Below, in pieces: positions 1-64,000 of a stretch of 64,000 nucleotides of DNA. The notes below the pieces were generated by a model that was not told the origin of the DNA, ran no database searches, and saw only the letters and a program-made list of their open reading frames with translations. Every line of letters starts with the position of its first letter. The stretch's first letter is position 1. Origin of the DNA: Enterobacter sp. RIT418. GTDB lineage: Bacteria > Pseudomonadota > Gammaproteobacteria > Enterobacterales > Enterobacteriaceae. Where the stretch lies: assembly GCF_003057745.1 (NCBI RefSeq), contig NZ_QBJD02000003.1, positions 186,001-250,000 of the forward strand. Direction: 5' to 3'. A program made the position numbers and the translations under genes.

Positions 1-107
1 CTCATCGCCGAGGTGCTGAGGTTTAGCCGCCGCGCCGCGCCCGCAACGCTCGCTTCGGCAAGCAAAACGTCGAGCGCGACGAGCAGATTGAAATCAGGAT
101 CGGACAT
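1..107 (-). CDS. LysR-family transcriptional regulator, N-terminal part only
   Basis: Reading the minus strand from an ATG at 107 gives about 35 residues beginning MSDPDFNLLVALDVLLAEAS and continuing into AARRLNLSTSAM. This is the first half of a LysR winged-helix domain (FNLL..LDVLL..ASV..AARRLNLS pattern). A GGGAG sequence lies just upstream of the start. The gene runs out of the window at base 1, so the effector domain is not seen. It is transcribed away from the MFS exporter that starts at 233, so it is the natural candidate regulator of that exporter (inference from the divergent layout). Confidence 0.7.
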   Translation of the reverse strand, partial: MSDPDFNLLVALDVLLAEASVAGAARRLNLSTSAM

Positions 108-232
108 CGTAAAGCTCCCGGCATATGAGATAAGGCGTTTGATGCAACTATAAAGTGTAAACGCTGCGTCTTCCGCCCCTTATGGTTCGGGATTATAGTT
201 TTTTCATTACCCCGCTTACCACAGGAATCAAC

Positions 233-1675
233 ATGAAGATAACGCTCTTTTCAGACCGGCCCGGCGACGACGGGCTGCCGGGCCACGAGCGCGCGCGGGT
301 CATGGCCGCGGTGATGACCACCACGCTGATGAGCGTTTTTGACGGCACGATGATTAACATCGCGCTGCCGTCGATGGCAAAAGCGCTGCGGGTTTCCGCA
401 GACCTCGCGGTGTGGTTCTCAAACGCCTATCTGCTGTCGGCGGCCATGATGCTGGCGGTTTTCGCCGCGCTGTCGATCCGCTTCGGCTATCGCCGGATCT
501 TCCTGTCCGGCCTCACCCTCTTTACGCTGTCCTCTCTGGGGTGTGCGCTCTCCTCAACGCCCGAAATGCTGATCGCCATGCGCATCCTGCAGGGGATCGG
601 CGGCGCGGCGACGCTAAGCATCGCCCCGGCGATACTGCGCTCCGTTTTTCCCGGCAGGCTGCTCGGGCGCGTTCTCGGGCTGAACGCCCTGCTCATCGCG
701 TTCAGCACCGCGGTAGCCCCGGTGCTGGGCGGGACGATCCTGCATGCGCTCAGCTGGCAGTGGCTGTTCGCCATTAACATCGTGCCGGGGTGCATCGCGC
801 TGGTGCTGGCGGGCAGAGCGCTGCCGCGACAACGCGCCTCTACCAACGCCCGATTCGACGCCCGATTCGACGCCCCGGGCGCGCTGCTTTCCGCAGTGCT
901 GTTAGGATCAATGATTATGGCGGCGAACTGCTTTACCGGCGCGCAGCGCGCGTCAGGCCACGTTAGCCTTGAGTTCGTTGGCTGGCTGTTTCTCTCTCTC
1001 GCCAGCGCGCTCGCGTTTACCCGGCAGATCCGCCGCGCCCGGTATCCGCTGCTGCCGCCCGACATGTTTAAAAACGGGCGCTTTACCCTCGCCGCGCTAA
1101 CCTCGCTGGCCTCGTTTATCAGCCAGGGGATCACCTTCGTCGCCTTGCCCTTCCTGTTTCAGAGCGTGTACGGCTACAGCCCGGTGGCGTCAGCGCTGCT
1201 GTTTACGCCGTGGCCGATTGGCATCGTGCTGATTGCGCCGCACGCCGGACGCTGGGCGGATACCCTCTCCGCCCCGCTGATTTCAACGCTGGGCTTAGGC
1301 GTTTTCGTGGTGGGATTGATCCTGCTGGCGACGCTGCCCGCCAGCCCCTCCGCGTGGGATATCGGCCTGCGCAGCCTGGCGTGCGGCATCGGGTTTGGCT
1401 GCTTCCAGAGCCCCAATAATCGGGAAATGCTGTCGAACGTCGCCCGCGAACACGCCAGCTACGCGTCGGGCGTGCTGGCGATCGTTCGCACCTTCGGCCA
1501 GTGCCTGGGTGCCGCCGCGGTGGGCGTCATTCTCGCCGTGATGGCGAGCGAAACGCATCAGGGCCTGGACGGACGGGCCGTCCACGCCGCGCTGTGGGTC
1601 GCCGTTGCGGCATCCGCGGTCTCGGTGGCGTTCAGCGTGAGCAGGTTGCGCAAAGCGCACCGTGCGCCAGCATAA
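233..1675 (+). CDS. MFS multidrug-type efflux transporter, DHA2-like
   Basis: 480-aa integral membrane protein of the major facilitator superfamily, probably a drug or metabolite exporter driven by proton exchange in the inner membrane. It has many hydrophobic segments. Near residue 25 is the run VMAAVMTTTLMSVFDGTMIN, the DHA2-type first helix with a conserved D..MIN, followed by IALPSMAKAL. LQGIGGAATLSIAPAI fits motif C of exporters. ATG 233 is preferred over an in-frame start 51 bases upstream because AGGA lies 8 bases before it. An exact 12-bp tandem duplication near 845-870 repeats the residues RFDA in a loop. The substrate cannot be deduced. A divergent LysR gene lies upstream. Confidence 0.75.
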   Translation: MKITLFSDRPGDDGLPGHERARVMAAVMTTTLMSVFDGTMINIALPSMAKALRVSADLAVWFSNAYLLSAAMMLAVFAALSIRFGYRRIFLSGLTLFTLSSLGCALSSTPEMLIAMRILQGIGGAATLSIAPAILRSVFPGRLLGRVLGLNALLIAFSTAVAPVLGGTILHALSWQWLFAINIVPGCIALVLAGRALPRQRASTNARFDARFDAPGALLSAVLLGSMIMAANCFTGAQRASGHVSLEFVGWLFLSLASALAFTRQIRRARYPLLPPDMFKNGRFTLAALTSLASFISQGITFVALPFLFQSVYGYSPVASALLFTPWPIGIVLIAPHAGRWADTLSAPLISTLGLGVFVVGLILLATLPASPSAWDIGLRSLACGIGFGCFQSPNNREMLSNVAREHASYASGVLAIVRTFGQCLGAAAVGVILAVMASETHQGLDGRAVHAALWVAVAASAVSVAFSVSRLRKAHRAPA

Positions 1676-1681
1676 GATTCA

Positions 1682-2797
1682 TCAGGCGGCGTGGAACAGC
1701 TTAACCGGCTTCCCGTCCGCCATTTCAACAATCAGGCGCGTCGGCTGCGCCTGTTCGATAGCCAGACGCTGGGAGAACTGTTCCAGGCCAAGATGGATGG
1801 CCTCGGTCTGCTGCTTTTGCGGCGCAAGATGCAGGGACAGCCATTTATTCAGCATTACCTTATTGGCGTGAGTGGCATTACTGGACTCGGTGACCGGCGA
1901 GATCGCATCTATGCGGTTCCGATGCACGTGCGCGACCTCTTCGAGGACTTTTTTGAACTCATCCACGTCCTGCCGAATGCTGCTTTCTCGTGCCTTCAGA
2001 AGGGTTTCGTCGCCAGAGAACAGCGAAACCATCTGCAACGCAAACGCGCGCGCCGAGAGCGCCATCTTCCATTCGACGATGCGTTTCTGCTGATCCTGCT
2101 GCAGCCCTTTAAGCTTGGTGGTGATTTTATCCGAGCTGAAAAACGTGGAAATCGCGCAATTTTGCACCTCATGGCTGATGGTCACGATCTCCTTCAGCAG
2201 GTGGGTCTGAATGCCAATTAGCTCCAGCTCCAAATCTTCCAGCGTCTTTCGAATCGCCGAAGATAATTCACCGTTTTGCAGTCCGGGGGCCGTTTGCCGC
2301 AAATACTTTATCGCGGCGTAAATCTTCGACGCGCGTTCATCGGTCTGGAAATTCGCGACCTTTTTGACGTCTTCCGAAATCGTAAGTAATTTCTCATTGA
2401 TGTCGGCAAGATGCTTCTGCGCCAGCAGTACGGAAGCCGTTTGCAGCAGCAGGCCGGTATTCACCAGATTCCCAAGTTTTTCCGGGTCCATCAGAACCGC
2501 ATGTTCCTTAATCTTCCCGTTATCTCCCAGGCTAAAGGCACGAAAACCCACGCCGTCTTTGGCTTTCGCGAGAGGCCCGTCAATGATGACCTCCATAAAA
2601 TGATGCTGAGAGACGTGCTGCGACGTTAACGCCGCGGGAATGGCCTGCAGCAGCGGATTGAGCCGGGAAATACCGCTCACGTCGCCCTCTTCCATAACTG
2701 CAAATTGCGGCATATCCGAGGTGGCAATTTCTGAGATAGCGATTGCCGGATGCTGCGGGTCTTCGCCGATAACCCACTTTTGCGGTACATGATTCAT
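1682..2797 (-). CDS. Hypothetical helical protein, partner of the YaaW-like protein
   Basis: 371 aa; I do not recognise the family. No signal peptide or membrane segment is evident, so it is probably cytosolic. Residues about 1-110 look like a globular alpha/beta region. From about 110 to 290 the protein is rich in heptad-like Leu/Ile/Lys/Glu helices (for example HLADINEKLLTISEDVKKV and DLELELIGIQTHLLKEIV), suggesting coiled coils. It starts 3 bases after the stop of the upstream YaaW-like gene, and its ribosome-binding site (GAGGGAT) lies in the last codons of that gene. The two are therefore very likely translationally coupled and work together. Confidence 0.6.
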   Translation of the reverse strand: MNHVPQKWVIGEDPQHPAIAISEIATSDMPQFAVMEEGDVSGISRLNPLLQAIPAALTSQHVSQHHFMEVIIDGPLAKAKDGVGFRAFSLGDNGKIKEHAVLMDPEKLGNLVNTGLLLQTASVLLAQKHLADINEKLLTISEDVKKVANFQTDERASKIYAAIKYLRQTAPGLQNGELSSAIRKTLEDLELELIGIQTHLLKEIVTISHEVQNCAISTFFSSDKITTKLKGLQQDQQKRIVEWKMALSARAFALQMVSLFSGDETLLKARESSIRQDVDEFKKVLEEVAHVHRNRIDAISPVTESSNATHANKVMLNKWLSLHLAPQKQQTEAIHLGLEQFSQRLAIEQAQPTRLIVEMADGKPVKLFHAA

Positions 2798-2800
2798 TGG

Positions 2801-3607
2801 TTATCCCTCTACAGGCGTGCCGCATTGCGGACAGAATTTAATGCTCTCATCGATATGCGCGTTGCAGCTTTTGCAGCGCGCCTGGCGGCTCTTCATGCGG
2901 ATCCAGGCGATTTGCACAATGCACGGCAGCGTAACGCGAAACGCCGGACTGGCCAGATCGTAGGCACTGTACAGCCCGGTTAACGCAAATCCGATCGGTC
3001 CGGCGAGGACGCCGAGCACGCGCCCCGCGCCAAAACCGGCCAGTAGCGGGATAGCGCGGCCTGCAACCATTGCTGCCACGGAACTCGCCACCAGCGCGGT
3101 AATCTGGTAGGCCGCTACGCCGCCCATGCCGATACGCGGTAAGATGATCTCAAGCGCGTTTCGTCCCGATGAGGATTTCAGCCCCAGGTCGTCAAGGATC
3201 GCTTTGCGCTGCGCATCATCCATCTCTTCCCACGCGTTTTCAAAGACTTTGCTGATGATTAAAGTCTCTTTTCGCTCAAGAGACGCTGATTTATGTGCCG
3301 GGATTTTGAGCCGCCCAAGCACGTCGTCAACAATTTCGGCATAATCTACGCCGTTGCGGCGAAAGAGGTTAACAAAGCTGTTGCCGCCGAAAAGCTGTAA
3401 TTCCCTGATCAAAATCCGAAGCGTGTCGGCGTCAATCTCATTCTGCTCTTTTGCGCTGGTCAACAGCGTATTCACGCTGCCGGAAAGCGAAACCCGGCCT
3501 TTACCATTGTCAGTAATGTAATCAATCAGCAGGTCGAGGTCGCCTTTGTCGGCGCCGAGAAGCAGGTTCACAAGCTCGTGGTCATTTTTTATATTGATAT
3601 CGCTCAT
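2801..3607 (-). CDS. YaaW-like (DUF3944) protein with C-terminal zinc ribbon
   Basis: 268 aa. The N-terminal segment NDHELVNLLLGADKGDLDLL matches the short DUF3944 domain. The middle (RELQLFGGNSFVNLFRRNG, then DVLGRLKIP) and the end AFRVTLPCIVQIAWIR closely resemble E. coli YaaW. A hydrophobic, glycine/alanine-rich stretch (about residues 160-215) could associate with membrane. Unlike YaaW, the C-terminus adds a zinc-ribbon motif, CKSC followed by CPQC (about residues 244-263). The start is supported by AAGGA 6 bases upstream. First gene of a two-gene unit with the helical protein downstream. The biochemical role of the family is unknown. Confidence 0.65.
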   Translation of the reverse strand: MSDINIKNDHELVNLLLGADKGDLDLLIDYITDNGKGRVSLSGSVNTLLTSAKEQNEIDADTLRILIRELQLFGGNSFVNLFRRNGVDYAEIVDDVLGRLKIPAHKSASLERKETLIISKVFENAWEEMDDAQRKAILDDLGLKSSSGRNALEIILPRIGMGGVAAYQITALVASSVAAMVAGRAIPLLAGFGAGRVLGVLAGPIGFALTGLYSAYDLASPAFRVTLPCIVQIAWIRMKSRQARCKSCNAHIDESIKFCPQCGTPVEG

Positions 3608-3750
3608 TCGATTTCCTTAATGACGCCAGATTTTCCTTAGGCGCGCAGAGTTATGAGCAAATGTTACTGGAGAAAGGAATTTGAGCAAGCAGACAATCAG
3701 AAAATGACTAATTTTGAGGGGCATACGGCGCAGATATATGATATTGCTAT

Positions 3751-3776
3751 AAAACCCGCCGTTATCGGCGGGTTTT
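3751..3776. terminator. Bidirectional rho-independent terminator
   Basis: A perfect 10-bp stem AAAACCCGCC / GGCGGGTTTT with a 6-base loop. The outer A/T pairs give a U-run on either strand. It lies just past the stop of the DUF2891 gene (minus strand), which it most likely terminates. Transcription leaving the YaaW-like promoter region runs away from it. Confidence 0.8.
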
Positions 3777-3783
3777 ATTTGCG

Positions 3784-4779
3784 TTATTCCAGCGCCAACA
3801 GCGCAAAGCTTGCCAGCCAGTGGCCGCCGCTGTAGTGGCTGCCGACCACGTGCGGCACGCTGGCGGCAAGATGACGCGCTGCGGCATCCGCCAGCGCGGC
3901 CTGAGCAGGATGGTTTTCCGGCAGCGCACCGGCGATATGCTTCATGCACCAGGCGCGGCTGAGATTCAGCCCGTCGAGGTGGGCGATTTTCGGATCGGCG
4001 CGGTCGCTCACCTCCGCCGGGTTCATCAGCGCGGCTATCGCCCCTACCTCCGGCAGGAAATTATCGAACCACTGCGGGAAGTTATCCGCTACCTTGCTCA
4101 TCAGCAGCGCCTCGGTCAACGCGCCCGAAACGTACTCATCGCCGCCCGGCTCGTAGTGCGCGGGATAGTGCCTGTCGTTCAGGTAGAAGCGGTTTGCCGC
4201 ACCGAGAATGGCCTCCTCAAGCTCGCTGTCCTCAAGCGTCCGGGCGTAGTCCAGCCCCAGAGCCAGCGCAAACGCGGTGTTGTAATGCGTGCCGACGCGA
4301 ATGGGGTACGTCAGCTTGCTGAGGTAGTCCATCAGCCTGGCGCGAATGTCCTGAGTGAGCGGCAAAAGCGTCTCGTACCAGGCTGCCGCCTGCGGCAGCG
4401 CGGACTGCTTCAGCTCCTGAGCCAGCGCCAGCAGCCAGCCGTAGCCGTACGGGCGCTCGAACGAGGCGCGAAACGGCGCGTTGAAATAGGCCAGCTCTGT
4501 CGCCACGTTCTCGGCCGTTACGTGCTCGTCAAACAGCGCGACGATAGCGTTCCGGCACGGCAGCTCCGGGAACAGCCGCACGCAGCGCAGCAGCAGCCAG
4601 TAGCCGTGCACCGCGGAGTGCCAGTCGAAGCAGCCGTAGAAAATCGGGTGCAGCGCGCGCGGCGGCAGAACGTCACCGTCGTCGTTGAGCAGGTGCATAA
4701 TGTGGTTCGGGTATTCCTGGCGCAAATACGCTAAGGGCATACCGGCAAAGTCGTTAGCCTGTGATGGGGTTAATTGCAT
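3784..4779 (-). CDS. DUF2891 family protein
   Basis: 331 aa, soluble, no signal peptide. It has the DUF2891 look: HPIFYGCFDWHSAVHGYWLL near residue 45 (conserved FYGC.DWHS.VHG), SFERPYGYGWLLAL near 107, GTHYNTAFALALGLDYA near 163, and a C-terminal VGSHYSGGHWLASFALLAL. The many His/Trp/Tyr motifs resemble alpha/alpha-barrel enzymes, but no activity is established. Last gene of the DUF969-DUF979-DUF2891 operon, 9 bases after the DUF979 stop, with AGGAG before its ATG. Its place there suggests a role in the same small-molecule uptake or catabolic pathway. Confidence 0.75.
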   Translation of the reverse strand: MQLTPSQANDFAGMPLAYLRQEYPNHIMHLLNDDGDVLPPRALHPIFYGCFDWHSAVHGYWLLLRCVRLFPELPCRNAIVALFDEHVTAENVATELAYFNAPFRASFERPYGYGWLLALAQELKQSALPQAAAWYETLLPLTQDIRARLMDYLSKLTYPIRVGTHYNTAFALALGLDYARTLEDSELEEAILGAANRFYLNDRHYPAHYEPGGDEYVSGALTEALLMSKVADNFPQWFDNFLPEVGAIAALMNPAEVSDRADPKIAHLDGLNLSRAWCMKHIAGALPENHPAQAALADAAARHLAASVPHVVGSHYSGGHWLASFALLALE

Positions 4780-4788
4780 AACAGCTCC

Positions 4789-5775
4789 TTAGCGAAAGAC
4801 GAGGAAATACATGAGGAACACGTTCACCACCAGCAGGGTTAACGCGGTCGGGATCTGAATCTTGATGACCTGATATTTGTCTTTTAGCTCCAGCAGTGCG
4901 GCGGGAACGATGTTGAAATTTGCCGCCATCGGGGTCATCAGCGTGCCGCAATAGCCCGCATACATGCCGATCGCCAGCAGCGGCGTCGGATCGCCGTGGT
5001 GGTAGTTGATCAGGAACGGCAAGGCGATGCCCGCGCTCAGCACCGGGAACGCGGCAAAGGCGTTGCCCATAATCATTGTAAACAGCGCCATGCCGATGCA
5101 GTAAATCACCACCAGCATGAAGCGGCTGTCCGGGTTCACAAACAGGCTCACCACCTTCTGCACCGAATCGCCGGTATTGGCGACCACGAACACCCCGCCC
5201 AGCATGGCGAGCATCTGCGGCAGGATCACCGCCCAGCCGATGGTATCCACCAGGCGGCGGGACTGGCGAATGGCGTGCAGCGGCGTGCCCTTGGTCAGCC
5301 ACCAGCCGGTGAGGATCGCCGCCACGCAGGCCACGCAAAGCGCGGCGAGCGTCAGCTGCTTTTGATCCAGCAGATACACGCCGCCGATGGACACGCCCTT
5401 CAGGAACAGCGTGCCGATCACCGTCACCACCGGGATCATCAGCGCGGGCAGGAAGAGCCAGTTTTTAAGGCGATTTGAAGAGGCAACGCGCTCAGGCTCG
5501 GTAGACATTTTGTAATGCCCTTTTCCCACCAGGCCAAAACCCGCCAGCAGCGCAATGGCGATGACGCAACCGCCGATAATCCGGTACGCCAGCGAGCGCC
5601 CCAGCTCCTGCACCATCAGATCGCCGAAGAGGAAAATTCCGCCGAACAAGAACCAGAACAGCGCGGTGGTGAAGCGCTTCGGATTGCCGCGATCGCGCAG
5701 GGTCATGATCACCAGCAGCATCACCACGAAGCCGATCAGGTAGTACACGCGGTTGATCGTAATCAGCGTCATCAT
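4789..5775 (-). CDS. DUF979 membrane protein, probable 5-oxoproline transporter subunit
   Basis: 328 aa, strongly hydrophobic, about nine membrane helices. It belongs to the DUF979 family, which nearly always pairs with DUF969. The pair has been linked to 5-oxoproline (pyroglutamate) transport through gene-neighbourhood evidence; that assignment is family knowledge, not visible in the sequence. The start chosen is the ATG overlapping the DUF969 stop (ATGA, 5775-5772), preceded by AGGAG, with residues MMTLITINRVYYLIGFVVML. A longer in-frame extension to 5901 overlaps DUF969 heavily and looks like an antisense-type shadow. The segment PTPLLAIGMYAGYCGTLMTP is a likely pore or substrate region. 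Confidence 0.75.
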   Translation of the reverse strand: MMTLITINRVYYLIGFVVMLLVIMTLRDRGNPKRFTTALFWFLFGGIFLFGDLMVQELGRSLAYRIIGGCVIAIALLAGFGLVGKGHYKMSTEPERVASSNRLKNWLFLPALMIPVVTVIGTLFLKGVSIGGVYLLDQKQLTLAALCVACVAAILTGWWLTKGTPLHAIRQSRRLVDTIGWAVILPQMLAMLGGVFVVANTGDSVQKVVSLFVNPDSRFMLVVIYCIGMALFTMIMGNAFAAFPVLSAGIALPFLINYHHGDPTPLLAIGMYAGYCGTLMTPMAANFNIVPAALLELKDKYQVIKIQIPTALTLLVVNVFLMYFLVFR

Positions 5776-6494
5776 GATGCGATCTCCTGCGTGCCTTGCT
5801 CCGCGCGCCAGGCCATCACGTCGCGGCGAATGCTGGCGTCGAGCCGCAGCAGGCGCGTCATGTGAATAATCAGCGCGGCAATGGCGGTTGGGATCGCCCA
5901 CAGCCCGATGTGCAGCGGCTCAATGCCCTGAATGCCGTTCTCCTTCAGGAAGGCGTCAATCAGCAGCACCGCGCCAAACGCGATAAAGATGTCTTCGCCG
6001 AAGAAGACCGCGATGTTGTCGCACGCGGCGGCGTGGGCTTTGATTTTGTCGCGAATATGCTGGGGCAGCTCGCCGTATTCGTTCAGCGCCGCCCCTTCCG
6101 CCATCGGTGCCAGCAGTGGGCGCACGGTCTGGGCGTGGCCGCCCAGCGACATCAGCCCCAGCGCGGCGGTGCCCTCGCGGGCCACAAAGTAGAGCATAAG
6201 AATACGCGCGGACGTTGCGCTGGCGATCTTCGCCACCCACGCCTGCGCCCGCTCCTTGAGCCCGTAATATTCCAGTAAGCCGATGACCGGCAGGATCAAA
6301 ATAAACGTCGCCAGCGAGCGGCTGTTGACAAACTTCTCGCCGAACGTCTCCAGCAGCATGCCAAAATCCATGCCGACCAGCAGACCCGTCGCCAGCCCCG
6401 CGACAACCACCACCAAAAGCGGATTGAAGCGCAGCGCAAAACCAATAACCACTATCGGGATACCGATAAGCGGCAGCAGCGTAGAACCGTCCAT
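5772..6494 (-). CDS. DUF969 membrane protein, probable 5-oxoproline transporter subunit
   Basis: 240 aa with about six membrane helices, beginning MDGSTLLPLIGIPIVVIGFA. It is the DUF969 partner of the downstream DUF979 protein and overlaps it by 4 bases (ATGA), a sign of stoichiometric co-translation. The LPVIGLLEYYGLKERAQAWV segment near residues 70-90 is typical of the family. First gene of the three-gene operon. It is divergent from a winged-helix regulator 226 bases away, which is likely to control it. Substrate is inferred from family context only. No 5-oxoprolinase genes are adjacent in this window. Confidence 0.75.
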   Translation of the reverse strand: MDGSTLLPLIGIPIVVIGFALRFNPLLVVVVAGLATGLLVGMDFGMLLETFGEKFVNSRSLATFILILPVIGLLEYYGLKERAQAWVAKIASATSARILMLYFVAREGTAALGLMSLGGHAQTVRPLLAPMAEGAALNEYGELPQHIRDKIKAHAAACDNIAVFFGEDIFIAFGAVLLIDAFLKENGIQGIEPLHIGLWAIPTAIAALIIHMTRLLRLDASIRRDVMAWRAEQGTQEIAS

Positions 6495-6651
6495 AACCCT
6501 GTACCCTATCCAAAGTGAGCGTGGCGCACCGGCGGTGTTTTTTTATTTCCTCATCCGCAGATGAAGCGTGACCGTTCCAGCGCGCAATGTTGTGTTTTTC
6601 GTCAGGCTTCACAAAACCTGCGCTAAAAAGCTATATCTGATGCGCAAAAAC

Positions 6652-6702
6652 ATGTAAACAATTTATCAATAAAATGTTCTTATTTTATCGATGAGTTTAC
6701 AT
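6652..6702. promoter_or_regulatory. Long imperfect palindrome, putative operator
   Basis: Outer arms ATGTAAAC (6652-6659) and GTTTACAT (6695-6702) are perfectly complementary. Inside them ATAAAAT (6669-6675) and ATTTTAT (6682-6688) are also complementary around nearly the same centre. The element is AT-rich, unlike its surroundings. It sits 18 bases before the start of the winged-helix regulator and within the divergent promoter region of the DUF969 operon. Likely an operator for that regulator (inference). Confidence 0.5.
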
Positions 6703-6720
6703 TTCTGGCTAAGGAACGTT

Positions 6721-7266
6721 ATGACCGCAAAAAAGAGTGTGGCCTCAAACCACGATGATATTACGGATGGACGTATCGTCTCCTCGCATCACCTGGTTTC
6801 GGAGCGTTGTGCAGAGCTTTCTGAACTGGAGTACGCGCTGATCATGACCAGCAACGCGTTCAACAAGTGGATGGTGCGCTGCATGACGGCGGCGGGCGAG
6901 CCGGATATGGGCGCGTTTGACGTGTCGCTTCTCCACCACGTGAACCACCGCAACCGCAAGAAAAAGCTGGCCGACATCTGCTTCGTGCTGAACGTTGAGG
7001 ATACGCACGTCGTCACTTACGCCCTGAAAAAGCTGGTGAAGGCGGGCTATGTGACCAGCGAAAAGGCGGGAAAAGAGCTTTACTTCTCGACGACCGAGGA
7101 GGGAAAAACGCTGTGCATGAAGTACCGGGACGTGCGCGAGGCCTGCCTGATTTCCATTCAGATGGAGAGCGGTATTCCCGCCGCGTCGATTGGCGAAACG
7201 GCGCAGCTGCTGCGCACCATTTCGTCGCTGTATGACACGGCCGCGCGGGCGGCCGCGTCGCTGTAG
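6721..7266 (+). CDS. MarR-like winged-helix transcriptional regulator
   Basis: 181 aa. The region MGAFDVSLLHHVNHRNRKKK, then LADICFVLNVEDTHVVTYAL and KKLVKAGYVTSEKAGKELYF, is a winged helix-turn-helix with recognition helix and wing (about residues 62-120) in the MarR-like HTH_27 style. A helical dimerisation tail follows. ATG 6721 is chosen because AAGGA lies 6 bases upstream; an upstream in-frame start at 6691 lacks a ribosome-binding site. Divergent from the DUF969/DUF979/DUF2891 operon, and a large palindrome lies just upstream, so it probably controls itself and that operon. The ligand is unknown. Confidence 0.75.
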   Translation: MTAKKSVASNHDDITDGRIVSSHHLVSERCAELSELEYALIMTSNAFNKWMVRCMTAAGEPDMGAFDVSLLHHVNHRNRKKKLADICFVLNVEDTHVVTYALKKLVKAGYVTSEKAGKELYFSTTEEGKTLCMKYRDVREACLISIQMESGIPAASIGETAQLLRTISSLYDTAARAAASL

Positions 7267-7269
7267 CGT

Positions 7270-9342
7270 TTACGGACGTCGGAACAGGGCGATGCTTCGC
7301 CCGGCCAGCTCAAAGTCGACGGCGTCGGTTATTACCGCTCCGCGCGCGTCGCCGGCGGTGGAGAGCTCGAGCACCCAGCCGCCTTCGCCAAACTGCGGGA
7401 TCTGGAACGGCACGGTGCCTTCAAACGGGTTGAACAGCATCAGCACGTCGTGCCAGATACCCTCCTCCTGCTCCAGGTCCGGCCTGCTAATCGAGACCCC
7501 GATCGTCGAGCCTTCGTCCCACTGCTCGGACTGCTGCGGCCCGCCGCCCGCGTTGAACCAGCGGATCTCCAGCCCGTCGCGCCAGCTTTCGCGCCTGAGC
7601 AGCGGCTGTGCCGCCCGCAGCGCGATCAGCCTGCGGGTAAAATCGCGCAGCGCGTTGTCATGCTCCGTGAAATTCGCCCAGTCTACCCACGAAATCTCGC
7701 TGTCCTGACAGTAGCCGTTGTTATTGCCCTTCTGCGTGCGGCCAAACTCATCCCCCGCCAGCAGCATCGGCGTGCCGTGGGAGAACAGCAGCGTGGTCAG
7801 GAAATTGCGCTTCTGCTGCTCGCGGATCGCGATGATGTCCGCATTTTCCGTTGGCCCTTCTTCACCGTAGTTGCTGGAGCGGTTGTCGTTATGGCCGTCG
7901 TTGTTATCCTCGCCGTTGTCCGCGTTGTGCTTTTCGCTATAGGAAACGAGATCGTTTAGCGTAAAGCCGTCGTGGGCGGTAATGAAGTTGACGCTCGCCC
8001 AGGGGCGACGGCCGCGCAGATCGTATAAATCCCCGGAGCCGAGCAGGCGCGCGGCAAAGTCCGTGGTCACGTTCTCCCCGCGCCAGTATTCCCGCACGGT
8101 ATCGCGGTACTTGTCGTTCCATTCGCCCCAGCCTGGCGGAAAGCCGCCGACCTGATAGCCGCCGGGGCCAATGTCCCACGGCTCGCCGATAAGCTTCAGC
8201 CTGGACAGGACCGGGTCCTGCGTGACGGCGTCAAAAAAGCCGCCGCGCGGATCGAACCCTTCCGGCTCGCGCCCGAGGATCGTCCCCAGATCGAAGCGAA
8301 AGCCGTCGACGTGCATGGCCTGCGCCCAGTAGCGCAGCGAATCCATGACCATTTGCAGCACGCGCGGGTGCGACGTGTTGACCGTGTTGCCCGTGCCGGT
8401 ATCGTTGATGTAGTAGCGGTGCTGGTCCGGCAGGGTGCGGTAATAGCTGTAATTATCAATACCCTTGAACGAGAGCGTCGGCCCCAGCTCGTTCCCTTCG
8501 GCCGTGTGGTTGTAGACCACGTCCAGAATCACCTCGATGCCCGCGTCGTGGTAGGCGCGAACCATATCGCGGAAGCCCTGGATCCCCGCAGGCCCGTAGT
8601 AGCGCGACGCCGGGGCAAAGAAGCCCAGCGTGTTGTAGCCCCAGAAGTTTTTCAGCCCCCGATCAAGCAGGTGCTGGTCGTCCGGAAACCAGTGGACGGG
8701 CAGCAGCTCTACCGACGTAATGCCCAGGCTTTTGATGTAGTCCACCGAGGCCTTGTGCCCCATCCCTTCAAACGTGCCGCGCAGCTCGGCCGGTATGGCG
8801 GGGTTGAGCTGCGTAAACCCTTTTACGTGGCTCTCATAGACCACGGCGTGCGGCCAGGGAATGGACGGCCGGGCGTCGTCCTGCCAGTCAAGCGCCTGAG
8901 GATCAATCACCCGGCATTTTGGCGTAAACGGCGCGCTGTCACGCTCGTCAAAGCTCAGATCTTTATCCTCGTGGCCCAGCGCGTAGCCGAAGTGGGCATC
9001 GTTCCACTGAATATCCCCGACCAGCTCGCGCGCATAGGGATCGATAAGCAGCTTGTTCGGGTTAAAGCGGTGTCCGTTTTCCGGATCGTAAGGGCCATAC
9101 ACGCGGTAGCCGTACAGCGCCCCCGGCTTAAGGTCGGGAACGTAGCCGTGCCAGATTTCATCGGTATACTCGGGCAGCTCCAGCCTGGCGATCTCGTTTT
9201 TACCCGAGGGATCGTACAGGCAAAGCTCCACGCGCTCCGCGTGGGCAGAAAACAGCGCAAAATTAACGCCCTTGCCGTCATAATTTGCGCCAAGCTGCTG
9301 GCCGTGACCGGCCCGTATCTCAAATGCCGTATTCTTTTTCAT
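7270..9342 (-). CDS. glgX: Glycogen debranching enzyme GlgX/TreX
   Basis: 690-aa GH13 enzyme that hydrolyses alpha-1,6 branches of glycogen or limit dextrins in the cytosol. An N-terminal CBM48-like domain (GKGVNFALFSAHAERVELCL) precedes the TIM barrel. Catalytic-site motifs are visible: DVVYNHTAEGNELGPTLSFKG, GFRFDLGTILGREPEG (nucleophile Asp), KLIGEPWDIGPGGYQVGGFP (acid/base Glu) and FITAHDGFTLNDLV (transition-state Asp). Last gene of the treZ-treY-glgX operon, 15 bases after treY, so in this context it is the TreX component that frees linear maltodextrins for TreY. The usual glg operon partners are not next to it. Confidence 0.9.
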   Translation of the reverse strand: MKKNTAFEIRAGHGQQLGANYDGKGVNFALFSAHAERVELCLYDPSGKNEIARLELPEYTDEIWHGYVPDLKPGALYGYRVYGPYDPENGHRFNPNKLLIDPYARELVGDIQWNDAHFGYALGHEDKDLSFDERDSAPFTPKCRVIDPQALDWQDDARPSIPWPHAVVYESHVKGFTQLNPAIPAELRGTFEGMGHKASVDYIKSLGITSVELLPVHWFPDDQHLLDRGLKNFWGYNTLGFFAPASRYYGPAGIQGFRDMVRAYHDAGIEVILDVVYNHTAEGNELGPTLSFKGIDNYSYYRTLPDQHRYYINDTGTGNTVNTSHPRVLQMVMDSLRYWAQAMHVDGFRFDLGTILGREPEGFDPRGGFFDAVTQDPVLSRLKLIGEPWDIGPGGYQVGGFPPGWGEWNDKYRDTVREYWRGENVTTDFAARLLGSGDLYDLRGRRPWASVNFITAHDGFTLNDLVSYSEKHNADNGEDNNDGHNDNRSSNYGEEGPTENADIIAIREQQKRNFLTTLLFSHGTPMLLAGDEFGRTQKGNNNGYCQDSEISWVDWANFTEHDNALRDFTRRLIALRAAQPLLRRESWRDGLEIRWFNAGGGPQQSEQWDEGSTIGVSISRPDLEQEEGIWHDVLMLFNPFEGTVPFQIPQFGEGGWVLELSTAGDARGAVITDAVDFELAGRSIALFRRP

Positions 9343-9357
9343 TGTTATTCCCCAGGT

Positions 9358-11868
9358 TTATTCGCTGGTCATCAGAACCAGAATGCATCCCGTTTCAGAC
9401 GATACGTCCAGCGCGTCATGAAGCGTGCGCCGCTCGCCGGTAAACAGATCGCGATAGCGCTTGCCCGCGAGTTCTGGCGCAAGATCGATAACGGTGTTCG
9501 CCCACAGCGCCGGGTCAGGCCCGAGCCCGCGCTGCGTGACGTCAAACGCCAGCCGCGGTACCGCCACGATCAGCGCGGCGTCATCTTTGACGCGCGCCCA
9601 GGCGATGAGATGATTCTCCCGTTCGCCCCTCACCCGCAGCGGCAGCCAGTCTCCGTAGTGGAACAGCGCGGGCGCGTGCTGGCGCATCCGCAGCAGCGTC
9701 GCGGTGACGAACTGCTTCACGCTTCCGTCCCGCCAGCGCGCCTCGTCGCGGAACACGGTTGCATCAAGCCCCGCAAGATTCTCCGCGAGCCAGGCGAAAT
9801 CCGGCTCGCGGCGGTTGTCGGGATCGACAAGGCTAAAGTTCAGCGCCTCGCTGCCCTGATAGATATCCGGCACGCCGGGTGCGGTGAGCTTAATCACCGT
9901 CTGGCTCAGGCTGTTCATCAGCCCGGCGCGGACAAACGGCTGCAGGGCGTCGTTGAAATCCGTTAGGAACGCGGCGTTGTCCGGCGAGAGCAGGTTCCGG
10001 GCGTAGCTCAGCACCACGCTCTCATAGCTTTCGTTGCTGTCCGCCCAGTCGGTGCGCTGCTTGGCTTCGCGCAGCGCCTTTTCAACAAAGCCGAGGAAGC
10101 GGGTTTCGAGCTCGCTTAACCCCTCACGGTCGTCCGGGGTTTGCGTCGCGGGCCAGACGCCCGCCAGCGCCTGGTAAAGCATCCAGGTATCGGCCCCGTC
10201 GGGCGCGGTGCCGTCGTTGAGAAAACGCACGTGGGTCTGGTTCATCTGCCGCCAGCGCGCAAGGTTTTCCGCCCAGCGCGCCGGCGCTTCGGTCAGGGCG
10301 TATAGTCGTGCCCGCGCGTCTTCTCCGCGCTTGGTGTCGTGCGTCGAGGTGCCCAGCAGCGCGTCAGGCTGCCGCGCCAGGCGGATGCGCATCTCCTGGT
10401 GAAAGCGGGAAACGGAAAAGGCGCGCGGCGCCGGGTCGGCCCCGACCTCATTGAGCGCGAGGTCCATGTTGTGGCGAAAGAACAGCGTGTCCTCCACCGA
10501 TTTCGCCATCAGCGGCCCCGTCAGCTGCTGAAAACGGGTGCGGAACAACGCGGCGCGCTCGCGGTCGCTCTCGTTGAGTTCGCCGCGCAGGATCAGCACA
10601 ATCAGCGTGAGCGCGCCAGGCTCCGGCACGTCGAGCGTTTCTGCCACGCGCGCCAGCAGCGCCTCGTCGGCAGGCGTCAGCCCGTCCGCGGTGCCATAGG
10701 TGCGATAGACCGGAAACGCGATCAGCAGCTCGCGCAGCGCGTGGTGAAGCGCCTCGCGCGGCACCGCCACGCCGTTGCGCTGCGCCAGTTCGTCGGCAAT
10801 GTTCAGCAGCGTCGTAAACTCGCCTTCAAAGTTGCGATCGGTCATCAGCCCTTTCGCATCCCGCAGCGCCAGCTCCCGGTCGGTGATTTCGCCGACGGTC
10901 TTATCGTGGATCGTTTCCAGCAGCTCAAGGTTGTTATCGTCCACCAGCACCTCGGCCAGCGAGGCGATAAACTCGTATCCCGTGGTGCCCGATACCGGCC
11001 ACGCCTCGGGCAACTGTTCGCCCCTGGCGAGGATTTTTTCGACGGTGATATAGCAGTCCGGCCCCGCGGCCTGGCGCAGGCGATGGAGATACCCGAGCGG
11101 ATCGGCCAGGCCGTCGACGTGGTCGATGCGCAGGCCATCAACCACGCCCGCGTGGACCAGCTCGAGGATCAGCCGGTGCGTGTCGTTAAATACCGCCTCG
11201 TCTTCAACCCGCACCCCCACCAGCCCCGTAATTTCGAAAAAGCGCCGCCACGAGAGCTGCCTCGGCGCCTCGCGCCAGGACATCAGCCGCCAGCTCTGCT
11301 TCTCGTGCAGCGCGGCGATCGCCTCAGGGCCGACGGCGGTGAAATCTTCTAGATCGTCCACGCTGCCCGGATTCAGCGGCCAGTCGGTTTCGTAGTACCT
11401 GAACACCGGCTTATTCGTGACACTGTCACGTTTCAGCGCAATCGCGCCCTTCTCCAGCTCGGCTTCAAACGTGTCGCCGAGGAACGGCAGGGTCATCGGG
11501 CGGGACCAGTCGATGTCGAAGTAGCGCGCGTAGCGGCTTTGCTCGCCGCGTTCGATGACGTCCCGCCACCAGCGGTTTTCAAGGGAGGTGGACATATGGT
11601 TTGGCACGATGTCCAGAATCAGCCCCATGCCCGCCTGCTTTAGCGCCGCCGTCATGCGGTCAAACCCCGCCCGGCCTCCGATCGCCGGTTCGATTTCGTT
11701 CGGGTCGGTGACGTCATAGCCGTGGGTGGAGCCCGATGCGGCGGTAAATATCGGCGACGCGTACAGATGGCTAATGCCAAGATCCTTCAGGTACGGCACC
11801 AGCTCTGCCGCGCGGTCGAAGGTCATTCCGTTGCGAAACTGAATGCGCCAGGTTGATAACGGGATCAT
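9358..11868 (-). CDS. treY: Malto-oligosyltrehalose synthase
   Basis: 836 aa, GH13 family. It isomerises the reducing-end glucose of maltodextrins from alpha-1,4 to alpha,alpha-1,1, giving maltooligosyl trehalose. The N-terminus has LSTWRIQFRNGMTFDRAAEL and YLKDLGISHLYASPIFTA, then GSTHGYDVTDPNEIEPAIGG and DIVPNHMS. GLRIDHVDGLADP carries the nucleophile Asp, YITVEKILARGEQLP the Glu, and GTSTHDTKRGEDARARLYAL the conserved His-Asp. The family-typical large insertion follows. The start at 11868 overlaps the treZ stop (ATGA) with AAGGAGAGG upstream; an extension to 11895 is rejected. Works directly before TreZ. Confidence 0.92.
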   Translation of the reverse strand: MIPLSTWRIQFRNGMTFDRAAELVPYLKDLGISHLYASPIFTAASGSTHGYDVTDPNEIEPAIGGRAGFDRMTAALKQAGMGLILDIVPNHMSTSLENRWWRDVIERGEQSRYARYFDIDWSRPMTLPFLGDTFEAELEKGAIALKRDSVTNKPVFRYYETDWPLNPGSVDDLEDFTAVGPEAIAALHEKQSWRLMSWREAPRQLSWRRFFEITGLVGVRVEDEAVFNDTHRLILELVHAGVVDGLRIDHVDGLADPLGYLHRLRQAAGPDCYITVEKILARGEQLPEAWPVSGTTGYEFIASLAEVLVDDNNLELLETIHDKTVGEITDRELALRDAKGLMTDRNFEGEFTTLLNIADELAQRNGVAVPREALHHALRELLIAFPVYRTYGTADGLTPADEALLARVAETLDVPEPGALTLIVLILRGELNESDRERAALFRTRFQQLTGPLMAKSVEDTLFFRHNMDLALNEVGADPAPRAFSVSRFHQEMRIRLARQPDALLGTSTHDTKRGEDARARLYALTEAPARWAENLARWRQMNQTHVRFLNDGTAPDGADTWMLYQALAGVWPATQTPDDREGLSELETRFLGFVEKALREAKQRTDWADSNESYESVVLSYARNLLSPDNAAFLTDFNDALQPFVRAGLMNSLSQTVIKLTAPGVPDIYQGSEALNFSLVDPDNRREPDFAWLAENLAGLDATVFRDEARWRDGSVKQFVTATLLRMRQHAPALFHYGDWLPLRVRGERENHLIAWARVKDDAALIVAVPRLAFDVTQRGLGPDPALWANTVIDLAPELAGKRYRDLFTGERRTLHDALDVSSETGCILVLMTSE

Positions 11869-13649
11869 AACGGGGCCTCTCCTTTTGCAAAGCACACCAC
11901 AATGCTGTTTGTTTCCAGCGCGTTGAGCTGCGCGGGCCAGCTAAAAAGACGTTCACCGGGAAGCGCGGGCAGCGTCGCGGGCTTCCCGGTATTGAGCGCC
12001 AGTGAAAGCGTGCCCGAAGCGAACCGCCAGCTAACGGCGACCATCCCGCGCGCGGTTGCCAGCACGCGGCCCTGCGCCGGTTTACCGTCGCGCAGCAGCG
12101 GCACGATGTGCCGCTGGCGCAGGGTGAGCAGGCGCTGCGTAAAGGCCAGCCACGCTTTTCCCTCGTCGGACTCGGTTTTCTGCCAGTCCAGCTTCGAGCG
12201 CATAAAGGTGTCCGGATCGTTGGGATTGGGAACCGTCTCGTCGTGCCCGGCATGGCCCGAAAATTCGCTGGCGCGCCCTTCGCCCACGGCGCGGGCCAGA
12301 TCGCCGTGGAAATCGGTGAAGAACAGAAACGGGCGGGTTTCGCCGTACTCTTCGCCCATAAACAGCAGCGGAACGTGGGGCGACAGCAGCAGCGCGGCGA
12401 GCAGCACGCGCGTTTTATCCGCTCCGGCGAGCGCGATCAGCCGCTCACCCTGCGCCCGGTTGCCGGTCTGGTCGTGGTTTTGAATAAAATCGACAAAAAA
12501 CGTCGGCGGCTGCGACGCGCACTCAACGCCGCGCGATTCCCCGGTCTGAAGGGAGATTTCGCCCTGGTAGACAAAGCCCTCCGCCAGCGCGCGGGCAAAT
12601 TTCTTCTCGGGCTCAAAGGCGAAGTCCTGATAGTAGGCGTGGGTCTCGCCGGTGGCGAAAACGTGCGCGGCGTTGTGGAAATCATCGTTCCACTCGGCGG
12701 TAAACAGCGGCGCGTTTCCCCGCTCGTCGCGCGGGTGAAGGAACACCACGTTGCGGCTGTCTTCGGTCGTCAGGTGAACGTGCCGATCGGGGATCGCCTC
12801 GCGGATGCGGGTGGCGATCTCCTGCAAAACGTGGGTTTCCGAGGCATCGTGAATTTGATCGATGGCGTCAAAGCGCAGCCCGTCGAGGCCGTATTCGGTG
12901 AGCCAGTAAAGGGGCGCCTCAACGATATATTGCCGGGCGGGCTGCGATTCATAGGCGATGGCGTTGCCCCACGGCGTCATGCGGCCCTGATGGAAAAACG
13001 CGGGCGACAGCGCGGGAAGGTAGTTGCCTTCCGGGCCGAAGTGGTTCAGGACGATGTCAAGCACCACCGACAGCCCCAGACCGTGCGCGGCGTCGATGAG
13101 CGCGTGAAAATCTTCCGGCGTACCGTAGGCGGAATGCGGCGCGTACAGCAGCACGCCGTCGTACCCCCAGCCGCGCTCGCCGCCAAACTGCGACACGGGC
13201 ATGATTTCAATCTGGGTGATGCCTAGATGCGCCAGGTAAGGCAGCCTGTCGATGGCCGCGCGAAAGGTGCCTTCCGGCGTAAAGGTGCCGACGTGCAGCT
13301 CGTAAATCACCGTCTCTTCCCACGGCCGCCCCTTCCAGCCTTCGCTAACGGACGAAGCGCGGCGGGAATCGACCACCACCGAAGGGCCGTTGACGTCCCC
13401 TTTTTGCGCGCGCGAAGCCGGATCCGGCACCGTCATGCCGTCCGCAAGGCGGTACAGGTACTCCGCGCCCGGCTTCACGCCGTGAACGTCGGCCTCGAAC
13501 CAGCCCTCGCCCGCGGGCGTCATGGGAATATCTTTACCGTCCAGGCACAGCGTCAGTGATTTTTGGCCTTCGGCCCACAGACGAAAACGGACAACGTCAT
13601 CGGAAAGAAACTCAGCACCCCAGTGCCGTTGAAATAATCTGGATCCCAT
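11865..13649 (-). CDS. treZ: Malto-oligosyltrehalose trehalohydrolase
   Basis: 594 aa, GH13 family. It cleaves trehalose from maltooligosyl trehalose made by TreY. An N-terminal beta domain (VVRFRLWAEGQKSLTLCLDG) is followed by ETVIYELHVGTFTPEGTFRA, the family hallmark. Then come VVLDIVLNHFGPEGNYL, YGLDGLRFDAIDQIHDASET (nucleophile Asp), HLTTEDSRNVVFL (Glu) and VDFIQNHDQTGNRAQGERL (His-Asp). ATG 13649 has GAGGGATAAGA upstream; 45 more bases to 13694 are open but lack this. First gene of the trehalose operon, facing away from the SDR gene. Product trehalose protects against osmotic and desiccation stress (family knowledge). Confidence 0.92.
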   Translation of the reverse strand: MGSRLFQRHWGAEFLSDDVVRFRLWAEGQKSLTLCLDGKDIPMTPAGEGWFEADVHGVKPGAEYLYRLADGMTVPDPASRAQKGDVNGPSVVVDSRRASSVSEGWKGRPWEETVIYELHVGTFTPEGTFRAAIDRLPYLAHLGITQIEIMPVSQFGGERGWGYDGVLLYAPHSAYGTPEDFHALIDAAHGLGLSVVLDIVLNHFGPEGNYLPALSPAFFHQGRMTPWGNAIAYESQPARQYIVEAPLYWLTEYGLDGLRFDAIDQIHDASETHVLQEIATRIREAIPDRHVHLTTEDSRNVVFLHPRDERGNAPLFTAEWNDDFHNAAHVFATGETHAYYQDFAFEPEKKFARALAEGFVYQGEISLQTGESRGVECASQPPTFFVDFIQNHDQTGNRAQGERLIALAGADKTRVLLAALLLSPHVPLLFMGEEYGETRPFLFFTDFHGDLARAVGEGRASEFSGHAGHDETVPNPNDPDTFMRSKLDWQKTESDEGKAWLAFTQRLLTLRQRHIVPLLRDGKPAQGRVLATARGMVAVSWRFASGTLSLALNTGKPATLPALPGERLFSWPAQLNALETNSIVVCFAKGEAPL

Positions 13650-13801
13650 TCTTATCCCTCGATTGAGCCACATTTTGCGCGACGCGAAATACAAGCTTAG
13701 TCGAGGTTTACCCGCGCGCTCCGAACGCTATCTATTCAATCCGTAAACCGCGCGGATTAATCCGAAATAAGAAATTCTGTGATTCTCCTCGCGATCGCTA
13801 A

Positions 13802-13810
13802 CTATTCTTA
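13802..13810 (+). promoter_or_regulatory. Candidate RpoS-type -10 element upstream of the SDR gene
   Basis: CTATTCTTA resembles the stationary-phase sigma-S extended -10 pattern CTATACTTA (one mismatch). It sits 27 bases before the SDR start codon. Position and product type fit a stress promoter, but no transcript evidence is available. Confidence 0.35.
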
Positions 13811-13836
13811 CTATTCACATCACGAAGGAGACCGGT

Positions 13837-14721
13837 ATGACGACAGGAAACAACAACACGCTGCATTACCCTCGACCACCGTTTGCTGAACAACCTCAGC
13901 AGCCGCCGGGGCTGGCGTCTGAAATGAAGCCGATACCGGATCATGGTGAAACGAGCTACATCGGTTCGGGCAAGCTGGCGGGTAAAAAAGCCCTAATTAC
14001 CGGCGGCGATTCCGGCATTGGCCGAGCCGTTGCCATTGCCTATGCGCGTGAAGGTGCCGACGTGGCGATTGGCTACCTGCCGGAGGAAGAGTCCGACGCG
14101 GCCGCGGTGATCGCGCTGATCCAGGCGGAAGGCCGCAAGGCCGTTGCCATTCCCGGCGATATTCGCGTGGAATCATTTTGCGATACGCTGGTGGAAAAAG
14201 CGGTGGCCGGGCTCGGCGGGCTGGACATTCTCGTCAATAACGCCGGACGCCAGCAGTTCTGCAAATCCATTGAGGATCTGTCCACCGCGGACTTTGACGC
14301 CACCTTTAAAACCAACGTCTATGCGCCGTTCTGGATCACCAAGGCCGCGCTGCGTCATTTCTCGGAAGGTGCCGTGATTATCAACACCTCATCCGTGCAG
14401 GCGTTTAAGCCGAGCGAGATCCTCGTCGATTATGCCCAGACCAAGGCCTGTAACGTCGCCTTTACCAAATCGCTGGCGAAACAGCTCGGTCCGCGCGGTA
14501 TTCGCGTTAACGCCGTCGCGCCGGGGCCGTACTGGACGCCGCTCCAGTCCAGCGGCGGTCAGCCGCAGGAGAAGGTGCAGCAGTTTGGTGAAGATACGCC
14601 GCTCGGCAGGCCCGGCCAGCCGGTGGAGATCGCCCCGCTGTACGTGCTTCTCGCATCAGATGCCTGCTCGTATGCCTCCGGCCAGGTATGGTGTTCCGAC
14701 GGCGGCACGGGCGTAGCCTAA
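13837..14721 (+). CDS. SDR family oxidoreductase, YghA-like
   Basis: 294-aa short-chain dehydrogenase with the extended N-terminal tail typical of the YghA/general-stress SDR group (YPRPPFAEQPQQPPGLASEM, then KPIPDHGETSYIGSGKL). The Rossmann motif is LITGGDSGIGRAVAIAYARE (TGxxxGIG, about residue 56). NNAG follows at about 130, a catalytic Ser in INTSSVQAF, and the YxxxK pair in YAQTKACN. It probably uses NAD(P)H to reduce a carbonyl; the substrate is unknown. A strong GAAGGAGA ribosome-binding site precedes the start. Divergent from the trehalose operon, so the two may share stress control. Confidence 0.8.
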   Translation: MTTGNNNTLHYPRPPFAEQPQQPPGLASEMKPIPDHGETSYIGSGKLAGKKALITGGDSGIGRAVAIAYAREGADVAIGYLPEEESDAAAVIALIQAEGRKAVAIPGDIRVESFCDTLVEKAVAGLGGLDILVNNAGRQQFCKSIEDLSTADFDATFKTNVYAPFWITKAALRHFSEGAVIINTSSVQAFKPSEILVDYAQTKACNVAFTKSLAKQLGPRGIRVNAVAPGPYWTPLQSSGGQPQEKVQQFGEDTPLGRPGQPVEIAPLYVLLASDACSYASGQVWCSDGGTGVA

Positions 14722-14723
14722 GG

Positions 14724-15608
14724 TTAGCCGCGCGTCAGCGTGCTGAGAAATTTTTTGAGCACGTCGGAGCGGATGATGCGGTGGCAAACCAGCGTCAGCT
14801 CGCTTTCGCTGAGCCTGTCGAGGATGTCGATGTAGACCACGTTCGGCAGGTTCAGCGTCTTCGCCGAGGCGGGAAGCAGCGCAATGCCAAATCCCGCCGA
14901 CACCAGGGTTAGCACGCCCGGCACGTCGGTCGCATGCTGAACCACTTTTGGCTCGAAGCCCGCGTCACGGCAGACGTCGTAAAAGTACTGCTCCAGCCCC
15001 ATCCCCTCAGGGTCGCTGAGCGCGATCCAGCTTTCTCCCTTTACGGACGACAGCGTCACCGTGGCCGACGCCGCAAGCGGGTGCTGACGGCTCAGCGCAA
15101 GCACCGTTTTCTCCACCGCAAACGGACGCGCCTGGAGGTCGTCAGGCAGCAGCGGAAGCGGCGCGCGAACGATCGCCACGTCGAGCTGGTTATTTTGTAC
15201 GTCAGAATAGAGCGCCTGAACGTTGCCCGTCCTCAGCGATAGCGAAATTCCCGGCCACTGGGAATGCAGCGCGCGAAGCGCATCGGGGAGGCGCGCGTCG
15301 AACATGGCGCTGGAAACGCACCCCAGGTTCAGAACGCCCTGCTCGCCTCTGGCCGTTTTGCGGGCATCGCTCACCGCCTGATCGACCATAGCGATTGCCA
15401 GCCGCGCCTTGTCGAGGAAGGCCTCCCCGGCGGGGGTCAGGGTCAACCGGCGATGCGCGCGGTTGAACAGGGTAACGTCCAGTCGCGCCTCCAGCGCCTT
15501 GATCTGCTGGCTCAGGGCCGGCTGCGCCATGTTTAAGCGCTCCGCCGCCCGGTGCATGTGCAGCTCTTCGGCAACGGTAATGAAGTGGCGCATCAGTCGA
15601 AACTGCAT
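14724..15608 (-). CDS. LysR-family transcriptional regulator (likely regulator of aroY)
   Basis: 294 aa. N-terminal winged helix MQFRLMRHFITVAEELHMHR continues into AAERLNMAQPALSQQIKALE, a canonical LysR helix-turn-helix, followed by an effector-binding domain resembling the BenM/CatM type (NLGCVSSAMFDARLPDALRA). It is divergent from the AroY-type decarboxylase gene across a 113-base intergenic region. It is therefore probably activated by an aromatic acid and controls that gene (inference). GGAGG lies upstream of its ATG. It converges with the SDR gene with only 2 bases between stops and no obvious terminator. Confidence 0.85.
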   Translation of the reverse strand: MQFRLMRHFITVAEELHMHRAAERLNMAQPALSQQIKALEARLDVTLFNRAHRRLTLTPAGEAFLDKARLAIAMVDQAVSDARKTARGEQGVLNLGCVSSAMFDARLPDALRALHSQWPGISLSLRTGNVQALYSDVQNNQLDVAIVRAPLPLLPDDLQARPFAVEKTVLALSRQHPLAASATVTLSSVKGESWIALSDPEGMGLEQYFYDVCRDAGFEPKVVQHATDVPGVLTLVSAGFGIALLPASAKTLNLPNVVYIDILDRLSESELTLVCHRIIRSDVLKKFLSTLTRG

Positions 15609-15721
15609 CCGCGAGCCCTCCTAATCGATAATAAAATTCGTATCAAAATAGCATAAATGATGCAGTTGATGATATTTCCTCTTCGATTAAAAATGACGCT
15701 ATGTCATCGAAGGAGGAAAGT

Positions 15722-17209
15722 ATGGAAAACACGATTAACGACCTGAGAAGCGCCATTGACCTGCTGCAAAAGCACGAAGGTCAATACATTGAAACCGACC
15801 ATCCTGTCGACCCTAACGCCGAGCTGGCGGGGGTGTATCGCCATATCGGCGCGGGCGGCACCGTTAAGCGTCCGACCCGCATCGGCCCGGCCATGATGTT
15901 TAACCAGATTAAAGGCTATCCCGACTCCCGCATCCTGGTGGGCATGCACGCCAGCCGCGAAAGGGCCGCCCTGCTGCTGGGTTGCCAGCCCTCCGCGCTG
16001 GCCCAGCACGTGGGCAAAGCGGTGAAAAACCCGATTGCGCCCGTCGTGGTGCCCGCCGCGCAGGCACCGTGTCAGGAGCAGGTGTGGTACGCGGACGATC
16101 CGAACTTCGATCTGCGCACCCTGCTGCCCGCGCCGACCAACACGCCGATTGATGCAGGTCCGTTCTTCTGCCTTGGCCTGGTGCTGGCGAGCGACCCCGA
16201 AGACCGCTCAATTACCGACGTGACGATCCACCGCCTGTGCGTGCAGGAGCGCGACGAGCTGTCGATGTTCCTTGCCGCGGGCCGCCACATTGAGGTGTTC
16301 AGAAAAAAAGCCGAAGAGGCGGGCAAACCGCTGCCGGTCACCATCAACATGGGCTTAGATCCGGCTATCTACATCGGGGCCTGCTTTGAAGCGCCGACCA
16401 CGCCGTTTGGCTACAACGAGCTGGGCGTCGCCGGCGCGCTGCGCCAGCAGCCCGTCGAGCTGGTTCAGGGCGTCAGCGTGAACGAAAAGGCCATCGCAAG
16501 GGCTGAAATCATCATTGAGGGCGAGATCCTGCCGGGCGTTCGCGTTCAGGAAGATCAGCATACCCATACCGGCCATGCCATGCCGGAGTTCCCCGGCTAC
16601 TGCGGCGAAGCCAACCCGTCCCTGCCCGTGATCAAGGTCAAGGCGGTAACGATGCGCCAACACGCGATCCTGCAAACGCTGGTGGGGCCGGGCGAAGAGC
16701 ACACCACGCTGGCGGGCCTGCCGACGGAGGCCAGCATCCGCAACGCGGTGGAAGAAGCCATTCCCGGCTTCCTGCAAAACGTGTATGCCCATACGGCGGG
16801 CGGCGGTAAATTCCTCGGTATTTTGCAGGTGAAAAAACGCCAGCCTTCCGACGAAGGACGCCAGGGCCAGGCGGCGCTTATCGCGCTGGCCACCTACTCC
16901 GAGCTGAAAAATATTATCCTCGTTGACGAAGACGTGGATATCTTCGACAGCGACGATATTCTCTGGGCGCTGACGACGCGCATGCAGGGCGACGTGAGCA
17001 TCACCAACCTGCCCGGCCTGCGCGGCCATCAGCTGGACCCTTCCCAGTCGCCCGATTACAGCACCACGATCCGCGGGAACGGCATTACCTGCAAGACGAT
17101 CTTCGACTGCACGGTGCCGTGGGCGCTGAAATCGCGCTTCGAGCGCGCCCCGTTTATGGAGGTCGATCCGCGTCCGTGGGCGCCCGATCTGTTTCCTGAG
17201 GTGAAATAA
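15722..17209 (+). CDS. aroY: UbiD-family decarboxylase, protocatechuate (3,4-dihydroxybenzoate) decarboxylase AroY-like
   Basis: 495 aa. From memory it is very similar over its whole length to the AroY protocatechuate decarboxylases of Enterobacter and Klebsiella: HPVDPNAELAGVYRHIGAGG, TDVTIHRLCVQERDELSMFL, FEAPTTPFGYNELGVAGALR, GHAMPEFPGYCGEANPSLPV and ALATYSELKNIILVDEDVDI. UbiD enzymes use prenylated FMN made by UbiX/PadI and a conserved Glu-Arg-Glu network to remove the ring carboxylate, giving catechol here. The start is the ATG with AGGAGG 7 bases upstream. The small B/D subunit or UbiX-type genes often next to aroY are absent here, so cofactor must come from elsewhere. Gallate or related acids are alternative substrates. 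Confidence 0.82.
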   Translation: MENTINDLRSAIDLLQKHEGQYIETDHPVDPNAELAGVYRHIGAGGTVKRPTRIGPAMMFNQIKGYPDSRILVGMHASRERAALLLGCQPSALAQHVGKAVKNPIAPVVVPAAQAPCQEQVWYADDPNFDLRTLLPAPTNTPIDAGPFFCLGLVLASDPEDRSITDVTIHRLCVQERDELSMFLAAGRHIEVFRKKAEEAGKPLPVTINMGLDPAIYIGACFEAPTTPFGYNELGVAGALRQQPVELVQGVSVNEKAIARAEIIIEGEILPGVRVQEDQHTHTGHAMPEFPGYCGEANPSLPVIKVKAVTMRQHAILQTLVGPGEEHTTLAGLPTEASIRNAVEEAIPGFLQNVYAHTAGGGKFLGILQVKKRQPSDEGRQGQAALIALATYSELKNIILVDEDVDIFDSDDILWALTTRMQGDVSITNLPGLRGHQLDPSQSPDYSTTIRGNGITCKTIFDCTVPWALKSRFERAPFMEVDPRPWAPDLFPEVK

Positions 17210-17323
17210 GCCCGGCGCGGGGACGCGCGGCAGCTGAAAAAGGAAAATTGCCGCCTTCCCCGCTTTCTTGTACCCTTTGAGCGTTCAACCCAACCCCACA
17301 AAAAATGAGACATTGGACGCCCT

Positions 17324-17611
17324 ATGAGTGCACATATTTCCAAAGATCCTCTGCATGGCGTAACGCTGGAAATGCAGATTAACGCCCTGGTCGCACGGTA
17401 CGGCTGGCGCGAGCTGGGGGAACGGATCAAAATTAACTGCTTTCGCAGCGACCCTAGCGTGAAATCCAGTCTAAAATTTCTACGGCGCACCCCCTGGGCG
17501 CGCGCGGAGGTCGAAGCGCTGTATCTGAATTCCCTTAGCGATACGGCCCCGGAAGACCAGGACGAACCCGCCTTTAATCCCTGGGCCAACAGCCGGATAA
17601 CCAAGAGCTAA
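17324..17611 (+). CDS. VF530 (DUF2132) family small protein
   Basis: 95 aa. [40 protein letters not shown] and [20 protein letters not shown] make up essentially the whole VF530 fold, a small helical domain suggested to bind DNA from its structure. The C-terminal 25 residues are acidic and variable. Seven bases before digH, so probably co-transcribed with it. The cellular role is not established. Confidence 0.8.
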
Positions 17612-17618
17612 CACATCA

Positions 17619-18911
17619 ATGACGCGACACGTAAAACGGATAGGTGCGCTGGTTGGCTGCGCGCTTTTACTTGTTAGTTGCTCCTCAAAACCACCCAAAT
17701 CGCTCGTCACGCCGCCTTCGCCGGTCGCTCCCCCTGCCCATCAGGCCAATGAGCCGATGCGCGGCATCTGGCTGGCAACGGTTTCGCGCCTCGACTGGCC
17801 GCCGATTTCATCGGTCAACGGCGTCAACCCGCAGCAGCGCGTTGCCCAGCAGCAGCAGGCGCTCAGGGATAAACTCGACAAGCTGAAATCGCTCGGCATT
17901 AACACCGTGTTTTTCCAGGTCAAGCCGGACAGCACCGCGCTGTGGGCCTCTAAGATCTTGCCCTGGTCAGATACGCTGACCGGCAATATCGGCGACTATC
18001 CCGGTTACGATCCGCTGCAGTTTATGCTGGATGAAGCGCACCGGCGCGGCATGAAGGTGCACGCGTGGTTTAACCCGTATCGCGTCTCAACCAACACGAA
18101 GCCGTCGACCATCGCCGCGCTGAACCGCACCGCGTCGCAGCATCCTTCCAGCGTCTACGTGCAGCATCCCGACTGGGTGCGCATCTCCGGCGATCGCTTT
18201 GTGCTCGACCCGGGCATTCCCGAGGTGCGGGACTGGATCGTGCAGGTGGTCAGCGAGGTGGTCAGACACTATCCCGTCGACGGCGTGCAGTTTGACGACT
18301 ATTTCTATACCGAAACGCCAAATTCCAGGCTAAACGATGCCCAGACCTTCCGGCAGTACGGACAGGGGTTCGCCTCAAAAGCGGACTGGCGTCGCCACAA
18401 TACCCAGCAGCTGATCGTGCAGGTTTCGCGCGCGGTTAAGAAGATTAAGCCGGACGTGGCGTTTGGCGTTAGCCCGGCGGGCGTCTGGCGCAACCGCTCG
18501 TTCGACCCGGCGGGTTCTGATACCCGCGGCGCGGCGGCGTATGATGAATCCTATGCGGACACGCGCCAGTGGGTGCAGCAGGGGTTACTCGACTATATTG
18601 CGCCGCAGATTTACTGGCCGTTTGCGCGCGACGCCGCGCGGTACGACGTGCTGACCAAATGGTGGGCCGACGTGGTGAAGCCGACCCACACCCGCCTGTA
18701 CATCGGCATTGCCTTCTACAAGGTGGGCGCGCATTCCAAAAACGAGCCCGACTGGACGGTCAGCGGCGGCGTGCCGGAGCTGAAAAAGCAGCTGGATCTC
18801 AACGACGCGCTGCCGAACGTTAACGGTACGATCCTGTTCCGCGAGGATTACCTCAACCAGCCGCAGACTCAGGACGCGGTGAACTACCTCAAAGGCCGCT
18901 GGGGAAGCTGA
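17619..18911 (+). CDS. digH: Lipoprotein glycosyl hydrolase DigH (YddW), acts on denuded septal peptidoglycan
   Basis: 430 aa. The signal peptide ends in the lipobox LLVSC (Cys about residue 21), so it is a lipoprotein, most likely outer membrane (SS after Cys). A proline-rich linker leads to the GHL10/DUF187 barrel: MRGIWLATVSRLDWPP, GINTVFFQVKPDSTALWASK, GMKVHAWFNPYRV, FVLDPGIPEVRDWIVQVVSE and DGVQFDDYFY, the last with the conserved acidic pair. It matches E. coli YddW/DigH, which cleaves glycan stripped of peptides at the divisome (family knowledge). A strong terminator follows directly. Confidence 0.85.
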   Translation: MTRHVKRIGALVGCALLLVSCSSKPPKSLVTPPSPVAPPAHQANEPMRGIWLATVSRLDWPPISSVNGVNPQQRVAQQQQALRDKLDKLKSLGINTVFFQVKPDSTALWASKILPWSDTLTGNIGDYPGYDPLQFMLDEAHRRGMKVHAWFNPYRVSTNTKPSTIAALNRTASQHPSSVYVQHPDWVRISGDRFVLDPGIPEVRDWIVQVVSEVVRHYPVDGVQFDDYFYTETPNSRLNDAQTFRQYGQGFASKADWRRHNTQQLIVQVSRAVKKIKPDVAFGVSPAGVWRNRSFDPAGSDTRGAAAYDESYADTRQWVQQGLLDYIAPQIYWPFARDAARYDVLTKWWADVVKPTHTRLYIGIAFYKVGAHSKNEPDWTVSGGVPELKKQLDLNDALPNVNGTILFREDYLNQPQTQDAVNYLKGRWGS

Positions 18912-18917
18912 TGCCGT

Positions 18918-18948
18918 GGGCGGAAACGCACCGTTTCCGCCCGCGTTT
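18918..18948 (+). terminator. Rho-independent terminator after digH
   Basis: Perfect 11-bp stem GGGCGGAAACG / CGTTTCCGCCC with a 3-base loop, followed by GCGTTTTA, 6 bases after the digH stop. It ends next to the dsbG stop codon, so it may also act on the opposite strand. Confidence 0.8.
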
Positions 18949-19709
18949 TACTCCGGCTTTGGCCCGAACATCGCCACCAGCTGCTTCTCATCCGGCATGC
19001 CGACCACCTGCTGAAGTTCGTTTTGCTCATTCATGTAGTAAATCGCCGGGGTCGCGTTCGCGCCCAGAGAATCCATCAGCGTCTGGTGCTGTTGCAGCAC
19101 GGCAACGGTTTCGCGGGAGGCCGCCGTTTCGGGCTTAGGCAGCTTTTTCCCGCCGGAAAGCTCGTATTCGCGCCACGCCGCAACGGGATCGCTGGCGTTC
19201 AGGATCGCCGCGGCGTGGCGCCCGCTTTTCGGGTTCAGAAACGCCACCAGCAGCGTGTTCAGCTGAACCTTGCCCGCCTTCACCCACGGCTGCGCCTCGG
19301 CCCAGAACGCCTTGCAGTAAGGGCAGAACGGATCGGCAAAGACAAACACCTTACGCGGCGCGGCGTCGGCGCCCTCTTTTAACGGCTTAGCCGCGTTAAG
19401 CTTCTGCCACATCTCGCGCCCGAGCGGCGCGTAGATCTCCTTCTGGAAGTAACCCTCGCTGAGGTTTTTACCCTTGTCGTCATACAGGTATCCAGAAATC
19501 ACGTGCCTGCCGTCCGGGGTTAAAAACAGCGTGACGCCCATGTCCTGATACTGGCCAAGCCAGGCAGGCGCGCCGCCGGGAGCATCAATTTTCTTGATGA
19601 TTTTGATCTCCTGCCGATCGCTAAACTGCTTTACCACGTCCGGAATGGCCTCGGCGGCGTGGGCCAGCCCCGACGCCGCAAGCAGCGACAGTAACGGTAA
19701 TGTTTTCAT
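18948..19709 (-). CDS. dsbG: Thiol:disulfide isomerase/chaperone DsbG
   Basis: 253 aa. A signal peptide MKTLPLLSLLAASGLAHA directs it to the periplasm. The N-terminal cystatin-like dimerisation domain is followed by a thioredoxin domain with FVFADPFCPYCKAFWAEAQP (CPYC active site, about residue 128) and the cis-proline loop GANATPAIYYM. This matches DsbG, which reduces sulfenylated cysteines and isomerises disulfides and is kept reduced by DsbD-like proteins. Here it is the last gene after scsA-scsB-scsC, 39 bases after scsC. ScsB may therefore be its electron donor (inference), in the place where Salmonella has scsD. Confidence 0.88.
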   Translation of the reverse strand: MKTLPLLSLLAASGLAHAAEAIPDVVKQFSDRQEIKIIKKIDAPGGAPAWLGQYQDMGVTLFLTPDGRHVISGYLYDDKGKNLSEGYFQKEIYAPLGREMWQKLNAAKPLKEGADAAPRKVFVFADPFCPYCKAFWAEAQPWVKAGKVQLNTLLVAFLNPKSGRHAAAILNASDPVAAWREYELSGGKKLPKPETAASRETVAVLQQHQTLMDSLGANATPAIYYMNEQNELQQVVGMPDEKQLVAMFGPKPE

Positions 19710-19748
19710 CTTCTTCTCCGGTATGCAGGGGGCCGAAGCCCCCTGACG

Positions 19749-20471
19749 TTAGCGTTTTTTCAGCGCGTCGCTGACCATCGCGTCAAACTGCTCGTACGGG
19801 ATCCAGCCCGAGAGCATCTGCTCGCCAACGATAGTAGCTGGCGTGCCCTGAATGCCCAGCTTTTCCGCCACGGCCAGGCTGCTTTTCAGCGTTTCCATAC
19901 TTTGTGCGTCCGGCTGGCTGATGCTCACCCCCGCCCGCTTTTTCGCGGCCTCGATGCTGGCATCGTCGTGGTAGCCCTTTTTGGCCATCAGGATATCGTT
20001 AAAGGCCATAAATTGCTGCGGCTGCGAGCGCCAGAGCATTAGCGCGTCCCGCGCGGACGTCACCGAGCTTTCGGCGCGATAAGGCAGGAACTTAAACACC
20101 ACCGCGACGTCCGGGTACTTTTTGACGATCTTCTCCATGTACGGATCGAACTTTTTGCAGTACGGGCAGTTATAGTCCGTGAAAACTACCAGCGTCAGCT
20201 TGGGATTTTTTGCGCCAATGCGCGGCGAGTTGGGATCGTTAAATAAGAAATCACCGTTCTGGGCGATGACTTTCTTTATCGCCTCTTCACCCGCCAGCAT
20301 GTTCTGCTGGTCGAGCTTTTCCGCCGCCTGGGCCAGGATATCGGGCTGGTTGATTAGAGTCTCACGCACCAGTTCCTGAACGCGTTTTTCCTGCTCGGGC
20401 GTAAGCGGTCCGGCGGCCATGGCCTGAGCGGAGGCGCTCAGCAGTAAAAGCGTAATAAGCGTTTTTTTCAT
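19749..20471 (-). CDS. scsC: Periplasmic thioredoxin-like protein ScsC (copper tolerance)
   Basis: 240 aa with signal peptide MKKTLITLLLLSASAQAMA. A helical N-terminal stalk (LTPEQEKRVQELVRETLINQ) that trimerises some ScsC proteins precedes a DsbA-like domain: GAKNPKLTLVVFTDYNCPYC, with CPYC near residue 99, and cis-Pro in GIQGTPATIVGEQML. Members protect periplasmic thiols and bind copper (family knowledge). Six bases after scsB, so they are co-translated; ScsB reduces ScsC. Fits the Scs group better than DsbA because of the stalk, the GAKNPKLTLVVFTDY signature and the operon. Confidence 0.85.
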   Translation of the reverse strand: MKKTLITLLLLSASAQAMAAGPLTPEQEKRVQELVRETLINQPDILAQAAEKLDQQNMLAGEEAIKKVIAQNGDFLFNDPNSPRIGAKNPKLTLVVFTDYNCPYCKKFDPYMEKIVKKYPDVAVVFKFLPYRAESSVTSARDALMLWRSQPQQFMAFNDILMAKKGYHDDASIEAAKKRAGVSISQPDAQSMETLKSSLAVAEKLGIQGTPATIVGEQMLSGWIPYEQFDAMVSDALKKR

Positions 20472-20476
20472 TTTCG

Positions 20477-22510
20477 TTAACCTTTGGCGTTGTTCAGTGC
20501 GGTCATCAGGGCCTGCTTATCGAGCAGCGGAGAGAGGATCTCCCCTTCGGGCTTGCCCGGGCCTGACACCTCGTTAAAAGGGATAGCGTAGCGGTTTCGC
20601 TTCGCGAGGAAGTCGGCAATCAGCGTCGACGGCTTGCTCCAGTCGCCGCGCAGGGCAACCACGTCCGGCGCGTTAAGCGCGGCAATTACATCCGGCTGAT
20701 TTAAGACACGGTGCTCGTTGACCTTGCACGTCACGCACCAGTCGGCCGAAATGTCCACGAACACGCGCTTGCCCTGGCCGAGCGCGGCCTGGATCGCCTC
20801 TTCGCTCAGCGGCTGCCAGTTGACCGCGTCGACGCTCGCCCGCGAGGCGGCGGCCTGCGGGGGCTGGACAACGTCGCGCAGCTGATACCCGCCAAGCGCC
20901 GCGAGCGCGATGATAATCCCCCAGAACAGCGGCGAGCCTTTTGGCCCGGTGCGGGCAAATATCACAAGGGCGATGACGATCAGCACCAGCATCACCACCC
21001 GGCTCGTCGCCTCGCCCAGGTGCTGGTTCAGGAGCGTGGTCAGCCACAGGCTGGAGGCCAGCATCATCAGGCCAAGAACGACCTTCAGCGTGCCCATCCA
21101 GCGGCCGGGCTTAGGCAGCAGCAGCGCCGTTTTGGGGATCAGCGCCACGAACAGCCACGGCAGGCTCATCCCGACGCCGAGCATCAGAAAAATCAGCCAC
21201 AGGGAGTGCAGCGGCGCCGCGAGCGCAAAGGCGACCGCCGTGCCGAGGAACGGCGCGGAGCACGGCGTGGCGAGCAGCGTGGCAAATACCCCTTCGCAGA
21301 AGCTTCCGGCCATGCCCGTGCCGCCCGCCGTCGCCAGACGCCCCGCCGCCGCGGAAGGCAGCAGCATCTCAAACGCGCCGAACAGGTTCAGGGCAAACAG
21401 GAACGTTACCGCCACCATCAGGCTGATAAACCACGGGTTCTGGAACTGAATGCCCCACCCGAGCGACGCGCCGGTCAGCTTGAGGGCCGTCACCATCGCC
21501 GCCAGCAGCGCAAAGGAGGTCAGTATTCCGGCACTGGTCGCCAGGAAACGCAGGCGGATTTTGCGCGTGTCCGAACCGGCGTGCAGCACGCTGCTGAGCT
21601 TCATGCCCATCACCGGCAGGACGCACGGCATCAGGTTGAGGATCAGCCCGCCGAGCAGCGCGAACAGCAGCATGCTGCCCAGGCCGGTTTGCGCGTCATC
21701 CGCACGATCCGCTGCCGGACGCGCGCCGACGGTCATCTCGGTTTGCTGCGCCCTTTCGCCGTTTGTCAGCACAAACGACAGCTTTTTCCCTTCCAGCGAC
21801 GCGGGCCTGTCGCCCCACTCGTCGGTAACGGGCACGGTGACGCGCAGCGTTTCGCCGCGGTGATTAATGACCGGCTCGCCCGGCAGCACGTCGCCTTCCA
21901 GCGGGTCGAAATAGATCCCCGGATTGTCCCAGCCGCCCTGCGCCGACCCGGTAATGACCAGATCGCCGCCGTCCAGCCAGGCGGTAAGGTTAGACGAAAT
22001 ACCGCCATCCCCCGGGATCGCGCGCATCGCCTGCTCAAACGCCGCCTGGAAACCGCCGTCAACCGGCTGGCTAAAGTCGAGGCTGAGCGGATAGTCGGTC
22101 AGCAGGCAAACGTTGCTGCAGGTGGAAAGCGTCAGCGTACCGTCAAGGGTGTCGCCGGTTGTCCCGGTAATGACTATCGGGATCGCGACCTTATTGTGAT
22201 AGCCCTGCGTGGTCAGGCCGGAGATATCAAAGCGCGACGGCACCGGCCAGTACCAGCTGTCCTTGACGCCTTTCGGCCAGACAATCTGCGGGGCGACGCC
22301 CCCTTCTCCCGGCGAGCGCCAGTAGGTTTTCCAGCCAGACTGTAGCTCAACGGTGAGCAGGCCGAGAATGCGGTCCTGGCTTTTTTCTGCCTGGAAACGC
22401 ACCCGGGCATGGTTGTTTTGCGGGGATGTCATCCAGCCGGTATCCGCCGCATGGGCAATGCCCATGCAGGCGAGCAGCAGGAGGACGAAGCCCCTGAAGA
22501 CGTTTAACAT
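20477..22510 (-). CDS. scsB: Membrane thiol reductase ScsB (DsbD-like)
   Basis: 677 aa. Signal peptide MLNVFRGFVLLLLACMGIAH, then a large periplasmic domain (to about 275) with a Cys pair in TLSTCSNVCLLTDYPL. Eight membrane segments follow (about 280-540), including LMPCVLPVMGMKLSSVLH and ATPCSAPFLG with the redox Cys residues. The C-terminal thioredoxin domain has VFVDISADWCVTCKVNEHRV (WCVTC). This is the ScsB layout: it moves electrons from cytosolic thioredoxin to ScsC and probably DsbG in the periplasm. It lies between scsA and scsC in one operon on the minus strand. Confidence 0.88.
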   Translation of the reverse strand: MLNVFRGFVLLLLACMGIAHAADTGWMTSPQNNHARVRFQAEKSQDRILGLLTVELQSGWKTYWRSPGEGGVAPQIVWPKGVKDSWYWPVPSRFDISGLTTQGYHNKVAIPIVITGTTGDTLDGTLTLSTCSNVCLLTDYPLSLDFSQPVDGGFQAAFEQAMRAIPGDGGISSNLTAWLDGGDLVITGSAQGGWDNPGIYFDPLEGDVLPGEPVINHRGETLRVTVPVTDEWGDRPASLEGKKLSFVLTNGERAQQTEMTVGARPAADRADDAQTGLGSMLLFALLGGLILNLMPCVLPVMGMKLSSVLHAGSDTRKIRLRFLATSAGILTSFALLAAMVTALKLTGASLGWGIQFQNPWFISLMVAVTFLFALNLFGAFEMLLPSAAAGRLATAGGTGMAGSFCEGVFATLLATPCSAPFLGTAVAFALAAPLHSLWLIFLMLGVGMSLPWLFVALIPKTALLLPKPGRWMGTLKVVLGLMMLASSLWLTTLLNQHLGEATSRVVMLVLIVIALVIFARTGPKGSPLFWGIIIALAALGGYQLRDVVQPPQAAASRASVDAVNWQPLSEEAIQAALGQGKRVFVDISADWCVTCKVNEHRVLNQPDVIAALNAPDVVALRGDWSKPSTLIADFLAKRNRYAIPFNEVSGPGKPEGEILSPLLDKQALMTALNNAKG

Positions 22511-22556
22511 TTTTTACTCCGTGTACAGTGAAAGTTATCGTGTGGTTACGATGGTT

Positions 22557-22934
22557 TCACTCACGGAAAACGCAGTTTTTGAGGTGTATTCGCGGCGGCG
22601 GGGCGTGAACGACCCGCTCTCTGAAGACAAGCGAGCGCTGCGGCGCAAAAAGCTGCAGCAGCGCGAAGAAGAGGATGATGGCGGGAAGCGCGCCGTCAAA
22701 GAAGATTGGCTGCGCGCACAGCAGAGACTGCGCGCTTAGCTGGCAGGGCGACGGCCCCGCGGATTCCGCGTCGCCTGCGGGCTTCGCGGCGTCAACCGTC
22801 AGGGACGTCTGCGCCTGCTGCCCCAGCCCCTGTAAAAAATGGTTGAGATAGACCGCGCGTTGGACCAGGCAAAGCGCCATCGCCAGACACGTGATTATCA
22901 ACAGCCATTTACCCAGAAGCGGACGGTTACGCAT
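22557..22934 (-). CDS. scsA: Small membrane protein, probable ScsA (suppressor of copper sensitivity)
   Basis: 125 aa. One N-terminal membrane segment (KWLLIITCLAMALCLVQRAV), a short periplasmic loop with PCQLSAQSLLCAQPIFFDGA containing two Cys, and a second hydrophobic segment LPAIILFFALLQLF. Size, two-Cys loop and position just before scsB fit ScsA, the least conserved Scs protein. I rely on position more than on sequence memory. In Salmonella scsA has its own promoter before scsBCD. Here the genes are collinear with a 46-base gap. Confidence 0.6.
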   Translation of the reverse strand: MRNRPLLGKWLLIITCLAMALCLVQRAVYLNHFLQGLGQQAQTSLTVDAAKPAGDAESAGPSPCQLSAQSLLCAQPIFFDGALPAIILFFALLQLFAPQRSLVFRERVVHAPPPRIHLKNCVFRE

Positions 22935-23049
22935 AACGTTCCAAAATATGAAGACGCCACGATCATAAACGATACCAATGAATCTACAAGTCCCGAGTGT
23001 GTAAGGATTTGTCTTTGTGGGTTATCGCCCCGTCAGCGCGTGGGGCATG

Positions 23050-24594
23050 TCACGCGGGCAGCCTGAAGCTCGAAATACTTTGCGTCAGCTGCTGCGCCTG
23101 TGCCTCCAGCGACGCCGCCGCGGAGGCAGACTGCTGGACCAGCGCCGCGTTCTGCTGCGTGACGCCGTCCATCTCGGTGACCGCCTGGCCAATCTGTCCG
23201 ATACCGCGGTTCTGCTCCTCGGAGGCGATGGAGATCTGTCCCATCAGCGAATTGACCTTATTCACCGAAGAGATAATCGCGTCGATCACGTCACCTGAAC
23301 GATTCACCAGCGCGGCGCCATTTTTTACGCTGGATACGGACTGCGCGATAAGATTTTCAATGTCTTTCGCGGCAACCGCGCTTTTCTGCGCCAGCGTGCG
23401 CACCTCGGTCGCCACCACGGCAAACCCGCGCCCCTGCGTACCGGCGCGCGCGGCCTCCACGGCGGCATTCAGGGCGAGAATGTTGGTCTGGAAGGCGATG
23501 CTGTTGATGACGTTAGTGATATCTTCGATGCGCTTTGAGTTGGCGGCAATGGTATTCATGGTCTCGATGACTTCACGCGTCACCGCCTCTCCGGTGTGGG
23601 CGTTAGTCACCGCGTCCTGGACCAGCTTGCCCGCCTCGTAGACGTTATCGGTGTTGTTTGCCACGGTCGCGTTCAGCTCTTCCATGCTGGCCGCCGTTTG
23701 CGTCAGGGCGGCCGCCTGCTGCTCGGTGCGCGAGGCAAGGTCGATATTACCGGCGGCGATTTCCTGCGCGGCGTGGGTGACGCTGTTGCTGGCATCACGT
23801 ACCTGCGCAATGGTGTCGAGAAGCGCCAGGCGCATCTGCTCCATTGACCCCATCAGGTGGTCAATTTCATTCCCCGCGCTGCCCTTCACCGGCACCGGAA
23901 TATCCAGCCTGCCCGCGGCGATTTGGCTACAGTGTTCACGGGCCAGGTTGACCGGCGCGAACACGAAGCGGCGCATCAGCAGGCTGACGGCAACGATCAC
24001 GGCGACGAACAGGAAAGCAATCCCGGCAATGATCGCCAGGCCGGAAACGAAGTTATTCCGCGCGTCTTCGTTCAGGCGTTTGGCATATTTCTGATGAACG
24101 GACAGCACCTGGTCGAGGACGACTTCATACCGGCGGTCAAGCTGAGAAACGGTGGGGATCAGCGCGTTAAATTTCGCAACGTCGTGAGCGGCCGCGGCGG
24201 CAATAAACGGCTCCAGCCCGCGATCGCGATAGTTGAGCCAGGCTTCCCGATAGGCGCTCACCAGCGGCGCTTCATCCGCCAGCCGCGGCGCGGCCATAAA
24301 GGCCGCAAAGGCGCTATCGGCCTTGGTCAGCGCTTCTTTCACGGCATCCAGCCTGGCGGCACCGTCTGCGGTATTCCCCACCTCGACCATCTTCACGTAC
24401 TCCATCACCCGCACGCGCAGCGTACGGCTGTGGTTGATCGGGTCGATGATGGACAGCACCACCTGAATCTCTTTATTAACGTTATCGAGCGAGTTGTTGC
24501 TTTTAAGGATGAGACCAACCGTGGTGATGGTGCTGGCAACAAAGAAAAACAGCAGCGAAAACAGAACGATCAGCGATGATTTTTTTAACGACAT
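23050..24594 (-). CDS. Methyl-accepting chemotaxis protein
   Basis: 514 aa chemoreceptor in the inner membrane. First membrane helix about residues 7-30, a four-helix-bundle periplasmic sensor (about 31-185), a second helix [20 protein letters not shown] (about 186-207), a HAMP region, and the conserved signalling tip [20 protein letters not shown], then [20 protein letters not shown]. Glu/Gln methylation helices flank the tip ([20 protein letters not shown]). It ends SSFRLPA, without the NWETF-type CheR tether, so it is a low-abundance-type receptor. Its ligand is unknown. It stands alone rather than in a che operon. Confidence 0.9.
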
Positions 24595-24671
24595 AACTAC
24601 CTCAGGATAAACACTCCCTATAGTTATCGGCTGAATCGTTTCTTTAATTAATTAAAGTTATCGTTGCCGTG

Positions 24672-25883
24672 CTAACGCAACATATGCGGCCAGTGAATAT
24701 CGCCGACGCCGTTGAGCTGCGGACGGGCGAACAGAAACCCTTGAAAGCGGCGTATGCCTGCGGACTCAAGCCATCGCCACTCCTCCAGCTTCTCGATGCC
24801 CTCCGCGACGAGCGTGATTTCCAGATCGGTACAGCAGCTGACGATAGACTTAACGATTGCCTGCTTCGGCCCGCTCAAATGCACGTTGCTTATAATTTCG
24901 CGGTCAATCTTGATCTTATCAGGCTGAAACTTCGTCAGCAGCGATAGCCCCGCATAGCCGGAGCCAAAATCATCGATTGCGAAACCAATCCCCGTGCCGC
25001 GAAGCGCTTTGATCGCCTTGTTGAAGGTGTTGAAGCCGGAAATCATCTCGTTTTCGGTCACTTCGATAATGACCTGCTCCGGCTGAAGGCCGCTGAGCTG
25101 GATTTGCTCAACCAAAAACTCTACCGCGCCCGGCACGTTGACAAGCGACATTGGCAGCAGATTTACCGCTATTTTATGGCTGCCGATCTTCAGACTTTTG
25201 GCGAGCGCAAAGGCGTAGGCCTTGGTCTGCAGGTCGACCTCATAGATCTTTGCGGAATCGAGGTTTGCGAAAAATTGCTCAGGGTTGCCGCCGTCATTGC
25301 CGCGGATCAGCATTTCAAACGAGCTGATTTTGCCTTCATAGGGCTCAACTATGGGCTGGAGGGCAAACTGACAGCTCTGGCCAGCGATAAGTCCCAGAGG
25401 CTCGCCCAACGGATGTGGTTCACAGGAGAGCGTCCACGCCTCTGCCGGCTTATCGCGGTGCTGCCGGGCGTTATTTTCGCGGGTGATGAACGACTGTATG
25501 AATTTGAATACCCGATCGTCCGATACGATGTAGCTTTCAAGCTTGCTGTAGCGCAGCACGGACTGGAGAACGGTCTTTGGGGAGCTTATCTGAAGATCGA
25601 ACAGCAGCATCCCCACGTTTTCAAAGCGTCGGCGGGGACCGTAATCGCGCATTAGCTCAACGACGAAAGCATGACGCTTATCCATAACGATGCGCTGAAA
25701 GAGGGCTTCCACCTGCTCTTCGCTGCCTTCGAGGACCTGCAGGATATCCTGCCCGTTGTAGAGCATAATCCCCGTAATGCCGAGCGCCGCGTTGCGCAGC
25801 CTTGCGTGGTCAACCAGCACATTCAGCGCGTCAGAATGACAGGATGAATCCAACTGGCTTCGATAGATGAGTGTGGTCAGCAC
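24672..25883 (-). CDS. BLUF-EAL blue-light-regulated c-di-GMP phosphodiesterase, BlrP1-like
   Basis: 403 aa. The N-terminal BLUF flavin domain (about 1-95) has the photoactive Tyr7, Asn31 and Gln49 (MLTTLIYRSQ, RNAALGITG, DILQVLEG). The EAL domain (about 170-400) keeps all the catalytic positions: Glu190 in SSFEMLIRG, Asn241, Glu274, Asp304-Asp305 in AIDDFGSGYAG, Lys325, Glu361 in VAEGIEKLEEW, and Gln381. These line up with Klebsiella BlrP1, a light-activated phosphodiesterase, with an offset of 2. E. coli BluF (YcgF) has lost several of them. So this protein is predicted to hydrolyse c-di-GMP in light rather than act only as an anti-repressor. No MerR-type bluR gene is adjacent. Confidence 0.87.
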   Translation of the reverse strand: MLTTLIYRSQLDSSCHSDALNVLVDHARLRNAALGITGIMLYNGQDILQVLEGSEEQVEALFQRIVMDKRHAFVVELMRDYGPRRRFENVGMLLFDLQISSPKTVLQSVLRYSKLESYIVSDDRVFKFIQSFITRENNARQHRDKPAEAWTLSCEPHPLGEPLGLIAGQSCQFALQPIVEPYEGKISSFEMLIRGNDGGNPEQFFANLDSAKIYEVDLQTKAYAFALAKSLKIGSHKIAVNLLPMSLVNVPGAVEFLVEQIQLSGLQPEQVIIEVTENEMISGFNTFNKAIKALRGTGIGFAIDDFGSGYAGLSLLTKFQPDKIKIDREIISNVHLSGPKQAIVKSIVSCCTDLEITLVAEGIEKLEEWRWLESAGIRRFQGFLFARPQLNGVGDIHWPHMLR

Positions 25884-25977
25884 AGTGTCGAGTCCTGTAG
25901 TAAGGGGAGCATTACGCTATAGTAAGCATACGTTACTGCCTGACGTTAATATATAAAACCCATGAATGATTTAACGG

Positions 25978-27447
25978 TTAATCCATTTTTTCATTGATTC
26001 TTTCCTCCATGTATCCGTAAAACGGATTCGAGGTGACCCGCATCAGCGCGTCTTTGCTTACGCTGAGCACCGACGTTTCTCCCCACAGCGCAATGGTTCC
26101 CATGCTAATGCCGTAGCGGTTTTTCACCTCCGGGTGGCGGCCGTACAAATCATCATCGGGCGGGAACGGCACGGCAACGTGCGAGAGCGAGTAGATTTCT
26201 GCCGGATATGGCGTAGAGAGCGGCTCAACGCGCTCCCAGGTTTGGCCTGCGGGCGTGGTTTTGGCCACCGCGTCAAGGCTGTGCTCGCTGGCGTTGGTTA
26301 TCGTTGTGACAGTGTAACGCCTCACCTTCGGCGGCAACAGTTCAGACACCGCCGTCCATGATGCCGGTTTGAACAGCGGCCTGAAGCTTGCTGCCTGGTT
26401 AATGTCGACGATCACCAGCTCGCTGCCGTTTTGCAGAAGGCGTTCGAACAGCTCGGTTACCACCGCGCGGGTGCTGACCGTAGAATCCATCACCGACTGG
26501 AACGCCAGCACGGGCGGCAGACCGTCAAGCCGCTGCTCCCGCGCGTCGCGGCCTAGCTGCTCCTGCAGGGCCTGCGTCAGAAGCCATGACTGGCGCGCGG
26601 CGTTCACCGGGAACGAGTTGTATTTATAGGGATTGTATTCCGGTGCGATAGTGAGCCACGCCGCCTTAGCAAACGCGGGCAGCATGGCGGGAAGGCCCGC
26701 CAGTCCTGCAAACCGGGCGAAGGACGTGACGCCAATCATCGGCGACAGCAGGACCAGCTGCTGAGGTTTTCGCAGCTGCGCGGAGTCCAGCGCGTCGAGG
26801 GCATATTTCATCGCCAGCGCGCCGCCGTTGGAGTACCCCACCAGATGCAGCGGAACCTTGTCCCCTACAAGGCGGGTGGCCTCGCGCACGGCGAGCCGCG
26901 TGGCCGCCATCCACATCTCCCAGTCAACGTTCGTCAGCGCGCCGGGGGCGGTGCCGTGTCCGGGAAGTCGAGGCACCACGGCGACAAAACCGCGACGCTG
27001 ATAGTTAAGGGCAAGATGCCTCACGCTGTAGGGGGAATCCGTTAGCCCGTGCAGCAGCACAACCGCGCCGCGAGGCGTTCCGGCAGGCATCAGCACAAAC
27101 GAGCGGTTCGCATCGGGCGCGAACTGTCCCGGCCAGACCAGGCTTTTACGGTAGTAGCGGTTGAGCGGCGTACGCGCCTCCGCCCCGCTTTTCGCGGTGA
27201 CGCGGTTATCCAGATCGGTAAAGATAGCGTTTTCCCGCGCGACGTAGTGAGCATAGTCGGATTCATCCATCTCCCGCACGGTCATTTCATCCGCTCGCCA
27301 GGTGTGCCAGAGATGCAGATCCGGCCCCTGCTGCGAGAGGTAAATTCGCACCGCCAGCAGCACGACCAGCGCGGTTCCCAGCACCAGCGCGATTTTTTTT
27401 AAGAGCCCCATGACCCGAACGCTGATGCGCCACGGCAGATTCACCAT
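25978..27447 (-). CDS. Membrane-anchored alpha/beta hydrolase
   Basis: 489 aa. An uncleaved-looking N-terminal hydrophobic segment (about residues 14-37) anchors it, with the enzyme probably on the periplasmic side. The fold is visible from RGAVVLLHGLTDSPYSVRHL (oxyanion HG), RLPGHGTAPGAL, and the nucleophile elbow HLVGYSNGGALAMKYAL (Ser206). Asp and His of the triad are likely in FQSVMDSTVSTRAVV and YSLSHVAVPFPP. It resembles lipase/S33-type hydrolases, but substrate is unknown. ATG 27447 has AAGGGA 7 bases upstream; ATG 27411 is the alternative start. Confidence 0.7.
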   Translation of the reverse strand: MVNLPWRISVRVMGLLKKIALVLGTALVVLLAVRIYLSQQGPDLHLWHTWRADEMTVREMDESDYAHYVARENAIFTDLDNRVTAKSGAEARTPLNRYYRKSLVWPGQFAPDANRSFVLMPAGTPRGAVVLLHGLTDSPYSVRHLALNYQRRGFVAVVPRLPGHGTAPGALTNVDWEMWMAATRLAVREATRLVGDKVPLHLVGYSNGGALAMKYALDALDSAQLRKPQQLVLLSPMIGVTSFARFAGLAGLPAMLPAFAKAAWLTIAPEYNPYKYNSFPVNAARQSWLLTQALQEQLGRDAREQRLDGLPPVLAFQSVMDSTVSTRAVVTELFERLLQNGSELVIVDINQAASFRPLFKPASWTAVSELLPPKVRRYTVTTITNASEHSLDAVAKTTPAGQTWERVEPLSTPYPAEIYSLSHVAVPFPPDDDLYGRHPEVKNRYGISMGTIALWGETSVLSVSKDALMRVTSNPFYGYMEERINEKMD

Positions 27448-27542
27448 CCTGCTATCCCTTACCTATTTGGTCTTTCTCAATCTTACCAAAAATGTGAAGG
27501 GACTGACGTATTCATGGTAGTTATCGGCAACGAAGATAATAC

Positions 27543-27576
27543 GGTGCTACAGCCCTCCTCGAAAGGCTGTAGCACC
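27543..27576. other. 12-bp perfect stem-loop between convergent-side gene ends
   Basis: GGTGCTACAGCC (27543-27554) and GGCTGTAGCACC (27565-27576) are fully complementary with a 10-base loop, 8 bases after the stop of the SDR gene on the minus strand. There is no U-run, so it may stabilise the 3' end of the SDR mRNA or be a weak terminator. Confidence 0.5.
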
Positions 27577-27583
27577 CTCTGCT

Positions 27584-28333
27584 TTAAATCTGCGCCATCC
27601 CGCCGTCCACAAACAGCTCGGTGGCGTTGATAAAGCTTGCCGCATCGGAGGCTAAAAACGCCACGGCTTTACCCACTTCGCCGGGTGCGCCAAGACGTCC
27701 AAGCGGCACCTGCGCGGCCAGCGCGTCGAACAGGCCCTGGCGCTGTTCCTCGGGAACCAGATCGCCCAGGCCGGGCGTTTTGACGGGGCCGGGGCTGACC
27801 ACGTTGACGCGGATACCCCGCCCCTGCAAATCCAGCGCCCACGAGCGGGCAAAGTTGCGCACGGCGGCTTTGCTGGCGCTGTAAACGCTGAAGTTTGCCG
27901 TCCCTTTAATGGAGACGGTCGACCCGGTCAGGATAATCGATGCCCCGGCAGAGAGCAGCGGCAGCGCCTTTTGCACCGTAAAGAGCAGGCCGCGCACGTT
28001 GGTGCCGAAAATGCGGTCAAACTGTTCTTCGGTAATCGCGCCGAGCGGCAGCATGTCCCCGCCTCCCGCGTTGGCGAACAGGATATCCAGCCGCCCTTCG
28101 TCTTTTGCTATCCGGGCGTATACCTCATCAAGGTCAGCGAGTTTAGACACGTCGGCGCGAATGCCCACCGCCGATGAGCCCACTTCCGCGACCGCGGCGT
28201 CCAGCTCTGCCTGGCGACGGCCTGTGATATAGACCTTAGCGCCCTGTTCAGCTAGCTCCTGCGCGGTGGCAAGACCAATCCCCGTGCTGCCGCCGGTGAC
28301 CAGTGCGATTTTTCCTGCGAGCGTTGTATTCAT
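27584..28333 (-). CDS. SDR family oxidoreductase
   Basis: 249 aa, classical short-chain dehydrogenase. TLAGKIALVTGGSTGIGLAT holds the cofactor motif TGGxxGIG. ITGRR (Arg37-like residues) after the second strand suggests NADPH. NAGGGDMLPLG replaces the usual NNAG, ILTGSTVSIKG holds the catalytic Ser, and YSASKAAVRNFARSWALDL the Tyr/Lys pair. The C-terminal SFINATELFVDGGMAQI is canonical. The start at 28333 has AAGGT upstream; longer in-frame sequence to 28444 reads through the intergenic region. Divergent from a LysR gene, a typical regulator-target pair. Substrate unknown. Confidence 0.82.
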   Translation of the reverse strand: MNTTLAGKIALVTGGSTGIGLATAQELAEQGAKVYITGRRQAELDAAVAEVGSSAVGIRADVSKLADLDEVYARIAKDEGRLDILFANAGGGDMLPLGAITEEQFDRIFGTNVRGLLFTVQKALPLLSAGASIILTGSTVSIKGTANFSVYSASKAAVRNFARSWALDLQGRGIRVNVVSPGPVKTPGLGDLVPEEQRQGLFDALAAQVPLGRLGAPGEVGKAVAFLASDAASFINATELFVDGGMAQI

Positions 28334-28470
28334 GTTATTTACCTTATTTTCGCGTTGAGAGATGCAGGCTTTCGCCCGCGTTGAACAGACTTTAGCCCTT
28401 GCGGGATTAGCGAAAAATGGGCAAAAATGAAAATGACTTTTCACAATGGGAAATAATCAAGGGGAAGCGC

Positions 28471-29397
28471 GTGGATCAACTCATGGCAATGCGTGCCTTT
28501 GCGCGCGTAGTGGAATCAGGCAGTTTTACCCGCGCGGCGGATTCACTGAATATGCCGATCGCCACGCTGAGCAAGCTGGTGAAATCCCTTGAGGCTCATC
28601 TGGAAACGAGGCTCTTGCACCGCACCACGCGTCGCGTCGTCACGACGCCGGAAGGAAGGGAATATTACGAGAAAGCCATGCGGGTGCTCATCGACATCGA
28701 AGATATCGACACCTCCTTTCGCGCGTCATGCTGCACGCCAAAGGGGCATCTGCGCATTGACGTCGGAGGCTCAACCGCTCGCGACGTGCTGATCCCCCTT
28801 CTGCCCGATTTTATGCAGCGCTACCCGGATCTCCGCATCGACCTCGGCGTCTCCGACCGCCCGGTGGATTTGATCAGCGGCAACGTGGACTGCGTTATTC
28901 GGGGCGGCCCGCTGAATGATTCCACCCTGATTGCCCGCCACATTGGCGATGCCGAACTGCTCACCTGCGCGACGCCGCGCTATCTGAAGACGTATGGCGT
29001 GCCGGCGTACCCGCAGGAGCTGCGCAACGGCCACCGGCTGGTCAGCTATCTTTCACCGATCACCGGGCGGGCATTTCCGTTTCGCTTCAGGGAAAATGGC
29101 GACGCGCTGGAGATCGCCGTGCCGCATTATCTCGGCGTTAATGAGAGTAACGGCCATCTGGCGGCCGCCGTGTCAGGTTTAGGGATTATTCAGACGTTTG
29201 GCTATGCCATTCGGGATCGTCTGCAGGCAGGAACTCTGGTTGAGATCCTTCGGGACTGGCGTCCGAAGGCTTATCCTTTTCACGTGGTCTACCCGCAGAA
29301 CAGGCACCTGACGCACCGCCTCCGGGTCTTTATCGCGTGGCTGGCAGAGGTGTTTCCCGCCGCGCTGAAAAACGAGCCGGGCGATCGCCCGGCCTGA
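28471..29397 (+). CDS. LysR-family transcriptional regulator (CrgA/AaeR-like group)
   Basis: 308 aa if it starts at GTG 28471, which has AAGGGGAAG upstream and gives the usual beginning MDQLMAMRAFARVVESGSFT. An ATG at 28483 is the alternative. The helix-turn-helix is AADSLNMPIATLSKLVKSLE with the wing LLHRTTRRVVTTPEGREYYE. The effector domain shows the CrgA-type motifs PDLRIDLGVSDRPVDLISGN and DCVIRGGPLNDSTLIARHIG. It is divergent from the SDR gene and probably controls it. Confidence 0.83.
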   Translation: MDQLMAMRAFARVVESGSFTRAADSLNMPIATLSKLVKSLEAHLETRLLHRTTRRVVTTPEGREYYEKAMRVLIDIEDIDTSFRASCCTPKGHLRIDVGGSTARDVLIPLLPDFMQRYPDLRIDLGVSDRPVDLISGNVDCVIRGGPLNDSTLIARHIGDAELLTCATPRYLKTYGVPAYPQELRNGHRLVSYLSPITGRAFPFRFRENGDALEIAVPHYLGVNESNGHLAAAVSGLGIIQTFGYAIRDRLQAGTLVEILRDWRPKAYPFHVVYPQNRHLTHRLRVFIAWLAEVFPAALKNEPGDRPA

Positions 29398-29399
29398 GG

Positions 29400-29828
29400 T
29401 TAATTAAGCGTGTAGTCCAGGGTGATTTCGGCCTTCAGCACCTGAGAAACCGGACATCCGGCCTTCGCCTTCTGGATGATGCCGTCAAACTGCTGCGGAT
29501 CGATGCCAGGCACCGTCACCTTGCTTTGCAGGGCAATTTTGCTGATGGCAAACCCGCCGTCGGTTTTGTCCAGAGAGACGACCGCTTTCGTGTCGATGGA
29601 ATCAGCCGTGTAGCCCGCCTCGCCCAGCATCAATGACAGCGCCATTGAGAAGCATGCCGCGTGCGCCGCGCCAATCAGCTCTTCCGGGTTGGTGCCCTTT
29701 TCCCCTTCGAAACGGGTGTTAAAGCCGTAAGGTTGTTGATTCAGGACGCCGCTCTCGGTAGAAACCGTCCCTTTCCCGCGCTTAATATCACCAGACCAGT
29801 GTGCCGAACCGTGCTTATGAATCGTCAT
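29400..29828 (-). CDS. osmC: Peroxiredoxin OsmC
   Basis: 142 aa, nearly identical to E. coli OsmC: GDIKRGKGTVSTESGVLNQQ, then TNPEELIGAAHAACFSMALS and KAKAGCPVSQVLKAEITLDY. The two redox cysteines (Cys59-like in HAACFS and Cys124-like in AGCPVS) are present. It reduces organic hydroperoxides in the cytosol and is an osmotic and stationary-phase protein in relatives. Its position near bdm/sra is conserved, though here LysR, MBL-fold and VOC genes lie in between. AGGAGAG-type ribosome-binding site before ATG. Its end lies 2 bases from the LysR gene on the plus strand, so the genes converge closely. Confidence 0.95.
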   Translation of the reverse strand: MTIHKHGSAHWSGDIKRGKGTVSTESGVLNQQPYGFNTRFEGEKGTNPEELIGAAHAACFSMALSLMLGEAGYTADSIDTKAVVSLDKTDGGFAISKIALQSKVTVPGIDPQQFDGIIQKAKAGCPVSQVLKAEITLDYTLN

Positions 29829-29903
29829 TATTGCTCTCCTTTTGGCTTACAAAGGGTTAAGTATAGGACGTCAGTCACATTTTGCTGCGAACACAGACGA
29901 GTC

Positions 29904-30785
29904 TTACCCGAGTGAAAGCGAGTGCGCCAATGCGTCGAGGAACACTCGCTGGGCAGCGGGCTGATAGTCACGCGACTGATAAATGCCATAAATACCGATC
30001 GGCTTCGGCGTAAATTCGCTCAGCACCGGAACCAGGGTTCCGTTTTGCAGCGCGTTCTGCGCCTCGCGCTCGGGCAGCATGGCAATACCGCAGTGGTTGA
30101 TGGCGGCCTCCATCAGCAGAGAGGATATGCTCGCGCTCAGGTTACCGCTCACGGCCACGGACGCCGGTTCGCCATCGGGGCTAATAAACCGCCACGACTG
30201 CCCGGCAAAAAAGCTGTAATGCAGGCAGTTATGCTCTGCTAAATCCTCCAGACGCTCGGGCGTGCCGCGCGCGGCAAGGTATTGCGGCGAGGCGCAGAGC
30301 ACCGAGCGGCACTCCCCGATCCTGCGCGCGATCATCCCCGGTTCGGGGGTATCGGTAATACGGATCGCCACGTCAATGCGTTCGCCCACGAGGCTGACGG
30401 GATGGTTATTCACGTCCAGCTCGACGCGCAGGTGCGGAAAACGCGCAAGCATCTCCGGCAGCACCGGGGCGATCACCTGCATCGCCGTGAAGTGCGCGCA
30501 GGCGACGCGCAGCGTGCCGGACGGCATGTCGCTTGCGGACTGATCCTCAATTTCCTGCGATATCTGAGACAGCGTGCGCGTTTTTTGCAGCACCTTTTCC
30601 CCTGCGGCGGTCAGGGTGAGCTTGCGCGTTGAGCGGTTAACCAGCCGCGCGCCCGCCCATTTTTCCATCTGTTCCAGATAGCGGCTGACCATAGGGCGAG
30701 AAATTCCCAGCGCTCTTGCGGCGGCGCTTAGGCTTCCCAGTTCACATATGCGGTTATAGACCTGAGCGGCAATCACGCGATCCAT
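29904..30785 (-). CDS. LysR-family transcriptional regulator
   Basis: 293 aa. The N-terminus MDRVIAAQVYNRICELGSLS, then AAARALGISRPMVSRYLEQM, is the helix-turn-helix, followed by RLVNRSTRKLTLTAAGEKVL. The effector domain has VELDVNNHPVSLVGERIDVA and RITDTPEPGMIARRIGECRS, as in the CrgA-like LysR group. It is divergent from the MBL-fold gene that starts at 30893 (107 bases between the starts), its likely target. Inducer unknown. Confidence 0.83.
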   Translation of the reverse strand: MDRVIAAQVYNRICELGSLSAAARALGISRPMVSRYLEQMEKWAGARLVNRSTRKLTLTAAGEKVLQKTRTLSQISQEIEDQSASDMPSGTLRVACAHFTAMQVIAPVLPEMLARFPHLRVELDVNNHPVSLVGERIDVAIRITDTPEPGMIARRIGECRSVLCASPQYLAARGTPERLEDLAEHNCLHYSFFAGQSWRFISPDGEPASVAVSGNLSASISSLLMEAAINHCGIAMLPEREAQNALQNGTLVPVLSEFTPKPIGIYGIYQSRDYQPAAQRVFLDALAHSLSLG

Positions 30786-30892
30786 TTATAGCTCCATCTG
30801 CTCGATTTATGAAACTAAGCATGTCCTGTTTCAGGAATAGTGGCAAATGCTCCGTTCTCTATAATAAAGACTTTCCTGATAACAGAGACACG

Positions 30893-31747
30893 ATGATGAA
30901 GCCTACCCACCTTGCCGCGCTGGGCGCCGTTTTTACGCCGGTTGCGTTTGCCACCCCGCTGACCGTTGATACCTACAATCCGCAGGAGAAGGCCATTTTT
31001 GCCGTCTCTTCGACTCTGGTTTCCGGGCCGAAAGAGGCCGTGCTGTTTGACGCGCAGTTCAGCGTGAAGGACGGCGAAGCGCTGGTCGAAAAAATCCGTA
31101 AAAGCGGCAAAACGCTGAATAAAATTGTTATCACCTCCGGCGATCCGGACTTCTATTTTGGCCTTCAGCCGCTGGTGAAGGCCTTCCCGAACGCCAAAGT
31201 GCTCGCTACCCAGCGGGTTGTTGACCATATCAAGGCTACCAAGGACGCCAAGCTCGCCTACTGGGGCCCGCAGATGAAGGACGGTGCGCCAACGGCGCTG
31301 TTCGTTCCGCAGGTTCTTGCCTCAAACACGTTTACCATCGACGGCGAAAAAGTGGACCTTGAAGACGCAGACAGCTACGCCGCCTACGTCTGGATCCCAT
31401 CGGCGAAAACCATTCTGGGCGGAACCGGCGTATCGTGGGGGATCCACGTCTGGACGGCGGATACGCAAACCAAAGCGGTTCGCCAGCAGTGGCAGCAAAC
31501 GCTGGAGGCGATGGCCGCACACGAGCCCGAGCGCGTGATCCCCGGCCACTACCTCGGTACGCCGCCAGCGGGAACCGGCGCCATCGACTTTACTCGCCAG
31601 TATTTGCAGCACTTTGAACAGGCCCTGGCGGATAGCAAACATTCCGCGGGCGTTATCGCTGCGATGAAAAAACAGTATCCCCACCTGGCGGAAGAGAGTT
31701 CTCTGGAGCTCAGCGCCAAAGTGAATACCGGCGAAATGAAGTGGTAA
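30893..31747 (+). CDS. Exported metallo-beta-lactamase-fold protein lacking the usual metal motif
   Basis: 284 aa. Signal peptide MMKPTHLAALGAVFTPVAFA points to the periplasm. The fold is recognisable from AIFAVSSTLVSGPKEAVLFD, the strand-loop TLNKIVITSGDPDFYFGLQP, and the late motif RVIPGHYLG. The HxHxDH metal motif expected at the second position reads SGDPDFYF: the first two His and the final His are missing, with the Asp kept. A later His (IPGHY) remains. It may be a pseudo-enzyme or use an unusual centre. Start ATG 30893 or 30896; the ribosome-binding site is weak (ACAGAGA). Divergent from a LysR regulator. Confidence 0.7.
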   Translation: MMKPTHLAALGAVFTPVAFATPLTVDTYNPQEKAIFAVSSTLVSGPKEAVLFDAQFSVKDGEALVEKIRKSGKTLNKIVITSGDPDFYFGLQPLVKAFPNAKVLATQRVVDHIKATKDAKLAYWGPQMKDGAPTALFVPQVLASNTFTIDGEKVDLEDADSYAAYVWIPSAKTILGGTGVSWGIHVWTADTQTKAVRQQWQQTLEAMAAHEPERVIPGHYLGTPPAGTGAIDFTRQYLQHFEQALADSKHSAGVIAAMKKQYPHLAEESSLELSAKVNTGEMKW

Positions 31748-31797
31748 TAGCCTGAATTTCTCCTGCTATATTTATTATTTTATAGCAGGAGAAAAAA

Positions 31798-32319
31798 ATG
31801 CCTTCGACGGTAAGAGGAATTGACCACATTGGTATTACGGTACCGGACATTGAACAAGCCACTTTATTTTTTGAACGCGCCTTTGACGCGCGCGTTTTAT
31901 ATCACTCCGTTACGCCGAACAGCGATAATATTGACCACGATGCCCAGGAACATACGCTGAGGCTATTCCCCGGCACGCGCATCCGCGCAATACGCATGCT
32001 TGCCATGCCCCACGGGCCTGGGGTTGAGCTGTTTGAAATGCACGGCCCTGAACAAGGACATCCCGCGCGCGCCAGCGATTTCGGGCTACAGCACTTTGCC
32101 GTTTATGTCGATGATTTTTCAAAGGCAATTTCGTCATTTACCGCGGCCGGTGGTGAGATGTTCACCGAACCCAAGCCGCTTACCTTTCCGGATGAGCGCG
32201 GAGAAGGCAATGCGTTTTGCTACGGGCAAACGCCCTGGGGCAGCATTGTCGAACTGATTTCCTGGCCCTCTCCTATGCCGTATGAAAAAAAGACCGCGCT
32301 ACGCCGCTGGAAACCTTAA
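31798..32319 (+). CDS. VOC (glyoxalase/bleomycin resistance fold) family protein
   Basis: 173 aa, cytosolic. Two beta-alpha-beta-beta-beta modules: GIDHIGITVPDIEQATLFFE with metal-ligand-type His at the start, then GVELFEMHGPEQ; the second module begins GLQHFAVYVDDFSKAISSFT and ends PWGSIVELISW. His, Glu, His, Glu at these places would form the metal site of VOC dioxygenases, isomerases or lyases. The reaction cannot be told from sequence. AGGAGAAAAAA precedes ATG. 50 bases after the MBL-fold gene on the same strand, so possibly one operon. Confidence 0.78.
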   Translation: MPSTVRGIDHIGITVPDIEQATLFFERAFDARVLYHSVTPNSDNIDHDAQEHTLRLFPGTRIRAIRMLAMPHGPGVELFEMHGPEQGHPARASDFGLQHFAVYVDDFSKAISSFTAAGGEMFTEPKPLTFPDERGEGNAFCYGQTPWGSIVELISWPSPMPYEKKTALRRWKP

Positions 32320-32332
32320 TTCCCCTTTTTCT

Positions 32333-32362
32333 TCCTGGAAAATGATATTTTTATTTCCAGGA
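32333..32362. other. 9-bp inverted repeat after the VOC gene
   Basis: TCCTGGAAA (32333-32341) and TTTCCAGGA (32354-32362) are perfectly complementary with a 12-base T-rich loop. It may end the VOC transcript or affect the bdm promoter, whose RcsB-like box overlaps the right arm. There is no following U-run. Confidence 0.45.
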
Positions 32363-32371
32363 CGAATCTTA
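32358..32371 (-). promoter_or_regulatory. RcsB-like box upstream of bdm
   Basis: Read on the minus strand the sequence is TAAGATTCGTCCTG, close to the RcsB consensus TAAGAATATTCCTA. It lies about 90 bases before the bdm start. bdm is a known Rcs phosphorelay target in E. coli, so control is probably conserved. Confidence 0.5.
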
Positions 32372-32459
32372 GCCACATCCGCAAAAATATTTGCGACTCT
32401 GTTCAGGAATTAAATTTTTGCGAGCCGTACCATTAAACAGACAACGACACGGAGGCAGT

Positions 32460-32675
32460 ATGTTTACTTATTACCCGGCACACACCACTTCAGCACAGCC
32501 CGAGCTTGTTAACGCCATTGCGCAAGGCATCCATGCAGAGCGTGGAGCTGTTACTGAAGATGACATTTTGATGGAGCTGACCAAATGGGTTGAGGCTTCA
32601 GACAATGACATCCTCAGTGACATCTACCAGCAAACCATTAACTACGTCGTCAGCGGCCAGCATGCCGCTTTCTGA
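32460..32675 (+). CDS. bdm: Biofilm-dependent modulation protein Bdm
   Basis: 71 aa. The C-terminal half, EDDILMELTKWVEASDNDIL then SDIYQQTINYVVSGQH, is almost identical to E. coli Bdm; the N-terminus MFTYYPAHTTSAQPELVNAI is also alike. Small cytosolic protein linked to osmotic stress, flagellar expression and biofilm; exact mechanism unclear. GGAGGC lies 5 bases before the ATG; a longer open frame to 32391 is rejected for this reason and by family length. Followed by sra as in E. coli. Confidence 0.95.
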   Translation: MFTYYPAHTTSAQPELVNAIAQGIHAERGAVTEDDILMELTKWVEASDNDILSDIYQQTINYVVSGQHAAF

Positions 32676-32770
32676 AAATCTGCTAAGCTGGATCTGCAAC
32701 CTAAGGGGTTACATTTCGCTTGTGCAAGCAGGCTTGTCCTTAAAACTATCAACAGGATTGAGGAGTTAAC

Positions 32771-32908
32771 ATGAAATCGAACCGTCAGGCACGCCATATT
32801 TTGGGGCTGAACTACAAGCTGTCGAACCAACGTAAAGTGGTGATCGAGGGCGACAGCGAAACGCAAGTCACCCACGCTACCGGCAGAAAACGCCACGCAG
32901 GCAAGTAA
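32771..32908 (+). CDS. sra: Stationary-phase-induced ribosome-associated protein SRA (S22)
   Basis: 45 aa, very basic, starting [20 protein letters not shown] and ending with a GRKRHAGK tail, which matches E. coli SRA (45 aa). It binds the 30S subunit in stationary phase (family knowledge). GAGGAG lies 5 bases before the ATG. A strong terminator follows, so bdm-sra forms a unit separate from maeA. Confidence 0.95.
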
Positions 32909-32927
32909 GTCCCGCTAAGAAATCCAC

Positions 32928-32960
32928 AACACCATCGGCAAAACCGATGGTGTTTTTTTT
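32928..32960 (+). terminator. Rho-independent terminator after sra
   Basis: 11-bp perfect stem AACACCATCGG / CCGATGGTGTT, 5-base loop CAAAA, then a run of T to 32960. It lies 19 bases past the sra stop. Confidence 0.93.
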
Positions 32961-33084
32961 ATGTGGTGCGGTAATTCATTTTCAGCTCCTTTATACTATC
33001 TCCCGAACCGCAGCCCTCAGCACAGCCCAGAAAGATGATAAACGACAGTGTCAGGGACGGATCTTCAAAAATTGAGTGAGTGAC

Positions 33085-34782
33085 ATGGACAACAAACTGA
33101 AAAAACATCGTTCCCTTTATATTCCGTACGCCGGCCCCGTTCTGCTCGAATTCCCCCTGCTCAACAAAGGCAGCGCCTTTAGCATGGAAGAGCGCAGCAG
33201 CTTTAACCTGCTTGGCCTGCTGCCGGAAGTGGTCGAAACCATTGAAGAACAGGCGGAGCGCGCCTGGATTCAGTATCAGGGCTTCAAAACCGAAATCGAT
33301 AAACACATCTACCTGCGCAACATCCAGGACACCAACGAAACGCTTTTCTATCGCCTGGTGCAAAACCATCTCGAAGAGATGATGCCGGTGATTTATACCC
33401 CTACGGTCGGCGCGGCCTGTGAGCGTTTCTCCGAAATTTACCGTCGCTCGCGCGGCGTGTTCATCTCCTGGCCGAACCGTCACAACATGGATGATATCCT
33501 CCAAAACGTGCCAAACCACAACATCAAGGTGATCGTGGTGACCGACGGGGAACGTATTCTGGGCCTCGGCGACCAGGGCATCGGCGGGATGGGGATCCCC
33601 ATCGGCAAGCTCTCTCTGTATACCGCCTGTGGCGGCATCAGCCCGGCGTATACCCTGCCGGTGGTGCTGGACGTGGGGACCAACAATCAGCAGCTGCTGA
33701 ACGATCCGCTGTACATGGGCTGGCGCCATCCGCGCATTACCGACGACGAGTATTATCAGTTCGTTGATGATTTTATCCAGGCCGTGAAGCACCGCTGGCC
33801 GGACGTGCTGCTGCAGTTCGAAGATTTTGCCCAGAAGAACGCCATGCCGCTGCTGAACCGCTATCGCGATGAGATCTGCTCGTTTAACGATGACATCCAG
33901 GGCACCGCCGCCGTCACCGTCGGCACGCTGATTGCCGCCAGCCGCGCGGCGGGCAGCCAGCTCAGCTATCAGAAAATTGTCTTCCTTGGCGCAGGCTCCG
34001 CCGGGTGCGGTATCGCCGAGCAAATCATCTCCCAGACCCAGCGCGAAGGGTTAAGCGAGGAGCTGGCCCGCTCCCGCGTGTTTATGGTTGACCGCTTCGG
34101 CCTGCTGACCGACGGCATGCCGAACCTGCTTCCGTTCCAGACCAAGCTGGTGCAGAAACGTGAAAACCTGAAGAACTGGGATACCGACAACGAAGTCCTT
34201 TCCCTGCTTGACGTGGTGCGCAACGTGAAGCCGGACATTCTGATCGGCGTATCCGGGCAAACCGGTCTCTTCACCGAGGAGATCATTCGCGAGATGCATA
34301 AACACTGCGAGCGCCCTATCGTGATGCCGCTGTCTAACCCTACCTCGCGCGTGGAAGCGACGCCGCAGGACATCATTGCCTGGACCGAGGGCAACGCGCT
34401 GGTCGCGACCGGCAGCCCGTTCGATCCGGTAGTATGGAAAGATAAGGTCTATCCGATTGCCCAGTGCAACAACTCCTACATCTTCCCGGGGATTGGTCTG
34501 GGCGTGATCGCCTCCGGCGCGTCGCGCATTACCGATGAGATGCTGATGTCCGCAAGCGAAACGCTGGCCGGTTATTCTCCGCTGGTGAACAACGGCGAAG
34601 GGCTGGTGCTGCCGGAGCTGAAGGATATTCAGAAAGTGTCCCGCGCGATCGCGTTCGCGGTCGGTAAAATGGCGCAGCAGCAGGGCGTGGCGGTGAAAAC
34701 CTCCGCAGACGCCTTGCAGCAGGCTATAGACGATAACTACTGGATGCCGGAATACCGAAGCTATCGTCGGACGTCGATTTAA
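33085..34782 (+). CDS. maeA: NAD-dependent malic enzyme (malate dehydrogenase, oxaloacetate-decarboxylating)
   Basis: 565 aa, the E. coli MaeA length. It converts malate and NAD+ to pyruvate, CO2 and NADH in the cytosol. Motifs: [56 protein letters not shown] and [14 protein letters not shown] (metal-binding acidic residues), and the Rossmann motif [32 protein letters not shown] is conserved near the end. The start with residues [17 protein letters not shown] is chosen by homology over the ATG 9 bases upstream. A stem-loop and a GC-rich palindromic repeat follow. Confidence 0.96.
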
Positions 34783-34892
34783 CGTTGCGCTCGACCGTTT
34801 CCTTGTCGTGGGCTTTAATGGACGTTACCTCCGCCCGTCCCCGATAAGCCGGAAGGAATTAGCCGAAGACAAAATTGCCGGGAGCCCGGATT

Positions 34893-34922
34893 GTTAAGGA
34901 GGCGGCGGTGAGCCTCCTTAAC
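34893..34922. other. 11-bp stem-loop downstream of maeA
   Basis: GTTAAGGAGGC (34893-34903) and GCCTCCTTAAC (34912-34922) pair perfectly around an 8-base loop. No U-run follows. It probably marks the 3' end of the maeA transcript together with the repeat at 34997-35034. The rest of 34783-34892 shows no gene. Confidence 0.5.
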
Positions 34923-34996
34923 GCGTTCACAAGTCGTGTGATTTCAGAGTTGCAAGGCTCGTAAAGTGAACGTTACAACCACCACAGTCGTATGTT

Positions 34997-35034
34997 CCCC
35001 CTCACCCCAGCCCTCTCCCTCAAGGGAGAGGGGG
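34997..35034 (-). repeat. Palindromic CCCTCTCCC repeat, copy A, also terminator-like
   Basis: CCCTCTCCCT and AGGGAGAGGG form a 10-bp stem with a 2-base loop, followed by GGTTTTC. On its left is CCCTCACCCCAG. The same element lies in opposite orientation after narV (59357-59391), where CCCTCTCCC-TGT-GGGAGAGGG is followed by CGGAGTGAGGG. This is a dispersed intergenic repeat common in enterobacteria, often located after genes. Confidence 0.65.
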
Positions 35035-35091
35035 TTTTCGGTGCCAGAGTGTAATATGTGGGGAGCCCACCGCCTAGTGCGAGATACCCTC

Positions 35092-35120
35092 TAGCCAAAC
35101 TCTCTTTCCCCCGCTACACT
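35092..35120 (+). promoter_or_regulatory. Candidate sigma-70 promoter for the leader peptide/ABC-F transcript
   Basis: TAGCCA and TACACT are separated by exactly 17 bases and match the -35 and -10 hexamers at about half and two-thirds of positions. Transcription would start near 35127, about 34 bases before the leader start codon. Between the repeat and this site (35035-35091) I see nothing else. Confidence 0.35.
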
Positions 35121-35160
35121 CCCTTCATTCATTAACCCACTGAATATAAGGAGGCCAATT

Positions 35161-35244
35161 ATGCTGTACTGTGAAATTTTCAATGTTTCACATACACTTG
35201 GTGATCGCACCAGCTCAAGCGTTATCGGTATCGTGCTGCGATAA
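35161..35244 (+). CDS. Putative 27-residue leader peptide upstream of the ABC-F gene
   Basis: A short open frame begins at ATG 35161, 5 bases after a near-perfect AAGGAGG ribosome-binding site, far better than that of the ABC-F gene itself. It encodes MLYCEIFNVSHTLGDRTSSS and ends in VIGIVLR before TAA at 35242-35244. Its last ten codons and stop lie inside a 14-bp hairpin. This resembles uORFs in front of antibiotic-responsive ABC-F and rRNA methylase genes, where a stalled ribosome changes RNA folding. I know no matching peptide; whether it is translated or stalls is inference. Confidence 0.55.
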   Translation: MLYCEIFNVSHTLGDRTSSSVIGIVLR

Positions 35245-35345
35245 CTTCTGCTTGAGCGAAGACACCAACCCCTGAAATCCCTTCTCTCGGGCTTACTGAG
35301 TTATCGTCAGCGATGTTTGACGAGGCATACACATGCCTGTAACTC
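35214..35345 (+). promoter_or_regulatory. Putative attenuator: alternative hairpins between leader peptide and ABC-F gene
   Basis: Hairpin 1: CTCAAGC + GTTATCG (35214-35227) pairs with CGATAAC (35239-35245) and GCTTGAG (35250-35256), 14 bp with a 4-base bulge, overlapping the end of the leader frame. Hairpin 2: GAGTTA (35298-35303) pairs with TAACTC (35340-35345) enclosing a small AGGCAT/ATGCCT stem, ending 3 bases before the ABC-F ribosome-binding site GGGTAAG. The segment CGATAAC of hairpin 1 can instead pair with GTTATCG at 35300-35306, which would break hairpin 2. These pairings are exclusive, the logic of an attenuator. Confidence 0.5.
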
Positions 35346-35359
35346 TTGGGTAAGCAACA

Positions 35360-37069
35360 ATGAGCACTTTACTCACTGCACAATCTTTACGCGTTGAAAC
35401 GGCGTTTGGCACGCTCTTCGACTCTCTCTCCTTTACGCTGAAAAAAGGCGACCGCATCGGCCTGCTGGGCGATAACGGCTGCGGCAAAAGCACGCTGTTA
35501 AAGATCCTCGACGGCACCGACTCCCCTGCTTTCGGCACCGTTGCGCTGGCCGGGCATTGCCTGCTGGCGCGCGTGGAACAGCACCTGCCGCAGGAAATTC
35601 TCTCACTGACCATGCTGGACGCGGTCCTGGCACAACTCCCTGTCGGTGAACGGGAAAGCCTGCGCTGGAAAGCGGAAACGCTGCTGGCGGGAATGGGCTT
35701 TACGCCGCACGATATGGCGCTGTGCGCGGCCACGCTCAGCGGCGGCCAGCACACGCGGCTGCTGCTGGCGCGGGCGCTGATTCGCGATCCGGACCTGCTG
35801 CTGCTTGACGAGCCCAGCAACCACCTCGATCTGCCAACCCTGCTCTGGCTGGAGCAGTTTTTACTGAGCTGGTCGGGAAGCTTCGTGCTGGTCTCGCACG
35901 ACCGGCAGCTGCTGGACGCCGTCACTAACGGCAGCTGGATCCTGCGCGATAAAACGCTGCACTACTTTGCCCTGCCCTGCACGACGGCGCGAAAGGCGCT
36001 GCTGGCGAAGGACGAAAGCGACGCGCTGCGCCACAAGGCCGAGCAAAAGGAGATTGACCGCGTTGCCGCCAGCGCCAGGCGGCTGGCGACCTGGGGCAAG
36101 GTCTACGACAACGAAGATCTGGCCCGCAAGGCGAAGCAGATGGAAAAACAGGTCGAGCGGCTGAAGGTAAGCCAGACCGCGCTCACGGCGGGCAGCCCGT
36201 GGACGCTCACCCTGCGCGGCGACGCGCTGCGGGCTGACCGCCTGCTGGAGATGGTAAATCTTGCCGTACCGCCCGCGCCCGGCCAGCCCGCGCTGTTCAA
36301 CGTGGACATTGCGCGGCTGAAAAGCGGCGATCGCGTGGCGATTGTCGGACGCAACGGCTGCGGGAAATCCTCCCTGATGCGGCTTATCTGGCGCCAGATG
36401 ACCGAAGAACCGGCGGAGGACGGGCTGAAAATCCACCCTCGCGTTGCTCCCGGCTACTATGACCAGACGCTAAACCAGCTGCCGGACAACGCCACGCTGC
36501 TGGACGCGCTTGAGCCGTTTGCGCCCCATCCGCAGGATCGCAAGATGGCGCTGATCGGCGCCGGTTTCCCATGGGCGCGCCACGGGCAGAAGGTCAGCAC
36601 CCTCAGCGGCGGAGAGCGTTCACGGCTGCTGTTTGTTGGGCTGACGCTCGCCCGGTATAGCCTGCTGATGCTCGACGAGCCGACCAACCATCTGGATATG
36701 GAAGGCAAAGAGGCGCTGGCAGAAACTCTCCAGCAGTTTGAAGGCGGTGTCCTGCTGGTGAGCCACGATCGCCAGCTGATTAGCCACAGCTGCAACCGCT
36801 TCTGGCTGATTGAGGACGGTGCGCTCAGCGAGTGGCACGACGCCGAAGCCGTGTTTGAGTGGCTGCGCGAATCGTCCGGCGTCATACCGCAGGCGGCGGT
36901 CGTTCAAACAGCCTCGAAGCAGCCTTCGCCTTCAGATGATTTGCTCGAGCGCCTGGTTGCGCTGGAGGCGCTGCTTGCAGAGGATCTGGCGCGCAAGCCG
37001 AAGCATCAAAAACCGCAGCTTCAGGCGCAGTGGCGCGAGGAGATTAAAAACCTGGAAGAACAGCTGTAG
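35360..37069 (+). CDS. ABC-F family ATPase, ribosome-acting type
   Basis: 569 aa, soluble. Two ABC domains without membrane segments. First: Walker A GLLGDNGCGKSTLLKIL, signature TLSGGQHTRLLLARAL, Walker B LLLLDEPSNHLD. Second: AIVGRNGCGKSSLMRLI, STLSGGERSRLLFVGLTLA, LLMLDEPTNHLD. A charged helical linker, about residues 215-275 (ARKAKQMEKQVERLKVSQTA), joins them, and a C-terminal helical hairpin (LLERLVALEALLAEDLARKP) follows. ABC-F proteins enter the ribosomal E site; some protect against antibiotics, others resolve stalls. It differs from EttA, Uup, YbiT and YheS as I remember them, so it is an additional member. A leader peptide with alternative hairpins lies upstream. Confidence 0.85.
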   Translation: MSTLLTAQSLRVETAFGTLFDSLSFTLKKGDRIGLLGDNGCGKSTLLKILDGTDSPAFGTVALAGHCLLARVEQHLPQEILSLTMLDAVLAQLPVGERESLRWKAETLLAGMGFTPHDMALCAATLSGGQHTRLLLARALIRDPDLLLLDEPSNHLDLPTLLWLEQFLLSWSGSFVLVSHDRQLLDAVTNGSWILRDKTLHYFALPCTTARKALLAKDESDALRHKAEQKEIDRVAASARRLATWGKVYDNEDLARKAKQMEKQVERLKVSQTALTAGSPWTLTLRGDALRADRLLEMVNLAVPPAPGQPALFNVDIARLKSGDRVAIVGRNGCGKSSLMRLIWRQMTEEPAEDGLKIHPRVAPGYYDQTLNQLPDNATLLDALEPFAPHPQDRKMALIGAGFPWARHGQKVSTLSGGERSRLLFVGLTLARYSLLMLDEPTNHLDMEGKEALAETLQQFEGGVLLVSHDRQLISHSCNRFWLIEDGALSEWHDAEAVFEWLRESSGVIPQAAVVQTASKQPSPSDDLLERLVALEALLAEDLARKPKHQKPQLQAQWREEIKNLEEQL

Positions 37070-37075
37070 TCCTGC

Positions 37076-37098
37076 GCCCGGCGGTTATTTCGCCGGGC
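37076..37098. terminator. Stem-loop between convergent ABC-F and ppa genes
   Basis: GCCCGGCG and CGCCGGGC form an 8-bp GC-rich stem with a 7-base loop (GTTATTT), centred between the two stop codons. No clear U-run on either strand, so termination strength is uncertain. Confidence 0.5.
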
Positions 37099-37105
37099 CA
37101 GTTAA

Positions 37106-37705
37106 TCACTGCGGGGCTTTTGCTTTCCACGCATCCCACGCCTGCTTGATTTCCTGTTTCGCCGCGGCGGCATCGTTAAAGCCGCTCAGCTCCACGTTTT
37201 TACGCCCTTCCGGCAGCTGCTTGTAGACGCGGAAAAATGACTCAAGGCGCTGGACCTCAATCTTCGGCAGATCGCTCAGCTCGTGGATGTCGTCGTACGT
37301 CGGGTCGATTTTGCTGGCAGGGACCGCCACGATTTTGTCGTCCTTCTCGCCGCCGTCCACCATCTTCAGCACGCCGATGGCGCGCAGCTTGATCAGCGTG
37401 CCCGGCGCCAGCGGTGCGCGGGTATAGAAGATGACGTCCAGCGGATCGCCGTCACCGGCTAAAGACTGGGTCAACGAGCCGTAGTTCGCCGGATACGCCA
37501 CCGGCATGGACTGGAAGCGATCGGCAACGATAAACCCGGTCTTTGCATCGGTTTCGTATTTGATTATCCCACCCGCCGGGATCTCGGTGACGGCGTAGAA
37601 CTCCTCCGGATTATTGTCCGGCTGAGGAAACTCAAGAATATTTTGTGCCTGTACGGAAGCGGACAGGAAAACGCCCGCTGCGATAAGTTTTTTCACCAGA
37701 TGCAT
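37106..37705 (-). CDS. Exported family I inorganic pyrophosphatase
   Basis: 199 aa. An N-terminal signal peptide (MHLVKKLIAAGVFLSASVQA) precedes the pyrophosphatase domain, so the enzyme should work in the periplasm; the usual cytosolic Ppa has no leader. Active-site features are present: EIPAGGIIKYETDAKTG, VAYPANYGSLTQSLAGDGDP and LDVIFYTRAPLAPGT (the DxDPxD cluster), then GEKDDKIVAVPASKIDP. It hydrolyses diphosphate to phosphate using Mg2+. It stands alone, convergent with the ABC-F gene. The main cytosolic ppa is expected elsewhere in the genome. Confidence 0.82.
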   Translation of the reverse strand: MHLVKKLIAAGVFLSASVQAQNILEFPQPDNNPEEFYAVTEIPAGGIIKYETDAKTGFIVADRFQSMPVAYPANYGSLTQSLAGDGDPLDVIFYTRAPLAPGTLIKLRAIGVLKMVDGGEKDDKIVAVPASKIDPTYDDIHELSDLPKIEVQRLESFFRVYKQLPEGRKNVELSGFNDAAAAKQEIKQAWDAWKAKAPQ

Positions 37706-37947
37706 TGTCTTTTAACTCTTCGGTTATTGGAAAGACAACACGTTACGTTTGCCGCATGACGGAAACATGACGTTTTTTTGGCAGTTTTATTCCCCCCTAT
37801 TTATTAGAGGATCGCTCTGTTCTTAATCTGAAATGGTCTGAATTTATTACATTATGTTGCGGTTACCTTGCATTAGCACGCCAAAGTATTAATCCTTGAG
37901 GGGTAGTATGCGCAATGCAGAATCTCGTCATGAACAAGGAGAAACCT

Positions 37948-38958
37948 ATGAAGGCTGCTGTAGTTACACACGATCACCAGGTTAACGTCACCGAAAAAAC
38001 ATTACGCCCGCTTAAGCATGGCGAAGCCCTGCTCAAAATGGAATGCTGCGGGGTATGTCATACCGATCTTCACGTTAAAAACGGTGATTTCGGCGACAAA
38101 ACCGGCGTGATCCTGGGACACGAAGGGATTGGCATCGTGAAAGAGATTGGGCCTGGCGTGACCTCGCTCAAGGTGGGCGATCGCGCAAGCGTAGCGTGGT
38201 TCTTTGAAGGCTGCGGCCACTGTGAATACTGTAATACCGGGAATGAAACCCTGTGTCGCGACGTGAAAAACGCCGGTTATACCGTTGACGGCGGCATGGC
38301 GCAAGAGTGCATCGTCACCGCCGATTACTCGGTCAAAGTGCCTGACGGACTGGATTCCGCCGCGGCAAGCAGCATCACCTGTGCCGGGGTGACCACCTAT
38401 AAAGCGGTGAAAATCTCCTACATCAAGCCGGGCCAGTGGATTGCCATCTACGGCCTCGGCGGCTTAGGGAACCTCGCGCTGCAGTATGCGAAAAACGTCT
38501 TCAATGCGAAGGTTATTGCCATCGACGTGAACGATGAGCAGCTCAAGCTGGCGGCCAGCATGGGCGCTGATTTAACCATTAACTCGCGCAGCGAAGATGC
38601 CGCTAAAATCATTCAGGAGAAAACCGGCGGCGCGCACGCTGCGGTGGTCACGGCGGTGGCAAAAGCGGCGTTTAACTCGGCGGTAGATGCCGTGCGCGCG
38701 GGGGGCCGCGTGGTGGCCGTGGGCCTGCCGCCGGAGTCGATGAGCCTCGATATTCCGCGTCTGGTGCTGGACGGCATTCAGGTTGTGGGGTCGCTGGTGG
38801 GCACGCGTCAGGATCTGGTGGAAGCGTTCCAGTTTGCCGCCGAGGGCAAAGTGGTTCCGAAAGTGGCAATGCGCCCGCTGGAGGATATCAACGCCATTTT
38901 TAAAGAGATGGAACAGGGCCAAATTCGCGGCCGCATGGTGATCGATTTACGTTCGTAA
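37948..38958 (+). CDS. adhP: Alcohol dehydrogenase AdhP, zinc-dependent, ethanol-preferring
   Basis: 336 aa, the same length as E. coli AdhP and very similar. The catalytic zinc site is [16 protein letters not shown] plus GHEGIG. The structural zinc loop is [15 protein letters not shown] (four Cys). The nucleotide-binding motif is [16 protein letters not shown], and AIDVNDEQ marks NAD preference. It interconverts ethanol and acetaldehyde. ATG 37948 has AAGGAG 6 bases upstream; an upstream in-frame start at 37915 is rejected. The region 37706-37947 contains no other gene. A REP-like hairpin follows. Confidence 0.95.
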
Positions 38959-38965
38959 GATCTCT

Positions 38966-38993
38966 GCCGGGTGAAGGCGTCGCCCTGCCCGGC
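38966..38993. repeat. REP-like palindrome after adhP
   Basis: GCCGGG ... CCCGGC with inner GGCG/CGCC pairs: a compact hairpin between the convergent adhP and Rrf2 genes. It resembles the enterobacterial REP pattern GCCGG(G/A)TG-GCG...CGCC...CCGGC and a second copy at 59416-59447. It probably ends or stabilises both transcripts. Confidence 0.6.
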
Positions 38994-38999
38994 TTCTCT

Positions 39000-39506
39000 T
39001 CAGGAAGACCGCCTGTCGGCAATCCACTCCTGCACTTCAATCTGAAACGTATCCGGCGCTTTGCGGTACATTTTCCGCGCGAGATCTAAAATCGTGTGCC
39101 GCGCCAGCTCCTCCTCCATCCGCTGCTGGGCGCTGTCCATCACCGAGCGCACGCCGCACGGGCCGTCACACGCCCACGCCGGGGGCGCTTCATCAAACAC
39201 CGCCAGCCGCTGGCGCACTTCCCGACATTCAAACATGTTTTTTTCACCGTCAATGGCGTGCGCCACGTCCAGCACCGAGATCAGCTCGGCCGGACGCGCC
39301 AGCCTGAAGCCCCCGCCCTTGCCTTCGGTGCTGCTCACCAGACCGGCGCGCGACAGGCGCGTGAAGATCTTGCCCAGGTAGTCGTAAGGCACGCCCTGCA
39401 GCGCCGCCATCTCCCGGACGCTCATCTCGCGCTCGTTCCCTTTAGCATCGACCATGCACATCAGGCTATGAATGCCGTATTCCACGCCGGAACTGTAAAA
39501 AGCCAT
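39000..39506 (-). CDS. Rrf2-family transcriptional regulator
   Basis: 168 aa. Winged helix-turn-helix at the N-terminus: YGIHSLMCMVDAKGNEREMS, VREMAALQGVPYDYLGKIFT, RLSRAGLVSSTEGKGGGFRL. A Cys in MFECREVRQ and two in WACDGPCGVRS (about residues 94, 113, 117) form the typical three-cysteine set that binds an iron-sulfur cluster or senses redox in Rrf2 proteins. Divergent from a flavoprotein oxidoreductase gene, with a 22-bp near-perfect palindrome between them. Its likely job is redox- or NO-responsive repression of that gene (inference). Confidence 0.85.
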   Translation of the reverse strand: MAFYSSGVEYGIHSLMCMVDAKGNEREMSVREMAALQGVPYDYLGKIFTRLSRAGLVSSTEGKGGGFRLARPAELISVLDVAHAIDGEKNMFECREVRQRLAVFDEAPPAWACDGPCGVRSVMDSAQQRMEEELARHTILDLARKMYRKAPDTFQIEVQEWIADRRSS

Positions 39507-39632
39507 GATTAACTCCGAAATTATTTATCCGGGTCATTATAGCTACGTTCGGCATGATAAACACCGCGATCGTTACCGCAACTGATTAACCTGCTGATTT
39601 ATGGCACCATTTAAATTTAACTCAGAAAGGAG

Positions 39633-39654
39633 TTGTCGCAGTTAACTCCGACAA
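39633..39654. promoter_or_regulatory. 22-bp palindromic operator candidate for the Rrf2 regulator
   Basis: TTGTCG-C-AGTTAACT-C-CGACAA: 20 of 22 positions are symmetric, centred between 39643 and 39644. An overlapping second symmetry GGAGTT/AACTCC is also present. It lies 53 bases before the oxidoreductase start, where a promoter would be, in the divergent region with the Rrf2 gene. Confidence 0.6.
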
Positions 39655-39706
39655 GTATAGTTGCAGTTATGTCAGACACCCAGCCTGACGACCAAAAGGA
39701 TCGAAG

Positions 39707-40909
39707 ATGAAAAAGCAGATTTTAATTGTGGGTAGTGGTTTTTCCGGTATGTGGGCTGCGGTCAGTGCCGCTCGCCTGTCCGCGCTGACGGGAAATAACG
39801 CTCTGTCGATTGCCGTTCTGGCACCCGTCGCAGAGTTGCGCGTTCGTCCACGTTTTTATGAAGAAAAGGTCGCCACGCTGGTTGCGCCGCTGAGCGATCT
39901 CTTTAGCGAACTGGACATTGAATTTATTGCGGGTAGCGCGGAACGTATTGATACAAATGATAAAATAGTGGTCTGGCGCGATGCGAATGGCCAGGAAATG
40001 ACCGTAAGCTATGAGCGCCTGGTGCTGGCAACGGGTAGCCAGACTAGACGTCCACCGATTGCCGGGCTGGCTGAATATGCGTTCGATATCGACCAGCTTG
40101 GATCCGCTCAGGTCTTTGAGCAGCACCTTGATTCGCTGGTTGCGCGCCCTTCGACGCCCGAGCGTAACACCGTGGTGGTCTGCGGCGGTGGTTTTACCGG
40201 TATCGAGCTGGCGACCGAACTGCCTGCCCGTCTTCGCGACCGTTTCGGCGAAGATACGCAGACTAAAGTCATCGTAGTTGAAAGGGGCGCGGTCATCGGC
40301 GGACGCTACAGCGAGGCGCTGCGTAAAACCATTGCGGATGCAAGCCTTGAGCTGGGCGTAGAGTGGCGTTTGAACAGCGAAATTGAAGCGATAGATGACG
40401 GCGGCGTGACGCTGAAGAACGGCGAGCGTATTGCGACATCCACCGTCGTGTGGACCGCTGGCGTCGAAGCCAACCCGCTGAGCCGGCAGATCGGCGGCGA
40501 ACGCGATAGCCAGGGACGCCTTATCGTCAATAAAAACCTGCAGGTGCCGCAGCACCCGGACGTTTACGCCACCGGCGATATGGCGCATGCCAAAACCGAC
40601 GACGTAGGCAACACGGCGCTGATGACCTGCCAGCACGCTATTCAGCTCGGCAAGTTTGCGGGCCATAACGCCGCGGCCAGCCTGCTTAATCAGCCACCGC
40701 TGCCTTACCGTCAGGTGAACTATGTGACCTGTCTTGATTTAGGGGGCTGGGGCGCGGTCTATACCGAGGGCTGGGATCAGCAGGTGAAATCGGTTCGCGA
40801 TGAGGCGAAGAAAATCAAAATCGCCATCACCAACGAGCTGATTTACCCGCCCGCGGCAGACCGCAGCGTCGCGTTTGCGGCGGCCGATCCGCTGGCGAAA
40901 TTCGTGTAG
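39707..40909 (+). CDS. NAD(P)/FAD-dependent oxidoreductase, NDH-2-like
   Basis: 400 aa. FAD-binding Rossmann motif at the N-terminus, ILIVGSGFSGMWAAVSAARL; a second dinucleotide motif TVVVCGGGFTGIELATELPA for NAD(P)H; and the FAD-closing motif HPDVYATGDMAHAKTDDVG. The overall layout resembles type II NADH dehydrogenases and ferredoxin/rubredoxin reductases. No obvious C-terminal membrane helix. A redox-active CxxC pair is not present. The Rrf2 regulator and palindrome upstream suggest induction by redox or nitrosative stress (inference). AAAGGA lies 8 bases before ATG. Confidence 0.8.
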   Translation: MKKQILIVGSGFSGMWAAVSAARLSALTGNNALSIAVLAPVAELRVRPRFYEEKVATLVAPLSDLFSELDIEFIAGSAERIDTNDKIVVWRDANGQEMTVSYERLVLATGSQTRRPPIAGLAEYAFDIDQLGSAQVFEQHLDSLVARPSTPERNTVVVCGGGFTGIELATELPARLRDRFGEDTQTKVIVVERGAVIGGRYSEALRKTIADASLELGVEWRLNSEIEAIDDGGVTLKNGERIATSTVVWTAGVEANPLSRQIGGERDSQGRLIVNKNLQVPQHPDVYATGDMAHAKTDDVGNTALMTCQHAIQLGKFAGHNAAASLLNQPPLPYRQVNYVTCLDLGGWGAVYTEGWDQQVKSVRDEAKKIKIAITNELIYPPAADRSVAFAAADPLAKFV

Positions 40910-40920
40910 GGAGTATCCCG

Positions 40921-42096
40921 TCAGGCTAGCGCCCGCGCGTTAGCCTGCGTACGTTTAGCCTGTCGGTAGCCGTAGATCAGTAGCGATCCCATTGCCAGGA
41001 AGGAGAGCAGCGCCGCGGGCAGCGTGACGTAGCTCCAGCTAAAGCCGAACGTGATCATCATTCCGCCAAAATAGGCGCCAATCGCGCTGCCCAGATTGAA
41101 CGCCATCTGGCCTCCCGCCGCCCCAAGCAATTCTCCCCCCTTCGCGTTTTGCAGCAGCAGGATTTGCAGCGGCGCAGAGAGCGCAAACAGCCCGGCGCAG
41201 CAGATGAACCCCATCGTCAGCGACGCGGTCGGGTGCTCGCCAAATGCGAAGAGCAGCAGCAGCGAGGCGACGATGACCAGGTCGGTGGTGGCCGCAATGC
41301 GTAACGGGCTAAAGCGGCCGGAGAGTTTCCCGCTCATCAGGTTGCCGAGCACCATCCCTAGCCCCATCAGCATCATGATGGCCGTCATTCCCCCTTCGGA
41401 GAAACCGGATACGTTGAGCATAAAAGGCTTAACGAAGCTGAACCAGGCAAAGACCCCGGCGTTGCCAAACAGGGTGGCGGCGAAGATAAGCCACGGCTCC
41501 GGGCGCTTGAGAAAATGAAACTGTTCGGTCAGCCGGTTTTCCGTTTTGTCATAGACGTTAGGTACCCACGCCAGCACGGACAAAATCACCAGCGCGTCGA
41601 AGGCGGCAATCAGCCAGAAGGTGTAGCGCCAGCTGAACGCATGTCCAAGCCAGGTGCCGAGCGGTACGCCCACCAGGTTGGCGACCGTCATCCCGGCAAT
41701 CATGCCCGCAACGGCCACCGTCACCCTGCCCGGCGGCGCAATTTTCGACAGGAGGATCGCGCCGACGCCAAAGATAGCGCCGTGGGGGAAGCCGGAAATC
41801 AGCCGCCCGACCGCCAGCCCGGTGTACGTCGTCGACAGGCTGAAGATGGCGTTACCGATGACGCACATTGCCACCAGAAACAGCAGCGTGGATTTCAGCG
41901 AGAACCTGTTAGAAAAGAGCGCCACAATCGGCGCGCCAATCACCACGCCAAACGCATAGAACGAGATCATGTTCCCGGCGGAGGGAATGGATATCCCGGT
42001 ATCGTGCGCCAGCTCGGTGAGGACGCCCATAATGCCGAACTCGGCCATACCAAGACCGAACGTGCCGAGCGCCAGCGAAAAGATCGTTTTTTTCAT
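40921..42096 (-). CDS. araJ: MFS transporter AraJ
   Basis: 391 aa, 12 membrane helices. Matches E. coli AraJ closely: SLALGTFGLGMAEFGIMGVL, GRLISGFPHGAIFGVGAILL, GNAGVFAWFSFVKPFM, FICCAGLFALSAPLQILLLQ, NAKGGELLGAAGGQMAFNLG. AraJ is a sugar-efflux-type transporter whose physiological role is unclear; in E. coli it is arabinose-inducible. Here no ara genes are adjacent. Start at 42096 (MKKTIF) by homology; open sequence to 42180 is not supported by family members. Confidence 0.87.
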   Translation of the reverse strand: MKKTIFSLALGTFGLGMAEFGIMGVLTELAHDTGISIPSAGNMISFYAFGVVIGAPIVALFSNRFSLKSTLLFLVAMCVIGNAIFSLSTTYTGLAVGRLISGFPHGAIFGVGAILLSKIAPPGRVTVAVAGMIAGMTVANLVGVPLGTWLGHAFSWRYTFWLIAAFDALVILSVLAWVPNVYDKTENRLTEQFHFLKRPEPWLIFAATLFGNAGVFAWFSFVKPFMLNVSGFSEGGMTAIMMLMGLGMVLGNLMSGKLSGRFSPLRIAATTDLVIVASLLLLFAFGEHPTASLTMGFICCAGLFALSAPLQILLLQNAKGGELLGAAGGQMAFNLGSAIGAYFGGMMITFGFSWSYVTLPAALLSFLAMGSLLIYGYRQAKRTQANARALA

Positions 42097-42240
42097 ACCG
42101 CAACCACAAAGAAAAGAGAGGCAACCGGCATTATTGACCAAACTGGTATGGTGAACCAGTTCAAAACCGATCTCTGACACGTTAGTCCATTTATTCAGGT
42201 CGATTACACTTCAGAGAGACCCGCAAAGAGGATGACAGCT

Positions 42241-43059
42241 ATGGTCAGCAAGAAGAACGCGAGCAAAGGGGTTGATGACGCAGCAAAAGCGCCCCTCAAA
42301 ACCAAAGAGTATGAAAAAGAGCTGCGCCGCCTGCACGTGGAGCTGGTGAAGCTCCAGCAATGGGTGGTCAGCAAAGGCCTGAAGGTGTGCATCGTGTTTG
42401 AGGGGCGAGACGGCGCGGGCAAAGGAGGAACCATCAAAGCCATCACCGAGCGCGTCAGCCCCCGAGTTTTCCGGGTTGTCGCCCTGCCGGCCCCCACGGA
42501 AAAGGAAAAGAGCCAGCTCTATTTGCAGCGCTACGTTTCCCACCTGCCTTCCGCGGGAGAAATCGTCATCTTCGATCGCAGCTGGTATAACCGCGCGGGC
42601 GTTGAGCGCGTCATGGGCTTTTGTACCGAGGAACAGGTGGAGAGATTTCTCGACGGCACGCCGGTGATGGAAAAAGCGATGGTTGATGCGGGGATCATCT
42701 TACTGAAATACTGGCTCGAAGTGACGCCAAAAGAGCAGGAGCGCCGCCTTCGCGACCGGATTAACGACGGACGTAAAACGTGGAAGCTGTCGCCGATGGA
42801 CATTAAATCATTCAACCTGTGGGATGAGTATACCGTCGCGCGGGATGAGATGTTCAAAGCCACCGACACCGCGTGGGCACCGTGGTTTGTTGCCCGGTCG
42901 GAGGATAAAAAACGCGTGCGGCTCAATATTATTTCGCATCTGCTTTCACAGATCCCCTATAAAGACCTGCATATCGAAACGATGGATTTACCGAAGCGTA
43001 AAATCGGCAAGGTGAAGCCGACAAAATACCCGTTCAGGTATGTCGAAGAACGGTTTTAG
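42241..43059 (+). CDS. ppk2: Polyphosphate kinase 2 (PPK2 class I)
   Basis: 272 aa. PPK2 domain with Walker A IVFEGRDGAGKGGTIKAITE, Walker B-type IVIFDRSWYNRAGVERVMGF, and the conserved RRLRDRINDGRKTWKLSPMD and DEYTVARDEMFKATDTAWAP. These enzymes use polyphosphate to make nucleoside di- or triphosphates. The length is that of one-domain class I enzymes (ADP to ATP, GDP to GTP). ATG 42241 is 9 bases after AAGAGG; the ATG at 42232 sits directly on it and is unlikely. Convergent with fdnI across a strong terminator. Confidence 0.9.
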   Translation: MVSKKNASKGVDDAAKAPLKTKEYEKELRRLHVELVKLQQWVVSKGLKVCIVFEGRDGAGKGGTIKAITERVSPRVFRVVALPAPTEKEKSQLYLQRYVSHLPSAGEIVIFDRSWYNRAGVERVMGFCTEEQVERFLDGTPVMEKAMVDAGIILLKYWLEVTPKEQERRLRDRINDGRKTWKLSPMDIKSFNLWDEYTVARDEMFKATDTAWAPWFVARSEDKKRVRLNIISHLLSQIPYKDLHIETMDLPKRKIGKVKPTKYPFRYVEERF

Positions 43060-43064
43060 CAAAA

Positions 43065-43088
43065 CGCCGCCGGTCAACACCGGCGGCG
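43065..43088. terminator. Bidirectional terminator between ppk2 and fdnI
   Basis: CGCCGCCGGT / ACCGGCGGCG, perfect 10-bp stem, 4-base loop. On the minus strand it is followed by TTTT, so it terminates the fdnGHI operon well; on the plus strand the U-run is weak. Confidence 0.8.
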
Positions 43089-43094
43089 CTTACG

Positions 43095-43751
43095 CTATTT
43101 CAGCCCTTTCGTGCTCTCTTCCTGCGCCTCCATGCGCTCAACGTCGCGGTACCAGCGCGGATGGTGTTTCTGCGCCCAGCGGCGGCTCACCTTCCCTTCG
43201 ATCATCCCCTTAATCGAGCCTTTCACCCAGAATGCCATATACATATGGATCAGGATGGCGTGGATCAAAATGATGGCCGACGTGGCGTGGATAAGCAGCG
43301 CGTAGCGCACCACCTGAATCGGGAAATAGTGCGCAAAATACGGACGCCAGATGATCACCCCGGTCACCAGCAGCACGAAAATCATGCTCATGATGGTCCA
43401 GAACATCATCTTCTGCCCGGCGTTGTATTTGCCGACTTTTGCGACCTTATGCTCGTTGCCTTTCAGAACTTCGATAATCCCCTTCACCCACGGAATGTCC
43501 TGCTTGTCCGGGATGTTGTGGTGGACGAAGCGTACGAACATAAACATCAGCACCACGAAAATCAGCACGCCGAAGAACGGGTGCAGGATGCGACCCATCT
43601 GCGGCGTACCAAAGGTTTCCGTCAGCCACTGCAGCGTCGGGAAGAAGAACGAAATTCCCGAAACCGCCACCAGGAAGAAGCAGATCACCACCGTCCAGTG
43701 ACAGGCGCGGTCAATAAACTTCGTGCGCACAATCATCTTCGACTTACTCAT
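43095..43751 (-). CDS. fdnI: Formate dehydrogenase-N gamma subunit (cytochrome b556)
   Basis: 218 aa, four membrane helices, near-identical to E. coli FdnI. It begins [20 protein letters not shown], with a heme-ligand His in ACHW. Other heme His lie in [12 protein letters not shown] and in [20 protein letters not shown]. It takes electrons from FdnH and reduces menaquinone on the cytoplasmic side, making a proton-motive redox loop with nitrate reductase. The start overlaps the fdnH stop by 8 bases; a longer frame to 43793 lies inside fdnH and is rejected. Confidence 0.95.
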
Positions 43752-44628
43752 GATGCTCCTCCTCGTCGTCGTCCACCTCTTTGTTCGGCCCAATGCCGAT
43801 GTAGTGATAAATCAGCCCGGCAAAGGTGGCGATAAAGCCCGCCGCGGAAAGCGGCTTGAGCGCCCCTTTCCACAGGTTGATCGAGGTATCGATCGCCGGA
43901 TCTTTCGGCAGGTTGTGGTACAGCTCCGGCTGGTCGTTATGGTGCAGCACGTACATCACGTGCGTTCCGCCCACGCCCTGCGGGTTGTAAATGCCCGCGT
44001 TTTCGTAACCGCGCGCCTTCAGCTTGTCCACGCGCTGCTGCGCCACTTCGAGCATCTCTTTCTTGGTGCCGAAGTGGATGGCGCCCGTTGGGCACGTCTT
44101 CACGCAGGCAGGCTCTTGCCCGACGCTGACGCGGTCCACGCACAGGGTGCATTTATAGACCCGGTTATCCTCTTTATTGAGGCGCGGGACGTTAAACGGA
44201 CACCCGGCGATGCAGTAGCCGCAGCCGATGCAGTGGTCCTGCTGGAAATCGACGATCCCGTTGGCGTACTGAATGATCGCCCCCGCGGACGGGCACGCCT
44301 TCAGGCAGCCCGGATCTTCGCAGTGCATACAGCCGTCTTTGCGGATCAGCCACTCCAGCCTGCCGTTCTGGTCGGTTTCGCTAAAGCGCATTACCGTCCA
44401 CGACTTGGCGCTGAGATCGGCAGGGTTATCGTAAACCCCGACGCAGTGCCCCACCTCGTCGCGAATGTCATTCCACTCCGAGCATGCCACCTGGCAGGCT
44501 TTGCAGCCCACGCAGGAGGAGACATCGATAAGCTTGGCGACTTCGGCCTTGTAATCCCGCGCGCGCGGCGCGGGGGTCATGGCGTTTGTCGCGGAGCGTT
44601 TAATAATGTCTTGTGTTTCCATCGCCAT
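43744..44628 (-). CDS. fdnH: Formate dehydrogenase-N beta subunit (Fe-S)
   Basis: 294 aa. Four [4Fe-4S] clusters are marked by [49 protein letters not shown] and [23 protein letters not shown]. One C-terminal membrane anchor ([15 protein letters not shown]) is followed by an acidic His/Glu tail. It passes electrons from FdnG to FdnI on the periplasmic side. 11 bases after fdnG, overlapping fdnI. Confidence 0.96.
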
Positions 44629-44639
44629 TTATTCGCTCC

Positions 44640-47600
44640 TTACGCTTTCTCGATGTTGACCAGAAACGCTTTGTACTCCGGCGTTTGCGAGTTGGAATCG
44701 CCGACGTTAGGCGTCAGGGTGTTGGCGATGTAGCCTTTCTGCGCCACGCCCTCAAAGCCCCAGTGCAGCGGAATACCGACGGTTTCCACCTGTTGACCGT
44801 GTACGTTCAGCGTCTGCAGACGGCGGGTCACCACCGCCACGGCGCGAATAAACCCGCGCTTGCTGCTGACCGTCACGCGGTCGCCGTTGGCAATGCCCTT
44901 CGCCTTCGCCAGCGTTTCGCTGATCTCCACAAACTGTTCCGGCTGGGCGATGGCGTTAAGCCGCGCGTGCTTGGTCCAGGTGTGGAAATGCTCGGTCAGG
45001 CGATAGGTCGTTCCGACGTACGGGAACTTGTCCTTCTTGCCTAAACGCAGCACGTCGTCTTCGTAGATACGCACCACCGGGCTGGAGACCACGTTCGGAT
45101 GCAGCGGGTTGGTGCCCAGCGGCGTTTCCATCGGCTCGTAGTGTTCCGGGAACGGCCCTTCCGCCAGCTTGTCGAGGGCAAACAGACGCCCCAGACCTTC
45201 CGGCTGCATGATGAACGGCCCGGTTTTGCTGCCCGGCGCGGCGGTGTTGAAGTCCGGGATATCGTTCCCCTCCCACTTCGATCCGTTCCACTCGATCAGC
45301 ATCCGTTTTGGATCCCACGGCTTGCCGTTGATGTCCGCAGACGCGCGGTTGTACAGCACGCGACGGTTCAGCGGCCACGCCCAGGCCCAGCCCAGCGTAT
45401 TGCCCAGGCCTGACGGGTCGGCGTTATCGCGGTTAGCCATCTGGTTGCCCTGCTCGGTCCAGCTGCCGGCATAAATCCAGCACGAGGAGGCCGTGGTGCC
45501 ATCGTCACGCAGCAGCGCGAAGCTGTTCAGCAGCTGGCCTTTCTTCGCCAGCAGGTTGCCGTTGGCGTCATAGAGATCCGCCAGCGCAACGCCGTTGTTC
45601 TCTTTGGCCACTTCTTCTGACTCAGGATGGTCCGGCTGCTTGTAGTTCCAGCTCATCTTCAGCAGCGGTTCGGCGCCCTTACCGCCTTCCGTGCGGTACA
45701 TATCGCGCAGGCGGTGGTAAATACCGGCCAGAATTTCGCCGTCGTTGCGCGCTTCACCCGGTGCGTCCTGGCCCTTCCAGTGCCACTGCAGCCAGCGGCC
45801 GGAGTTGGCAATGGAGCCGTCCTCTTCCGCGAAGCAGGTCGACGGCAGGCGGAACACCTCGGTCTGAATCGACGCAGGGTCGACGTCGTTGGATTCCCCG
45901 TGGTTCTGCCAGAAGGTCGAGGTTTCGGTCACCAGCGGATCGATAACCACCATGTACTTCAGCTTGCTGAGGCTGCGAACCACCTTGTTCTTGTCCGGGA
46001 ACGACGCAACAGGGTTAAAGCCCTGGCAGATGTAGCCCGTGACGTTGCCTTTATCCATCATGTTGAAATACTTGATGACGTCGTAGGCCTGGTCCCATTT
46101 CGGCAGCCACTCAAAGCCCCAGTCGTTCTCTTTCTGCGCCGCATCGCCGTAGAAGGATTTCATCAGGCTGACGGCGAATTTCGGATAGTTACTCCAGTAG
46201 TTCACCTGATCCGGCAGCGTGGCTTTTGGCGTATTCGCCGTGAGCCAGGTCTGGAAATCAGTCTGTTTTTCCGACGGCAGCGTCAGATAGCCCGGCAGGC
46301 TGGTCGACAGCAGGCCGAGATCGGTCAGGCCCTGAATGTTGGAGTGACCGCGCAGCGCGTTTACGCCGCCGCCCGCCATTCCCATGTTGCCCAGCAGCAG
46401 CTGGATCATCGCCATGGTGCGGATGTTCTGCGCGCCCACGGTGTGCTGCGTCCAGCCGAGCGCATACAGGAACGTGGTGGTTCTGTCGGCCGCGCTGGTT
46501 GAGGCCAGCACTTCGCACACCTTAAGGAAGTCCGCTTTTGGCGTCCCGCAGATGTTTTCCACCACCTCCGGCGTATAGCGGGAAACGTGCTGCTTCAGCA
46601 GGTTCCACACGCAGCGCGGATCGGTGAGCGTGTCGTCGCGTTTCGCGTAGCCGTTTTCGTCGAACTGGTAGTTCCAGGAAGACTTATCGTACTGGCGTTT
46701 TTCCGCGTCATAGCCGCTGAACAGGCCGTCTTCAAAGGCAAAATCTTCCCGCACCAGCAGGCCGGCGTTGGTGTAATGCTTAACGTATTCAGCGTTTATT
46801 TTGTTGTTTTCGATCAGGTACAACAGCACGCCGGAGAGGAACGTAATGTCCGTACCGGAGCGGATGGGCGCATAGATATCGGCCACCGATGCCGTACGCG
46901 TAAAGCGCGGATCGACGACGATAAGCGTCGCATCGTTGTTGTTTTTCGCTTCCATCGCCCAGCGGAATCCCACCGGATGGGCCTCAGCGGCGTTACCGCC
47001 CATCACCACTACGACGTTAGCGTTTTTGATATCAACCCAGTGGTTGGTCATCGCACCGCGACCAAATGTTGGAGCAAGACTTGCTACCGTTGGTCCGTGT
47101 CAGACGCGCGCCTGGTTGTCTACCGCCAGCATGCCGAGCGAGCGCACGAATTTTTGCGTCAGCATGCCGGTTTCATTACTTGCCGCAGACGCGCAGAGCA
47201 TCCCGGTGGAGAGCCAGCGGTTAACCGTCACGCCCTGCTCGTTCTTTTCGATAAAGTTGGCGTCGCGGTCGGCTTTCATCAGCTTCGCGATGCGGGAGAA
47301 GGCTTCATCCCACGAGATGCGCTGCCATTTATCGGAACCCGGCGCGCGGTATTCCGGATAGCGCAGGCGGTTTTCGCTGTGGACATAGTCCAGCAGGCCC
47401 GCCCCTTTCGGGCACAATGCCCCACGGCTCACCGGATGATCCGGGTCACCTTCAATGTGGTAAATCGCTTCTTTGGCGTTCTTCGCGCCATCGCCCAGGC
47501 TATACATCAGTAGCCCACAACCCACGGAGCAGTATGTGCAGGTGTTGCGGATCTCTTTGGCGCGCAGCAGTTTATAGTTGCGCGCCTGAGCCAGCGCCAT

Positions 47601-47687
47601 TTTGGGAGCGAATCCCAGTGCGGCGACTGTTGTTCCGGCCATACCGCCCGCGCAGATTTTGAAAAATTGTCTGCGGCTGACGTCCAT
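44640..47687 (-). CDS. fdnG: Formate dehydrogenase-N alpha subunit, selenocysteine-containing
   Basis: 1015 codons read through one in-frame TGA (complement 47100-47102), decoded as selenocysteine 196 in QARV-U-HGPTVASLAPTFGR. The length equals E. coli FdnG. A Tat signal, SRRQFFKICAGGMAGTTVAA, sends the folded enzyme to the periplasm. The [4Fe-4S] motif is CTYCSVGCGLLMYS plus GALCPKGAG. The bis-MGD molybdenum centre uses Sec196 and HGPT; it oxidises formate to CO2. A bacterial SECIS hairpin directly follows the TGA. A genome caller will split this gene in two; it is not a pseudogene. The upstream region holds FNR- and NarL-like sites. Confidence 0.96.
47055..47102 (-). promoter_or_regulatory. 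bSECIS element with the selenocysteine TGA of fdnG
   Basis: Starting at TGA on the minus strand, the RNA reads UGACACGGACCAACGG and then an apical hairpin GCAAGUCUUGC, with GU in its loop as required by SelB, about 16-26 bases after the TGA. CGGACCAAC pairs loosely with the GGUCGCGG downstream. Position, TGACACGG start and loop agree with E. coli fdnG and fdhF SECIS elements. Confidence 0.85.
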
Positions 47688-47749
47688 TGCTGTCCTCGTT
47701 ATCTAATGAGACTTCGCGCCGCAAACTATCAGCAAAGCCCCTGTTTTTT

Positions 47750-47763
47750 TTGCGTCAAATCAA
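47750..47763 (-). promoter_or_regulatory. FNR-like site of the fdnG promoter
   Basis: TTGCGTCAAATCAA matches TTGAT-N4-ATCAA at 8 of 10 positions, centred at 47756.5, 69 bases upstream of fdnG. FNR activates fdn anaerobically in E. coli, where the site sits near -42. Confidence 0.65.
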
Positions 47764-47810
47764 GGACGCCTGATTTAGCCCCCTAAATAGTCACGCTTGC
47801 TGGCTTTGCG

Positions 47811-47826
47811 TACTCCCTAAGGGCTA
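47811..47826. promoter_or_regulatory. NarL 7-2-7 site of the fdnG promoter
   Basis: TACTCCC-TA-AGGGCTA fits the inverted heptamer pair TACYYMT-N2-AKRRGTA with two mismatches. Its centre is 62 bases upstream of the FNR-like site centre, the same spacing as the FNR (-42) and NarL (-105) sites known for E. coli fdnG. Nitrate induction is therefore likely conserved. Confidence 0.65.
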
Positions 47827-47907
47827 ATTTCTTAACGGACTATTCGCCGCGCGTATGCAATCGATGCTATAAGTTTTCCCTTTGAATATGAGGATAATGG
47901 CGAAGAG

Positions 47908-48795
47908 ATGGACAGAAAGAGAGCAACGCTGATCGGGCTGGCGGCGATCCTGCTGTGGAGCACTATGGTGGGGCTTATTCGCAGCGTCAGCGAGGGGCTC
48001 GGCCCGGTGGGCGGTGCGGCGATGATCTACACCGTGAGCGGATTACTGTGCCTGGTCACGGTAGGGCTTCCCGATATAAAACGTTTTTCTCCGCGCTACC
48101 TGATGGCGGGCAGCGTCCTGTTCGTCAGCTATGAGATCTGTCTGGCGCTGTCCCTGGGCTATGCGGCCACGCGCGCGCAGGCCATCGAGGTGGGCATGGT
48201 CAACTATCTTTGGCCGAGCCTGACGATCGTGTTTGCCATTCTGTTCAACGGGCAGAAATCGACGCTGTGGGTGATCCCCGGCCTGCTCGTTTCCCTTCTC
48301 GGCGTCTGCTGGGTGCTGGGAGGCGACCAGGGGCTGAACGTCGAGGACATAGTCCGCAATATCGTCTCAAGCCCGCTAAGCTACGCGCTGGCCTTTGCTG
48401 GTGCCTTCATCTGGGCGGCGTACTGCACCGTCACCAGCAGATACGCGAAGGGCCAGAATGGCATTACCCTCTTCGTGCTGCTGACGGCCCTGAGCCTGTG
48501 GGTGAAATATGCCTTGAGCGATCAGCCAGAAATGGTCTTTAGCGTGCCGGTGGTGGTGAAACTTTTGCTTTGCGGCGTGGCGCTTGGCTTCGGCTATGCG
48601 GCATGGAATATCGGCATTTTGCACGGCAACGTCACGGTGCTCGCCGCGGTGTCCTATTTTACGCCCGTGCTCTCCGCCGCGCTGGCGGCAGCGGTGTTAA
48701 GTTCTCCTCTCTCCTTTTCCTTCTGGCAGGGCGCGCTGATGGTGTGCGCGGGTTCGCTCCTCTGCTGGTACGCCACGCGAAGCACCGCGAAATAG
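47908..48795 (+). CDS. yddG: Aromatic amino acid exporter YddG
   Basis: 295 aa, ten helices, DMT/EamA superfamily, inner membrane. Very close to E. coli YddG: LWSTMVGLIRSVSEGLGPVG, SYEICLALSLGYAATRAQAI, EVGMVNYLWPSLTIVFAILF, and FSFWQGALMVCAGSLLCW. It exports phenylalanine, tyrosine, tryptophan and probably other solutes including methyl viologen in relatives. Divergent from fdnG as in E. coli. Convergent with smvA. Confidence 0.94.
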   Translation: MDRKRATLIGLAAILLWSTMVGLIRSVSEGLGPVGGAAMIYTVSGLLCLVTVGLPDIKRFSPRYLMAGSVLFVSYEICLALSLGYAATRAQAIEVGMVNYLWPSLTIVFAILFNGQKSTLWVIPGLLVSLLGVCWVLGGDQGLNVEDIVRNIVSSPLSYALAFAGAFIWAAYCTVTSRYAKGQNGITLFVLLTALSLWVKYALSDQPEMVFSVPVVVKLLLCGVALGFGYAAWNIGILHGNVTVLAAVSYFTPVLSAALAAAVLSSPLSFSFWQGALMVCAGSLLCWYATRSTAK

Positions 48796-48802
48796 CCTCA
48801 TA

Positions 48803-48831
48803 AAAAAGGCCTCCCTGATAACAAGGAGGCC
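48803..48831 (-). terminator. Rho-independent terminator for smvA
   Basis: Read on the minus strand: GGCCTCC, 10-base loop, GGAGGCC, then TTTTTTA, starting 21 bases after the smvA stop. The plus-strand side lacks a U-run, so yddG is terminated less clearly. Confidence 0.8.
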
Positions 48832-48851
48832 CTGATGCGCGCGTCGCGCGG

Positions 48852-50339
48852 TTACTGCTGCGGCGCTTTCGCGAGGCTAAACCAAATGCCCACCGCCAGC
48901 ACCAGCAGCATGGCGCCCGCGCTGCCCAGCGCCACGCTGTGGGAGGTAATAAACGCGGCCTTCGCGGCCCCGATAACCGCATCGGCCATCGACGGCGTGA
49001 GCTCCTGCGCTACCTTCACCGCTTCGCCAATCGACGACGAGGCCTTATCGGCAAGCGCTTCGTTAAGCCCCTGCGGCAGCACGATTGACGCCGAGAAGCT
49101 GCGGGTCAGCAGCAGGCCAAAGATCGCAATCCCCAGCCCCGCGCCCAGCTCGTAGGACATGGTTTCGATTGCGCCCGCCGCCGCCGCCTTCTCCTTCGGC
49201 GCGGCCGCCATAATCGCTGACGTTGACGCCAGCAGCGCGCTGGCGGCGCTGAAGCCGAGCAGCACCATCAGGCTCCACGCCTGCCACTGCTGGGTGCTGA
49301 AGTCGAGCGTTGAGAGCCCGATAAAGCTGACGGCGCTAAGCCCCATGCCGCCCGCCGCAACGAGGCGCAGCCCCAGCCGCCCGACCAGGATCCCGGCAAT
49401 CGGGCCGCTAAAGCCGCTGGCGACCATTACCGGCAGCATAAACATGCCCGCCTCAAACGGCGTGAAGCCGTGAACAAACTGAAGCTCCTGCGCCATCAGC
49501 AGCTCAAAGCCTACCAGCGCGATCATCGCCGTCATCGCCATCACCACGCCGCTCAGAATGATGCGGTGGCAGAACAGGCGCATGTCGATCATCGGCACGC
49601 GGGCGCGAAGCTGGATGCGCACGAAGGTAATGAGCATCGCCGCGCCAACCAGCAGCGTGCCCGCCACCAGCCACGGAGACAGCGCCCCCTTCAGGGCCGT
49701 TTTCGCGCTGAAGACCAGCAGCAGAATCGCAATTATCAGCATAATCGCGTGGCTGATGTTCAACGGCTGCTCGGGCCGCCCCTGCTGTGCGGGCACAAAG
49801 CGCGCGGCCAGCATCACCACCACCAGCACGATCGGCACGTTGATCAAGAAGACCGCGCCCCAGTAGAAGTGCTCAAGCAGCATGCCGCCAATCAGCGGGC
49901 CAAACGCCGCGCCGCCGGAGCCGACCGCCGCCCAGACGCCAAGAGCGATATTGCGATCTTTAGCGTCAACAAACAGCGTGCGGATACCCGCAAGCGTGGC
50001 GGGAATGATCATCGCCGCACCAATCGCCAGCGACGCGCGGGCGGCAATCAGCCACCCCGCCGACGGCGCAAACGCCGCGGCCAGCGACGACAGGCCAAAC
50101 AGGGTGCTGCCGATAATCAGCAGACGCTTAAAGCCAATGCGATCTCCAAGCGCCCCCATCGGCAGCACCATACCCGCCATCACCAGCGAGTAAATATCAA
50201 TAATCCACAGCAATTCATTGCCGCTGGCACCCAGCGTCATGCTCAATGTCGGCGCAGCCACGTGCAGCACCGTCGCGTCAATCGCTACCGGGATATAGAC
50301 CAGCACGATAATTACCAACGCTAACCACTGACGAAACAT
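48852..50339 (-). CDS. smvA: MFS efflux pump SmvA (methyl viologen and cationic biocide export)
   Basis: 495 aa, 14 membrane helices, DHA2 family. It begins MFRQWLALVIIVLVYIPVAI and has DATVLHVAAPTLSMTLGASG with the D-T-V-L-V motif. MGALGDRIGFKRLLIIGST is motif A, and GWLIAARASLAIGAAMIIPA motif C. It matches SmvA of Salmonella and Klebsiella, which exports methyl viologen, acriflavine, chlorhexidine and related cationic compounds. ATG 50339 has AAGGA at the right distance; a GTG 15 bases earlier is rejected. Controlled by the divergent SmvR repressor. Confidence 0.92.
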   Translation of the reverse strand: MFRQWLALVIIVLVYIPVAIDATVLHVAAPTLSMTLGASGNELLWIIDIYSLVMAGMVLPMGALGDRIGFKRLLIIGSTLFGLSSLAAAFAPSAGWLIAARASLAIGAAMIIPATLAGIRTLFVDAKDRNIALGVWAAVGSGGAAFGPLIGGMLLEHFYWGAVFLINVPIVLVVVMLAARFVPAQQGRPEQPLNISHAIMLIIAILLLVFSAKTALKGALSPWLVAGTLLVGAAMLITFVRIQLRARVPMIDMRLFCHRIILSGVVMAMTAMIALVGFELLMAQELQFVHGFTPFEAGMFMLPVMVASGFSGPIAGILVGRLGLRLVAAGGMGLSAVSFIGLSTLDFSTQQWQAWSLMVLLGFSAASALLASTSAIMAAAPKEKAAAAGAIETMSYELGAGLGIAIFGLLLTRSFSASIVLPQGLNEALADKASSSIGEAVKVAQELTPSMADAVIGAAKAAFITSHSVALGSAGAMLLVLAVGIWFSLAKAPQQ

Positions 50340-50360
50340 AAATTTCCTTTTCACCTAAAG

Positions 50361-50376
50361 CTGGACACATGTCCAG
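50361..50376. promoter_or_regulatory. SmvR operator candidate 1
   Basis: CTGGACA-CA-TGTCCAG: perfect 7-bp arms with a 2-base centre, 21 bases upstream of smvA. A second, slightly degenerate copy follows 35 bases away. Confidence 0.7.
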
Positions 50377-50395
50377 GAGGCGATCCTACGTAATG

Positions 50396-50411
50396 TTGAA
50401 CACTTGTCCAG
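50396..50411. promoter_or_regulatory. SmvR operator candidate 2
   Basis: TTGAACA-CT-TGTCCAG: the right arm equals that of operator 1, the left arm differs at 2 positions. It lies 43 bases upstream of smvR, so it could autoregulate the repressor. Confidence 0.65.
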
Positions 50412-50454
50412 CTTTTTGTTACACTCGTTTCGTTCCCATTGAGAGAGAGTCACT

Positions 50455-51030
50455 ATGCGGTATCTGACCAAGGACGAACGGCGAGAAGCGATTTTACAGG
50501 CCGCCATGCGCGTGGCGCTGGCGGAAGGGCTGGCGGCAATGACGGTGCGGCGCATTGCGGCGGAGGCTGGCGTCGCGACCGGCCAGGTTCACCACCATTT
50601 TGCCTCCGTCGGGGAGCTAAAGTCGCTGACGTTCGTCAGGCTGATCCGCGACCTGCTGGATGCGGAAGTGGTCGGCGACGAGGCCAGCTGGCGCGAGCGC
50701 CTGCGGGCGATGCTCGGCAGCGACGAGGGCGGGTTTGAACCTTATATCCGGTTATGGCGCGAAGCGCAGATCCTGGCGAGCCGCGATGAAGACATAAAGG
50801 GCGCCTACGTGCTGACGATGGAAATGTGGCATCAGGATACCGTTGCCATTATTCAGGCCGGGGAGTCGGCAGGCGAATTTACCCTTACGGACCGGGCTGA
50901 AAATATTGCCTGGCGATTGATCGGGCTGGTATGCGGGCTTGACGGGATATACGTTTTAAATATGCCCGAAATGGACGATGACGCGTTTAATACCCATCTC
51001 GATAAATCTATCACCCTCGAATTGTATTAA
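50455..51030 (+). CDS. smvR: TetR-family repressor SmvR
   Basis: 191 aa. The N-terminal TetR DNA-binding domain reads ERREAILQAAMRVALAEGLA, then AMTVRRIAAEAGVATGQVHH and HFASVGELKSLTF. The C-terminal ligand domain includes RLWREAQILASRDEDIKGAY. Divergent from smvA with two matching palindromes between; loss of SmvR raises smvA expression and biocide tolerance in Klebsiella (known). A terminator follows before narU. Confidence 0.9.
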   Translation: MRYLTKDERREAILQAAMRVALAEGLAAMTVRRIAAEAGVATGQVHHHFASVGELKSLTFVRLIRDLLDAEVVGDEASWRERLRAMLGSDEGGFEPYIRLWREAQILASRDEDIKGAYVLTMEMWHQDTVAIIQAGESAGEFTLTDRAENIAWRLIGLVCGLDGIYVLNMPEMDDDAFNTHLDKSITLELY

Positions 51031-51082
51031 TACCTCCAACGAGGTATTAAAATCCGCAAAACGTTACAATTAGTAACACATA

Positions 51083-51127
51083 AAGCGATACCCTATTCCC
51101 ATTCCAAACTCGTGGGTTCGCTTTTTT
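51083..51127 (+). terminator. Terminator after smvR
   Basis: AAGCGA-t-ACCC (51083-51093) pairs with GGGTTCGCTT (51114-51123) with one bulged base, followed by TTTTTA. It lies 53 bases past smvR. A small palindrome GTTAC/GTAAC precedes it. Confidence 0.6.
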
Positions 51128-51240
51128 ATCTATCCTTTCAGAAGCATCCAAAAACTTCCAATAACATCAGTACTTCATATCCTGTCATCTATCTGATTTA
51201 ACTTTACTTTTATCTTTATTTGGTGAAGCAAGAGGGCGAT

Positions 51241-52626
51241 ATGTCACAACAAGTTGAGAAAAAAAATCATTATCTGCTTAGCGACTGGAAACCTGAAAAC
51301 ACGCAATTCTGGGAGAATAAAGGAAAGCCAATCGCGCGAAGAAATCTGTGGATCTCCGTCGCCTGTTTGCTTCTCGCCTTCTGCGTCTGGATGTTATTTA
51401 GCGCCATTGCGGTCAATCTTAATAAAGTTGGATTTAATTTCACTACCGACCAGCTTTTCATGTTAACCGCCCTTCCTTCTCTTTCCGGCGCGATATTGCG
51501 CGTGCCCTATTCCTTTATGGTGCCGATATTTGGCGGACGCTACTGGACGGTATTGAGCACGGTGATCCTGATTATCCCCTGCGTCTGGCTGGGGATCGCG
51601 ATTCAAAACACCGCCACACCGTACTGGGTATTTATCATCATTGCGCTGCTGTGCGGCTTTGCCGGCGCGAACTTTGCTTCCAGCATGGGCAACATCAGCT
51701 TTTTCTTCCCGAAAGCCAAACAGGGCAGCGCGCTGGGCATCAACGGCGGGCTGGGCAATCTCGGCGTCAGCGTCATGCAGCTGGTCGCCCCGCTGGTGAT
51801 TTTCCTGCCGATGTTTACCTTCCTCGGCGTTCACGGCGTGCCGCAGGAGGACGGTTCCACGATGTGGCTCGCCAACGCGGCGTGGATCTGGGCGCCGCTG
51901 CTGCTGCTGGCAACCCTTGCCGCATTTTTTGGCATGAACGATATCGCCAGCTCAAAGGCGACGATTGCCAGCCAGCTTCCGGTGCTCAAGCGCTTTCACC
52001 TGTGGCTGCTGAGCCTGCTCTATCTGGCGACGTTCGGCTCCTTTATCGGCTTCTCGGCGGGCTTTGCCATGCTGTCGAAAACCCAGTTCCCGGACGTTAA
52101 TATCCTGCACCTTGCCTTCTTCGGACCGCTGATCGGCGCGCTGGCGCGCTCTGCGGGCGGGATGATTTCCGACAGGCTCGGCGGGGTGCGCGTCACGCTG
52201 ATCAACTTCGTCTTTATGGCGATCTTCAGCGCCCTGATTTTCCTCACGCTACCCGGCACGGGCTCGGGCAGCTTCATGGCCTTTTATCTGGTGTTTATGG
52301 GTCTGTTCCTCACCGCGGGGCTGGGGAGCGGCTCCACGTTCCAGATGATTGCGGTTATTTTCCGCCAAATCACCCTTACGCGCGTCAAGCAGCAGGGCGG
52401 CAGCGACGAGCAGGCGCAGCACGAGGCGGTGACCGAAACGGCCGCCGCGCTGGGCTTTATCTCCGCCATTGGCGCCGTCGGCGGGTTCTTCATTCCTAAA
52501 GCCTTCGGCACGTCGCTGGCGATGACCGGCTCCCCGGTCGGGGCGATGAAAGTCTTCCTGGTGTTCTACATCGTCTGCGTGCTTGTCACCTGGCTGGTTT
52601 ACGGCCGCAAATCCTCACAAAAATAA
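51241..52626 (+). CDS. narU: Nitrate/nitrite antiporter NarU
   Basis: 461 aa, 12 membrane helices. NarK/NarU family; closest to NarU by its place before narZ and by similarity. Motifs: DWKPENTQFWENKGKPIARR at the N-terminus, LLCGFAGANFASSMGNISFF (first nitrate signature), FPKAKQGSALGINGGLGNLG, and TAAALGFISAIGAVGGFFIP (second signature). It moves nitrate in and nitrite out. ATG 51241 has AGAGGG upstream; a longer start at 51220 is not supported. The 210 bases upstream carry the smvR terminator and presumably the narU promoter. Confidence 0.94.
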   Translation: MSQQVEKKNHYLLSDWKPENTQFWENKGKPIARRNLWISVACLLLAFCVWMLFSAIAVNLNKVGFNFTTDQLFMLTALPSLSGAILRVPYSFMVPIFGGRYWTVLSTVILIIPCVWLGIAIQNTATPYWVFIIIALLCGFAGANFASSMGNISFFFPKAKQGSALGINGGLGNLGVSVMQLVAPLVIFLPMFTFLGVHGVPQEDGSTMWLANAAWIWAPLLLLATLAAFFGMNDIASSKATIASQLPVLKRFHLWLLSLLYLATFGSFIGFSAGFAMLSKTQFPDVNILHLAFFGPLIGALARSAGGMISDRLGGVRVTLINFVFMAIFSALIFLTLPGTGSGSFMAFYLVFMGLFLTAGLGSGSTFQMIAVIFRQITLTRVKQQGGSDEQAQHEAVTETAAALGFISAIGAVGGFFIPKAFGTSLAMTGSPVGAMKVFLVFYIVCVLVTWLVYGRKSSQK

Positions 52627-52691
52627 GAATACCTCTTCGCCGCAGGCGCTACGGCGCCCTGCGGCCACGTTATCGAAGCAGGAGAAATGTC

Positions 52692-55600
52692 ATGAGCAAA
52701 CTGTTGGACCGCTTTCGTTACTTCAAACAAAAAGGCGACAGCTTCGCCGACGGGCACGGGCAGGTGTATCACACCAACCGCGACTGGGAGGACAGCTACC
52801 GCCAGCGCTGGCAGTTCGACAAAATCGTGCGTTCGACCCACGGCGTAAACTGTACGGGCTCCTGCAGCTGGAAGATTTACGTTAAGAACGGCCTCGTCAC
52901 CTGGGAAACCCAGCAGACCGATTATCCGCGCACCCGCCCTGACCTGCCCAACCACGAGCCGCGCGGCTGCCCGCGCGGGGCAAGCTACTCCTGGTATCTC
53001 TACAGCGCCAACCGCCTGAAGTACCCGCTGGTGCGCCGCAGGCTAATTGAGCTATGGCGCGAGGCGCTGGCGCAGCATCCCGATCCGGTTATGGCCTGGG
53101 ATGCGATTCAAAACGACCCGCAGAAGAGCCAAAGCTACAGGCAGGCGCGCGGCCACGGCGGATTTGTCCGCTCGAACTGGAAAGAGCTTAACCAGCTGAT
53201 TGCCGCCGCCAACGTCTGGACCATCAAAAATTTCGGCCCGGACCGCGTGGCGGGCTTCTCGCCGATCCCGGCGATGTCGATGGTGTCCTACGCCGCGGGC
53301 ACGCGCTACCTCTCACTGCTGGGGGGCACCTGCCTGAGCTTCTACGACTGGTACTGCGACCTGCCGCCCGCGTCGCCGATGACCTGGGGCGAACAGACCG
53401 ACGTGCCGGAGTCTGCCGACTGGTACAACTCCAGCTACATCATCGCCTGGGGCTCGAACGTGCCGCAGACGCGCACCCCGGACGCCCACTTCTTCACCGA
53501 GGTGCGCTATAAGGGCACCAAAACCGTCGCCATCACGCCGGACTTCTCCGAGGTTGCCAAGCTCAGCGACCAGTGGCTGGCGCCGAAGCAAGGCACCGAC
53601 AGTGCCCTCGCCATGGCGATGGGCCACGTGATCCTCAAAGAGTTCCACCTCGATAACCCGAGCGATTACTTCCTCAACTACTGCCGCCGCTACACCGACA
53701 TGCCGATGCTGGTGCTGCTCGACGAGCAGGCCGACGGCCGCACGGTGCCCGGGCGCATGCTGCGCGCGTCCGACCTCGCTGACGGGCTCGGCGAAGCCAA
53801 CAACCCGGAGTGGAAAACCATCGCCTTTGACGTCGCGGGCAATCTGGTGGCGCCAAACGGTTCAATTGGCTTTCGCTGGGGAGAGAAAGGCAAATGGAAC
53901 CTGGAGCCGCTGGCGGCAGGCAATGAAACCGAGCTTGCGCTCTCCCTCCTCACCGCGCAGGACAGTATCGCCGAGGTGGCGTTCCCCTACTTTGGCGGCA
54001 ACGAAAATCCGCACTTCCGCAGCGTGAAGCAGGAGCCGGTGCTCTGGCGCCGCGTGCCGAGCAAAACCCTGACGCTCGCCGACGGCAGCCAAAAGCGCGT
54101 GGCCAGCGTGTACGACCTGGTGCTGGCTAACTACGGCCTCGATCGCGGCCTGGAGGACGACAACGCGGCGGCAAGCTATGCCGACGTGAAAGCCTATACC
54201 CCGGCCTGGGGCGAACAGATCACCGGCGTTCCGGCGTACCTGATCGAAAAGATCGCCCGCGAGTTTGCCGACACCGCGCACAAAACCCACGGCCGGTCGA
54301 TGATCATCCTCGGTGCCGGGGTGAACCACTGGTACCACATGGACATGAACTACCGCGGGATGATCAACATGCTGGTCTTCTGCGGCTGCGTCGGGCAGAG
54401 CGGCGGCGGCTGGTCGCACTACGTCGGACAGGAGAAGCTGCGTCCGCAGACCGGCTGGCTGCCGCTGGCCTTCGCGCTGGACTGGAACCGCCCGCCGCGC
54501 CAGATGAACAGCACGTCATTCTTTTACAACCACGCCAGCCAGTGGCGCTACGAGAAGCTGACCGCGCAGGAGCTGCTCTCCCCGCTTGCGGATACCTCGA
54601 AGTTCAGCGGCCACCTGATTGACTTCAACGTCCGCGCCGAGCGCATGGGCTGGCTGCCTTCGGCCCCGCAGCTTAACCTCAACCCGCTGCACATCAAGGC
54701 GCGGTCTGATGCGGCGGGCATGACGCCCCAGGACTATACCGTTCAGGCGCTAAAGTCCGGCGACGTGCGCTTTGCCTGCGAGCAGCCCGACAGCGGCAAT
54801 AACCACCCGCGCAACTTGTTCGTCTGGCGCTCGAACCTGCTTGGCTCGTCCGGGAAAGGCCACGAGTACATGCTGAAATACCTGCTTGGCACCGAGAGCG
54901 GTATTCAGGGGGAAGATTTAGGCTCAACGGACGACGTGAAGCCTGAGGAAGTGGAGTGGCAGACCGCAGCCATCGAGGGCAAGCTGGACCTGCTGGTGAC
55001 GCTCGATTTCCGCATGTCCAGCACCTGCCTGTTCTCAGACATCGTCCTGCCGACCGCGACCTGGTACGAAAAAGACGATATGAATACCTCGGACATGCAT
55101 CCGTTTATCCACCCGCTCTCCGCCGCCGTCGATCCGGCGTGGGAATCGCGCAGCGACTGGGAGATTTACAAGGGCATCGCCAAAGTCTTCTCTGAAGTGT
55201 GCGTCGGGCATCTCGGCACCGAAACCGACGTAGTGCTCCAGCCGCTGCAGCATGACTCTCCGGCGGAGCTTTCACAGCCGTTTGATATTCAGGACTGGCG
55301 CAAGGGTGAATGCGATCTTATCCCCGGCAAAACCGCGCCGAACATTGCGGTGGTCGAGCGAAACTACCCGGAAACCTACGAGCGCTTTACCTCGCTGGGC
55401 CCGCTGATGGATAAGCTCGGCAACGGCGGGAAAGGCATTTCGTGGAACACCGAGAACGAGGTCGATTTCCTCGGCAAGCTCAATTACGTCAAGCTCGACG
55501 GCCCGGCAAAAGGCCGCCCGCTGATTGAGACGGCGATTGACGCGTCGGAAGTGATCCTCGCCCTCGCGCCGGAAACCAACGGTCAGGTGGCAGTGAAGGC

Positions 55601-56432
55601 CTGGCAGGCGCTGGGAGAGTTAACCGGCCGCGACCATACCCATCTGGCGATCAACAAGGAAGATGAGAAGATTCGCTTCCGCGACATTCAGGCGCAGCCT
55701 CGCAAAATCATCTCCAGCCCGACGTGGTCTGGCCTTGAGAGCGAGCACGTCTCGTATAACGCGGGCTACACCAACGTGCACGAGCTGATCCCGTGGCGCA
55801 CCCTTTCCGGCCGCCAGCAGCTGTATCAGGACCACGCCTGGATGCGGGCCTTTGGCGAAAGCCTGGTGGCCTATCGCCCGCCGATTGACACCCGCAGCGT
55901 GTCTCAGATGCGCGAGATCCCGCCGAACGGCTTCCCTGAGAAAGCGCTGAACTTCCTGACGCCGCACCAAAAATGGGGCATTCACTCCACCTACAGCGAA
56001 AACCTGCTGATGCAAACCCTGTCGCGCGGCGGCCCGATCGTCTGGATCAGCGAAACCGACGCCCGCGAGCTGGGCATTGAGGATAACGACTGGATCGAAG
56101 CCTTCAACGCCAACGGCGCCCTCACCGCCCGCGCGGTGGTGAGCCAGCGCGTCCCGCCGGGCATGACCATGATGTACCACGCCCAGGAGCGCATCCTGAA
56201 CATTCCAGGCTCTGAAGTGACCGGGCGGCGCGGCGGGATCCACAACTCGGTGACGCGCGTCTGTCCTAAACCGACGCACATGATTGGCGGCTACGCGCAG
56301 CTCGCCTACAGCTTTAACTATTACGGCACCGTCGGCTCCAACCGCGACGAGTTCATCATGATCCGCAAAATGAAAAACATTAACTGGCTGGACGGCGAAG
56401 GTCGGGATCAGGTTCAGGAGGCGAAAAAATGA
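52692..56432 (+). CDS. narZ: Nitrate reductase Z alpha subunit
   Basis: 1246 aa, the E. coli NarZ length. Molybdo-bis-MGD catalytic subunit on the cytoplasmic side that reduces nitrate to nitrite. The N-terminal cluster FS0 is held by His and three Cys in STHGVNCTGSCSWKIYVKNG and GCPRGASYSWYLYS. The Mo-ligand Asp region is YCDLPPASPMTWGEQTDVPE. LVTLDFRMSSTCLFSDIVLP and GGIHNSVTRVCPKPTHMIGG are strongly conserved. Called narZ rather than narG because of the adjoining narU, nhoA and yddH neighbourhood. AGGAGA precedes ATG. It overlaps narY (ATGA). Confidence 0.95.
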   Translation: MSKLLDRFRYFKQKGDSFADGHGQVYHTNRDWEDSYRQRWQFDKIVRSTHGVNCTGSCSWKIYVKNGLVTWETQQTDYPRTRPDLPNHEPRGCPRGASYSWYLYSANRLKYPLVRRRLIELWREALAQHPDPVMAWDAIQNDPQKSQSYRQARGHGGFVRSNWKELNQLIAAANVWTIKNFGPDRVAGFSPIPAMSMVSYAAGTRYLSLLGGTCLSFYDWYCDLPPASPMTWGEQTDVPESADWYNSSYIIAWGSNVPQTRTPDAHFFTEVRYKGTKTVAITPDFSEVAKLSDQWLAPKQGTDSALAMAMGHVILKEFHLDNPSDYFLNYCRRYTDMPMLVLLDEQADGRTVPGRMLRASDLADGLGEANNPEWKTIAFDVAGNLVAPNGSIGFRWGEKGKWNLEPLAAGNETELALSLLTAQDSIAEVAFPYFGGNENPHFRSVKQEPVLWRRVPSKTLTLADGSQKRVASVYDLVLANYGLDRGLEDDNAAASYADVKAYTPAWGEQITGVPAYLIEKIAREFADTAHKTHGRSMIILGAGVNHWYHMDMNYRGMINMLVFCGCVGQSGGGWSHYVGQEKLRPQTGWLPLAFALDWNRPPRQMNSTSFFYNHASQWRYEKLTAQELLSPLADTSKFSGHLIDFNVRAERMGWLPSAPQLNLNPLHIKARSDAAGMTPQDYTVQALKSGDVRFACEQPDSGNNHPRNLFVWRSNLLGSSGKGHEYMLKYLLGTESGIQGEDLGSTDDVKPEEVEWQTAAIEGKLDLLVTLDFRMSSTCLFSDIVLPTATWYEKDDMNTSDMHPFIHPLSAAVDPAWESRSDWEIYKGIAKVFSEVCVGHLGTETDVVLQPLQHDSPAELSQPFDIQDWRKGECDLIPGKTAPNIAVVERNYPETYERFTSLGPLMDKLGNGGKGISWNTENEVDFLGKLNYVKLDGPAKGRPLIETAIDASEVILALAPETNGQVAVKAWQALGELTGRDHTHLAINKEDEKIRFRDIQAQPRKIISSPTWSGLESEHVSYNAGYTNVHELIPWRTLSGRQQLYQDHAWMRAFGESLVAYRPPIDTRSVSQMREIPPNGFPEKALNFLTPHQKWGIHSTYSENLLMQTLSRGGPIVWISETDARELGIEDNDWIEAFNANGALTARAVVSQRVPPGMTMMYHAQERILNIPGSEVTGRRGGIHNSVTRVCPKPTHMIGGYAQLAYSFNYYGTVGSNRDEFIMIRKMKNINWLDGEGRDQVQEAKK

Positions 56433-57973
56433 AAATACGCTCACAGGTTGGCATGGTTTTGAATCTCGACAAGTGCATTGGCTGTCACACCTGCTCGGTG
56501 ACCTGTAAAAACGTCTGGACCGGACGCGAAGGCATGGAGTACGCGTGGTTCAACAACGTGGAGACCAAGCCCGGCATCGGCTACCCGAAAAACTGGGAGG
56601 ATCAGGAGGAGTGGCAAGGCGGCTGGGTGCGCGGCATTACCGGCAAGCTGACGCCTCGCCTCGGCGGCCGCGTCGGCGTGCTGTCGAAAATCTTTTCGAA
56701 CCCGGTTATGCCGCAGATTGATGATTATTACGAACCGTTCACCTTCGATTATCAGGATCTGCACCGCGCGCCGGAAGGCGATCATCTGCCGACCGCCCGC
56801 CCCCGCTCGCTGCTTACCGGCAAGCGCATGGACAAAATCGTCGGTGGACCTAACTGGGAAGAGCTGCTCGGCGGCGAGTTTGAAAAGCGCGCGCGCGACC
56901 GCAACTTCGACAAAATTCAAAAGGAAATGTACGGCCAGTTCGAAAACACCTTCATGATGTATCTCCCGCGCCTGTGCGAGCACTGCCTGAACCCAAGCTG
57001 CGTGGCGACATGCCCGAGCGGCGCGATTTACAAGCGTGAAGAAGATGGGATCGTGCTGATCGACCAGGACAAATGCCGCGGCTGGCGCATGTGCATCAGC
57101 GGCTGTCCGTACAAAAAAATTTACTTCAACTGGAAGAGCGGCAAGTCGGAAAAATGCATCTTCTGCTACCCGCGCATTGAATCCGGCCAGCCTACCGTCT
57201 GCTCGGAAACCTGCGTCGGGCGTATTCGCTACCTCGGCGTGCTGCTGTACGACGCGGACCGCATTGAGGAAGCGGCCAGCACCGAGCACGAAACCGATCT
57301 CTACGAGCGCCAGTGCGACGTGTTCCTGAACCCGCACGATCCGGCGGTCATCGAAGAAGCGCTGAAGCAAGGTATTCCGCAAAACGTGATTGAAGCCGCG
57401 CAAAAGTCCCCGGTCTACAAAATGGCGATGGACTGGAAGCTGGCCCTGCCGCTGCACCCGGAGTATCGCACCCTGCCGATGGTCTGGTACGTGCCGCCGC
57501 TGTCGCCGATTCAGTCCTACGCCGATGCCGGCGGCCTGCCGATGAGCGACGGCGTGCTTCCTGCGGTTGAGAACCTGCGCATTCCGGTGCAGTATCTGGC
57601 GAACATGCTCAGCGCGGGCGACACCGGCCCGGTGCTGCGCGCGCTCAAGAGAATGATGGCGATGCGCCACTACAAGCGTTCCCAGACCGTTGAAGGCGTC
57701 ACCGATACCCGCGCCATTGAAGAGGTCGGCCTGACCGAAGCGCAGGTTGAGGAGATGTACCGCTATCTGGCTATCGCCAACTACGAAGACCGCTTCGTGA
57801 TCCCGACCAGCCACCGCGAAATGGCGCGCGATGCCTTCCCGGAGAAAAACGGCTGCGGCTTTACCTTCGGCGACGGCTGCCACGGCTCCGACACCAGGTT
57901 CAACCTCTTCAACAGCAGCCGCATTGATGCGATCAACATCACCGAGGTGCGCGAACACGGGGAGGGAGAATAA
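56429..57973 (+). CDS. narY: Nitrate reductase Z beta subunit (Fe-S)
   Basis: 514 aa. Four iron-sulfur clusters: CIGCHTCSVTCKN, CEHCLNPSCVATCPSG, CRGWRMCISGCPYKK (the Trp replaces a Cys, giving the [3Fe-4S] cluster) and CIFCYPRIESGQPTVCSETC. It transfers electrons from cytochrome b NarV to NarZ. Starts in the narZ stop (ATGA) and ends in TAATG shared with narW, so the whole operon is translationally coupled. Confidence 0.95.
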   Translation: MKIRSQVGMVLNLDKCIGCHTCSVTCKNVWTGREGMEYAWFNNVETKPGIGYPKNWEDQEEWQGGWVRGITGKLTPRLGGRVGVLSKIFSNPVMPQIDDYYEPFTFDYQDLHRAPEGDHLPTARPRSLLTGKRMDKIVGGPNWEELLGGEFEKRARDRNFDKIQKEMYGQFENTFMMYLPRLCEHCLNPSCVATCPSGAIYKREEDGIVLIDQDKCRGWRMCISGCPYKKIYFNWKSGKSEKCIFCYPRIESGQPTVCSETCVGRIRYLGVLLYDADRIEEAASTEHETDLYERQCDVFLNPHDPAVIEEALKQGIPQNVIEAAQKSPVYKMAMDWKLALPLHPEYRTLPMVWYVPPLSPIQSYADAGGLPMSDGVLPAVENLRIPVQYLANMLSAGDTGPVLRALKRMMAMRHYKRSQTVEGVTDTRAIEEVGLTEAQVEEMYRYLAIANYEDRFVIPTSHREMARDAFPEKNGCGFTFGDGCHGSDTRFNLFNSSRIDAINITEVREHGEGE

Positions 57974-58668
57974 TGCAGATCCTCAAAATCATCGCGCTGC
58001 TGATCGAGTATCCCGATGAGACCCTGTGGGAAAGCCGTGACGAAGCGCTTTCGCTGCTCGCGCACGACGCGCCGGTGCTGCTACCTTTTGCTCAGCAGCA
58101 CCTGAGCGCCGCCCTGCTGGACAAGCAGGCGGAGTGGTGCGAAGTATTCGAGCGGGGGCGCGCCACGTCGCTGCTGCTGTTCGAACACGTTCACGCCGAG
58201 TCCCGCGACCGCGGCCAGGCGATGGTCGACCTGATGAGTCAGTATGAGAAGGCGGGCCTGCAGCTGGACTGCCGCGAGCTGCCGGACTATCTGCCGCTGT
58301 ATCTGGAATACCTCAGCATCGTCACGGACGACGAGGCGCGCGACGGGCTGCAAAACGTCGCGCCGATCCTGGCGCTGATTGGCGGACGCCTCAAGCAGCG
58401 CGGCGTGGCGCACTATCAGCTGTTTGACGCCCTGCTCGCCCTGGCAGGAAGCCGCCTCTCAAGTGACAGTGTCACCAAACAGGTCTCGGGCGAAAAGCGC
58501 GACGACACCCGCCAGGCGCTGGACGCGGTCTGGGAAGAAGAACAGGTTAAGTTTATTGAGGACAACGCTACGTCGTGCGACAGCTCGCCGATGCAGCATT
58601 ATCAACGACGCTTTAGCCAGGACGTCGCCCCGCAGTACGTCGACGTCGGCGCCGGAGGCCCAAAATGA
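57973..58668 (+). CDS. narW: Nitrate reductase molybdenum-cofactor assembly chaperone NarW
   Basis: 231 aa, soluble, acidic. NarJ/NarW family: [20 protein letters not shown] at the N-terminus, [20 protein letters not shown] near 70 and [16 protein letters not shown] near 110. It binds the NarZ N-terminus, helps insert cofactor and delays membrane attachment; it is not part of the mature enzyme. Overlaps narY by 1 base and narV by 4. Confidence 0.94.
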
Positions 58669-59345
58669 CGCACTACCTCAACGTGTTTTTCTATGACATT
58701 TACCCCTACATCTGCGCCACCGTCTTTTTCCTCGGCAGCTGGCTTCGCTACGACTACGGGCAGTACACGTGGCGCGCCTCGTCGAGCCAGTTGCTCAGCA
58801 AGCGCGGCATGAACTGGGCGTCGAACCTGTTTCACATCGGGATCCTGGGGATTTTCTTTGGGCATCTGTTCGGGATGTTAACTCCGCACTGGATGTACGC
58901 CTGGTTTTTACCCGTGGCCGTTAAGCAGCAGCTGGCGATGATCGCCGGGGGGATTTGCGGCGTGCTGACGCTGATCGGCGGCTCCATGCTGCTGGTCCGC
59001 CGCCTGTTTAACCCGCGCGTACGCGCCACCTCGACCACGCCGGATATCATTATCATGAGTATCCTGTTGATTCAGTGCATTCTCGGTCTGACGACGATCC
59101 CCTTCTCGGCGCAGTATCCTGACGGCAGCGAAATGATGAAGCTGGTGGGATGGGCGCAGGGCATCGTAACCTTCAAAGGCGGATCGTCGGAAATGCTGAG
59201 CGGCGTTGCGCCCATTTTCCGCATCCACCTCGTGCTGGGCATGACCATCTTCCTGATCTTCCCATTCACCCGTCTGGTGCACGTCTGGAGCGCGCCGTTC
59301 GAATATTTCACCCGTCGCTACCAGGTGGTGCGCTCGCGCCGCTAA
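58665..59345 (+). CDS. narV: Nitrate reductase Z gamma subunit (cytochrome b)
   Basis: 226 aa, five membrane helices. It begins [20 protein letters not shown]. Heme-ligand His residues lie in [20 protein letters not shown] (two) and in [20 protein letters not shown] and [14 protein letters not shown] (two). It oxidises quinol and anchors NarZY. Last gene of narZYWV; a palindromic repeat and a REP follow. Confidence 0.95.
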
Positions 59346-59356
59346 TCGGCGTTTTT

Positions 59357-59391
59357 CCCCCTCTCCCTGTGGGAGAGGGCCGGAGTGAGGG
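59357..59391 (+). repeat. Palindromic CCCTCTCCC repeat, copy B
   Basis: CCCTCTCCC-TGT-GGGAGAGGG followed by CGGAGTGAGGG, just after narV and preceded by TTTTT. Inverse orientation of the copy at 34997-35034. It may also terminate narZYWV. Confidence 0.65.
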
Positions 59392-59415
59392 CATCAGCCC
59401 GCACAGGGATCTTTT

Positions 59416-59447
59416 GCCGGGTGGCGGCTACGCCTTCCCCGGCCTAC
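59416..59447. repeat. REP element between narV and nhoA
   Basis: GCCGGGTGGCGGCTACGCC ... CCCCGGCCTAC is a classical enterobacterial REP (GCCGGATG-GCG-CGCC-CCGGCCTAC pattern). It lies between convergent genes. Confidence 0.8.
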
Positions 59448-59465
59448 ATTCCCCGCCGTTCCGGG

Positions 59466-60311
59466 CTATTTCCCCGCCTGCGGATGCGTGTCGAACCCCG
59501 CCATCACCGCCGTCAGTTCCGCCAGTGAAAATCCATGCTTCGGATCGTCTACGCCCAGACCAAACCGCGCCTGCATGAGCGAATAAAGCGCTCCGGCGTC
59601 CGGCAAATGAATCTGCTCCTCCACGTGCCCGTTCTGCCAGTGGGTGAAGTTGAAATTTGTCAGCGTGAGCTTGCCGCCGTCCGGCAAATGACGACACATC
59701 AGCAGGTGGTGACGGAAGTGCGACTGCGGCCAGTGCGCTGACCAAAAGTTCCCCATGACGTAATCGTTGAAATACTGCGTCACGAGGTCAAAGTGGTACA
59801 TCGACTGCCAGTGCTCGTGATGACGGAACTGGAGCACCCAGTCGTTGCCCTCGCTCAGCAGCCGGTAAAGCCCGTGCGGCGTGGCCTGTTCCTCGTTGGC
59901 GATCAGGCGAATCGGCGCCGTCAGCGTTTGCCCGCCAAAGCCGACGTCTGCGATCCAGCGTTCGCCGTTTAGCTCAACCAGCAGCAGGCGGTGCGTGCGC
60001 GGCGGCATCTGCGGCGGGTTGGCCAATACCACCCTTCCCAGCACGCTGCGGACCGTGAAGCCCACTTCGCGCAGCGCCCGTTCGAACAGGCCGTTTTGTT
60101 CAAAGCAGTAGCCGCCGCGTCGCGCCGTGACCAGCTTGTCGACCAGGCTTTGATCGTCAAGGTGGATCTCGCGCGGCAGAACCACGTCGATATTTTCAAA
60201 AGGGATGGCGCAGTTGTGGTGCAGATGCAGCCCGCGCAGGGTGTCGATATCGACAGAAGGCGGTTGCTTCCAGCCGATGCGGGCAAAATAGGCACTCAGA
60301 AATGGGGACAT
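59466..60311 (-). CDS. nhoA: Arylamine N-acetyltransferase NhoA (NAT)
   Basis: 281 aa, cytosolic. The NAT catalytic Cys69 is in TARRGGYCFEQNGLFERALR; the His of the triad is in PPRTHRLLLVELNGERWIAD, and the Asp in the following ADVGFGGQTLTAPIRL loop. It transfers acetyl from acetyl-CoA to arylamines, and O-acetylates N-hydroxyarylamines. Length and position (next to yddH, near narV) match E. coli nhoA; yddE, which sits between nhoA and narV in E. coli, is absent here. Divergent from yddH. Confidence 0.93.
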   Translation of the reverse strand: MSPFLSAYFARIGWKQPPSVDIDTLRGLHLHHNCAIPFENIDVVLPREIHLDDQSLVDKLVTARRGGYCFEQNGLFERALREVGFTVRSVLGRVVLANPPQMPPRTHRLLLVELNGERWIADVGFGGQTLTAPIRLIANEEQATPHGLYRLLSEGNDWVLQFRHHEHWQSMYHFDLVTQYFNDYVMGNFWSAHWPQSHFRHHLLMCRHLPDGGKLTLTNFNFTHWQNGHVEEQIHLPDAGALYSLMQARFGLGVDDPKHGFSLAELTAVMAGFDTHPQAGK

Positions 60312-60418
60312 GGTGTAATTCCTTAGTAAGATATTCCCTGTTTATAAACTATTTTTTCCTATCCAGATGCGCAAAAGTGCTTTTTCGCCATACTCATCGT
60401 TATACATGAGGAGACACT

Positions 60419-60991
60419 ATGAGCCACTTCAAGCCCGTTGAGCTACGCCACGCCAGCCGCCTGCTGAACCACGGCCCTACCGTACTGATCACCAGCCGCG
60501 ATGAAACGATCGACAGGCGCAACGTGATGGCGGCCGCCTGGTCGATGCCCGTCGAGTTCAATCCGCCGCGCATCGCGATTGTGGTCGATAAAAGCGCCTG
60601 GTCGCGGGAGCTGATTGAGCGCAGCGGAAAATTTGGCATCGTGATCCCCGGCGTAGCCGCCGCAAACTGGACCTACGCCGTCGGCAGCGTCAGCGGGCGC
60701 GAGGAAGACAAATTCAACTGCTACGGTATTCCGGCGGTCAACGGGCCGGAACTGGGCCTGCCGGTGATTGAAGAGAAGTGTCTGGCGTGGATGGAGTGCC
60801 GGCTGTTGCCCGCAACCGCAGCGGCAGAGAAATACGACACGCTGTTTGGCGAGGTGGTTTCCGCCGCCGCGGATGCACGAGCGTTTGCCGCAGGCCGCTG
60901 GCAGTTTGACGGGGATAAGCTTAATACGCTGCATCATCTGGGCGCGGGAACGTTTGTGGCGAGCGGCAGGATAGTGAACGCTCCGGATTAA
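60419..60991 (+). CDS. yddH: Flavin reductase-like FMN-binding protein YddH
   Basis: 190 aa. Flavin_Reduct fold: LLNHGPTVLITSRDETIDRR, then NVMAAAWSMPVEFNPPRIAI and VVDKSAWSRELIERSGKFGI (FMN phosphate and ring contacts). Probably binds FMN and reduces a small molecule or flavin with NAD(P)H; specific role unknown. Same neighbourhood as E. coli yddH. GAGGAG lies 7 bases before ATG. Confidence 0.88.
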   Translation: MSHFKPVELRHASRLLNHGPTVLITSRDETIDRRNVMAAAWSMPVEFNPPRIAIVVDKSAWSRELIERSGKFGIVIPGVAAANWTYAVGSVSGREEDKFNCYGIPAVNGPELGLPVIEEKCLAWMECRLLPATAAAEKYDTLFGEVVSAAADARAFAAGRWQFDGDKLNTLHHLGAGTFVASGRIVNAPD

Positions 60992-60992
60992 G

Positions 60993-61020
60993 AAAAAAGG
61001 GGGAACGCATGTTCCCCCTT
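60993..61020 (-). terminator. Rho-independent terminator for the EF-G paralogue
   Basis: AAGGGGGAAC / GTTCCCCCTT, perfect 10-bp stem, 4-base loop, followed on the minus strand by TTTTTT. It lies 8 bases after the EF-G stop. It may also work weakly for yddH. Confidence 0.85.
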
Positions 61021-61028
61021 GCCGAAAG

Positions 61029-63128
61029 CTACTTCGCACGCCGCGCAATTATCTCATCCGCAACGTGCTGTGGCGCTTGCGCAAAATGATGGAACTCCAT
61101 CGTGTACGTCGCGCGCCCCTGCGACATTGAGCGCAGCGTGGTGGCGTAGCCGAACATCTCCGCCAGCGGCACGTCAGCGCGAATAATCTGGCTGCCGTAC
61201 TGTTCTTCCATGCCCTGCACCATCCCGCGGCGGGAAGAGAGGTCGCCCATGATATTCCCGGCGTACTCCTCTGGCGTTTCGACCTCTACGTGCATCACCG
61301 GCTCAAGGATTGCCGGATCCGCCCTGCGCGCCCCCTCTTTGAACCCGAGGATCGCCGCCATGCGGAACGCCATCTCCGAGGAGTCCACGTCGTGGTACGA
61401 ACCAAACGTCAGCGTCGCCTTCACGTCAACCACCGGATACCCCGCCAGCACGCCGGAGTTCATGGCCTCGCGCAATCCCTTCTCAACGGAAGGAATATAC
61501 TCGCGCGGCACCACGCCGCCCTTGGTGGCATCTTCAAATGTGAAGCCACTGCCGGGCTCTCGCGGCTCCAGGCTCAGCACCACGTGGCCATACTGCCCTT
61601 TACCGCCGGACTGACGGACAAATTTTCCTTCGATATCCTTCACCGCCCTGCGCAGGGTTTCACGGTAGGTCACCTGCGGACGCCCGATGCTCGCCTCTAC
61701 GCCAAACTCGCGCTTCATGCGGTCAACGATGATTTCCAGGTGCAGTTCGCCCATGCCGGAGATGATCGTTTGCCCGGATTCGTCGTCCGTGTGCAGGCGA
61801 AACGACGGATCTTCTGCCGCCAGACGCTGCAGCGCGATCCCCATTTTCTCCTGGTCAGCCTTGGTTTTCGGCTCGATGGCGAGCGAAATCACCGGATCCG
61901 GGAACTCCATCCGTTCGAGGGTAATCACCGCGTTCGGATCGGTCAGGGTATCGCCGGTGGTGACATCCTTCAGCCCGACGCAGGCCGCGATATCACCCGC
62001 CCGCAGCTCGTCTACCTCGTGGCGGTCGTTGGCGTGCATCAGCACGATCCGTCCGATACGCTCTTTCTTGCCCTTTACCGGGTTGTACACCGCATCGCCT
62101 TTACGCAGGATGCCGGAATAGACGCGGATAAAGGTCAGCTGCCCGACGTACGGGTCGCTCATCAGCTTGAACGCCAGCGCCGAAAACGGTTCGTCATCGC
62201 TCGGGTGACGCTCCGCGTGCTGACCTTTCTCATCCACGCCGTCGATGGCGGGCACGTCAAGCGGGGACGGCATCAGCTCGATAACCGCGTCAAGCATGCG
62301 CTGCACGCCTTTGTTCTTGAAGGCGCTGCCGCACAGCATCGGCTGGATTTCACCCGAAATGGTGCGGATGCGCAGGCCCTTAATAATGTCGGCCTCGTCC
62401 AGATCGCCCGTTTCCAGGTATTTATCCATTAGCGCCTCGGTGGCCTCTGCCGCCGCGGAAACCATTTTTTCTCGCCATTCACGGGCGGTGCTGACCAAAT
62501 CATCCGGCACTGGGGCATAGCTAAAGGCCATGCCCTGCGTCGCATCGTCCCAGATGATGGTGCGCATCTTGATCAGATCCACCACCCCGCTGAAGCGATC
62601 CTCCGCGCCAACGGGGATCGCAATCGGCACCGGATTGGCCTTCAGCCGCTCCCGCATCATCCGCACTACGCGGAAAAAATCGGCGCCGGGGCGGTCCATC
62701 TTGTTGACGAACGCGAGGCGCGGCACGCGGTATTTATTCGCCTGTCGCCACACGGTTTCGGACTGCGGCTGCACGCCGCCAACGGAGTCATACACCATCA
62801 CCGCGCCGTCGAGCACGCGCATGGAGCGTTCAACTTCTATGGTGAAGTCAACGTGGCCCGGGGTGTCGATGATGTTGATCCGGTGCGGCTCGTAGCTTCT
62901 GTCCATGCCCGGCCAGAAGCAGCTCACGGCCGCAGAGGTAATGGTGATCCCGCGCTCCTGCTCCTGCGCCATCCAGTCGGTGGTTGCCGCGCCATCGTGT
63001 ACTTCGCCCAGCTTGTGGCTCATCCCGGTATAAAACAGGATGCGCTCGGTGGTGGTCGTTTTACCGGCATCGATATGCGCGGAGATACCGATGTTGCGAT
63101 AACGTTCGAGAGGGATGGGTCGGGGCAT
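61029..63128 (-). CDS. fusA: Elongation factor G, second (paralogous) copy
   Basis: 699-aa full-length EF-G. G domain: [20 protein letters not shown] (P loop), [13 protein letters not shown] (switch I), DTPGHVDF (switch II), NKMD (G4) and GSAFKNKG (G5). Domains II-V follow, with domain IV loop [11 protein letters not shown]. It promotes ribosome translocation and possibly recycling. It is alone, not in the rpsL-rpsG-fusA-tufA operon, and differs from E. coli FusA at many places where beta-proteobacterial and Pseudomonas FusA2-type proteins agree (for example [32 protein letters not shown]). It is therefore probably an acquired extra EF-G. AAGGA lies before ATG. A Tn3-family transposon end lies 128 bases upstream. 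Confidence 0.85.
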
Positions 63129-63256
63129 GATAGATCCTTAGTCATTAAGACAGATGTGACGACCGGGATGGTCGCCTGTACGTTCGTTTGCTATAATAGT
63201 CCTATTGTACGAGTATTATCGAACTATTTATTCGCGATTAGCCTATCGTTGATATA

Positions 63257-63294
63257 GGGGTTCTACGCCGGAACCCCAGATTTTTCCGTTATCC
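63257..63294 (+). repeat. Putative 38-bp terminal inverted repeat of the Tn3-family element
   Basis: Begins GGGGTTCTACGCCGG and reads inward, with the transposase stop codon (63289-63291) inside its inner part, as in many Tn3-family elements. The opposite repeat is not in the window, so the exact length cannot be verified. Confidence 0.5.
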
Positions 63295-64000
63295 CAGTTT
63301 CAGCCCGGCAACCAGCGCATCCAGGTCAATAATCTCATTGCTGCTCTGGAAGGTATAATGCCCGTTCAGCAAAATGTGCTGCCAGGCAACCGGTGATATT
63401 CGGGCCAGAGCTTCAATGCCCTTGGCATTGTCTTCCGCTTCCAGTCGTTCCAGCAATCGCGACAGGATCGCCGAGTTGTAATACACGATCGCGTTGGAAA
63501 TCAGCCGCCCGCACTGGTTACTGATGTCTGTTTCAATGTCATTTTTTCCGGTTAACTCCTTCTTTCCGCCGACTTTGGCCACTGCGGCACGCAGCTGGTG
63601 ATAAGATTCAATCCGGTTCTGGGAGCGCCGGATGTTGCGTTCCAGCTGCGGATCGCGCAGGTACTTCAGCGTATAGATGCTGCGTACCAGCCGATCATAT
63701 TCGAATAGTGCCTGCCGGGTCGGATTGGTCGTGGTGTATGTGCACAGTTTGCGGACCAGCGTTCCCTGCGTCATTTCTTTCAGCCCCAGCGTGGCGACGA
63801 TGCGATCGAGATTGCTTTTCTCGCGGATGATAAGGTCCCGGTCAATCTGTCCGGCGGGCTGGATCAGGCATTTTTTATAGGCCGACGGATCACTGATGCA
63901 GTACAGCTCCTGAAACTGCCGGTTCAGGCCCGTAAAATGAGGCTCAAAGCGCAGGCCAAACCAGTGCAGGATCGCAAAGTTGGCTTTATTTATGCTGTGC
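63289..64000 (-). CDS. tnpA: Tn3-family transposase, C-terminal part
   Basis: About 236 residues are open from the window edge to TAA at 63289. Residues run HSINKANFAILHWFGLRFEP, HFTGLNRQFQELYC, LIIREKSNLDRIVATLGLKE, LCTYTTTNPTRQALFEYDRL, RNIRRSQNRIESYHQLRAAV, CGRLISNAIVYYNSAILSRL and ISPVAWQHILLNGHYTF. This is the end of the Tn3 DDE domain, including the conserved NRIE (third acidic residue) and the HI.L.G.Y.F ending. An internal ATG at 63774 is not the start; the frame stays open upstream. Incomplete because of the window edge, with no internal stop seen. Confidence 0.88.
   Translation of the reverse strand, partial: HSINKANFAILHWFGLRFEPHFTGLNRQFQELYCISDPSAYKKCLIQPAGQIDRDLIIREKSNLDRIVATLGLKEMTQGTLVRKLCTYTTTNPTRQALFEYDRLVRSIYTLKYLRDPQLERNIRRSQNRIESYHQLRAAVAKVGGKKELTGKNDIETDISNQCGRLISNAIVYYNSAILSRLLERLEAEDNAKGIEALARISPVAWQHILLNGHYTFQSSNEIIDLDALVAGLKLG

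Follow-up and report, generated by a model that had tools for sequence, protein, structure and literature searches.

A conserved leader reading frame and alternative RNA structures ahead of an ABC-F gene suggest ribosome-mediated translation attenuation in Gram-negative bacteria

The window analysed here, a stretch of 64,000 nucleotides from Enterobacter sp. RIT418 (contig NZ_QBJD02000003.1, positions 186,001 to 250,000), carries on its forward strand a gene for a 569-amino acid ABC-F ATPase (35360-37069). Pfam places ABC_tran in two stretches of the protein, and in the structure model (pLDDT 88.2) the ABC domains are separated by long helices (residues 207-248 and 252-270), giving the tandem ABC domains and helical linker of the ABC-F fold. 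The best Foldseek match is VmlR2, with housekeeping ABC-Fs close behind, such that the fold searches leave resistance and housekeeping ABC-Fs undivided. The NCBIfam cut-offs for ribosomal protection were not reached (310.1 bits for NF000355, against 380), and the named resistance families listed in that search fell further below their own cut-offs than did NF000355. By its distribution in the homologue searches, the protein probably belongs to subfamily PAF1, the named matches covering Vibrio, Enterobacter, Klebsiella, Serratia and Citrobacter, while 5426 genomes of E. coli, the species by which Escherichia was checked, hold no place covering 80% of the query. The authors of PMC6723617 predict PAF1 to be a resistance factor and flag it in three places as worth investigating; the phrase 'upstream open reading' is absent from the main text of that paper. 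In the open-access literature (titles and abstract openings of published papers, few of them from subscription journals), the matches listed include no paper on the leader described below, and name bacterial PAF1 only in PMC6723617; within that literature PAF1 is uncharacterised. The likely role of the protein is to protect or rescue ribosomes.

Directly upstream of the ABC-F gene, on the same strand, lies a 27-codon ORF (35161-35244; MLYCEIFNVSHTLGDRTSSSVIGIVLR*), evident in the ORF list, in alignments and in a codon test. Its ribosome-binding site, AAGGAGG (35148-35154), is conserved in alignment A1, which comprises 61 representatives chosen by shared 8-mers from 158 distinct Enterobacteriaceae upstream regions, together with 10 sequences of families f10 and f21; nine sequences of family f25 were aligned apart (A2). 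Both the frame and its AAGGAGG had been noted in a first-pass annotation of the DNA, and both are present. By eye, a promoter-like sequence can be recognised at 35092-35120 on the forward strand (TAGCCA at 35092-35097 and, after 17 nt, TACACT at 35115-35120), and may represent the leader promoter. The hexamer TA[CT]A[AC]T occurs 33-58 nt 5' of the leader start codon in 58 of the 80 leaders, which include none of the 10 from families f10 and f21; a consensus promoter scanner detected no promoter.

The leader is linked to the ABC-F gene well beyond the genus. The region is strongly matched in 58 of 60 same-genus genomes, all 58 of which have the 27-codon leader. Within the family, the gene is present in 110 of 392 genomes (E 1e-150 or better), and conservation of the leader frame among relatives, which the first-pass annotation had put forward as a check, is borne out by an intact leader of 27-28 codons in 109 of the 110 genomes fetched. 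In the single exception, L094, one nucleotide is deleted after codon 22, which removes the peptide end and leaves the RNA intact. In other families of the order, leaders of 26-28 codons precede the gene at 19 of 19 loci fetched. This arrangement, a conserved short ORF with its own ribosome-binding site directly 5' of an ABC-F gene, is that of the ABC-F attenuators controlled by upstream ORFs (uORFs). A covariance model of the RNA (R1), built from 50 sequences with none of f25, finds 31 of the 32 ABC-F genomes among 295 genomes of the order, including 10 of f25 (nine of which were fetched). Outside the ABC-F genomes R1 gives one weak match (E 0.07), and the window's own genome has one copy of the element. 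The element is larger and older than first described. No leader of this kind was found with a distant ABC-F relative of 43% identity, and among 369 genomes of the class, some of them from the order, only the window itself was matched at E 1e-90. Relatives at 33-38% identity occur in Sinorhizobium, Rhizobium and similar plasmid records.

The first part of the leader is conserved as protein. In the codon test, applied to 141 distinct leaders of exactly 27 codons (those of 26 and 28 being left out), codons 2-17 show 69 synonymous and 84 nonsynonymous changes, a synonymous share of 0.45 against 0.25 expected (p = 1.2e-7), and the excess is seen in frame 0 only; selection on this part of the leader is thus for coding, and specific to the frame. 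Per-codon tallies of these 141 leaders, and of 150 distinct peptides of all families, reveal a conserved peptide, S-H-x-F/L-G-D/N-R, at codons 10-16 (35188-35208), directly 5' of the RNA switch described below. No synonymous excess was found at codons 18-27 of the same 141 leaders, and conservation there is therefore at the RNA level. The leader also contains a hairpin, A, identified by a covariation count (35171-35176 with 35186-35191), with 86.5% of alignment cells paired and four of six pairs changed on both sides in the 71-sequence alignment; on inspection of A1, it is not kept in f10 and f21.

Two alternative RNA structures can be drawn for the region that runs from the second half of the leader to the ABC-F start, all on the forward strand. 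In one, here called X, the leader end folds into SL1 (35213-35220 with 35250-35257, and 35221-35227 with 35239-35245), which can form when its 5' arm is free of ribosome. The first-pass annotation had described a 14-bp hairpin here; the hairpin stands, but has 15 pairs (35213-35227 with 35239-35257, with a 4-nt bulge). Alignment cells are paired at 97.7% in the lower part of SL1 and at 84.8% in the upper stem, where one pair fails in 30 of 71 sequences. The second element of X is a sequestor of the ribosome-binding site. Its stem 35298-35303/35340-35345 (86.1% of cells paired), recognised in the first-pass annotation, is prolonged by 35291-35296/35350-35355 (89.9%), and this extension pairs directly with the ABC-F ribosome-binding region (35346-35354), which reads TTGGGTAAG in the window and mostly TTGAGTAAG in relatives. 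Two hairpins lie within the sequestor, at 35305-35309/35318-35322 and 35323-35328/35333-35338 (helices 6 and 7), and two adjoining pairs of helix 7 show changes on both sides, in 17 sequences for one pair and 9 for the other. A second short ORF in this stretch (35313-35342, with its ATG in GCGATGTTTGACG) was considered and dropped, because the alignments show that some relatives lack its frame.

The other structure is the switch hairpin Y, which excludes both SL1 and the sequestor (35236-35238 with 35308-35310, 35239-35245 with 35300-35306, and 35250-35261 with 35281-35292). As had been proposed, the segment CGATAAC (35239-35245) can pair with either 35221-35227 or 35300-35306; the latter pairing belongs to a longer helix (35236-35245/35300-35310), adjoining which 35250-35261 and 35281-35292 can also pair. 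In Y, 98.7% of cells are paired in the outer helix and 92.0% in the inner helix, with four double-changed pairs in each. Enclosed by Y is a variable, C-rich and G-poor spacer (35262-35280; A1 columns 127-189). The ribosome-binding region can also pair with the 5' arm of SL1 (35213-35219), with 92.5% of cells paired, though the covariation of this pairing is weak (three double-changed pairs against a shuffle mean of 2.4, with 211 of 500 shuffles as high).

Across 71 sequences, X keeps 89.7% and Y 92.3% of cells paired, and 19 of 44 pairs in X and 16 of 33 in Y are changed on both sides, numbers that 1 and 0 of 500 shuffles equalled, respectively. These shuffles ignore the relatedness of the sequences; in a control that respects it, in which partners were slid by 1-3 columns, 26-44% of cells were paired. 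For further pair types, one of five measures, X does not stand out, 75 of 500 shuffles scoring equally high. The comparison of the pairing segments among relatives, also suggested at the outset, thus found them conserved and with paired changes in X and Y, and both alternative structures are supported by such changes in the alignment. Among the 61 Enterobacteriaceae representatives, identity is 0.96 and 0.91 in the switch arms, 0.35 in the spacer and 0.45 at third codon positions of the ABC-F gene. The segment 35140-35380 is more stably folded than chance would give (z = -3.7), a stability that 2 of 200 dinucleotide shuffles reach. Without a structure supplied, RNAalifold predicts, of the structures described here, the helix 35236-35245/35300-35310 and one small hairpin, with an inner helix at 35253-35257/35291-35295 rather than 35250-35261/35281-35292; SL1, the sequestor and the proposed inner switch helix are absent from its prediction.

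The effect of ribosome position was computed in an in-silico sweep, in which a ribosome was parked along each of 80 leaders and the energy needed to open the ABC-F ribosome-binding site was calculated. With the P site at codons 5-13, upstream of the opening window, the mean cost is not lowered (7.3-8.0 kcal/mol in Enterobacteriaceae, 7.0-7.9 in f10 and f21, and 9.1-10.3 in f25). At codons 15-19 the computed mean is 3.9-4.1, 2.9-3.5 and 3.8-4.5 kcal/mol, respectively, and at codon 27 it is 5.7, 6.4 and 9.1, a ribosome at the stop codon giving a smaller mean lowering, to which exceptions exist. The predicted opening window spans P-site codons 14-22 in the window's leader, and codons 14-19 are common to the three family groups. 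For the 61 Enterobacteriaceae, codons 14-21 are better than the early positions by more than 1 kcal in 54 leaders and worse in 4, whereas a margin above 1 kcal over the stop codon is seen in 34 leaders, and 10 are worse. In a shuffle control (9 of the 80 leaders, 30 shuffles each), opening energies at least 1 kcal below both flanks were found for 8 of 9 real leaders versus 8 of 270 shuffles; leader L181 falls short of 1 kcal (-0.7), and is equalled by 2 of its own 30 shuffles. Covariation and computed accessibility both support mutually exclusive structures that hide or free the ABC-F ribosome-binding site. The first-pass annotation had envisaged a stall near the leader end that opens the ABC-F start; the attenuator is supported, but the sweep on average favours a stall site at codons 14-22.

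Taken together, the locus is probably a ribosome-mediated translation attenuator, in which a stall just after S-H-x-F-G-(D/N)-R would turn ABC-F on. When the second half of the leader is empty of ribosomes, or its translation is finished, the ABC-F ribosome-binding site would be hidden by either of two routes: SL1 would form and leave the downstream segment free for the sequestor stem, or the 5' arm of SL1, CUCAAG, would pair with the binding site CUUGAG itself. A ribosome that stalled with codons 14-19 or so in its P site, immediately beyond the conserved peptide, would instead cover CUCAAG, leaving CUGCGAUAAC at the stop codon and GCUUGAGCGAAG next to it free to build Y. Formation of Y would destroy the sequestor and expose the ABC-F start, so that the protein would be made when ribosomes stall. 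In the window, the two conformations differ little in computed energy (-80.3 when SL1 is forced, -81.5 when Y is), and folding order or ribosome traffic must therefore set the OFF state. The sequence comparisons show the conservation, coding selection, covariation, mutual exclusivity and gene linkage of the element, and the opening window is a computed result. We infer that stalling occurs in cells, and that it is caused by a ribosome-targeting drug or by the nascent peptide, and likewise the function of the protein.

The C-rich spacer raises the question of Rho-dependent transcription attenuation, whereby Rho would load on this possible loading site after the stop codon of a finished leader and end transcription before ABC-F; on stalling, Y would be built and part of the C-rich stretch hidden, with the stems at the binding site playing a secondary or added part. 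The composition is suggestive of such a site (C 32% and G 8%, C exceeding twice G in 51 of 71 sequences; with the adjoining Y arm, 39% and 7%, in 65 of 71), and a scan for intrinsic terminators gave two terminator-like sites (35011-35032 and 35015-35034), both 5' of the leader, and none between it and the gene. Termination by Rho is nonetheless unlikely: the sequestor, which it would not need, is conserved with paired changes, and the shortness of the spacer, which averages 19.5 nt (10-48), lowers the odds further. That the complete nascent peptide arrests the ribosome at the leader stop codon, in the manner of the TnaC and SpeFL families, might be read from the nearly invariant L-R before the stop (L in 144 and R in 149 of 150 distinct peptides), but codons 18-27 have no synonymous excess and their conservation is explained by RNA pairing. 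Moreover, the mean opening energy at the stop lies above that at codons 15-19, although 10 of the 61 Enterobacteriaceae show the opposite; a ribosome there is computed to cover the switch arm, whereupon the sequestor re-forms, and L094 keeps the RNA though its peptide end is lost. Stop-codon arrest is thus very improbable.

The layout, a leader plus mutually exclusive hairpins, is also like that of the trp and his operons, where attenuation responds to a shortage of one amino acid. The peptide tallies show no run of codons for a regulating amino acid, however: the longest run of one residue consists of two or three serines that RNA pairing fixes, residues 15-18 vary among families, and the gene controlled is an ABC-F rather than a biosynthetic gene, leaving this explanation with even less to commend it. 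The strong RNA conservation, and hairpin A, which has no assigned role, would also be expected of a ligand-binding RNA or a small-RNA target that holds an ORF only by accident. Such an origin, the least probable of those weighed, is rejected because the codon test shows coding selection, frame-specific in codons 2-17; in addition, the leader ribosome-binding site is strong, and none of the five Rfam matches listed for 34700-35500 reaches its gathering score.

Control by a stalled leader ribosome has described counterparts. Inducible uORF control is known for resistance ABC-Fs of Gram-positive bacteria (PMC9226507, PMC10314930 and PMC10201436). The vmlR leader of Bacillus subtilis (PMC9226507) likewise has a uORF 5' of the ABC-F gene, hairpins that exclude one another, partial sequestration of the ABC-F Shine-Dalgarno (SD) sequence by a stem, and a uORF stall as the ON state. 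It differs in its 3-codon uORF (MIN), intrinsic terminator and RNA polymerase pausing, whereas the leader here has 26-28 codons and a computed opening window at 14-19, and an intrinsic terminator between uORF and gene, a trait of the VmlR, MsrD and CplR kind, was not found. In the case of msrD (PMC10314930), the leader peptide MsrDL also precedes an ABC-F gene, but with a Rho-independent terminator and with a drug-dependent stall shown by experiment; MsrD relieves its own inducing stall, and by analogy the same loop may operate here. For cplR, vmlR2 and lsaA (PMC10201436), conserved uORFs 5' of the ABC-F genes and anti-SD elements are shared, while the consensus peptides of 3-4 residues (MR[I/M], MK[L/Q] and MAGN), the Gram-positive hosts and the intrinsic terminator of cplR are not. 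The proposed likeness to toiL of E. coli topAI (PMC12121999) is that of a Gram-negative uORF sensing ribosome-targeting antibiotics; toiL differs in controlling a toxin-antitoxin operon and in the reported conservation of its first seven residues. Relative to the ABC-F leaders compared, the present one is set apart by its long ORF, its computed mid-ORF window, and apparent SD sequestration in place of an intrinsic terminator.

The conserved leader occurs ahead of an uncharacterised ABC-F gene in Klebsiella pneumoniae, Enterobacter, Vibrio and Aeromonas, and may thus control a Gram-negative factor that is inducible and perhaps responds to antibiotics. The prediction that PAF1 is a resistance factor becomes directly testable, as the leader's inducer would name the stress answered by the ABC-F protein, and the peptide just 5' of the opening window may define a new arrest motif. 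More tentatively, the leader could be an ancient, order-wide stress sensor built on a long arrest peptide, in which arrest in mid-sequence, caused by one specific drug class or by a small natural molecule sensed within the exit tunnel, induces a rescue ABC-F that clears the arrest. If so, such a self-limiting loop would represent an inducible intrinsic defence for Enterobacter, Klebsiella, Vibrio and Aeromonas that E. coli is without.

The 569-aa ABC-F gene (35360-37069) is flanked by maeA (33076-34782) upstream and, downstream on the opposite strand, by an inorganic pyrophosphatase-like gene (37106-37705), both neighbours being named from the ORF reading and Klebsiella annotation, and is preceded by a leader ORF of 27 codons at 35161-35244. 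On the 3' side of maeA, a strong GC-rich, terminator-like palindrome, CCCTCTCCCTCAAGGGAGAGGG (35011-35032), is followed by a T-rich stretch, and the leader therefore probably begins its own transcript, separate from that of maeA. A -10-like TACACT (35115-35120) with TAGCCA 17 nucleotides upstream can be picked out by eye, and the hexamer TA[CT]A[AC]T is found at a similar position in 58 of 80 leaders and in none of ten from f10 and f21, two other families of the order; a consensus scanner reported no promoter.

Strong DNA-search matches to the region are present in 58 of 60 same-genus genomes, all 58 with the 27-codon leader. By protein search, 110 of 392 family genomes carry the ABC-F; upstream regions were fetched for all 110, and the leader is present in 109 (27 codons in 107, 28 in two). 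The sole exception, in Phytobacter massiliensis (L094 / L234), has a 1-base deletion following leader codon 22 that alters the peptide end, with the RNA elements and pairing kept, a change that would be tolerable, as the ribosome-stall model predicts. Of 19 loci outside the family, spread over three others in the same order, ten have a 26-codon leader and nine a 28-codon one. Named carriers of leader and ABC-F are Klebsiella pneumoniae, Vibrio campbellii, Aeromonas caviae and a 50-kb Morganella morganii plasmid (L296, NZ_CP070536.1, 8001-9740), where the pair sits amid GNAT, ada, alkB and prp genes, in surroundings that look like a chromosome fragment. In a Klebsiella pneumoniae record (L297, 1261-2639), maeA and the leader are separated by two additional genes, one of them annotated as a glycosyl transferase, and the incomplete gene table of this record has no entry for the leader ORF. 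Across 5426 E. coli genomes no place covers 80% of the ABC-F query, and in a 369-genome sample of the class the window itself is the only match at E 1e-90.

A covariance model spanning leader codon 17 to the ABC-F start gave 32 matches in 295 genomes of the order, 31 of them in genomes with an ABC-F at least 52% identical; the remaining match is a weak one (E 0.07) from a genome lacking this ABC-F. Ten genomes of a further family, f25, were recovered by the model, built without any f25 sequence. Because the filters in this search were stricter, weak copies may have escaped it. The only ABC-F genome missed encodes a protein of the same family just 43% identical (G257:C107:25696-27417; upstream region L294) and has no such leader, possibly representing a related subfamily under different control. 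By this comparison, the RNA and the ABC-F gene travel together.

The best NCBIfam model for the protein is the general ribosomal-protection ABC-F family, at 310 bits, below the cut-off of 380; among relatives with solved structures, E. coli YheS (213 bits) and Bacillus VmlR, listed as ExpZ (187 bits), score best by sequence. An ABC-F fold is predicted (mean pLDDT 88.2), its ABC domains separated by two long helices (207-248 and 252-270), and structural matches of the model include VmlR2, ABCF1, YheS and PoxtA. Three more matches in its own genome, at E 1e-30 or better and 30-35% identical, make this ABC-F an extra one. The carrier genera match those of PAF1, a subfamily that Murina et al. 2019 (PMC6723617) predicted on phylogenetic grounds to be a resistance factor, and by this distribution the protein is a probable PAF1 member.

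Selection on the leader was assessed by counting single changes in 69 disjoint near-neighbour pairs drawn from 141 distinct 27-codon leaders. For codons 2-17, 69 changes are synonymous and 84 nonsynonymous (0.45, expected 0.25; p = 1.2e-7), and the synonymous excess is absent from the two other frames of the leader, as it is from codons 18-27 in the true frame (0.19 versus 0.31 expected). By this codon test the leader frame is translated, the peptide mattering in its first part only, and the last ten codons are conserved at the RNA level. Conserved residues in Enterobacteriaceae are S10, H11, F/L13, G14, D/N15 and R16; across 150 distinct peptides of all families, position 13 is F in 97, L in 43, Y in eight and I in two, and G14 is kept in 134. 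The third base of codon 15 (35203-35205) is T in 141 of 141 distinct 27-codon leaders (GAT 112, AAT 26, CAT 3), a synonymous constraint.

Paired changes support two competing RNA structures. Structure X consists of hairpin A inside the leader (35171-35191), the leader-end hairpin SL1 (35213-35227 / 35239-35257) and the sequestor, which hides the ABC-F ribosome-binding site through 35291-35296 / 35350-35355 and 35298-35303 / 35340-35345 and encloses two inner hairpins. Structure Y, which excludes SL1 and the sequestor, is built from 35236-35245 / 35300-35310 and 35250-35261 / 35281-35292. On an alignment of 71 sequences (61 Enterobacteriaceae representatives and ten of f10/f21), 89.7% of cells are paired in X and 92.3% in Y, falling to 26-44% when partners are slid 1-3 columns. 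Doubly changed pairs number 19 of 44 in X (shuffle mean 11.6; as high in 1/500) and 16 of 33 in Y (shuffle mean 7.2; as high in 0/500); further pair types in X are not exceptional, 75/500 shuffles being as high. Unguided RNAalifold recovered Y's outer helix together with a single small hairpin, preferring 35253-35257 / 35291-35295 over 35250-35261 / 35281-35292 for the inner part, and lacks SL1 and the sequestor because its output is one single structure. Identity among the 61 representatives is 0.96 and 0.91 in the switch arms, 0.35 in the spacer and 0.45 at ABC-F third positions. Hairpin A (GTGAA..TTCAC) shows compensatory changes in Enterobacteriaceae, for instance GTAAAA/TTTTAC in L108 and GTGAG/TTCGC in L109, and by inspection is not kept in f10/f21.

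With a ribosome placed at each leader codon and the downstream RNA folded, the computed mean cost of making the ABC-F binding site and start accessible drops once the P site is at codon 14, and in Enterobacteriaceae stays low through codon 22 (about 4 kcal/mol versus 7-8 earlier), the low stretch ending at about codon 24 in f10/f21 and at codon 19 in f25. Toward the stop it climbs again, the values at codon 27 being 5.7 (Enterobacteriaceae), 6.4 (f10/f21) and 9.1 (f25). Before codon 14, the free 5' arm of SL1 is computed to form SL1 or to pair with the ABC-F binding site, more than one such pair being expected with the ribosome at codon 10 in 52/61 Enterobacteriaceae, 8/10 f10/f21 and 9/9 f25 leaders; from there on past codon 22, the ribosome covers the switch arm. 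The ribosome position that would open the ABC-F gene in this model is thus the one over CUCAAG, in the SL1 5' arm. The two-sided profile is seen in 8/9 real leaders, L181 being the one that misses it, versus 8/270 of their dinucleotide shuffles. Running counter to the model, the stop position is computed to be more open than codons 14-21 in 10/61 Enterobacteriaceae and early positions in 4/61, and the arm-to-binding-site helix shows weak covariation.

With its translated leader, conserved peptide segment, two competing structures and gene linkage, all shown by comparative analysis, the element looks built on the principle of the vmlR, msrD and cplR leaders, where resistance ABC-Fs are controlled by drug-induced stalling on short uORFs and intrinsic terminators (PMC9226507, PMC10314930, PMC10201436). 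It differs in that the ORF has 26-28 codons, the computed opening window falls mid-ORF, no intrinsic terminator was found here, and the hosts are Gram-negative. Rho may add a transcriptional layer through the C-rich, G-poor spacer inside Y, but this spacer is short, which slightly lowers the odds. In the proposed attenuation, the ribosome would be stalled at codons 14-19 either by a drug that targets it or by the nascent chain, acting by itself or together with a small molecule, and ABC-F synthesis would rise as a result. The ABC-F protein may then act on stalled ribosomes, perhaps the ones stalled on its own leader, as MsrD does.
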